Assembly: GCA_018334995.1 (NCBI GenBank)
Contig: JAGXKW010000004.1
Coordinates: 1-43,592, forward strand
Reading direction: 5' to 3'
DNA from: Wenzhouxiangellaceae bacterium
GTDB lineage: Bacteria; Pseudomonadota; Gammaproteobacteria; Xanthomonadales; Wenzhouxiangellaceae
Length of the DNA stretch: 43,592 bases
The notes below the pieces were generated by a model. The model made no database searches. It was given only the letters and a program-made list of their open reading frames with translations, and had not been told where the DNA came from. Both the position numbers and the translations under genes were made by a program. Positions 1 to 43,592 of this stretch are shown here, piece after piece (within the stretch, counting starts at the first letter, position 1; each line of letters begins with the position of its first letter).

Positions 1-131
1 GCACGCTTCGCGGATGTGACGATTGCCTGTGCGGTTGCCGTACCGACAATCCCCAAGGCCCCTCCCCGATTTGCTTTTTTGCCGTCGTCATGGCGGTTAG
101 TTCGCCTTGGGTTCACAAGGACACGATTCCA

Positions 132-1439
132 ATGAAATTCGATTCTCTCGGCCTTCGAGCCGAACTTCTGCGTGCGATTGATGCGCAGGGTTTTACTACG
201 CCCACCCCGGTCCAGGCAAAATCCATTCCCGTGATCCTCCAGGGTCGCGACATCATGGCAAGCGCCCAGACCGGGACCGGCAAGACGGCGGCGTTCGCGC
301 TGCCGATGCTGCATCAGCTCAGTCAGAAGCCCGCCCAGGGCAAAGCTGTGCGCGCCTTGATTCTGACCCCGACGCGCGAACTCGCCGCCCAGGTGCAGGA
401 AAACATCCGCGATCTCGGCCAGTATTTGCCGCTGAAATCAGCGGTCGTGTTCGGCGGCGTCAACATCAACCCGCAGATCACCAAACTCAAGCGCGGCGTC
501 GATCTGCTGGTCGCGACACCAGGCCGACTGATCGACCTGATGCAGCGCCAGTGCGTCGATCTCGGCCGGCTGGAATATCTGGTGCTGGACGAAGCCGACC
601 GCATGCTGGACATGGGTTTCCTGCCCGCCATCGAGCGGATTCTCAAGGCCGTGCCGGCCAAGCGTCAGACCTTGCTGTTCTCGGCGACCTTCTCGCGCGA
701 GATCACGCAGCTTTCGGGCCGGTTCCTGAACAACCCGGTTCGAGTCGAAACCGCGGCGCCGAACTCCACCGTCGACGCGATTGCGCAGGAGGCGATACAG
801 GTCGACCAGGCGCGCAAGCGCGAGCTTCTGTCATGGATGATCGGCCACCACAACTGGCGCCAGGTGCTCATCTTCACCCGCACCAAACACGGCGCCAACC
901 GGCTGGCGAAACAGCTTGGAACCGACGGTCTCCCGGCTGCCGCCATCCACGGCAACAAGAGCCAGGGTGCGCGCACCAGGGCACTGGCCGACTTCAAGGC
1001 CGGCCGCGTTCGGGCGCTGGTCGCCACCGACATCGCTGCACGCGGCCTGGATATCGAGCAGCTGCCGCACGTGGTCAACTACGAGATTCCGGAAGTACCG
1101 GAGGATTACGTGCACCGCATCGGGCGCACGGGGCGTGCCGGTCGTGACGGCCTGGCGGTCTCGCTGGTCGCCGGATCCGAACACGGCAAGTTCGAAGCCA
1201 TCCGCAAGCTGGTCGAGGTGAAAGTCCCGACCCGGGTCATCGAAGGCTTCGAACCCACCGAAGGTCTGAACCACAGCACCGGCGGCAAGCGCGGTGGCGG
1301 TGGCGGTGGTGGGGGCCGCGGCAATGGCGGTCGTGCAAAGACTGGGCGCGGCAAGAGCGCGCGTGGATCAAACAACGACGGGCGCGCACCGGCAGGAAAG
1401 CGATCGAACCGGCAGAAGCGATACCGAAAGGCGGCCTGA
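132..1439 (+). CDS. rhlE: DEAD-box ATP-dependent RNA helicase RhlE
   Basis: Cytoplasmic RNA-unwinding ATPase of the RhlE branch, expected to act in RNA turnover, ribosome assembly or cold adaptation. The motifs appear in the correct order: Q motif (GFTTPTPVQ, about residues 20-28), Walker A (AQTGTGKT), DEAD box ([12 protein letters not shown]), SAT (LFSATF), and the helicase C-terminal motifs [16 protein letters not shown] and [10 protein letters not shown]. The last 50 or so residues form a low-complexity Gly/Arg/Lys tail with a run of eight glycines, typical of an RNA-binding extension. The start at 132 (MKFDSLGL) matches how family members begin. An in-frame ATG at 90 would add 14 residues that do not look like the family. 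About 435 residues, a normal length. It is convergent with the following gene. Confidence 0.95.
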
Positions 1440-1481
1440 TCCCGGGAATCTTTCCAGGAACTTCTGAACGACCGTTCTCGA

Positions 1482-1513
1482 TCGCCCGCCATTCTTCATC
1501 GGCTCGCGGGCGA
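1482..1513. terminator. Possible bidirectional hairpin between convergent genes
   Basis: An 8-bp perfect inverted repeat (TCGCCCGC at 1482-1489 and its complement at 1506-1513) encloses a 16-base loop. It lies between the ends of rhlE and the GAF-GGDEF gene, which converge. No T-run follows on either strand, so intrinsic termination is only a possibility. The placement is the main argument. Confidence 0.3.
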
Positions 1514-1538
1514 AATCGTTCACGCCGGGAAAATGCGA

Positions 1539-2492
1539 TCAGGCCGGCCGGCAGCCACGGCTGCGGGCGGCCTTTCTGTCGGGCAATGCCGCACCGGCTT
1601 TGCGCCAGACCGCCGCGTTCGAATCCGACGGTCTGGCTACAGCCGTGCCCACCGATGCGCCAATACCGGCCTGCGCCAGCGCCGAGCGGATTCGGTTCGA
1701 AATGTCATCGGGCTCGACCGAGTCGCACTGTATGCCAAGCACAGCAAATCGATCGCTCCCGATTCGGGCGACGAAATCCGAGTTGCGCACCACGTAGCGC
1801 AACACCAGCGACGTCTTGCGCAGAAGTTCGTCCCCGGCGGAACGTCCATCCCTTGCGTTGGCTGCCGCGAGCGCGCCGAGGCCGATGACGCTGATGAAAG
1901 TGGAATCGCCCATCCGTATCGAACGGTTCTCCTCGCGGTCGAGTTTTTCTTCCCATGCGCGTCGGTTCGGCAGGTGCGTCAGGGCGTCTGTCATGGCCTC
2001 GAACCGGAAACGTTCATCACGGCGCGCCCGATCGGTGGCTTCGATCTCGCTCCTGAAGTATCCTGCGAGCATGGCCGCCAAAAGCTCGAGCAGCGGCAAT
2101 TCCGACTCATCGAGCTCGGGATGTTCCTCCGTGTCGATCGCACACAAGGTTCCGAGAAATCGCCCCTTGGCGGCACACAATGGAATCCCGATGTAGGCTT
2201 TGATTCCGAGACGCTCGCGCAGCGACGCATCGACACAGTCGCGAACGTCGGCGACGCGTGCGGCAATTCGCGGGCCTTGCTCCTGCATCATGCGAGATCC
2301 GATCGGCTCGCTCCAGCAAAATTCGTCGCCGACGGCTATTCCGTGACAGCTGTCCTCGACGTGCAGCACGACCCATCGATCCTGGCGCAACCGGTTGATC
2401 ATCCACAATCCGAAACCATACCGATTCCGGAGAAACTTCAGCACCGCCGCGGCAGCTTGTTCGAAAGTGGCAATCTCTGTATCGACCGACAT
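1539..2492 (-). CDS. GAF domain protein with degenerate GGDEF domain
   Basis: A 317-residue soluble protein. Residues 1-150 fit a GAF sensor domain (the segment around IGIPLCAAKGRFLGTLCAID is typical). Residues 160-300 align to a diguanylate cyclase domain, starting with the usual TDALTHLPNRRAW. The signature that should read GG(D/E)EF is GSDRF (245-249). The first metal-binding Asp, normally in a pattern like DLDGFK, is missing: the segment reads SVIGLGALAAAN. An RxxD motif (RNSD, 236-239) sits five residues before the signature, which is the usual place of the product-inhibition I-site. What is visible therefore suggests no cyclase activity and possible c-di-GMP binding. A Shine-Dalgarno AAGGA lies 7 bases before the ATG. 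It is divergent from the formaldehyde genes. Confidence 0.85.
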   Translation of the reverse strand: MSVDTEIATFEQAAAAVLKFLRNRYGFGLWMINRLRQDRWVVLHVEDSCHGIAVGDEFCWSEPIGSRMMQEQGPRIAARVADVRDCVDASLRERLGIKAYIGIPLCAAKGRFLGTLCAIDTEEHPELDESELPLLELLAAMLAGYFRSEIEATDRARRDERFRFEAMTDALTHLPNRRAWEEKLDREENRSIRMGDSTFISVIGLGALAAANARDGRSAGDELLRKTSLVLRYVVRNSDFVARIGSDRFAVLGIQCDSVEPDDISNRIRSALAQAGIGASVGTAVARPSDSNAAVWRKAGAALPDRKAARSRGCRPA

Positions 2493-2614
2493 GCTGGCGT
2501 CCTTGCCCCGACAGGAAAGCGGGCTCCCTTGATCTAATTACTGTATTCAATGCAATCGCAGTGCCATATCAAGAACAACCAATAGCTGGTTCATGGTTCG
2601 AACATTCCTGCGGA

Positions 2615-2644
2615 TGCACATCGGCGGGCGCAGTTCGCTATGAT
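2615..2644 (+). promoter_or_regulatory. Candidate sigma-70 promoter for frmA
   Basis: A -35 like TGCACA (2615-2620, 4 of 6 consensus bases) and a -10 TATGAT (2639-2644, 5 of 6) are separated by 18 bases. This would leave a leader of about 25 bases before the frmA start at 2676. It lies in the divergent intergenic region shared with the GAF-GGDEF gene. This is a pattern match only. I see no clear operator for an FrmR-type repressor. Confidence 0.4.
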
Positions 2645-2675
2645 TCGAGGCAGAAATCCTTCCCTGGAACGAGAC

Positions 2676-3785
2676 ATGGAGACCCGCGCAGCTGTCGCTT
2701 TCGAAGCCGGCAAACCGCTTTCAATCGAAACCGTGCAACTACAGGAACCGGGACCTGCAGAGGTGCTGGTCGAGATCAAGGCCACGGGTTTGTGTCATAC
2801 GGATGCCTATACCCTTTCTGGAAAAGACCCGGAGGGACTTTTCCCCTCGATTCTCGGCCACGAGGGTGCCGGCGTCGTGATCGAGACGGGCCGCGATGTC
2901 CGATCGCTCAAGCCGGGCGATCACGTGATCCCGCTGTATACGCCTGAATGCCGCGAATGCGAATACTGCCTGAACCCCAGGACCAATCTTTGCCAGGCGA
3001 TTCGGGAAACGCAGGGCAAGGGCGTCATGCCCGACGGTACCAGCCGTTTCTCGCTGGACGGAAAACCGCTGCACCACTACATGGGCACCTCGACGTTCGC
3101 CAACCACACGGTGCTGCCCGAAATTGCGCTGGCCAAAATCCACCCGGATGCCCCCTTCGACAAGGTCTGCTACATCGGCTGCGGCGTCACGACCGGCATC
3201 GGTGCGGTGATCTGGACCGCGAAGGTCGAGCCGGGTTCGCGCGTCGTGGTCTTCGGTCTGGGCGGCATCGGCCTGAACGTGATCCAGGGCGCCCGCATGG
3301 CCGGCGCCGAGCAGATCGTCGGGGTCGACCTGAACCCGGCCAAGCGCGAGCTGGCGGAAAAATTCGGAATGACGGACTTCGTCGACCCGAACGACGTCGA
3401 AGGGGAACTGGTGCCGTTTCTGGTCAGTCTCACCAAGGGCGGCGCGGACTACAGCTTCGAGTGCATCGGCAACGTGAACGTGATGCGCGACGCGCTGGAA
3501 TGCTGCCACAAGGGCTGGGGAACCTCGGTCATCATCGGCGTGGCCGGCGCCGGCGAGGAAATCTCCACCCGCCCCTTTCAACTCGTGACCGGCCGGAACT
3601 GGCGCGGTAGCGCGTTCGGCGGCGCCCGGGGCCGCACCGACGTGCCGAAGATCGTAGACTGGTACATGGACGGCAGGATCAACATCGACGACATGATCAC
3701 CCACACGCTGACCCTGGACGAAATCAACAGAGGCTTCGACCTGATGCACCGCGGTGAATCGATCCGGTCGGTAGTGGTTTACTGA
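2676..3785 (+). CDS. frmA: S-(hydroxymethyl)glutathione dehydrogenase / class III alcohol dehydrogenase
   Basis: Zinc- and NAD-dependent enzyme that oxidises S-hydroxymethylglutathione, the spontaneous adduct of formaldehyde and glutathione, to S-formylglutathione. Catalytic zinc ligands are visible at C40 (GLCHTD) and H62 (GHEGAG). The structural zinc cysteines are C92, C95, C98 and C106 (CRECEYC then NLC). The Rossmann motif GLGGIGLN and the class III-typical [10 protein letters not shown] segment are intact. From the ATG at 2676 the protein has 369 residues, the usual family length. The upstream in-frame codon at 2640 would only add 12 unrelated residues. The next gene, 36 bases downstream, encodes the enzyme for the following pathway step, so the two are almost certainly one operon. 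Confidence 0.96.
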
Positions 3786-3821
3786 CTCAACAACGAAAGG
3801 CTCTTAGGGAACGAGCAAACA

Positions 3822-4667
3822 ATGGAACTCGAAACGCGATCCGTTCATCATTGCTTCGGCGGCCGCCAGGGCTTCTACTCGCATGAATCCACGACCTGCA
3901 ACGGCCCGATGGCGTTTTCAGCCTACATTCCGCCGCACCAGGCCGGCGCGAAGCTGCCCGTGCTGTACTACCTGTCGGGGCTGACCTGCGACGAAGAAGT
4001 GTTTGCGCTCAAGGCCGGCGCGCAGCGCGTCGCCGCCGAGCTCGACCTGGCGCTGGTCGCCCCGGACACCAGTCCACGCGATACCGGCATCGACGGTGCG
4101 ACCGAAGAATGGGACTTCGGCGAAGGCGCCGGCTTTTATCTCGATGCCACCGAGCAGCCGTGGTCCGATCGATTCCGGATGTACAGCTATATCACGCACG
4201 AACTGCCGGCGCTGCTCGCGGGACATTTCCCGATCGACGTGTCACGCGCGGGTATCTTCGGCCATTCGATGGGCGGACATGGCGCGCTCACCATCGCACT
4301 GAAGAACCGCAGCATGTATCGTTCGGTTTCGGCCTTCGCGCCGATCGTGGCCCCGACACAGGTCCCCTGGGGCCGCAAGGCGCTGCCACGCTTTCTGGGC
4401 GACGACCGAAACGCCTGGAAACGCTACGACGCCTGCGAACTGGTGTTGCAGCAACCCTTCGGCAGAAAGATCCTGATCGACCAGGGGCTGAGCGACCAGT
4501 TCCTGGAAGAACAGCTGCAACCCGAGCGATTCGAGCACGCTTGCGAAAAGGCGGGCCAGGCGCTGGAGGTGCGCAGGCACCCCGGCTACGATCACGGCTA
4601 TTACTTCATTCAGACCTTCATCGAAGATCACCTGCGGCATCATGCTTGTGCCCTGCGCGACGTCTGA
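3822..4667 (+). CDS. frmB: S-formylglutathione hydrolase
   Basis: Serine hydrolase of the esterase D family, 281 residues, that cleaves S-formylglutathione to formate and glutathione, completing formaldehyde detoxification after FrmA. The nucleophile elbow GHSMGGHGA places the catalytic serine at S149. The C-terminal HPGYDHGYYFIQTFIEDH segment carries the expected catalytic histidine, and the family-typical YYLSGLTCDEE lies near residues 49-59. The gene starts 36 bases after frmA, in the same direction. The symbol fghA is also used for this protein. Confidence 0.95.
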   Translation: MELETRSVHHCFGGRQGFYSHESTTCNGPMAFSAYIPPHQAGAKLPVLYYLSGLTCDEEVFALKAGAQRVAAELDLALVAPDTSPRDTGIDGATEEWDFGEGAGFYLDATEQPWSDRFRMYSYITHELPALLAGHFPIDVSRAGIFGHSMGGHGALTIALKNRSMYRSVSAFAPIVAPTQVPWGRKALPRFLGDDRNAWKRYDACELVLQQPFGRKILIDQGLSDQFLEEQLQPERFEHACEKAGQALEVRRHPGYDHGYYFIQTFIEDHLRHHACALRDV

Positions 4668-4680
4668 TCCAAGAGACTTC

Positions 4681-5421
4681 TCAGCCGCGAAACCAGGCCA
4701 GCAGGCTTCCCATCAGCACCAGTCCAAGCGCAAACGCGCAAAAATGCAGCAGGGCCGACTGCCAGCGGTTTTGCGCCTTGATTTCGGGAATCAGATCGGA
4801 GGCCGCGATGTAGATGAAATTTCCGGCCCCGAAGAGGGCCAGCCAGGCGACCTCGAAATTGCTCGACAGCGCCCACGCGCAGACTGCGCCGGCAGGAAAG
4901 GTCAGGGCCGAGACAAAGTTCCAGAACAGTGCTGTGCGGCGCGGCCATCCACCGTGCACCAGTACCCCGAAATCTCCGAGCTCCTGCGGCACTTCATGCG
5001 CGGCCGCGGCCAGCCAGGCCATCGCTCCGGCGGTCGGTGAAATGAGAAACGTGCTCGCCACGGCAAGTCCGCCGACGAAATTGTGCAGCGCGTCACCGAT
5101 CAATATCAAGTAGGTAAACGGCCGGCGATCGCTCACGCTGGCCGAATGCGAACGATGCCAGTGCAACGACTGCTCCAGCGCCAGGAACAGCGCGAAACCG
5201 GCCAGCAGCCAGCTTCCTGCCGTCAGCGGTTCAAGTTCCCGACTCGCCTCGGGGATCATGTGGAAAAACGCGCCGCCCAGCAGCGTCCCGGCAGCCAGTG
5301 CCACCAGGGGCAACAACAGCCTTTCGAGCAGCCGTCCGGGCATGACCAGCGTCAAGGCCCCGCTCAGCGCAATCAGGCTCATCAGCAGCCCGCCCGCGAC
5401 GATCCAGCCCAGCTCGCTCAT
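4681..5421 (-). CDS. ZIP family metal transporter
   Basis: Integral inner-membrane protein of 246 residues with about eight predicted hydrophobic segments, of the ZIP (zinc/iron permease) family, which moves divalent metals into the cytoplasm. The metal-pathway signatures are in the usual places: GDALHNFVGG (109-118, with D110, H113 and N114) and HEVPQELGDFG (142-152, with H142, E143, E147 and D150). A short His-containing loop (HWHRSHS) lies before the first signature, as in many ZIPs. It converges with frmB with only 13 bases between. Its start lies 12 bases after the end of the O-methyltransferase gene, so the two are probably cotranscribed. Zinc is the likely substrate, but this is family-based. 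Confidence 0.88.
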   Translation of the reverse strand: MSELGWIVAGGLLMSLIALSGALTLVMPGRLLERLLLPLVALAAGTLLGGAFFHMIPEASRELEPLTAGSWLLAGFALFLALEQSLHWHRSHSASVSDRRPFTYLILIGDALHNFVGGLAVASTFLISPTAGAMAWLAAAAHEVPQELGDFGVLVHGGWPRRTALFWNFVSALTFPAGAVCAWALSSNFEVAWLALFGAGNFIYIAASDLIPEIKAQNRWQSALLHFCAFALGLVLMGSLLAWFRG

Positions 5422-5433
5422 CGCCCGCCTCGG

Positions 5434-6099
5434 TCAGGCGCGCTTGCGCGCGATGGTCAACCCATCCCCGATGGGCACCAGCGAAAGATCGACCCGCCGA
5501 TCTTCCTGGACATGCAGATTGAAGGCGCGGATTGCACGCGTGTCCTCGTCCTGCGCGTCTTGTTCGGCAACCTTGCCATCCCACAGGGTATTGTCGACCA
5601 GGATCAGCCCGCCGGGGCGCACGAGCGTCAGGCAGGCCTCGTAGTAAGCGACGTACCCGGGCTTGTCGGCATCGATGAAAGCCATGTCGTAATCGCCTGA
5701 CCAGCCGTCTCGAATCAGCCGGTCCAGCGTATCGTTCGCCGCGCCCAGGTGCAGGTGAATGCGATCGGCCAGGCCGGCGCGGATCCAGTAGCGCTCGGCG
5801 ATTTTCGTCCATTCCCGGCTGATGTCCAGGCACGTCGTCTCGCCCTGCTGCGGCATGGCCAGCGTGACGGCCAGGGCGCTGTAGCCGGTAAACGTACCCA
5901 CCTCCAGGTAGCGCCGCGCGGCGATCGTGCGCGCCAGGATGCCCATGAACTGACCCTGCTCCGGCGCAATCTGCATGTTGGCCTGCGGAAGCTGCCCGGT
6001 TTCCGCGCGCAACTCGGTCAGCAGAGGCGGTTCGCGCAGTGAATGCTCCAGCAGGTAATCATTAAGCGCCGGCTCCAGTCCCATGCTTCGCGTCGTCAA
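5434..6099 (-). CDS. Class I SAM-dependent O-methyltransferase (caffeoyl-CoA OMT-like)
   Basis: Cytoplasmic methyltransferase of 221 residues. The SAM-binding motif I is VGTFTGYSAL (after RRYLE), followed by LDISREW. The metal/catalytic motif is DMAFIDADKPGY, and LVDNTLWDGKV is the diagnostic family sequence. Bacterial members methylate catechol-like or other hydroxyl groups, and the physiological substrate here cannot be read from sequence. I favour a TTG start at 6099 because AGGAG sits exactly 7 bases upstream. The first ATG (6084) would place that Shine-Dalgarno 22 bases away. It probably forms a unit with the ZIP transporter gene downstream. Confidence 0.88.
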   Translation of the reverse strand: MTTRSMGLEPALNDYLLEHSLREPPLLTELRAETGQLPQANMQIAPEQGQFMGILARTIAARRYLEVGTFTGYSALAVTLAMPQQGETTCLDISREWTKIAERYWIRAGLADRIHLHLGAANDTLDRLIRDGWSGDYDMAFIDADKPGYVAYYEACLTLVRPGGLILVDNTLWDGKVAEQDAQDEDTRAIRAFNLHVQEDRRVDLSLVPIGDGLTIARKRA

Positions 6100-6197
6100 G
6101 TTCGGACTCCTGTACCCGTACTCTGACGCAGCATAGCAGGCTGTCGAAACGCGATTGCGCCGGCAGGCGCCGAGGATGCGCTAATGGGCCATGCCCA

Positions 6198-6764
6198 CTA
6201 GTTCAAGTCGCTCCATTTCCAGTACTTGCTGGCACCTACGGTCGCCTGCAGCGCGACGCCCGATTCCATCATCTGGTAGGTCCGGACATCCATGTCGATG
6301 GACTGCTTGCCCGCCGCCGATCCGCCCTTCTTGCCGGCCTGGGCGGTGGCCTCGGCCTGTCCGCTTGCTTCCCACCCGGAATCCCGAAAGCGTTCGAAAT
6401 CAGACTGATTTCGAAAAATAATGACCTCGCGGTAATCCTTCAGCCCAATGCCGAACCCTACGCCGGCCCCGCCCATCTTCATGAATGTCGTCTCGCCCGA
6501 GGCCGAGGTCAGTACGCCGTAGCCACCGCCGGTCTGAAGCAGGATCAGGTTCTGGCTGGCCGAATCGAACACGCCATAGCCGGCCGCCTCGTCGATACGC
6601 GCCTTTGCGCCCGGCTCTTCGTCGTACAGCCTGGCCAGCGTCTCGTCGCGCATCTCCAGGATCGCGGCCCGTTTCTCCGCCCCGGTGTCGCCCAGCGAGG
6701 CGCAGCCGCTCAGTGTCGCTACCGCCAGCAAAACGCCGACCATTCCAGTAATGGATCTCTGCAT
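6198..6764 (-). CDS. SYLF/YSC84-domain lipoprotein
   Basis: A 188-residue predicted lipoprotein. The signal peptide MQRSITGMVGVLLAVATLSG is followed by Cys in the lipobox LSGC. The mature part is one SYLF (YSC84) domain, recognisable by the AAGYGVF segment, the Gly-rich LLQTGGGYGVL, and GGAGVGFGIGLKDYREVIIF. Eukaryotic SYLF domains bind phosphoinositides. Bacterial copies are envelope proteins of unknown role. The ATG at 6764 has GGAG about 8 bases upstream, whereas an in-frame TTG at 6770 lies too close to it. It is followed 98 bases downstream by the O-methyltransferase gene. Confidence 0.85.
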   Translation of the reverse strand: MQRSITGMVGVLLAVATLSGCASLGDTGAEKRAAILEMRDETLARLYDEEPGAKARIDEAAGYGVFDSASQNLILLQTGGGYGVLTSASGETTFMKMGGAGVGFGIGLKDYREVIIFRNQSDFERFRDSGWEASGQAEATAQAGKKGGSAAGKQSIDMDVRTYQMMESGVALQATVGASKYWKWSDLN

Positions 6765-6833
6765 GTTCAATTCTCCGCTTCAAATGGCAGAACCAATCCT
6801 ACACTCTCGCACGTTTGTCCGGCACGCTCCGGC

Positions 6834-7448
6834 TCAGGTTTCCAACGCCATGGCTAAGCGCTCGCGGATCACCGGCAGCATCGAATTCTCGAACCAGGCA
6901 TGCCGGCAAAGCCATGCGTTGTTGCGCGGACTGGGGTGCGGCAGCGGAATCACGGGTCCCGGCGCCTCCAGCCACGAACGCGCCAGGAACGCCACGGAGC
7001 CGCGCGTCCGGCCCAGGTGCCAGCGCTGGGCGTGCCTGCCGATCAAAAGCACAAGCCGAACCGCGTTCATGTGTTGCAGAAAGGCCTCGCGCCACATCGG
7101 CGCACACTCCGGGCGCGGCGCGCGGTCGCCTCGCGTTCCGCGTCCGGGATAGCAAAAACCCATGGGCAAAATGGCGACCTGCTCGGGATCGTAAAAAACC
7201 GCCTCGTCGATGTCGAGCCAGTCCCGCAAACGTCTGCCGCTGGGATCCTGGAATGGGATTCCCGATCGATGGGCGATCCGCCCCGGAGCCTGGCTGGCAA
7301 TCAGGATGCGCGCCCGTGAATGCGCCTGAAAGATCGGCCTTGCTCCCAACGGCAGCAGCGGCTCGCAGACTCGGCAGGCACGCGCATCGTGCATCAGCCG
7401 GTCGAAATCGAACTGAAAGGCCTCAGGCACTGAGTCTCCAACGGCCAT
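6834..7448 (-). CDS. Uracil-DNA glycosylase family protein
   Basis: A 204-residue cytoplasmic protein of the uracil-DNA glycosylase superfamily. Motif A is SQAPGRIAHRSGIPFQDPSG (the water-activating/phosphate loop) and the C-terminal motif is PLPHPSPRNNAW, which forms the DNA-intercalating loop in relatives. The N-terminal cysteine pair (CRVC) resembles that of the iron-sulfur families 4 and 5. I do not see a complete set of four cluster cysteines, so a cofactor should not be assumed. Substrate and biological role are unproven. The gene starts with ATG and is followed after about 70 bases by the SYLF lipoprotein gene. Confidence 0.8.
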   Translation of the reverse strand: MAVGDSVPEAFQFDFDRLMHDARACRVCEPLLPLGARPIFQAHSRARILIASQAPGRIAHRSGIPFQDPSGRRLRDWLDIDEAVFYDPEQVAILPMGFCYPGRGTRGDRAPRPECAPMWREAFLQHMNAVRLVLLIGRHAQRWHLGRTRGSVAFLARSWLEAPGPVIPLPHPSPRNNAWLCRHAWFENSMLPVIRERLAMALET

Positions 7449-7495
7449 GCACCCCGGCCACAGACAACCGCTTCTTTGTGATCTCCCATAAGAAA

Positions 7496-7519
7496 CGGCG
7501 GCGCCCTCGGGCGCCGCCG
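7496..7519 (-). terminator. Intrinsic terminator of katG
   Basis: A perfect 11-bp GC-rich inverted repeat (arms 7496-7506 and 7509-7519, with two bases between, so about 10 bp stem and 4-base loop in practice). It is followed on the minus strand by TTTCTT. It lies about 40 bases after the katG stop, exactly where a rho-independent terminator for that gene would be. This is the clearest terminator in the window. Confidence 0.85.
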
Positions 7520-7560
7520 CGGTTCATGTTGACCGACCGCGTCGGCCGGCCGTAATGCAT

Positions 7561-9825
<2,265 letters not shown>

Positions 9826-10010
9826 TCATAATTAGATCGCATATTTGCCGCCATTTCAATCGAAATTTCCTATGGGGCTGATTGAAGAATCGCATTCATG
9901 GCAATCGCGTTTCGAGTGGGATTGTACCGGCCCGGAGACAGTCGAAGCCGACGCCGAGATTCAAGGTGCCCGCCGCCCCCGCCACGGCGATGCCCGATGA
10001 TGCGGAGATC

Positions 10011-10916
10011 CTACAATCCGCGTGCCCATTCCGGCCGCAGCGGCGCGTGGCCGGGACAGTCGATCGCGTGGTCGAGCTGGTCGAGCATCCGAGCCTTGTC
10101 AGTGTTCAACATGCCCTTGAGCGCCAGCCAGTTGGAGGCGTGGTCGGACCGAAACACGGTATCCTCGAGCTCCAGCGCGCCGATGAAGCGGCGCATCTCG
10201 CGGAACAGGCCGGTCCGGTCCAGCGGTTCGAACTCCGGAAATCCCGACCGGATACGCTGCTCGCCCTGCGGAAAGCTGACCACCAGCGTGGCCAGATACT
10301 CCGGCTGCGTAGCGTTGGCCAGGCGCGCCGAGTGGTCGGCGTGCCGATCCGTGTACGCTGCGCCGCCCAGGCCGTTGAGGACCATCACCGATCGCATGAT
10401 GCCGGCTTCGCCCAGCTTGTCCAGCGCCGCCCGCGTCGACTCGAAGGTCTCGCCCTTGTTGATCCGCTCGAGAACCGTATCGTCGCCCGACTCCGCGCCC
10501 AGATAGGCCATGCACAGGCCGGCCTCGCGCAGTTCGGCGAGCTCGTCGACCGACTTGCGGCGGAGATTGCGCGCCAGGCAGTAGCTGGACACCCGTTCGA
10601 CCGACGGCATGGATTGGACGACGGCCTCGAGAATGCGCATCAGCCGATGCGTGGGAAGCACCAGCGCATCGCCGTCGGCCAGAAATACGCGGCGAACGTC
10701 ATCGCCAAACGTCTCGCCCGAGCGCCGAATCATCTCCAGGACTTCCTCTTCGCTGCGCGCCCGAAACCTCTTCTGCGGCGCGGTGTACATCTCGCAGAAC
10801 GTGCACTTGTTCCAGGAACAGCCGTCGGTCACCGGCAGGATCAGCGAACTCGCCTCGCTGGGCGGGCGAAACACGGGCTCGACATATCGGATCGGATGAC
10901 TGGGTTGTGCGGGCAT
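10011..10916 (-). CDS. Radical SAM protein of unknown substrate
   Basis: A 301-residue protein with the N-terminal cluster motif DGCSWNKCTFCEMY. The three cysteines are spaced CX4CX2C, one residue longer than the canonical CX3CX2C but seen in this subgroup. They would bind a 4Fe-4S cluster that cleaves S-adenosylmethionine. Further family features are the LADGDAL segment after strand 2 and YLGAESGDDTVLERINKGE, which matches the Elp3/MiaB-type radical SAM barrel. No extra iron-sulfur or B12 domain is visible. The reaction is unknown. The adjacent divergent gene encodes a thiamine-binding-fold protein, but no link can be read from sequence. Confidence 0.85.
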   Translation of the reverse strand: MPAQPSHPIRYVEPVFRPPSEASSLILPVTDGCSWNKCTFCEMYTAPQKRFRARSEEEVLEMIRRSGETFGDDVRRVFLADGDALVLPTHRLMRILEAVVQSMPSVERVSSYCLARNLRRKSVDELAELREAGLCMAYLGAESGDDTVLERINKGETFESTRAALDKLGEAGIMRSVMVLNGLGGAAYTDRHADHSARLANATQPEYLATLVVSFPQGEQRIRSGFPEFEPLDRTGLFREMRRFIGALELEDTVFRSDHASNWLALKGMLNTDKARMLDQLDHAIDCPGHAPLRPEWARGL

Positions 10917-11143
10917 GACTGTCGACCTCCGGGGCGAACGCGCCCGATTCTATCTCCCGTGGCACGGGCTCGCGCATATTGATTATGGGCGCCACCGCCA
11001 TGCCGGGGTGTTCTCATTCCGGCCACGGAGGCGTGTCGATCGGCGAAAAACAGCGCCATCACGGCAGGCCGGTCAAGCTGTCGGCAGGGGAAGCGCGCGC
11101 TCGCGGAGTTGACGCCGCAACGCGCATGACTTAGGGTCGATCC

Positions 11144-11446
11144 ATGAAAAATCGAAACGCTATCGTCGAATTCAGCGTCACGCCCGTGGGCGGCGGCACC
11201 CATCTCACCGACGTCATCGCGCGCATTACCCGCATCGTGCGCGACTCCGGCCTGGACAACGAACTGCACGCCATGGGCACGATCCTCGAAGGCGACCTCG
11301 ACGAATGCATGAACGTCATCCGGCAGTGCATCGACGCGGCGCTGGAAGAAACCCCGCGCGCCAGCACCTCGGTGCGCATCGACGCCGGCGAAGGCCGTTC
11401 CGGCATCGCCGATCGCGTCCGATCGGTGGAAGAACGGCTGAGCTGA
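11144..11446 (+). CDS. MTH1187/YkoF-type thiamine-binding-fold protein (DUF77)
   Basis: A 100-residue single-domain protein of the MTH1187 (DUF77) family: a ferredoxin-like fold that in the YkoF relative binds thiamine and in others forms tetramers. Family hallmarks are the start AIVEFSVTPVGGGTHLTDVIARITRIV, the HAMGTILEGDLDECMNVI stretch and the C-terminal ASTSVRIDAGEGRSG. It begins at ATG 11144 with AGGG about 9 bases upstream. It is divergent from the radical SAM gene (227 bases between, no other gene visible there) and converges with clpB. Ligand and role are unknown. Confidence 0.85.
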   Translation: MKNRNAIVEFSVTPVGGGTHLTDVIARITRIVRDSGLDNELHAMGTILEGDLDECMNVIRQCIDAALEETPRASTSVRIDAGEGRSGIADRVRSVEERLS

Positions 11447-11515
11447 AACGCAGTTCTCGTCGGTAACCTGTTCGGAAGCAACCCCTGATCCGGAGCGTGG
11501 TGTGTGGGCTGCCAG

Positions 11516-14089
11516 TCAGGCGAGCAAAAGTTCGCCTTCCCCGGCATCCACCTTCACCGTATCGCCCGGCTGGTAATCCCCCGCCAGGATCTTCTGCGCC
11601 AGCGGATTCTCCAGCCGGTGCTGGATCGCTCTTTTCAAGGGCCGCGCGCCGTAGACCGGATCGAAGCCGGCTTCGCCGAGCAGGTCCAGCGCGGCACCGG
11701 TGATCTCGAAGCCCATGTCGCGGTCGGCGAGACGTTTTTCCAGATACTGGACCTGAATGCCTGCGATCTGTCGGATCTGCTGCTCGTCCAGCGGGTGGAA
11801 GACGACGATCTCGTCCACGCGGTTGATGAATTCGGGTCGGAACTGCTGTCCAACGACTTCCATCACCGCGGCCTTCATCGCGTCGTAGTCCTCGCCGGCC
11901 ATGCGCTGGATGCGATCGGAGCCGAGGTTCGACGTCATGACGATGACGGTATTCCGGAAGTCTACGGTGCGGCCGTGACCGTCGGTGAGGCGGCCGTCGT
12001 CCAGAACCTGCAGCAGGATGTTGAACACGTCCGGATGGGCCTTCTCGACCTCGTCGAGCAGGATCACCGAGTACGGCCGGCGGCGGACGGTCTCGGTGAG
12101 ATAACCGCCCTCTTCGTAACCGACATAGCCGGGCGGCGCACCGATCAACCGGGCCACGGCGTGCTTTTCCATGAACTCCGACATGTCGATGCGCACCATC
12201 GCGTCCTCGGTATCGAACAGGAAGTTCGCCAACGATTTGCACAGCTCGGTCTTTCCGACGCCGGTAGGGCCGAGGAACAGAAACGACCCGTTGGGCCGAT
12301 TCGGATCGGCGAGCCCGGCCCGGGATCTGCGAATCGCGTCGGCAACGGCCTTGACGGCCTCGTCCTGGCCGACGACGCGCTGGTGCAGCGCCTCTTCCAT
12401 GCGCAGCAGCTTTTCGCGCTCGCCTTCGAGCATTTTCGATACCGGGATACCGGTCCAGCGGCTGACCACCTCGGCGATTTCCTCCTCGGTGACCTTGTTG
12501 CGAAGCAGCTGGAAATGCTGCGTGGTGTCCTCGGACTCGGCCTGCTCGAGCTGCTGCTCCAGTTCCGGGATACGCCCGTGCTGCAACTCGGCCATGCGCG
12601 ACCAGTCCTGGGCCCGGCGCGCGTTGTCGAGCTCGGCGCGCGCACGCTCGAGCTCTTCCTTGATGTGCGTGGCGCCTTGCACCGAGGCTTTCTCGGACTT
12701 CCAGATTTCCTCCATGTCGGAGAATTCGCGTTCGGCTTCCTCGATCTGGTCTTCCAGGTCCCTGAGCCGCTTTTTCGAGGCCTCGTCGGTTTCCGATTTC
12801 AGTGCCTCACGCTCGATCCTGAGCTGGATCAGGCGACGCTCGATCCGGTCCATGGCCTCGGGCTTGGAGTCGATTTCCATCCGGATGCGACTGGCGGCCT
12901 CGTCCATCAGATCGATGGCCTTGTCCGGCAACTGTCGGTCGGTGATGTAGCGGTGCGACAGCGTGGCCGCGGCGACCAGCGCCGGGTCGGTGATATCTAC
13001 GCCGTGGTGGACCTCGTAGCGTTCCTGCAGCCCCCGGAGGATGGCGATGGTGTCCTCGACGCTGGGCTCGTCGATGATGACCTTCTGAAAACGCCGCTCC
13101 AGCGCCGCATCCGTTTCGATGTTCTCGCGGTACTCGTCCAGCGTGGTCGCGCCGATGCAGTGGAGCTCGCCTCTCGCCAATGCGGGCTTGAGCATGTTGC
13201 CGGCGTCCATGGAACCTTCGGCCTTGCCTGCACCGACCATGGTGTGGACCTCGTCGATGAACAGGATGATGCGGCCTTCCTGCTTCTTGAGATCGCTGAG
13301 CACCGCCTTGAGCCGTTCTTCGAACTCGCCGCGGAACTTGGCGCCGGCAATCAGCGCACCCATGTCCAGCGACAGCACACGCTTGTCGCGCAGGCCTTCG
13401 GGCACTTCGCCATTGATGATGCGCTGGGCCAGGCCTTCGACGATCGCGGTCTTGCCTACACCGGGCTCGCCGATCAGCACCGGATTGTTCTTGGTACGGC
13501 GCTGCAGCACCTGGACGGCACGGCGGATCTCCTCGTCACGACCAATGACCGGGTCCAGCCTGGACTGCTCGGCCTTTTCGGTCAGATCGATGGTGTACTT
13601 GTCCAGCGCTTCGCGCGTGTCTTCGGCGTTGGGGTCGTCGACCTTCTCGCCGCCGCGCACCGATTCGATGGCGTCTTCCACACCCTGTTTCGTCACACCG
13701 GCCTGGTGCAGGATCTCGCTCAAACCCACCTTGGCTTCCAGTGCGGCGAGCACGAACAGCTCCGAGGCAATGTAGCTGTCGCCGCGCTTTTGCGCGATCT
13801 TGTCGGTCAGATTCAATACCCGGCCCAGGTCGTTGGACAGGTTGACCTGTCCGGCCTCGCCGCCGGAAACGCTGGGCATGCCGTCGAGCTTTTCGCCCAG
13901 CCGCGAGCGCAGCGATGCGACCTGTGCGCCGGCCTTGGTCATCAGGCCACGGATGCCGCCGCCTTCCTGGTCGAGCAATGCGACCATCACATGTTCCGGC
14001 TCGAGCATCGCGTGATCCAACCCCAGCGCCAGGCTCTGCGCGTCGTTCAGCGCCTGCTGGAAGCGCGCGGTCAGTTTGTCCATTCGCAT
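11516..14089 (-). CDS. clpB: ATP-dependent disaggregase ClpB
   Basis: Hexameric AAA+ chaperone that extracts proteins from aggregates together with DnaK. From the ATG at 14089 the protein is 857 residues, the same as the Escherichia coli protein, and begins [14 protein letters not shown] like other ClpBs. Earlier in-frame starts would add unrelated residues. Domains in order: Clp N-domain (about 1-145), first AAA domain with Walker A GEPGVGKT, coiled middle domain (about 400-530, rich in Glu/Arg/Lys), second AAA domain with Walker A GPTGVGKT, and C-terminal subdomain. AGGGA sits 7 bases before the start. A sigma-32-type promoter lies just upstream (14130-14156), so heat-shock control is expected. 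Confidence 0.97.
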
Positions 14090-14129
14090 ATCGGCGTCCC
14101 TAATCAGAAATTCTTGACTTATCCACAGG

Positions 14130-14156
14130 GTGGGGCCGGCCGAGACCCGAATCAAG
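14130..14156 (-). promoter_or_regulatory. Sigma-32 (RpoH) heat-shock promoter of clpB
   Basis: Read on the minus strand: CTTGAT (-35, complement of 14151-14156), a 15-base spacer, then CCCCAC (-10, complement of 14130-14135). The sigma-32 consensus is CTTGAA, 13-17 bases, CCCCAT, so each box matches at 5 of 6 positions with an ideal spacer. The distance to the clpB ATG leaves a leader of about 30 bases. No competing sigma-70 promoter is evident. Confidence 0.8.
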
Positions 14157-14260
14157 CAAAACGCTCAAAGGTACTGCCGGCGACTCTCGGCTACATGGAG
14201 TGATTTTGATATATGGAACGGGCGCTACGGTTGATACGAGGCAAAAAAAACGAGAACCGG

Positions 14261-14427
14261 CTCCGCGAAGCCGCAAAGACAGGAAACCCGGGAAAGACGG
14301 GCGAAAAGGGAAACTGCATCGCCCGCAGCGTCTGCGACCCTGTAGCCGGGACGTCACACGGCTCGCAGGCTCTGCCAGAGTCTGCCTTCGACCAGCTTTC
14401 CTTTGCGTCTTTACAGCTTCGCAAGCG
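14261..14427. repeat. Palindromic intergenic element with imperfect inverted arms
   Basis: The 355-base gene-free stretch between the clpB start and the next gene contains two inverted arms, 14265-14286 and 14396-14423. Both carry GCGAAGCxGxAAAGAC followed by AGGAAA. 14 of the first 16 positions match, with a 4-base insertion in one arm. The interior shows more short inverted pieces and is not protein-like. From memory, sequences of the GCAAAGACGCAAAG type recur between genes in unrelated bacterial genomes, which suggests a dispersed element. Its origin is not provable here. Open frames across it look like chance. Confidence 0.5.
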
Positions 14428-14444
14428 CTGATCTGATTTTGATT

Positions 14445-16394
14445 CTACAGCTGGGTCAAAGTCTCGAAACCGTCGTCGAACAGCGCTTCGGGCAACTCCG
14501 GACCGAGCATGGTGGCGCCCAGTGGCGCATCCTCGACGTCCGGGAAGAGCCGCAACGTGACCGGGCCGGGCGCACGGTCTGCGACCAGCGAGAACCGAAA
14601 GCCGGTGCCCCAGTCCAGCGGCGTATCGCCGGGATTTTCCCAGCGCACCGTGTTGGCCGAAGTCGCCGCCACCCAGTCCTGCCCGGCCGTGCGGTCGGCG
14701 CGCGCAAAGCCGGTCGAAGACACGCTCGCCGCAACCGCAATGGGCAGCTCCACGGCATTCAGGCCGGTGTTGGAGAGGATCTGCAGATCGGGCTCGGCGC
14801 CGGCAGTCGTGGCGCGCATGAAGTCGTGGTTCATGACCACGTAGTCGTAGCGCCAGGTGCCGTCACCGAGGTCGCTGGCGCGAACCGCCACGCTGATCGT
14901 GCCGTCGGGGGTTTCGAGGACGGCACGATCGGCATTGCCTTCGGATGCGAGCGGGTCAAGCCATGCGTCGAGAACCGAACCCTGGGCGTAGTCGCCGACG
15001 GCCGCAAAGGTCCAGATGCCACCGTCGGTGGTCGGATTCCAGCTCGGATCGACCTCTCGCCAGCCCATCGTATTGAAAATTTCGACATCGTCGCGCACGA
15101 CGTACCAGGCCTCGACGAAGTAGCGCGCGCCGGGCTCGACGAGATCGGTCTCTAAGACGTTCATCCGGTTTTCGAACGGGCCGTCGGAGCGCTCCTCGGC
15201 CGACTGGTTGCCGTCGCAATCGGCGTCGAACAGCGAGAAACAACGGCCCCACTGGCCCGTCACCGGAACGATCTCGCCACGCGGGGCGAGAAATTCGTCG
15301 AAGTCGTTGCTCGAGGCGCTGTACGTATCGCTGCAGCCGGTCCACAGGATGTTGCCACCGGGGCACGGGCAGTCATCGTTGACGGTGAAAAAGGCGTGCT
15401 TGGCGCCCGACGCGCCAATCTGCTCGAATCGACCGTCGGCCGAAAGCCGGTACATGTTCCAGACCAGGTAGGGATGCTGATCATTGGCGTACGGCGGCTC
15501 TGGATCCGTGAACTGCCGCCACCACGGCATGTCCGCACTGCCTTCGTTGACGAGTTCCGCGTTCGGCGTGACGACCATCGGACCGCCGCTCGTGCCGTCG
15601 CAATCCCGGCACCGCAGCATGGAAACGGCCGGATCATCGGAATAATTGGCCATGTCGGTCAGCACGATATCGCCGGTGAAGCCCGGATCGGTCGGCCAAT
15701 TCGGGGCGGAGCATTGATCGGTGCCTCTTGTCCCGACTGATTCGCCGGTGCGCACCACGTCGGCGCTCAAGTGGGCGACGCCGAACACCTGCCCGGCGAT
15801 TTCAGGCTGTCCGGCGAGTGCGGCCAGTTCAGCGCTCATGCTGAGATTGGCGAAGCGAATCTCGAGTCGCGCGTCGCCCTCGACGAGTTCGAAATGTCCG
15901 TGGTCAAGCCGTGCCCACGAAACACCCGAGCGATCCAGCAACTGGAACTGGCCCGGTCGATCGGGATGCGGCGCGATCCGGAACCCGGTCAGATCCAGCT
16001 TTTGAGCGTCAACGCGTAGCTCAAGCCCGCCTTGGACCTGCAGATAGCCACCGGTGAACGCCTCGATCGCACCGCCGGGGGCCCGGAAATCAAGCGTCTG
16101 GATCGTCAGCGCCTCGAAGCGGCCGTGCACATATCCAAGCAGGTGGCGCGTTCCACCCTTCGACACGGCGCGCACGAAATCCGCCTCGATGCCCAACGGC
16201 GAAAGCACGCCCTGATTCAGCTCGATCACGACCTCGCCGCCGGCCACGCTCCAGATCGTCGATGACTCGTCCGGCGCGGCCAACGCAGCGCTGCAGAAAC
16301 CCGCCAGCATCGCCAGCATCGCCGGAACCGACCATCGCCGCGGCGCGAACCTTTTCGAACGGCTTGCGGCCTTACTCCTCTCCATCTTCGGCAT
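14445..16394 (-). CDS. Secreted protein of unknown function with DGFE-type C-terminus
   Basis: A 649-residue protein I cannot assign to a characterised family. Residues 1-39 form a signal peptide: basic start, hydrophobic SVPAMLAMLAGFCSAALA, cleavage near A39/A40. The mature part is acidic, rich in Gly/Asp/Trp and beta-prone. It contains Cys-rich segments (MLRCRDCDG; DDCPCPGG then GCSDTYSAS), a Ca-binding-like FDADCDGNQSAEE, and the stretch NMYRLSADGRFEQIG then KHAFFTVNDD. From memory, the latter resembles a recurrent set of uncharacterised extracellular bacterial proteins. The end, ALFDDGFETLTQL, has a DGFE motif that I associate with exported Lysobacterales proteins. The start at 16394 has AGGA 6 bases upstream and overlaps the 3' end of the antiporter gene by 23 bases, implying coupling. 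ATG 16385 is an alternative. Confidence 0.75.
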   Translation of the reverse strand: MPKMERSKAASRSKRFAPRRWSVPAMLAMLAGFCSAALAAPDESSTIWSVAGGEVVIELNQGVLSPLGIEADFVRAVSKGGTRHLLGYVHGRFEALTIQTLDFRAPGGAIEAFTGGYLQVQGGLELRVDAQKLDLTGFRIAPHPDRPGQFQLLDRSGVSWARLDHGHFELVEGDARLEIRFANLSMSAELAALAGQPEIAGQVFGVAHLSADVVRTGESVGTRGTDQCSAPNWPTDPGFTGDIVLTDMANYSDDPAVSMLRCRDCDGTSGGPMVVTPNAELVNEGSADMPWWRQFTDPEPPYANDQHPYLVWNMYRLSADGRFEQIGASGAKHAFFTVNDDCPCPGGNILWTGCSDTYSASSNDFDEFLAPRGEIVPVTGQWGRCFSLFDADCDGNQSAEERSDGPFENRMNVLETDLVEPGARYFVEAWYVVRDDVEIFNTMGWREVDPSWNPTTDGGIWTFAAVGDYAQGSVLDAWLDPLASEGNADRAVLETPDGTISVAVRASDLGDGTWRYDYVVMNHDFMRATTAGAEPDLQILSNTGLNAVELPIAVAASVSSTGFARADRTAGQDWVAATSANTVRWENPGDTPLDWGTGFRFSLVADRAPGPVTLRLFPDVEDAPLGATMLGPELPEALFDDGFETLTQL

Positions 16395-18174
16395 GCAGGA
16401 TCCTGCGATCTTCCTCGAACAGCTCGGCGAGCTGTTCACGGCTGCGACGATCGATCTCGACCAGCTCGGCCTCGTCGTCCTTGTGAGCCACCTGGTCTTC
16501 CAGCGTCCGCTCGTCGTGCTCGCGGAACATGTCGACATAGCGCGATGCTCTGCGAACGCCCACCGCGCTCAAGGATTCACGCGCCAGATCCAGGCTGGAG
16601 AGCCAGGCCTCGCGAATCACGTAATCCACGCCCAGTGCCTTGAGTTCCAGCGCGTGCATTCGGTTGCGCGCCCGCGCGTGTATGCGCAATTCGGGAAAGT
16701 GACGCCTGACCATTTGCGCGGTCTGGATGGAAACATCGATATCCGAAATCGTCAGCACGAAAAGCGTGGCATGGTCGGCGTCCGCTGCGCGCAGCACATC
16801 CAGGTTGGTGGCGTTGCCGTAGAAGACCCGGTGGCCGAACTTGCGCACGAAATCAACCTGTTCCTGATCGTAATCCAGCGCGGTGAAGTGAATATCGAGC
16901 ATGGACATGTTGCGCGCGACGATCTGTCCCACGCGCCCCAGCCCGGCGATGATGACTCGCGGCTCGCCATGGTCGTCGGGAATATCCTCCAACTGCCGGC
17001 CGTCACCACCCCCGGGCGCGATGCGCGGCTGAATCCAGCGCTCATTGATGAAAAACATCAGCGGCGTCAACGCCATCGACACCGAAATGGCGGCGACCAA
17101 TTGGTCGACCACACCCGCTTGCAGCACGCCCTCGTTGAGCGCGACGGTAAACAGGACGAACCCGAACTCCCCGGCCTGGGGCAGCGCGAAGGCCAACGAT
17201 ACCGAGCTGCGCGAATCGAGCCCCGAATACCTGCCGACGGCCAGCAGCACGACGAACTTCAGCACCATCATCACCATGACGATGCCGACAATCAACCAAG
17301 GCTCAGCGATCAGCCGTCCGAAATCGATGGACATGCCCACGGCAATGAAAAACAGTCCCAGCAGCAAGCCCTTGAACGGTTCGACCCCGGCTTCGAGTTC
17401 GTGGCGGAATTCGGATTCCGACAGCAGCACGCCGGCCAGGAATGCGCCCAGTGCCATGCTCAGCCCGGCCCATTCGGCCAGCAGCGCGGTACCCAGCGCC
17501 ACCAGCAATACCGCGGCGAGGAAAACTTCGCGCACGCCGGAGCCCACGATGATGCGGAAAACCGGACGCAGCAGGAAATGGCCGCCGACGATGATCGCGG
17601 CAATCACCGCCGCGGTCTGCAGAAACTGGACGAACAGATTCGCGGGTTCCTGCGCGATGTCGCCGGCCGGCGCGAACAGGGGAATCAGTGCCAGCAGCGG
17701 GATCACTGCGATGTCCTGCAGCAGCAGGATGCCGAAAGCGGCGCGGCCATAGGGTGCGGTCAACTGTTTCTTCTCGGCCAGCATCTGCAAACCGATGGCG
17801 GTAGACGAAAGCGACAGCACGATTGCGACCAGCAATCCCAGATGAACGCTTTCGAGCCACCACGCGGCCAGCGGCCAGAACAGCACGGTCGACAGCGACA
17901 GCTGCAGGGAGCCGTTGACGAAGATGAGCCGCCGCAGAACGCTAAGCCGGCTGGGGCGCAATTCCAGCCCGATCACGAACAGCAGCAGCACGATGCCGAG
18001 TTCGGAGAAATGCAGGATGGTCTCGACATCGTCGATCAGGCCGAGCACCCACGGGCCGATCAGGACGCCGGCGGCCAGGTAGCCCAGAACCGCGCCAAGA
18101 CCGAAGCGCCGCGCCAGCGGCACCATGATCACGGCGCTCGCCAGGAATATCAGTACTTCGCCCAGTGCAACCAT
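16372..18174 (-). CDS. KefB/CPA2-family monovalent cation:proton antiporter
   Basis: A 600-residue inner-membrane transporter. Residues 1 to about 380 carry 12-13 hydrophobic segments of the Na/H-exchanger fold, including GYLAAGVLIGPWVLGL and the family-typical LLQDIAVIPL (Q153, D154). Residues 405-530 form a TrkA-N/RCK Rossmann domain with GLGRVG (411-416), which binds NAD(H) and gates transport in KefB/KefC. The acidic, Arg-rich tail (about 540-600) is soluble. Relatives exchange potassium for protons, sometimes under glutathione-adduct control, and the exact ion here is not readable. It starts 77 bases after eno and overlaps the secreted-protein gene at its 3' end. Confidence 0.92.
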   Translation of the reverse strand: MVALGEVLIFLASAVIMVPLARRFGLGAVLGYLAAGVLIGPWVLGLIDDVETILHFSELGIVLLLFVIGLELRPSRLSVLRRLIFVNGSLQLSLSTVLFWPLAAWWLESVHLGLLVAIVLSLSSTAIGLQMLAEKKQLTAPYGRAAFGILLLQDIAVIPLLALIPLFAPAGDIAQEPANLFVQFLQTAAVIAAIIVGGHFLLRPVFRIIVGSGVREVFLAAVLLVALGTALLAEWAGLSMALGAFLAGVLLSESEFRHELEAGVEPFKGLLLGLFFIAVGMSIDFGRLIAEPWLIVGIVMVMMVLKFVVLLAVGRYSGLDSRSSVSLAFALPQAGEFGFVLFTVALNEGVLQAGVVDQLVAAISVSMALTPLMFFINERWIQPRIAPGGGDGRQLEDIPDDHGEPRVIIAGLGRVGQIVARNMSMLDIHFTALDYDQEQVDFVRKFGHRVFYGNATNLDVLRAADADHATLFVLTISDIDVSIQTAQMVRRHFPELRIHARARNRMHALELKALGVDYVIREAWLSSLDLARESLSAVGVRRASRYVDMFREHDERTLEDQVAHKDDEAELVEIDRRSREQLAELFEEDRRILHAEDGEE

Positions 18175-18251
18175 TCAGGTACCGGATTTCATCAATGCAT
18201 GACCATCATGACGCGCTGATACAACAAGCGCAAGGCGGTCTCGTGAAGCGT

Positions 18252-22246
<3,995 letters not shown>

Positions 22247-22319
22247 CCCCAGCAACCCGGTTCCTGCCGCCCTGTTGCGCACCCTTGCGCGGGCAGCAGG
22301 TGCATTGTGGCAAAGCCAT

Positions 22320-22328
22320 TGCTATACT
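22320..22328 (+). promoter_or_regulatory. Extended -10 promoter for the FHA-kinase pair
   Basis: TGCTATACT is an extended -10 (TG, one base, then TATACT, 5 of 6 to consensus). It lies about 38 bases before the FHA gene start. The -35 position (17 bases upstream) is poor, which is acceptable for an extended -10 promoter. Confidence 0.45.
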
Positions 22329-22366
22329 CGATCACCAGGCAATATGGCCTTCCTCAGAGATAGCCG

Positions 22367-22915
22367 ATGAAGGGCGAGTCAGAAAATCGACCGATCAAGC
22401 AGCGCGAAGAAGCCGGCCGGACCGGGCCGCAAGGGACTCAGTTGTTCTCGCGTGACCAGATTGCCGAAATTCTGGAAAACGATTCGGAATCCGACGAAGA
22501 CCGGTCTCAGGCCAGGCTTGTGCTTTTGACCGACCATTCGGCGGGACACCGGACAGGCAAGGTTTTCGGTCTCTCCGCCGATCGGGTCACGGTCGGCCGT
22601 TCCTCGGCATGCGACGTTTGCATCGAGGAGCCCAGCATGTCGTCGGAGCACGCGCGGCTGGCTTATTCGGACGATGCCTGGCGCGTGATCAATCTCCTGT
22701 CCACCAACGGCGTGTACGTAAACGACGAAAAGGTTTTTTCTCACCGTCTCGCCGACGGCGACGAAATCCGCATGGGTCGGGTGCGCCTTCGTTTTCACCA
22801 GCCGATCAGCGGAAAACGCCGCGGCGGCCCAAGCGCCCTGTCGTGGCTGTACCGGGCGGGCTGGCTGGGACTCGCGATTGGCGCGGCCGTCGTAGCGGTC
22901 TGGCTACTGCAATGA
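22367..22915 (+). CDS. FHA-domain membrane protein
   Basis: A 182-residue protein. An FHA domain, a phosphothreonine-peptide reader, spans about 50-145. The signature residues are all in place: GRS (77-79), SSEH (92-95) and STNG (112-115), which form the phosphate-binding site. Residues 1-48 are polar and probably disordered. Residues about 164-181 form a C-terminal transmembrane helix (GWLGLAIGAAVVAVWLL), so the FHA domain is tethered to the inner membrane on the cytoplasmic side. The gene is followed 46 bases downstream by a transmembrane Ser/Thr kinase, its probable signalling partner. Target proteins are unknown. Confidence 0.88.
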   Translation: MKGESENRPIKQREEAGRTGPQGTQLFSRDQIAEILENDSESDEDRSQARLVLLTDHSAGHRTGKVFGLSADRVTVGRSSACDVCIEEPSMSSEHARLAYSDDAWRVINLLSTNGVYVNDEKVFSHRLADGDEIRMGRVRLRFHQPISGKRRGGPSALSWLYRAGWLGLAIGAAVVAVWLLQ

Positions 22916-22961
22916 GCCTGATCGGCATCGGACCGGGTCACGCGAAAGACGGCCGGGTCTG

Positions 22962-24710
22962 ATGGAACGCATTGGCCGATACGAGGTGGTGCGCGAGCTC
23001 GGTCGGGGCTCCATGGCAATTGTCTACGAGGGATTCGACGGCCGCATCGACCGTCACCTTGCGATCAAGGTTCTACGCCAGAAAAATGCGCGCGAAGTGA
23101 ACGCCCGCCAGCGCTTTCTTCGCGAGGCGCGCTCGGCCGGCGGCCTCGCACATCCCAATATCGTGACGGTCTTCGACGTCGGACAGGCCGAGGCTACCCC
23201 TTACATCGTGATGGAGTTGCTGCCCGGCGGGACCCTGGAGGACTGGCTGCGTCAGGAGCGGCTGGCCCGGCTCGATACCGACATGCTGATCGACCTGGCG
23301 ATCCAGCTCGCCAGGGGGCTGGCGCATGCCCACCAGCACGGCGTGACGCACCGCGACATCAAGCCGGCCAACATTCACTACGCTCCGAAGACCAACATCG
23401 CCAAGATCATGGATTTCGGCATTGCCGCCGCTGAAACAAGGACCGGCCCGGCCGCATCGAACGATCATGTGGCCGGCACGCTGACCCACATGGCGCCGGA
23501 ACTGCTCGCCGGCGCGCCGGCCGATTCAAGGACCGATCTGTATTCCCTGGGCGTCGTGCTGTACCAGCTCCTGTCGGGCATTCTTCCATTCGACGCCGAA
23601 AACCCGGAAGACCTGGCAAAGCAGGTCGAACGCCACGAAACACGTCCGCTGAAACCCTTTCGCGCCGATACGCCCAGGGAACTGGTCGACCTGACCTATC
23701 GCCTGATGGCGCTGGAGCCCGAATCCCGGCCCGCCAGCGCGACCCAGGTCGCCGACGAACTGGGCGAAATACAGGAGGGCATTCGCAGCGGCATCGTGCA
23801 CGCGGTACGCCGCAAATCGGCCGCCTGGCGCTGGCCGCTGGTGACAGGGCTCGGCGTGGCGCTGGTCATGGTGCTGGGCCTCAATCACGTCTACCGCATC
23901 CAGAACGAGGCGATGGCGCAGACCACCTTCGGTTTCGGCGATGCCCTGACAAGCCTCATCGCCCAGGAAACGGCCGAAGCCCTGATCCTTGAAGACACCA
24001 CGGCCCTGTCCGTGCTGGTTTCGGATTTTGCCGCCAATCCCGAAATTCGCCACCTGCACATCAGCGATGCCGACGGGATCGTCCAGGCCAGCACCAACCC
24101 ATACCTGCAGGGCGGGCAGGCGCCGCCGCCGGCGGGTGTGCCCGTAATGCGTGATTCAGGCAGCGTCCGATTGACCCGCTCGGAAGGCGATCTGCTGGAA
24201 TTCCGTGTCCCAATCCGGTTTCAGGCGCGTCAGGTCGGGCAGGTTCGGCTCGGACTCGATGGTCGCGGACTGGGCGAGACGGCCACTGCGACCATGTGGA
24301 TGCTGGTCGCGCTCTTGTGCGCTTCGCTGCTGGCCCTGGCGGCGGGACTGGCATGGATGACACGCCGACAGCAACTGGCGCTGAAGCGTCTCGGCTGGGG
24401 ACTCAAGCGCCTGCAACGCGGCCAGTTCGAATTCAGGCTGGAAACCAGCCGACGCGACGAATTCGCGACCGTATTCAGCCAGTTCAATCGCCTTGCGGTG
24501 CGCCTTGACGAACTCAGGCGCCACGCCGGACGCACTGCGCACAAGACTTCTCAGGATGCCGAAGCCGGGCTGGACTTTATACAGGACACATCGATCGACG
24601 ACACACTCGATCTCGACCGCCCCGCCGCGGCGGCCGATTCGAACGGACAGCAAGAACAAAAAACGGATTCGCAGTCGGCCGGAAAGGTCACGCCGCTACG
24701 AAGGCAGTGA
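22962..24710 (+). CDS. Transmembrane Hanks-type Ser/Thr kinase with sensor loop and HAMP-like region
   Basis: A 582-residue protein. The kinase domain (about 7-275) has all catalytic elements: Gly-rich loop LGRGSMAIVYEG, K36 in LAIKVL, HRDIKPAN (H130, D132, K134, N137) and DFG (151-153). TM helix 1 spans about 289-308. A periplasmic segment of about 130 residues (309-442) resembles the double-helix/short-sheet sensor loops of chemoreceptors. TM helix 2 spans about 445-466, then comes a HAMP-like region (467-520) and an acidic tail containing QDTSIDDTLDLD. This kinase-first, HAMP-last order is unusual. T543 (TSID) fits a TxxD pattern that FHA domains can read when phosphorylated, which is inference. 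It is 46 bases after the FHA gene and converges with the LysM lipoprotein gene. Confidence 0.9.
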   Translation: MERIGRYEVVRELGRGSMAIVYEGFDGRIDRHLAIKVLRQKNAREVNARQRFLREARSAGGLAHPNIVTVFDVGQAEATPYIVMELLPGGTLEDWLRQERLARLDTDMLIDLAIQLARGLAHAHQHGVTHRDIKPANIHYAPKTNIAKIMDFGIAAAETRTGPAASNDHVAGTLTHMAPELLAGAPADSRTDLYSLGVVLYQLLSGILPFDAENPEDLAKQVERHETRPLKPFRADTPRELVDLTYRLMALEPESRPASATQVADELGEIQEGIRSGIVHAVRRKSAAWRWPLVTGLGVALVMVLGLNHVYRIQNEAMAQTTFGFGDALTSLIAQETAEALILEDTTALSVLVSDFAANPEIRHLHISDADGIVQASTNPYLQGGQAPPPAGVPVMRDSGSVRLTRSEGDLLEFRVPIRFQARQVGQVRLGLDGRGLGETATATMWMLVALLCASLLALAAGLAWMTRRQQLALKRLGWGLKRLQRGQFEFRLETSRRDEFATVFSQFNRLAVRLDELRRHAGRTAHKTSQDAEAGLDFIQDTSIDDTLDLDRPAAAADSNGQQEQKTDSQSAGKVTPLRRQ

Positions 24711-24721
24711 GGCGCGCCGGG

Positions 24722-25906
24722 TCAGGGCTCGTCCAGGCGCAGACGCAGGCTTCTTGCCCGGTCCAGATAGACCCTTGCCGGCTCGAAGTCCGGGTCGATT
24801 TCGAGCAGCGACTCCCAGTTTCGGATCGCAAGGTCCACGTCCCGGTTGCGCCAGGCCACAAGGGCGCGGCCGTGCAGTGATTCGACCACTTCCTCCTTCA
24901 GGCTTTCGGCCAACAGCTCCGCCTCGCCGGAGGCCGGATCCAGAACCACCGCTTCAGCCGCCCGCGCATAGGCCGCCTCCAGATCGCCCCGTTCACGAAT
25001 TTCCATGGCAAGCCGGTACAACTCGCCCGACCGCAACTTCGAACGCGCCTGCACCAGCCGCGCCCGCGAGGCTGGCGTGTCGACGACCGAAAGGGCTTCG
25101 TCGACAAGCGTCACGCCACGGTCGACTTCTCCCGTAGCGCCGGCGCGGGAGATCTCTTCCAGCGTGATGTCGACCAGGCGCCGCTGGGTCGACTGCAGAG
25201 GCTGGTCGTCTCTTGCCAAATGATCGATCAACATCGTACGCGCCTGCCCGACCTGTCCGCTGCGCGCCAGATGGGCCGCGATCGATTCGATTTCCGGGGC
25301 CGAAACACCGGCCCCCGCCGACGGCGTGCTCGGTGCATCCGGGCGCCCGCTTTCGAACGCCGGAATTCGAAGCAATGTGCCGGCCGGAAGGCGCGCCGGG
25401 GTATCGATGCCGTTGAGCCGGGCGAGTGCATAGAAAAGCAGCGGATCGCCCAGCTCGCGGGAAGCGATCAACGAAAGCGAATCGCCGGGAGCGACCTGGA
25501 CTTGCTTGTAGGGCCCCGGAAGCAGCTCTTCGACGGGCGCGTCGATCTGTCGCAGCAGCCGTCTCACGACTTCGGAATCAGGCTTTCGTTCACGCAGGCG
25601 CACGAGCATGGCATGCGCGCGCTGTCCTTCACCGCGCTCGAGGCTGGCGATTGCCGCCGAGAGATCGGCGACGGCCTCCGATTCAGATTGCGGGGACGGC
25701 GTATGCGTCGAAGATCGCGGCTCCGGCGGCGAGCGCTTTTCGGACAACTGGCAGCCGCCTGCAGCCAGCGCGACCAGGGCCAGCAGAGCTGGCCGCCAGG
25801 CCTTCCACCAACCGCGGCCGACCGCGGCGATCCGCCCCGAACGCCAGAAACCGAGAACCGTCGCTGAATGCGCTCGCGTTGCGATAATCGTGAGTCTACC
25901 TTTCAA
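24722..25906 (-). CDS. LysM-domain lipoprotein with TPR-like helices
   Basis: A predicted envelope lipoprotein. A hydrophobic stretch (PALLALVALAAGG) ends in Cys within an AAGGC lipobox. A low-complexity Ser/Pro linker and a short helical repeat follow. Then comes a LysM domain (YKQVQVAPGDSLSLIASRELGD to AGTLLRIP), which binds peptidoglycan sugars. The C-terminal half is helical with TPR-like repeats, the last being WRNRDVDLAIRNWESLLEIDPDFEPA. The start is uncertain. TTG at 25906, with GAGAG upstream, gives 394 residues. An ATG at 26005 is also open. Both leave an unusually long region before the lipobox, and no standard start codon lies closer. It ends 11 bases from the kinase gene end. Function is unknown. 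Confidence 0.75.
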   Translation of the reverse strand: MKGRLTIIATRAHSATVLGFWRSGRIAAVGRGWWKAWRPALLALVALAAGGCQLSEKRSPPEPRSSTHTPSPQSESEAVADLSAAIASLERGEGQRAHAMLVRLRERKPDSEVVRRLLRQIDAPVEELLPGPYKQVQVAPGDSLSLIASRELGDPLLFYALARLNGIDTPARLPAGTLLRIPAFESGRPDAPSTPSAGAGVSAPEIESIAAHLARSGQVGQARTMLIDHLARDDQPLQSTQRRLVDITLEEISRAGATGEVDRGVTLVDEALSVVDTPASRARLVQARSKLRSGELYRLAMEIRERGDLEAAYARAAEAVVLDPASGEAELLAESLKEEVVESLHGRALVAWRNRDVDLAIRNWESLLEIDPDFEPARVYLDRARSLRLRLDEP

Positions 25907-26046
25907 TTCGTCTCTCTTTTTCCGGAGCGGAAATGGCAGCCAACCCGTCCATCGAGCGGACTGAAGGCTTTCGCCCGAACCGCCATGATAGCCAGCCTGC
26001 GCCATTCGGCGCGAATCCGGTTCTCCGGATCCAGGTCATCAGGCGC

Positions 26047-26772
26047 TCAGGGGCTCCGGTATTGCAGCCAGATGCATGCCACCATGCGTCCGGTTCGCTT
26101 GTCTCGCCTGTGGCTGAAAAATCGGGATTCGTCGGCCGTGCAGGCCCCGCTGTCGGTGACCTGGCCTGCCCCGGCGTCACGCAACTGGCGTTCCGCGATT
26201 CGCGGCAAATCGGCCAGCCAGTGACCCGGCCGAACCGGCTCGAATGCGGACTCCGATTCGTTTAACGCGGCCCGCACCTCAGGCCCGACTTCGTAATGAT
26301 CCCGGCATATGCGCGGCCCGATCCAGGCCTGCAGGCGGGCTGGATCGGCCGGTAATTCGCCGATGGTGCGGGCGATCACGCCTGCGGCAAGTCCGCGCCA
26401 GCCGGCATGGATCACGGCGCAGCAGCCGCCTCCGCGCTCTGCGACCAGTATCGGCAGGCAGTCGGCGGCAAGCACGCAGGCGACCTGCCCCGGCCGGTCG
26501 GTCCAGGCCGCGTCGGCCTCGATGCCGGCAACCCACTCGTCCAGATGAATGACCCGGCTGCCGTGAACCTGTCGCAGCCAGCAGGGCCGAGCCGGAAGCA
26601 GAGCTTCCAGCCGGGCACGATTCGTTTCGACATCGGCCGGGTCGTCGCCAACGCCGGCACCCAGATTGAGCGAATCGAACGGCCGGCGGCCGACGCCACC
26701 GAAGCGGGTCGTGCACAAGCCGCGCACCGGCCGGGCGAATGGCGCCCGGATCATCGACTCAGCCAGCGTCAT
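26047..26772 (-). CDS. pgeF: Peptidoglycan editing factor PgeF (YfiH, laccase-domain family)
   Basis: A 241-residue cytoplasmic protein of the YfiH family. In Escherichia coli PgeF keeps wrong amino acids (L-Ser) out of peptidoglycan precursors, and relatives have purine nucleoside phosphorylase or oxidase activity. Diagnostic features: TRFGGVGRRPFDSLNLG near the start, LRQVHGSRV with the first metal-ligand His, AADCLPIL with the Cys ligand, and HAGWRGL with the second His. The start overlaps the end of rluD by 14 bases, a conserved arrangement, and both are read as one operon. Confidence 0.93.
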   Translation of the reverse strand: MTLAESMIRAPFARPVRGLCTTRFGGVGRRPFDSLNLGAGVGDDPADVETNRARLEALLPARPCWLRQVHGSRVIHLDEWVAGIEADAAWTDRPGQVACVLAADCLPILVAERGGGCCAVIHAGWRGLAAGVIARTIGELPADPARLQAWIGPRICRDHYEVGPEVRAALNESESAFEPVRPGHWLADLPRIAERQLRDAGAGQVTDSGACTADESRFFSHRRDKRTGRMVACIWLQYRSP

Positions 26773-27721
26773 CGGCGGGCTCCAGAATCCGGATCAGGTT
26801 CGCCATTTCCTCGGGCATGGGCGCGGAAACCGAGATCGACGCCCCGCTGACCGGATGCGCCAGTTCCAGCCGGATCGCGTGCAGCGCCTGGCGCGGAAAG
26901 GCGCGCCAGGCGTCTCGCTGGATCTCGCTCAGCCCCGCCGGGCTTCCGCGCCGGCCGTACATCGGATCGCCGGCCAGCGGGAACCCGATATGCTGCATGT
27001 GAACCCGGATCTGGTGCGTTCGACCGGTTTCGAGCTGCAGATCCAGCAGCGTCGATCCGGCAAGATGGCGGTTGACCCGGTAATGGGTCACCGCGCGTCG
27101 GCCATCGGCGCGAATCACTTGCCTGCGACGGTCCACCGGATGGCGTCCGAGTGCCGCATTCACGTGCCCACCGGCGATCACCCGGCCCCAGACCAGGGCC
27201 TGGTAGTGACGATGAATTTCACGTCGCTTGAGCGCGGTGACGAGATGGCTGTGGGCGCGCAGCGTACGCGCTACCACAAGGCATCCGGAGGTGTCCTTGT
27301 CCAGCCGGTGGACCAGCCCGGCACGCGGCAGCGCCTGAAGTGCGGGGTCGAAATGCAGCAGGCCGTTGACCAGCGTGCCTTCTGTATTGCCCGAGCCGGG
27401 ATGCACAACCAGGCCGGCCGGTTTGGCGATGACCAGCAGTTCCGGGTCCTCGAGCAGGATCTCCAGTCGCATCGGTTCCGGCCCGGGATTTGCGGCGTGC
27501 GGCTTGAGGCGCGCCTCGAGCACCAGTTGTTCGTGGCCACTGACATGGTAGTTGGGCTTGACCTTGCGTCCATCGACCGTGAGTTCGCCCGAGCGAATCC
27601 AGGCCGCGAGGCGGCTGCGCGAATAATCCGGCCACAGCGCAGCAGCCACCTGGTCGACGCGCTGGCCGGCGCGGTCGGCGTCGACCGTGCACTGCTGCCT
27701 GATTGCGTCGCCGGTGTTCAA
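26759..27721 (-). CDS. rluD: 23S rRNA pseudouridine synthase RluD
   Basis: Makes pseudouridines in helix 69 of 23S rRNA (1911, 1915 and 1917 in E. coli). An S4 RNA-binding domain (about 12-80: GQRVDQVAAALWPDYSRSRLAAWIRSGELTV in two parts) is followed by the catalytic domain. This carries HRLDKDTSG with the catalytic Asp, KPAGLVVHPG, ETGRTHQIRVH and DPMYG. The reading frame is open much further upstream, but that part is the complement of bamD. The TTG at 27721 with GAGG upstream gives 320 residues, close to the 326 of E. coli. It is divergent from bamD, as in E. coli, and overlaps pgeF. Confidence 0.93.
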   Translation of the reverse strand: MNTGDAIRQQCTVDADRAGQRVDQVAAALWPDYSRSRLAAWIRSGELTVDGRKVKPNYHVSGHEQLVLEARLKPHAANPGPEPMRLEILLEDPELLVIAKPAGLVVHPGSGNTEGTLVNGLLHFDPALQALPRAGLVHRLDKDTSGCLVVARTLRAHSHLVTALKRREIHRHYQALVWGRVIAGGHVNAALGRHPVDRRRQVIRADGRRAVTHYRVNRHLAGSTLLDLQLETGRTHQIRVHMQHIGFPLAGDPMYGRRGSPAGLSEIQRDAWRAFPRQALHAIRLELAHPVSGASISVSAPMPEEMANLIRILEPADDAG

Positions 27722-27829
27722 GAATGCACCGCCTCGGGCCCGATCATGCTTCGTCCCGGGCTTTTTGAATACCGTTTTAACCGCACAGCGTTTATCATTG
27801 TCTGTATTTCCTGCCGGATTTTCTATCCA

Positions 27830-28612
27830 ATGCGAACATTTTCCATCATTCCGCTGCTGGCCGTGCTTTTTCTTGCCGGCTGTGGCGGCAACGAAACGCG
27901 CGACGAGGGTCCCGGCGCCGAAGAACTCTACAACGAAGCCAATCGCGCGCTGAACGCGCAGAATTATCCCCAGGCCATCCGGCTGTATCGATCGCTGGCG
28001 GTGCGCTTTCCATTCGGCCGGCATGCCGAACAGGCAATGCTGGACATGGCTTACGCCCAGTTCAAGGGGGGACAGAACGATGCGGCCATCGAGTCGCTGG
28101 ACCGCTTTCTGAGGACCTATCCAACCCATCCGAACGTCGATTACGCCTGGTACCTCAAGGGCCTGGTCAATTACGACGAGACCATGAACTTCCTGCGCAA
28201 GATGCTGCCCGGCCGGGCATCCGATCGAGACCAGCAGGCCGCCCATCAGGCCTTCCGGGACTTTCAGGAATTGATCCGGCGCCATCCCGACAGTCGCTAC
28301 GTGGCCGATGCGCGCCAGCGCATGGTGTTCCTGCGCAACATCATGGCCGAGTACGAGATCCAGGTGGGCGAATACTACGAACGCCGCAAGGCCTGGGTCG
28401 CCGCGCTGAGCCGGGCCCGCTACGTCATCGAGAATTATCCCGGCGCGCCGGCCACCATCGATGCACTCAAGCTGATGGCGCGCTCGTATGAAAAGCTCGA
28501 CATGCCGGAACTCGCGACCGACACGCGCCGTGTGCTCGAAGAAAGCTATGCCGATCTCATGGACAGCGAAAAGCGCGAAGGCCTGCTGAGCAGGCTGTGG
28601 CCATTTGACTGA
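27830..28612 (+). CDS. bamD: Outer membrane assembly lipoprotein BamD
   Basis: Essential lipoprotein of the BAM complex, which inserts beta-barrel proteins into the outer membrane. From ATG 27830 it has 260 residues. The signal peptide [17 protein letters not shown] ends before Cys in LAGC. The mature protein has five TPR-like helical pairs: [21 protein letters not shown], then [18 protein letters not shown], then the [15 protein letters not shown] element that is highly conserved in BamD. It ends WPFD. The start of queC overlaps its stop codon by 8 bases. Confidence 0.95.
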
Positions 28613-29285
28613 CGAGCAGCGAAAGCGCGCGGTCGTCCTGCTGTCCGGCGGACTCGACTCCGCCACCACGCTGGCCGCCGCACGCAGCCAGGGCATCGAA
28701 TGCCACACCCTGGCGCTGGATTACGGCCAGCGCCACAATGCCGAGCTGCAGGCAGCCGCTCGGATCTCGGCGGCCCTCGGCGCCTCCTCGCACAAGGTGA
28801 TTTCCATCGACCTCCGTGCAATCGGCGGATCGGCCCTGACCGACGACATCGAAGTTCCCGAAACGCGGTCGGAGGGCATTCCGGTCACCTACGTGCCGGC
28901 GCGCAATACCGTGCTGCTGGCGATTGCGCTGGGATTCGCCGAGACGCTCGAAGCCGGCCGTATTTATATCGGCGTCAACGCCGTGGACTATTCCGGCTAT
29001 CCCGACTGCAGGCCGGCATTCATCGCGGCATTTCAGGATCTTGCGCGGGTGGCGATCGCACGCAGTTCGCGGCACGATGCGGTCGAGATCCTCACGCCGT
29101 TGATTCATCTGACCAAGGCGGAAATCATCCAGATGGGCACCGGCCTGGACGTGGATTACCGCCTAACCGTCTCGTGCTACCAGGCCGACGCGCAGGGCCG
29201 GGCATGTGGGCGCTGCGACTCTTGCGAGATCCGCCGCGAAGGATTTCTCGCCGCCGGCCTGCCCGATCCAACGCGGTACGCCTGA
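28605..29285 (+). CDS. queC: 7-cyano-7-deazaguanine synthase QueC
   Basis: Converts 7-carboxy-7-deazaguanine to preQ0 with ATP and ammonia in queuosine synthesis. The 226-residue protein has the ATP-pyrophosphatase loop [29 protein letters not shown], the [15 protein letters not shown] segment, and four zinc-binding cysteines at the C-terminus (SCYQ then CGRCDSC). It starts with TTG at 28605, overlapping the bamD stop region, and I see no later plausible start before the P-loop. QueF, the next enzyme, is encoded 7 kb away in this window. Confidence 0.94.
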
Positions 29286-29329
29286 ACCGGACGACGAGGA
29301 AGCCTGCGCTGCCCGAAACCAGCCGCCCA

Positions 29330-29764
29330 CTAGACGATGATGGTCACCGGGCTATGCGCATGCCGGACCACCTTTTCGCTCACACTGCCCAGCAGCAGGC
29401 TCTGGATCCGCGACAATCCCCGGCGGCCCAGCACCACCAGCAGGTGGTGATCATCCTCGGTACAGCGAATGATCTCTTCGGCGGGATCGCCGATGGAAGT
29501 TTCGTCGTCAAGTTCGACGTCGGTTTCCCCGATTTCGGCATGGATCTTGTCGAATACCCGCTGGGCGGCCGCCTGCGCGGCATGCTCGATATCGTCACGG
29601 CTCATCCCCGCCATGCCGATGATTTCCACCGATGAGACCGGGAACACGTAGAACAACCGGACGCGTGCATCCAGCGGATCGGCAAGCCCCAGAGCATACC
29701 GGACTGCACGCAGTGAATTATCCGATCCGTCGACCGGTACCAGGATTTCCTTGGCTACAGACAT
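29330..29764 (-). CDS. Universal stress protein, UspA family
   Basis: A 144-residue single-domain Usp. The N-terminal strand EILVPVDGSDNSLRAVRYAL has the family Asp. The C-terminal G-2x-G-9x-G-(S/T) ATP-binding pattern is seen as GRRGLSRIQSLLLGSVSEKV, followed by RHAHSPVTII. It is thus of the nucleotide-binding Usp type. Role: stress resistance, not specified further by sequence. It converges with queC (44 bases between, nothing visible) and lies upstream of no obvious partner. Confidence 0.92.
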   Translation of the reverse strand: MSVAKEILVPVDGSDNSLRAVRYALGLADPLDARVRLFYVFPVSSVEIIGMAGMSRDDIEHAAQAAAQRVFDKIHAEIGETDVELDDETSIGDPAEEIIRCTEDDHHLLVVLGRRGLSRIQSLLLGSVSEKVVRHAHSPVTIIV

Positions 29765-29844
29765 CGCATTCTCCTTCGGTTCGATGTTCGGGTGATCCGC
29801 ATCACGAGTCTACCGCCGGAGCATGCGCCGAATTCTGATCCTGA

Positions 29845-32740
<2,896 letters not shown>

Positions 32741-32768
32741 CTCGATTTGCCCGTCGATGCGTTGTTGA

Positions 32769-35700
32769 TCATGAAGCGGCCATTTCCACCGCCTTTTCCA
32801 GGTCGACCGAGACCAGGCGCGAAATGCCGGGTTCTCGCATGGTAACCCCGAGCATCTGATGCGCGACTTCCATGGTGATCTTGTTGTGGGTCACGAACAG
32901 GAACTGGACCCTGTCCGACATCTCGCGGACCAGTTCCGAAAAACGACTCACGTTGGCATCATCCAGCGGCGCGTCGACCTCGTCAAGCAGGCAGAACGGC
33001 GCGGGATTGAGGTTGAAGATGGAAAACACGAACGCCACCGCGGTCAACGCCTTCTCGCCGCCGGACAGCAGGTGGATGCGGCTGATGCGTTTGCCGGGCG
33101 GGCGCGCCATGATCGCCGCCCCGGCCGTGAGCCAATCGTCGCCGACCATCTCAAGGTGCGCATGCCCGCCGCCGAACAGGCGCGGGAACAGCGTTTCCAT
33201 GTTCTTGTTGACCCGCTCGAACGTGTCCTTGTAGCGGGTTCGCGTGGTCTTGTCGATCCGCGCGATCGCCGATTCCAGCGTGTCCAGTGCCTCGATCAGG
33301 TCGGCGTGCTGGCGATCCAGGTAGTCCTTGCGCTCCGCCTCCTGCTCCGCCTCCTGGATGGCAGCAAGGTTGACCGGTTCCAGGCGTCGGATCTTTTCCT
33401 CGAGCTGACCCAGTTCGTCGACCCAGGCCTGGGCTTCGGCATCGTCGGGTAACTCGGCGGCCAGTGTATCCAGATCGCCTTCGAGTTCGGCGACCCGGCC
33501 GGCAAAGCGTTCGGCCTCGATTTCCAGTTCGCGCAGGTGTACCCGGTTCTCCGATTGCTGCTGGCGGATCTGCTCGGCGTCGGCGGCAGCCTGCTGACGC
33601 TTCCGGTCGTGCTCGCGCCACTGCTGCTCCAGCGTATCGAGTTCGGCGCGGGCCGCCTTGAGCCGCTCCTCGACTTCAAGCCGGCGGTTCAGCAGCCGAT
33701 CGCGTTCTGCCTGCTGCTCGCGCACCGGATTGTCGCCCTGGGCCAGGGCCTCGGAAAGTTCCACGTAACGCCCCTGCAGCTGGCCGATCTGGGTGTCCAT
33801 GCGCTCGATCGCCTGCTTCAGGGAATCCAGGCTTGCCCGGGACGACTCCATCTTCAGGGCCCGTTCCTCGCGCTTGTCGCGCAACTTGCGGTAGGTCTCG
33901 CGGCACTGCTCACGCAGCTCCTGTTGCCGATTGCGCTGTTCCAGCAGGTCGCGCTCCCGCGCATCCGCCCGCTCGAGCTCTTCGAGCGAAGCCTGCATTT
34001 CCCGACGCGCCTTGCCCAGCCCCTCCTCGTCCTGCCGCTGGCGCTCGCTCAGCGACTTCTGCTCTTCTTCGAGCGCATTCTGCTGCCGATCCAGCGCTTC
34101 GCGTCGATTGTCCTGGCCCGCCTTGAGCCCGGCCAGTTCGGCGACACGGGACTGCAGCTTCTGGACCTCGGCCCGTGACTGCTCGAGCTGGCCACTCCGG
34201 TCTTCAAGCGTAGCGCCAAGCGACTCCATCTGCCGCTGGCGCTCGGTGATTGCCGAATCCAGTTCGGCGAGCTCCTGTTCGAGCTCGCGAATCTGCTGCT
34301 GACGCGCCAGCTTGCCCTCGGATTCGCGGTCATCCCGGCCGCGGCGCCAGAGCCAGCCGCGTCCCAGCCAGAGACCGTCGGGGGCAATGACCGATTGATG
34401 GTCCTCCAGCCCCGGGATTCGGGAAAAGGCGTCGGTCTCGCCGTCACTGCAAAAGACGGTGTTGAGCAGACGGGTCAGTGCGCCTGCGCCGGACACCTTT
34501 TCGGCGAGCGTGCCCGGCGCCGGCGCGCCACCGTGGCTGGAGATCAGGCCGATCTCGCCACCAGCGGGAAGGTTCCCGGGCAGATCGTCGTCCACCACGC
34601 GCGCTGAAAGCCAACTGTCCAGAACGGTTTCCACTGCCTTCTGCCAGGCCGGGTCCACGTCCAGCGACTGCAGCAGGCCGGGGCTCTCGTCCAGCCCCTG
34701 CCGACTCAACCAATCGACCATCCGCTGATCCGGTTCGTGCGGCTGATTGAGCACGAAAAGCGACTCGAGCCGACCCCGGATCTCGCGCTTGCGATCGTTG
34801 TCGGCGTCGATTTCTGCGCGCAGGGCATCGATACCGGCGCGGGTTTCGGCAACCCGGTCACGGCCGGCGGCGAATTCCTCCCGCGCTTTTGCCAACTGCT
34901 CTTCAGCCGTCTCAAGCTCCTCCCGGGTCTGTCGGCTTTCCTCGTCCAGGCGCGAACGCGCATCGCCCTGGTCGGAACGCAGGCGCTGCAGGCGCTGTGC
35001 GGCCTGGTTCATGCGCTCGTCGAGATGCTCGATCCTGAGCTTGACCAGTTCGACCTGCTGTCGAAGCTTCGAGCCTTCGTCCCGGCACTCACGATAGGCC
35101 TCGGTGTGCTCGGACAAGCCCTTTTCGGCCTGCTCCAGTTCCTGCCGCGCCTGCTGTTCCTCGTCGCGTACCGTGGCCAGCGCGGGTTCGAGTTCGGCAA
35201 TGCGGGCGGTGACGTCCTCGACCTGGGTCCGATCAAGCACCAGGTGTTGCTGAAGCTCGTTGATCTGGCTTTCGACTTCGGTAAACTCGCTCTGCTGTCG
35301 CTTGAGCACATCCTGCTGGTGCTCTATGGATTGCTCCAGGCGCGCGATTTCACCGGCAACTTCGTAAAGTTCAGCCTGCACCGACGCAGTCTTTTCCGAC
35401 GCCTTGTGCTGCTTCTCGCGCAGGGTCTCGAGCGACTTTTCGGCTTCGCGCTGGACTGCGACGGCCTGCTCCACGCGCGTCTCGGTCTCGGCCATGGCAC
35501 GCGACTGGGCATCCAGCTGGGCTTGTGCATGGCGCCAGCGCAACGCGTTGAGGCGCGCTTCCTCTTGGCGATAACGGGTCTTGAGCTTGCGGTAACGCTC
35601 GGCGGCCTTGGCCTGGCGCTGAAGCTTGCCCAGCTGTTTGGTGACTTCCTCGCGCAGGTCGGCGAGCCGCTCCAGGTTTTCGCGGGTATGCCGAATGCGG

Positions 35701-36245
35701 TTTTCGGTCTCGCGCCTGCGCTCTTTGTACAGCGAAACGCCTGCAGCCTCCTCGAGGAAACCGCGCAGGTCTTCCGGCCGCGCCTCGACGATCTGCGAGA
35801 TCATGCCCTGCTCGATGATGGCGTAACTTCTGGGGCCCAGACCGGTACCCAGGAAAAGGTCGGTAATGTCCTTGCGCCGGCAACGACTGCCGTTCAGAAA
35901 ATACGCCGACAGGCCATCGCGACTGACCTGGCGACGAACCGAGATCTCGTTGTACCGGGCGTATTCACCGCCAGCCCGTCCGTCGACATTGTCGAACACC
36001 AGCTCCACGCTCGCCGTGGTGACCGGTTTGCGCGCGCTGGATCCGGAAAAGATGACGTCACTCATCGACTCGCCCCGCAGCTGGCGCGCAGAGCTTTCGC
36101 CCATCACCCAGCGCACGGCATCGATGATGTTGGACTTGCCGCAGCCGTTCGGGCCCACCACGCCGAGGAGGTTGGACGGCAGCTTGATGGTGGTCGGTTC
36201 AACGAACGACTTGAAACCGGCCAGCTTTATCGCAGTCAATCGCAT
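32769..36245 (-). CDS. smc: Chromosome segregation ATPase SMC
   Basis: Large SMC ATPase of 1158 residues that compacts and segregates the chromosome with ScpA and ScpB, which are encoded 2 kb away on the other strand. Head half 1 (about 1-165) has the Walker A GPNGCGKSN, followed by the IDAVRWVMGE helix. Two coiled-coil arms (about 170-500 and 650-1000, rich in Glu/Gln/Arg/Leu) flank the hinge (about 510-640). Head half 2 has the signature LLSGGEKALTAVAFVFS and Walker B PFCLLDEVDAPLDD. The presence of Smc rather than MukB fits a Xanthomonas/Pseudomonas-like lineage. It is first in smc-zipA-ligA. Confidence 0.97.
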   Translation of the reverse strand: MRLTAIKLAGFKSFVEPTTIKLPSNLLGVVGPNGCGKSNIIDAVRWVMGESSARQLRGESMSDVIFSGSSARKPVTTASVELVFDNVDGRAGGEYARYNEISVRRQVSRDGLSAYFLNGSRCRRKDITDLFLGTGLGPRSYAIIEQGMISQIVEARPEDLRGFLEEAAGVSLYKERRRETENRIRHTRENLERLADLREEVTKQLGKLQRQAKAAERYRKLKTRYRQEEARLNALRWRHAQAQLDAQSRAMAETETRVEQAVAVQREAEKSLETLREKQHKASEKTASVQAELYEVAGEIARLEQSIEHQQDVLKRQQSEFTEVESQINELQQHLVLDRTQVEDVTARIAELEPALATVRDEEQQARQELEQAEKGLSEHTEAYRECRDEGSKLRQQVELVKLRIEHLDERMNQAAQRLQRLRSDQGDARSRLDEESRQTREELETAEEQLAKAREEFAAGRDRVAETRAGIDALRAEIDADNDRKREIRGRLESLFVLNQPHEPDQRMVDWLSRQGLDESPGLLQSLDVDPAWQKAVETVLDSWLSARVVDDDLPGNLPAGGEIGLISSHGGAPAPGTLAEKVSGAGALTRLLNTVFCSDGETDAFSRIPGLEDHQSVIAPDGLWLGRGWLWRRGRDDRESEGKLARQQQIRELEQELAELDSAITERQRQMESLGATLEDRSGQLEQSRAEVQKLQSRVAELAGLKAGQDNRREALDRQQNALEEEQKSLSERQRQDEEGLGKARREMQASLEELERADARERDLLEQRNRQQELREQCRETYRKLRDKREERALKMESSRASLDSLKQAIERMDTQIGQLQGRYVELSEALAQGDNPVREQQAERDRLLNRRLEVEERLKAARAELDTLEQQWREHDRKRQQAAADAEQIRQQQSENRVHLRELEIEAERFAGRVAELEGDLDTLAAELPDDAEAQAWVDELGQLEEKIRRLEPVNLAAIQEAEQEAERKDYLDRQHADLIEALDTLESAIARIDKTTRTRYKDTFERVNKNMETLFPRLFGGGHAHLEMVGDDWLTAGAAIMARPPGKRISRIHLLSGGEKALTAVAFVFSIFNLNPAPFCLLDEVDAPLDDANVSRFSELVREMSDRVQFLFVTHNKITMEVAHQMLGVTMREPGISRLVSVDLEKAVEMAAS

Positions 36246-36366
36246 TGAGGGGGTCGAGGCTCCGCTTGGTTGATGAACGCGCTCATGGGCAGGTCGATGT
36301 CCACGATCACGAACGATGACTTATTCTAGATGAAAGATCATCTCAGACACCTACAGGAAGTGCCTT

Positions 36367-36756
36367 ATGTCCTCCCGACCCAGCCGGGATCTGGAAGTGT
36401 TTTCCAACCCGCAAACCGCCGTGGATTATACCATTCACATCCGGATTCCCGAGTTTACCTGCTTGTGCCCGAAGACCGGCCAGCCCGATTTCGGCGAGCT
36501 CCGGATCGCCTACGTGCCGGACGAATTCTGCGTCGAGCTGAAGTCGCTCAAACTCTATACCTGGTCGTTTCGCGACCAGGGCGCATTCCACGAAGCCGTC
36601 ACGAACGAGATCCTGACCGATCTCGTCGCGGCCACGCGGCCCCGATTCATGCGGCTGACGGCCGAATTCAACGTGCGCGGCGGCATATTCACCACGGTGG
36701 TCGCCGAGCATCGGGCCGACGACTGGCAGCCGCCCCAGCCGGTCCAGTTGCCCTGA
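36367..36756 (+). CDS. queF: NADPH-dependent 7-cyano-7-deazaguanine reductase QueF, single-domain type
   Basis: Reduces the nitrile of preQ0 to the amine preQ1, the step after QueC in queuosine synthesis. A 129-residue short-type enzyme. The catalytic cysteine is C34 in [14 protein letters not shown] (D41 is the partner acid), and the QueF motif [20 protein letters not shown] supplies NADPH-binding residues. AGGAAG lies 7 bases before the ATG. It is divergent from smc, with a 121-base intergenic region, and convergent with the PpiC-like gene. Confidence 0.95.
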
Positions 36757-36777
36757 ATCAGCGAGTCCCGCAAACTC

Positions 36778-37629
36778 TCAGGAGCCGTCTGCAGGGGCCT
36801 GTTCGACCGGCAGCATCGGGGTGATCTCGGCACGTTCGTAGGTGCGTTCGATCATCTCCTGGGTCCGCTCACGGGTCTGCGTTCTGCGTATGCCCTCGCG
36901 CACGTCCTCGAGGGCGGGCGGATTCAGCGCATCGATTTCAGCGACCCGCACGACCAGCCATTGATCCTGGTAGGGCAGGAGCGAGTCGACCACGTTTCCG
37001 GCTTCGGTCTCGCCCAGGATTTCGGCGAAATCACCGGGCACCTGACTGGCGTCCACCCAGTCGGTCCGACGCGCGACGCGGCCTTCGGCATCGGCCTGCT
37101 GCAGGGCCGCCTGAAACGTCACCGACTCTTCGCGCAGCGAATCCAGCCGGGTCAGCGCGTCGGCCTGCGTTTCGAATTCGATCGTTTCCAGCCGGTAGCG
37201 CCGATCTCCGGCGCGCTCGACCTGCGCCTGGTACACCGAGCGAATGTCCTCGTCGGAAACCGGGTTTTCCTGCTGGAAGTGCTCCAGGTAGCGCACGTAC
37301 TGCACCTCGATATCCTTGACCATGCGCTCTGCACGCACCCGCTTGCGGGTCGAGACGTTTTCCTCGACCGCGCGATTGGCCACCGCGCGCAAGCGAATAA
37401 GCTCGTCGAGCAGTTCGCGCATTTCGTCGTTGTCTTCTTCCTCGACGCCGCGGACTTCCATCAGGAATTCGAGCATCGGCAGCGTGACCGGTTTGCCGTC
37501 GACCTCCACCAGCACCACGTCGTCCTCGGCCATCAGCGCCCGAACGACGTCACGATGATCGTCGCCGGCGTCTCCGCAGCCGGAAATAAGCAAAGCCGAA
37601 ACCATCATAATCAACAATTTGTCAAGCAT
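36778..37629 (-). CDS. PpiC-like peptidyl-prolyl isomerase/chaperone lipoprotein
   Basis: A 283-residue predicted lipoprotein. The signal MLDKLLIMMVSALLIS ends at GC (lipobox LISGC). An N-terminal SurA-like helical region (about 20-135) is followed by a parvulin-like domain (RYRLETIEFETQADA to QWLVVRVAEI). The catalytic histidines of parvulins are not in their usual places: the entry strand reads LETIEFET where HILI is common, and QWLVVRV replaces GWHIIKV. It may therefore be a chaperone without isomerase activity. ATG 37629 is chosen, with ATG 37641 and TTG 37647 as alternatives. The start overlaps bolA by 8 bases, so it is coupled to bolA. Confidence 0.78.
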   Translation of the reverse strand: MLDKLLIMMVSALLISGCGDAGDDHRDVVRALMAEDDVVLVEVDGKPVTLPMLEFLMEVRGVEEEDNDEMRELLDELIRLRAVANRAVEENVSTRKRVRAERMVKDIEVQYVRYLEHFQQENPVSDEDIRSVYQAQVERAGDRRYRLETIEFETQADALTRLDSLREESVTFQAALQQADAEGRVARRTDWVDASQVPGDFAEILGETEAGNVVDSLLPYQDQWLVVRVAEIDALNPPALEDVREGIRRTQTRERTQEMIERTYERAEITPMLPVEQAPADGS

Positions 37630-37891
37630 TCCCGGAATCATCCTCAATTGCCAAGGCGTGTATGTCAGTTTCCATCATGTCGCCCATCGCCTGGTAGATC
37701 ATGCGGTGCCTGGCCAGGCGGGAACGGCCGGCGAAGCATGACGCCTCGATCCGTATCCTGAAGTGGCCACGCCCGTCCTGCGCGCCGGCATGACCGACAT
37801 GCAGGTGCGATTCATCGATGACCTCGAGCGCTTCAGGGGCCAGTGCGCGCTCGAGAAGCGCCCGGATCCGCCCGACCCGTTCCTCGGTCAC
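37622..37891 (-). CDS. BolA family protein
   Basis: An 89-residue BolA-type protein. Members pair with monothiol glutaredoxins to bind iron-sulfur clusters, and some act in morphology and stress. Visible signatures: DESHLHVGH, GHFRIRIEASCFAGRSRLARHRMIYQAMG (in two parts), and the C-terminal DIHALAI. The start is GTG, overlapping the stop of the upstream yciI gene as GTGA. The order yciI-bolA-ppiC is found together in related gammaproteobacteria. Confidence 0.9.
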   Translation of the reverse strand: MTEERVGRIRALLERALAPEALEVIDESHLHVGHAGAQDGRGHFRIRIEASCFAGRSRLARHRMIYQAMGDMMETDIHALAIEDDSGNA

Positions 37892-38187
37892 GGCATCACC
37901 TGCTTGAACGGACTGACTTCAACCGAAACCCACGCGCCCGACGCCAGGTAGGGATCGGCCCGGGCCCATTCCTCGGCGGCGACCAGCGACTCGAATTCGG
38001 CCACGACCAGGGATCCGGAAAATCCGGCCGGGCCCGGATCGTCGGCATCGATCGCCGGCATCGGGCCGGCCACGACCAGCCGGCCATCGTCGACAAGCGC
38101 GCCAATGCGTGCAACATGGGCATCGCGCGCGGCCGCTCTGTCGGCGAGAGAGTCTTCCGCGTCGCGGCCAACGATCATGTAGAGCAT
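37888..38187 (-). CDS. YciI family protein
   Basis: A 99-residue YCII-related protein with a dimeric ferredoxin-like fold. It begins MLYMIVGRDAEDSLADRAAARDAH and has the family His of that last segment, the GRLVVAGPMP turn, and the C-terminal ADPYLASGAWVSVEVSPFKQV. The biochemical role of this family is not settled. It overlaps bolA by 4 bases, so it forms the head of a three-gene unit (yciI, bolA, ppiC-like). It is divergent from scpA. Confidence 0.9.
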   Translation of the reverse strand: MLYMIVGRDAEDSLADRAAARDAHVARIGALVDDGRLVVAGPMPAIDADDPGPAGFSGSLVVAEFESLVAAEEWARADPYLASGAWVSVEVSPFKQVMP

Positions 38188-38262
38188 TCGGAAATTCCGT
38201 ATTTCGGGACAATCGACCGACAGTATATCCAGCGTGAATGCGGCCTGCTAAACTCACTGGCG

Positions 38263-39105
38263 ATGAGTGAGTCCCCGGAACCGATCCAGAAACAGTCCGA
38301 AATGGCGCTCGCGACCGTGCGCGGCGAGCCGCTGTTGAAGCTGCCCGACGACCTGTATATCCCGCCCGATGCGCTGGAAGTGTTTCTCGACGCGTTCGAG
38401 GGGCCGCTGGATCTCCTGCTGTACCTGATTCGACGCCAGAACCTGGACATTCTCGACATTCCCATCGCCGAGATCACGCGCCAATACACCGGCTACATCG
38501 AGATGATGCAGGGTCTCAGGCTGGAGCTGGCGGCGGAATACCTGGTCATGGCCGCGATCCTCGCCGAGATCAAGTCGCGCATGTTGCTGCCCCGGCCCGA
38601 ACCGGAGGCGGACGAAGACGAAGGCGATCCCCGCGCCGAACTCATCCGCCGGCTGCAGGAGTACGAACGCTTCAAACAGGCGGCCGAAGACCTCGACGCC
38701 CTGCCCCGACTGGAACGGGATGTCGCGGTCGCCAACGCCGGCGTGGCCGAGCAGCGCCAGGTCCAGCTGCCGCCGGAGGTCGATCTGCGCGAGGTGCTGC
38801 TGGCGCTCAAGGACGTCATGGCGCGGGCCGAGCTGTTCGCCCAGCACCATATCCAGGGCGAACCCTTGAGCGTACGCGAACGCATGACCCGAATCGTCCA
38901 GACCCTGAAGGGCAAGGAGTTCGTCGAGTTCGAGCAACTGTTCGATCTCGAAGAAGGACGAAAGGGCGCCGTGGTGACGTTCCTGGCGCTGCTCGAACTG
39001 TTGCGCGAACACATGGTGGACCTGGTGCAGCAGGAACTCTTCGGCAGCATCTACCTGCGTGCGCCTGGCGCGAAAGAATCCTTTTCGCCAAGCGTTCAGC
39101 AATGA
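38263..39105 (+). CDS. scpA: Segregation and condensation protein A (kleisin ScpA)
   Basis: Kleisin subunit that bridges SMC heads. From ATG 38263 it has 280 residues. The core kleisin motif FEGPLDLLLYLIRRQNLDILDIPIAEI (in two parts) and YLVMAAILAEIKSRMLLP are unmistakable. The C-terminal winged helix (KGAVVTFLALLELLREHMVDLVQQELFGSIYL) binds the SMC head. The reading frame stays open upstream of 38263, but that part is the complement of yciI. It precedes scpB by 75 bases. Confidence 0.95.
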   Translation: MSESPEPIQKQSEMALATVRGEPLLKLPDDLYIPPDALEVFLDAFEGPLDLLLYLIRRQNLDILDIPIAEITRQYTGYIEMMQGLRLELAAEYLVMAAILAEIKSRMLLPRPEPEADEDEGDPRAELIRRLQEYERFKQAAEDLDALPRLERDVAVANAGVAEQRQVQLPPEVDLREVLLALKDVMARAELFAQHHIQGEPLSVRERMTRIVQTLKGKEFVEFEQLFDLEEGRKGAVVTFLALLELLREHMVDLVQQELFGSIYLRAPGAKESFSPSVQQ

Positions 39106-39180
39106 TTCCGGATTGTTCATGATCCAACCGACGGTGGTGCATGAACGAACGGAGACAAACCCAAGACAATCTGGAATTCG

Positions 39181-39960
39181 ATGGAATCGGAAAAACTCAA
39201 GATCTGGCTCGAGGGTGCACTGCTTGCAGCTGGCCAGCCGCTGACCCTGAATCAACTCAACAGCCTGTTCGACGAAGACGAGCAGCCCGGGCATGGCGCG
39301 ATCCGCGAGGCTCTGGCGCTGCTGGATGCTGAACTGGCCGAGCGCGCGGTCGAACTGGTGGAAGTCGGCGGTGGCTATCGGCTCCAGATTCGCCGGGAGC
39401 TGATGCCGGTGGTGTCACGATTGTGGGCCGAAAAGCCGCCGCGCTATTCGCGCGCATTGCTCGAGACCCTGGCGATCATCGCCTACCGCCAGCCGATCAC
39501 GCGCGGCGAAATCGAGCAGATCCGCGGGGTCTCGCTCAGCGCCAATATACTCAAGACGCTGCAGGAGCGCGAGTGGATCAAGGTGGTCGGCCATCGCGAC
39601 ATTCCGGGCAAGCCCGAACTGCTGGGCACGACCAAGACATTTCTCGACTATTTCGGCCTCAAGGGCCTGGACGATCTGCCGACGCTGGCCGAAATACGCG
39701 ACCTGGACAATATCGAGCCGGAACTCGATCTCGACGACCCCGACAAACCGCAGGCGGCCAACGATGACCGACACGACCAGCAAGAATCAGCGCAAATCGA
39801 AAACGCGCAGCGGCAAGCCGACGCGGAAAACGGCGCCCCGGCCAACGGCGACGACGAAGCCGCGCCGGAATCCGAACGGCACGAAGCCGAAGTCACGCAA
39901 AGCGGAGAATCGGGGCAGCCGGAACCGGAGGCGAAGCCCGCGCCAGGCAACCGCAACTGA
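39181..39960 (+). CDS. scpB: Segregation and condensation protein B (ScpB)
   Basis: Dimeric winged-helix partner of ScpA and SMC. A 259-residue protein. Two winged-helix domains are seen, with LKIWLEGALLAAGQPLTLNQL at the start and YSRALLETLAIIAYRQPITRGEIEQIRGV as the diagnostic second helix; GHRDIPGKPELLGTTKTFLDYFGL is the family-specific end. About 65 residues after this form an acidic disordered tail, roughly a quarter Asp/Glu. This tail is encoded by the same bases as the start of rluB in another frame (39764-39960). GGAA lies 5 bases before the start codon. Confidence 0.95.
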   Translation: MESEKLKIWLEGALLAAGQPLTLNQLNSLFDEDEQPGHGAIREALALLDAELAERAVELVEVGGGYRLQIRRELMPVVSRLWAEKPPRYSRALLETLAIIAYRQPITRGEIEQIRGVSLSANILKTLQEREWIKVVGHRDIPGKPELLGTTKTFLDYFGLKGLDDLPTLAEIRDLDNIEPELDLDDPDKPQAANDDRHDQQESAQIENAQRQADAENGAPANGDDEAAPESERHEAEVTQSGESGQPEPEAKPAPGNRN

Positions 39961-40753
39961 CGATCGCGCCACGGCGCCAGCCGCCGGCGCGGAACGCCTG
40001 CAGAAGGTGCTTTCGCGTGCCGGGCTCGGTGCCCGCCGCAAGATCGAGGCCCATATCGAGGCCGGGCGCGTTCGAATCAACGGCACGACCGCTACCCTGG
40101 GGCAGCGTACGGCGGTGGGCGACCGCATACGATTCCGGGATACCGAACATGAGGTCGTCGGCGAACGCAAGTCGCACCGGAGCATCATCTACCACAAGCC
40201 CGAAGGCGAACTGACCACCCGCAACGATCCCGCAGGCCGGCGCACCGTATTCGATCACCTGCCGGCCGTCAGCGACGGCCGCTGGATCGCCATCGGACGA
40301 CTCGACATCAACACTGCCGGGCTGCTGGTGCTTACCACGGACGGCGAACTCGCCAACCGGATGATGCACCCGTCGGGCAAGGTCGATCGCGAATATCTGT
40401 GCCGCATTCGCGGCGAGGTCTCGGATGCCGATCTCGAGCGCCTGCTGAACGGCGTCGACCTGGCGGACGGCAAGGCCTGTTTCACCGACCTGGTGATCGG
40501 CGAACACACTTCCGGCCACACCTGGTACACCGTGACCATCATGGAAGGCCGCAACCGGGAAGTCCGCCGGCTGTGGGAAGCCGTCGGCGCCCAGGTTGCC
40601 CGCCTCAAGCGCGTGCGCTTCGGGCCCGTCTTCCTGCCGGCGAAACTCAGGCCCGGGCATTTCGAGCTGCTTTCGACCAGGGATCACCGCATCCTTCGCG
40701 AGGACGTGGGCCTGAAACCGACCCCGGTGGAACTTACGCTCAAGCGCGCATAG
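39764..40753 (+). CDS. rluB: 23S rRNA pseudouridine synthase RluB
   Basis: Makes the pseudouridine at position 2605 (E. coli numbering) of 23S rRNA. After a basic N-terminal extension of about 75 residues (about one third Lys/Arg in the first 65) come the S4 domain (ERLQKVLSRAGLGARRKIEAH) and the catalytic domain with GRLDINTAGLL (catalytic Asp) and EGRNREVRRLWEAVG. Between ATG 39764 and the S4 domain the frame has no Met, Val or Leu codon. No later ATG, GTG or TTG start exists, so translation must begin within scpB. AGGCGG lies 6 bases before the ATG. The overlap with scpB is 197 bases. Confidence 0.93.
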   Translation: MTDTTSKNQRKSKTRSGKPTRKTAPRPTATTKPRRNPNGTKPKSRKAENRGSRNRRRSPRQATATDDRATAPAAGAERLQKVLSRAGLGARRKIEAHIEAGRVRINGTTATLGQRTAVGDRIRFRDTEHEVVGERKSHRSIIYHKPEGELTTRNDPAGRRTVFDHLPAVSDGRWIAIGRLDINTAGLLVLTTDGELANRMMHPSGKVDREYLCRIRGEVSDADLERLLNGVDLADGKACFTDLVIGEHTSGHTWYTVTIMEGRNREVRRLWEAVGAQVARLKRVRFGPVFLPAKLRPGHFELLSTRDHRILREDVGLKPTPVELTLKRA

Positions 40754-40777
40754 CAAACGCGCGTCGAGAACACACCC

Positions 40778-40800
40778 TTGCCGAGGCATACAGTCGGCAA
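40778..40800. terminator. Small hairpin between convergent rluB and hpnB
   Basis: A 7-bp inverted repeat (TTGCCGA at 40778-40784, TCGGCAA at 40794-40800) with a 9-base loop lies in the 76-base gap between the two convergent genes. There is no clear T-run, so termination is only suggested by position. Confidence 0.3.
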
Positions 40801-40829
40801 ATGCCCTTCAACCAACGCCGCACAACGCG

Positions 40830-41945
40830 CTAGCGCTCGTATCTGCGGCCCTTCCAGCCGGCGCCGCGGCCGAAGTGATGACGGGCGGCCGAATCCAGGG
40901 TCGCAAACAGGAACAGCATCGCCGACAGCGGGAGCGCAAGCGCCCAGCGCAGGCCAAGGCCGCTGAAACGAACCTGCGGTGCATAGTTCAGCGCCATCAG
41001 CAGCCAGCCGGCGGTCCCGGCGCCCGCTAGCAGCGGATCGCCGCTGACGATACCGTCCAGGAACGCAATCGGCGGCACGCCGAACATCACGAGCACCGCG
41101 GCCGCAACGACAGTCAGCAGCATGGACGAGTATCCCAGCTGGGTATAAGCCGTGCGGCGTATGGTTTCCAGGATCGAGGCCAGGTCCGGATGCCGGCGCA
41201 TGCTCTGCACGCCGTGGCTGAGCCCCAGCCAGATACTGCCGCCGGCGTCACGGATTCGGGCCGCCAGTTCGCAGTCATCGATCAGCGCGTTCTTCCAGGC
41301 CTCGAAGCCGCCGGCGTCGAGCAGTTTCTGGCGCCTGAGCAGCACACAGCCGCCCGCGGCGGCCGCAAAAGGCCGATCGTCTCGATTGACCCAGGCGAAT
41401 GGATAAAGCTGCCTGAAAAACCAGACGAACGCCGGCAGCATCAGCTTCTCCGGCCAGCTCGACGCCGGAAGCGTCGCCATGATGGAAACCAGGTCGAGGC
41501 GCTCGTCTTCCAGCTTGCGCGACAATGCCGGCGCCATCCCCGGCATCAAGCGAATATCGGCGTCCAGCAACAACAGCAACGGCGTTTCGACGTGCGCCAG
41601 CCCCTGCTGCTGCGCCCAGAGCTTGCCGGACCAGCCCGGTGGCGTCGCCTTGCCGCGAATCACACGGGTTTCGGGCACCGATGCAGCGATCGACGCGGTA
41701 TCGTCGGCGGATTGATCGTCGACCACGACGACCCGCGCAATCCCGGGCTGGGCCCGGACCGCTTGCAGCGTGTCGCGAATGGTTGCCGCTTCGTTGCGCG
41801 CGGGGATCAGCGCGGTGATCGGTGGCCCTCGGCCATCGCCGCCATGCGGGACCGGCTCGATTCGTTCGCGCGTGCTCCAGGGCCGCCACGGCAGCAGCAG
41901 CGCGACCAGCCACAGGATGGCCGCGCCGAGCGCAAGCGCGGCCAC
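40830..41945 (-). CDS. hpnB: Hopanoid-associated glycosyltransferase, HpnB type
   Basis: Family 2 glycosyltransferase of 371 residues, membrane-bound. An N-terminal hydrophobic segment (VAALALGAAILWLVALLLPW) precedes the catalytic domain: TALIPARNEAATI, VVDDQSADDT, and LLLLLDADIRLMPG with the DxD-type metal site. DDCELAARIRDAGG resembles the acceptor-side motif. The C-terminal third has three or four hydrophobic helices. The name rests on overall similarity and on the neighbour hpnH. The start is GTG at 41945, with AGGA 10 bases upstream and 5 bases after the hpnH stop, so the genes are cotranscribed. The upstream open frame is the complement of hpnH in another frame. Confidence 0.82.
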   Translation of the reverse strand: MAALALGAAILWLVALLLPWRPWSTRERIEPVPHGGDGRGPPITALIPARNEAATIRDTLQAVRAQPGIARVVVVDDQSADDTASIAASVPETRVIRGKATPPGWSGKLWAQQQGLAHVETPLLLLLDADIRLMPGMAPALSRKLEDERLDLVSIMATLPASSWPEKLMLPAFVWFFRQLYPFAWVNRDDRPFAAAAGGCVLLRRQKLLDAGGFEAWKNALIDDCELAARIRDAGGSIWLGLSHGVQSMRRHPDLASILETIRRTAYTQLGYSSMLLTVVAAAVLVMFGVPPIAFLDGIVSGDPLLAGAGTAGWLLMALNYAPQVRFSGLGLRWALALPLSAMLFLFATLDSAARHHFGRGAGWKGRRYER

Positions 41946-41950
41946 GAGTG

Positions 41951-43051
<1,101 letters not shown>

Positions 43052-43172
43052 GGTCTCTCCAGATTGGTGTTGGATTGATCGGTTGCTGCCGGGCATTCTG
43101 CACCCGGCGTCATCTCTCGTGACTGGACCGCGCCGCGCCGCGCCATATTGCACGAAGCCCGAACAGGCCGAA

Positions 43173-43592
43173 TCACGCGCGGGCGGCCTCCAGCTTCAGT
43201 TTCCGGATCCGGTCCGGACATCTTTCCATCAACGCTTCCCATTCCATCTTGAACCAGGGCGTGTAAAGATCGGGCGACTCCGACAGTTCACGCGTGACCT
43301 CGTCGATCGGCACCCACTTCCAGTCGGCGATTTCTTCCGGGTGCACGCTGACGACTCCGCCGGCCGCACCGATATAGACATGGCAAAACTCGTGCTCGGC
43401 GCCGACGTCGTCGAAATCAGCCTGATAGATGAACTTGTAGACGAATTCCAGCGGCGCATCCAGCCCCAGCTCTTCGCGCAGACGGCGGTGCAGCGCCTGT
43501 TCCATGCGCTCTCCGCGCCTGGGATGAGAGCAACAACTGTTGGACCAGTAAAGCGGCCACAGGGGCTTGCTCGCGCTTCGCTGCTGCAGCAA
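43173..43592 (-). CDS. idi: Isopentenyl-diphosphate delta-isomerase, type I (NUDIX), 5' part beyond the window
   Basis: The C-terminal 139 or so residues of a type I IDI, which interconverts IPP and DMAPP, the universal isoprenoid precursors. Family signatures: LQQRSASKPLWPLYWSNSCC with the catalytic Cys, SHPRRGERMEQALHRRLREELG (in two parts) as the Nudix-like metal-binding box, and the late WKWVPIDEV and YTPWFKMEWE segments. The frame is open to the window edge and the N-terminus lies past 43592. With hpnH and hpnB next to it on the same strand (122 bases away), a role in supplying hopanoid precursors is likely but inferred. Confidence 0.9.
   Translation of the reverse strand: MLQQRSASKPLWPLYWSNSCCSHPRRGERMEQALHRRLREELGLDAPLEFVYKFIYQADFDDVGAEHEFCHVYIGAAGGVVSVHPEEIADWKWVPIDEVTRELSESPDLYTPWFKMEWEALMERCPDRIRKLKLEAARA

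Follow-up and report, generated by a model that had tools for sequence, protein, structure and literature searches.

The question raised by this locus is how a membrane-bound FHA protein, a transmembrane Ser/Thr kinase with a HAMP domain near its end, and a LysM lipoprotein might work together in a gammaproteobacterium. To our knowledge, little is known about signal relay by membrane Ser/Thr kinases of Gram-negative bacteria outside type VI secretion.

Locus Organization

The window, i.e., the whole analysed DNA stretch of 43,592 nucleotides, contains all three genes, and the ORF calls confirmed their coordinates (Table 1). The FHA protein and kinase genes are located on the same strand with a spacing of 46 bp, and both products have predicted TM segments, in agreement with the original prediction of an adjacent, membrane-bound pair. 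The lipoprotein gene is convergent to the kinase gene. The single-sequence structure models built from the window sequence were poor (pLDDT 44 and 47), and no match was obtained in plasmid records.

Table 1. Features of the FHA protein–kinase–lipoprotein locus (window coordinates).
Feature	Position	Strand	Basis
FHA protein gene, 182 aa	22367–22915	+	ORF, Pfam, hydropathy, orthologue alignment
N-terminal motif GPQGTQLFS, residues 20–28	22424–22450	+	Orthologue alignment
Thr24 codon, proposed switch phosphosite	22436–22438	+	Conservation, GarA alignment
FHA domain, residues 74–137	22586–22777	+	Pfam FHA, E 6.6e-19
C-terminal TM segment, residues 163–182	22853–22912	+	Hydropathy
Sensor Ser/Thr kinase gene, 582 aa	22962–24710	+	ORF, Pfam
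Hanks-type catalytic domain, residues 7–263	22980–23750	+	Pfam Pkinase, E 2e-51
TM1, residues 292–311	23835–23894	+	Hydropathy
Periplasmic loop, sCache_3/CHASE8-like	23895–24278	+	Weak in window, below Pfam cut-off
TM2, residues 440–468	24279–24365	+	Hydropathy
HAMP, residues 465–516	24354–24509	+	Pfam, above cut-off
Tail, residues 517–582	24510–24707	+	Tail alignments
Thr543 codon	24588–24590	+	TxxD, not conserved
Thr548 codon (DDTLDL), proposed FHA dock	24603–24605	+	Tail conservation
TPR-LysM-TPR lipoprotein gene, 427 aa as called	24722–26005	-	ORF, Pfam, orthologues
LysM, residues 170–215	25361–25498	-	Pfam, 23.7 bits vs. cut-off 20.9
Lipobox Cys85	25751–25753	-	Lipobox-like AGGC

Domain Architecture of the Kinase

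The predicted order of catalytic domain, TM segment, loop, TM segment, HAMP, and short tail was found to be real from the domain and TM calls. A profile search matched the HAMP domain after the TM segment with 27.7 bits (Pfam cut-off 25), and HAMP was detected in all 47 kinase C-terminal halves (E 0.01 or better). Lys36, Glu55, the catalytic Asp132, and the DFG motif were identical in 61 of 61 aligned orthologues. Loop residues 331–436 matched sCache_3_2 (E 7.2e-5) and CHASE8 (E 0.0099), both below the cut-offs; sCache_3_2 was found in 41 of the 47 C-terminal halves at E 0.01 or better. A PASTA-type kinase (Stk1/PknB) was considered and rejected, as no PASTA match was obtained and the NCBIfam score was 267.7 bits against a cut-off of 450.

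FHA Protein and Its N-Terminal Motif

The FHA protein is predicted to be tail-anchored via one C-terminal TM segment, and a single C-terminal hydrophobic segment was present in all 34 orthologues examined by hydropathy. The phosphothreonine-binding residues Arg78, Ser92, His95, and Asn114 (GR, SxxH, and N) were invariant in 41 of 41 orthologues. Outside the FHA fold, the best conserved site, exceeding the kinase tail, was the N-terminal GPQGTxhF: Thr24 and the hydrophobic residues at +2 and +3 were each present in 56 of 56 readable orthologues, including 20 second-family and 7 other-family ones chosen solely for adjoining the kinase. The profile match to GarA/OdhI structures spans the N-terminus and the FHA domain, and Thr24 aligns without gaps with the second Thr of GarA ETTSVF, corresponding to GarA Thr22; the matched structure 2kfu bears the title 'Rv1827 pThr 22'. 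The NCBIfam OdhI model gave 55.9 bits, below its cut-off of 200. On alignment evidence, Thr24 is a better-conserved candidate phosphosite than the tail Thr.

Gene Linkage in Relatives

A full-length kinase was encoded in 27 of 43 home-family genomes, in 21 second-family genomes (among 250 drawn from the order), and in 14 other genomes (among 369 drawn from the class). Among the loci read, the FHA gene was directly upstream of the kinase gene in 13 of 27 (home family), 20 of 20 (second family), and 7 of 14 (others), and the LysM gene was convergent in 18 of 27, 20 of 20, and 9 of 14, respectively. The linkage of the three-gene candidate set is thus kept in relatives at each of these levels. The expectation that FHA and LysM genes stay with the kinase failed in part, as kinases without such neighbours exist; the FHA gene was away from the kinase in 12 to 13 of the 27 home-family genomes. 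A partner missing from a home-family locus could nearly always be found at another place in the same genome. In this family, FHA occurred in 26 of 27 kinase genomes vs. 3 of 16 kinase-less ones, and LysM in 27 of 27 vs. 2 of 16, counts that ignore kinship between genomes. In the class draw, 8 of the 15 kinase genomes had a QGT-FHA protein and 7 lacked one; the 354 kinase-less genomes yielded no QGT-FHA on reading and one GPMGT variant. A single-protein scan of genome contigs detected one distant kinase only.

The location of one partner elsewhere in many home-family genomes would fit three mere neighbours, each acting alone with no functional coupling. We give this reading very little credence: the linkage is seen again at three phylogenetic levels, and the partners are found together in genomes even where their genes lie apart.

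Conservation of the Kinase Tail

The original prediction proposed the tail as an autophosphorylated FHA dock with T543 as a candidate site. The TxxD sequence is present at T543, but the residue is not conserved among relatives, whereas T548 is, and T543 was rejected as the dock. Thr548, with a hydrophobic residue at +3, ranks first in conservation among the tail residues of two families (27 of 27 home-family and 20 of 20 second-family tails), and is found in only 8 of 14 distant ones; its context is DDTLDL in the window and QPTxhh in the second family. The docking proposal is supported in part, by a single Thr that two families strongly conserve. Six of the 14 distant kinases have no such Thr or an unclear one, so the tail can explain only part of the system; L147 and L145, whose FHA neighbours retain GPQGT, are among these six.

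The strict tail motifs matched 26 of 27 home-family and 18 of 20 second-family tails, compared with shuffle means of 1.4 and 0.015, although these counts overstate the case because the patterns were composed after viewing the tails. In a fairer control, no other column of the home-family (f1) tails exceeded 0.70, and in the second family (f12), only the neighbouring proline column did (0.95). Per-family shuffles gave Thr columns of at most 0.44 and 0.50. The pooled-tail shuffle control was uninformative for 'any residue', as shuffled proline-rich tails give proline columns up to 1.0.

Two readings are affected by these results. In the model proposed originally, the autophosphorylated tail would dock the FHA protein stably, and this protein would be an output effector kept at the kinase. 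The conservation of Thr548 with its hydrophobic +3 residue and the adjoining FHA gene are in line with it, but it leaves the invariant GPQGT unexplained, T543 is not conserved, and some kinases (L150, L151, and L155) have no tail at all, so that we consider it improbable. Alternatively, Thr24 would be the sole regulatory site, in GarA/DgcB style, with the kinase recognising the FHA protein otherwise and the tail Thr being an autophosphorylation by-product or serving another partner. All 7 distant FHA proteins that adjoin a kinase retain GPQGT, while some of their partner kinases do not retain the tail Thr, and a GPQGT-bearing FHA protein persists beside PP2C in genomes without the kinase (L122 and L123). 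However, the top rank of Thr548 in two families is hard to square with a by-product, and FHA is retained in so few kinase-less home-family genomes; we regard this alternative as possible, yet somewhat unlikely.

PP2C Phosphatase and Type VI Secretion

A PP2C gene adjoins the FHA or LysM gene in many relatives. The PP2C_2 search found none in the window's own genome, which seems to be without this phosphatase, while 4 of 5 congeneric genomes carry one. The T6SS marker VipB/TssC (PF05943) was absent from the whole own genome (94% complete) and occurred in only 2 of 25 relatives. The earlier remark that no T6SS genes are nearby to explain the FHA–kinase pair was upheld by this absence, and a T6SS link was rejected. 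T6SS_FHA_C was not among the Pfam matches of the FHA protein, and the TagH model gave 43.3 bits (cut-off 120).

The locus might also be a stranded branch of the T6SS pathway (PpkA-PppA-Fha with a periplasmic lipoprotein), here without its secretion system. The same players recur, namely a kinase, PP2C, FHA, and an envelope lipoprotein, and a distant relative of the kinase (L150) adjoins a T6SS FHA protein (PF20232) and PP2C. Given the scarcity of VipB and the FHA protein without T6SS_FHA_C, such an origin appears highly improbable.

LysM/TPR Lipoprotein

The LysM match above the cut-off and the lipobox-like AGGC agree with a LysM lipoprotein; the TPR_2 match was below the Pfam cut-off. The true start codon is uncertain because the stretch ahead of Cys85 is unusually long. 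That the lipoprotein may report on peptidoglycan is a guess; what the genomes show is its genetic linkage.

Proposed Relay and Comparison with Known Systems

The best explanation, held tentatively and at a little less than an even chance, is a membrane-bound threonine-phosphorylation relay of the recruit-then-switch kind, similar to PknG-GarA, a mycobacterial kinase with its metabolic regulator. The conserved pair and its two threonines suggest that the kinase may hold the reader first and switch it afterwards. The sCache-like loop would sense a periplasmic signal, and TM2-HAMP would set the kinase dimer geometry and tail exposure. The kinase would then autophosphorylate Thr548, which would dock the neighbouring FHA protein, and the docked protein would be phosphorylated on its own Thr24 (GPQGTQLF). 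The pThr24 could fill the groove of the FHA domain, either in cis or, within a membrane oligomer, in trans, releasing the protein from the tail and leaving the reader closed or re-aimed. In relatives, PP2C would reset the relay. The lipoprotein may be a genetically linked component of the envelope and might serve as an upstream sensor. Several findings weigh against the relay: the distant kinases with no clear tail Thr, the class-draw kinase genomes lacking a QGT-FHA protein, the home-family FHA genes located apart from the kinase, the GPQG context of Thr24, which differs from that in GarA, and the negative PP2C_2 search in the window's own genome.

A wider version of this relay is rather unlikely in full: an undescribed, T6SS-independent gammaproteobacterial envelope-sensing system, in which the LysM/TPR lipoprotein and Cache loop would feed the kinase, the terminal HAMP would gate a phospho-dock tail, and the tail-anchored GarA-like FHA protein would be caught, phosphorylated at GPQGT, and released self-closed. 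A literature search, with most subscription journals outside its scope, found no described HAMP-FHA-kinase or FHA-LysM system. If the relay is true, a membrane-bound form of the PknG-GarA recruit-then-switch logic exists far beyond Actinobacteria, and a HAMP domain is able to act without a domain following. The invariant FHA motif and the conserved tail Thr offer two point mutations and two phosphopeptides for a direct test of the mechanism.

GarA and OdhI are soluble proteins without a TM segment, whereas the window FHA protein is predicted to be membrane-anchored. It shares with the actinobacterial PknG/PknB-GarA (OdhI) systems an N-terminal Thr with hydrophobic +2 and +3 residues, in addition to the profile match. 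GPQGT replaces ETTS: GPQG precedes Thr24 in place of the acidic ETT context, and of the two Thr residues in ETT, only the second is matched in the window FHA protein. Unlike GarA/OdhI, the FHA protein has no known metabolic target, and unlike PknG/PknB, the kinase is a transmembrane sensor with HAMP from a gammaproteobacterial host. According to PMC8546545, the autophosphorylation sites of PknG serve to recruit the FHA domain of GarA/OdhI, whose ETTS region is phosphorylated next; the window's kinase can be likened to PknG in its putatively autophosphorylatable disordered region.

In Bdellovibrio DgcB, according to PMC6733907, the FHA domain binds its own N-terminal pThr14, and hydrophobic +2 and +3 residues are noted. 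The self-peptide ahead of FHA is the shared feature; the DgcB output is a fused GGDEF, whereas the window FHA protein carries only a TM anchor. In the T6SS threonine-phosphorylation pathway, according to PMC3953482, FHA reads phosphothreonine. PpkA-PppA-Fha (TagQRST) has a membrane kinase, PP2C, an FHA reader, and envelope proteins in common with the present system and differs in its T6SS, its T6SS_FHA_C domain, and a kinase that does not end in HAMP.

The loop and HAMP half of the kinase is homologous to sCache/CHASE8-HAMP sensors (adenylate cyclase and histidine kinase). In those proteins, the output follows HAMP, whereas in the window kinase it precedes TM1 and HAMP comes last. The same loop/HAMP profile also matched L156, which is a cyclase, and L158, which is a histidine kinase.

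Gene Organization and Kinase Architecture

The kinase, the FHA protein, and the LysM lipoprotein encoded in the window form a real and conserved signalling set. According to Pfam, the FHA protein carries an FHA domain (E 6.6e-19), the kinase carries Pkinase (E 2e-51) and HAMP (27.7 bits, cut-off 25), and the lipoprotein carries LysM (23.7 bits, cut-off 20.9). Matches of the kinase's periplasmic loop to sCache_3_2 and CHASE8 were both below the Pfam cut-off.

Open reading frames of the three-gene set in the window
Feature	Position	Strand	Remark
FHA protein gene	22367-22915	+	ORF
Kinase gene	22962-24710	+	ORF, 46 bp beyond the FHA gene
Lipoprotein gene	24722-26005	-	ORF, convergent with the kinase gene, 11-bp gap

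Among 47 kinase C-halves, HAMP was present in all, sCache_3_2 in 41, and CHASE8 in 35 (matches at E 0.01 or better). Hydropathy plots indicated two TM segments in 47/47 kinases, a few with split calls, and a single C-terminal TM segment in all 34 FHA orthologues examined. Based on the Pfam, hydropathy, and C-half matches, the order catalytic domain-TM-loop-TM-HAMP-tail is real and conserved, which bears out the original prediction of a HAMP region after the second TM segment followed by a tail. Since Lys36, Glu55, the catalytic Asp, and DFG were identical across 61/61 aligned kinases, the kinase is predicted to be an active enzyme. Eight more Hanks-type kinase domains are encoded in the genome under study (contigs C38, C124, C28, C47, C96, C21, C105, and C24); the open frames that contain them are 332 to 1097 aa long.

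Distribution of the Kinase

A full-length, single-copy match to the kinase C-half (TM-loop-TM-HAMP-tail) was found in 27 of 43 home-family genomes; one further match (G007) was weak and covered HAMP only. In a draw of 250 genomes from the order, 49 matched at E 1e-10, comprising the same 27 home-family genomes, 21 of a second family (f12), and one HAMP-only case. A profile built from 47 C-halves was searched against 369 genomes drawn from the class and matched 188 at E 1e-10. Fifteen matches, from the genome under study and 14 outside the order, were separated at E <=1e-46, the next reaching only 1e-28. The kinase catalytic domain was present in all 14 distant strong matches and in none of the six weaker ones inspected; in the two of the latter scanned with Pfam, this sensor and HAMP were joined to an adenylate cyclase (L156) and to a histidine kinase (L158).

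Gene Neighbourhood

The expectation that FHA and LysM genes stay with the kinase held in every f12 locus read, where both the upstream FHA and the convergent LysM gene were present in 20/20 loci (20 of 21 fetched), and only in part elsewhere. Among the 27 home-family loci, 13 had FHA as the immediate upstream neighbour, 18 had a convergent LysM gene directly after the kinase, and 5 had both, with the contig stopping before the LysM place in four and before the FHA place in one (L078). Of the 14 distant loci, 7 had FHA upstream, 9 had an immediately convergent LysM gene, and 6 had both; the LysM gene of L150 and L151 lay two genes further off. By raw counts, which ignore kinship and assembly gaps, the FHA orthologue occurred in 26/27 home-family genomes with the kinase vs. 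3/16 without it, and the LysM protein in 27/27 vs. 2/16.

Thirteen home-family genomes carried the FHA gene on a separate stretch, directly behind a PP2C phosphatase gene (blastp in 13/13; Pfam in L112, L113, and L117); one of these loci, L119, reaches a contig edge and may really adjoin the kinase. PP2C also preceded FHA in six kinase loci, including a partial gene in L068, and followed LysM in 9/20 f12 and 4/14 distant loci. No PP2C_2 match was detected in the genome under study or in G002.

Additional genes were observed at several loci. A tandem FHA gene pair, both with GPQGT, precedes the kinase at L068:1094-2207, and an additional FHA-like protein of about 255 aa is encoded just upstream of the FHA gene at L089:4922-5689 (Pfam), L091:4934-5737, and L093:8532-9299. 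Several home-family genomes have a gene for a CRP-family regulator that converges on either the kinase or the detached PP2C-FHA pair (L071:8055-8726, L113:3314-4246, and L117:3205-3981).

Conserved Threonines

The kinase tail varies freely apart from one Thr, found in 27/27 home-family kinases in one of three alignments and 26/27 in the other two (next column 0.70), and in 20/20 f12 kinases, followed by the adjoining Pro (0.95) and the next column (0.70). In the window this residue is T548 (DDTLDL), five residues beyond T543, which had been proposed as the FHA dock. A Thr of this kind was present in 8 of 14 distant tails (L142, L143, L144, L146, L148, L149, L152, and L154), ambiguous in L145 and L153, and missing in L147, L150, L151, and L155, the last ending with HAMP. 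As the distant kinases keep it only partly, the tail Thr is, judging from the alignments, a strong but not universal feature.

The sole invariant stretch of the FHA protein outside the FHA fold is GPQGT[QRHMV]hF near the N-terminus. It was assessed in 57 orthologues (34 beside kinases, including the tandem pair, 16 others, and 7 distant). The Thr was conserved in 56/56 proteins reaching the motif, the 57th being cut by a contig edge just before it; positions +2 and +3 were hydrophobic in all 56, with Phe at +3 in 50. The motif was not selected for in 27 of these proteins (f12 and distant loci), because they were chosen solely by position beside the kinase. A full-length FHA match including the motif was found in eight class-draw genomes, with the kinase adjoining in 8/8, while the weaker matches mostly begin past the motif (30 of the listed loci inspected). 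The QGT strings in two of them, L186 and L197, were rejected as chance occurrences in an unrelated place, and the motif was absent from the other small FHA-TM proteins L124 to L126. In a ninth genome (G452:C45, L176), GPMGTRF lies between the domains of a double-FHA membrane protein adjoining PP2C; a glutamate dehydrogenase-like ORF, recognized by eye, is beside this pair, and no C-HAMP kinase of this kind was found in G452.

Comparison with Known Systems and Proposed Mechanism

The best PDB matches to a profile of 41 FHA proteins were GarA structures (6i2p, 8p5r, 7rj3, and 2kfu, the last entitled 'Rv1827 pThr 22'). Their alignments span the N-terminus, the motif Thr falling on the second Thr of ETTSVF. 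The window FHA protein is not a GarA/OdhI member: it lacks ETTS, is membrane-anchored, and scores far below the OdhI cut-off.

According to PMC8546545, autophosphorylated Thr residues in a disordered extension of PknG recruit GarA or OdhI via the FHA domain, which increases phosphorylation of the N-terminal Thr of the FHA protein; an intramolecular switch is named in its reference list. On this account, PknG is a precedent employing both kinds of site. The FHA domain of Bdellovibrio DgcB binds its own N-terminal pThr, and hydrophobic +2 and +3 residues were remarked on by its authors (PMC6733907). The window system has the parts for such a logic, with both partners membrane-bound. On this view, HAMP would pair the TM2 helices and could thereby determine how the kinase dimer and the tail are arranged; a terminal HAMP would require no domain after it. 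HAMP is retained in three distant kinases without a real tail. A role of the LysM protein in the system is suggested by gene linkage. The two Thr residues render the signalling set directly testable.

FHA-kinase-phosphatase gene clusters are already known, e.g., in M. tuberculosis (PMC1262709); among the open-licence papers searched, none was found that describes a kinase of this architecture together with an FHA or LysM partner. The window system does not belong to the T6SS pathway: VipB is absent from the genome under study, and the FHA protein has no T6SS FHA domain. A likeness to T6SS was nevertheless noted at L150:2931-11111, where a kinase of the same type without a real tail lies beside a T6SS FHA gene (PF20232) and PP2C, together with genes for a polysaccharide deacetylase, a TPR protein, and a LysM/TPR protein.
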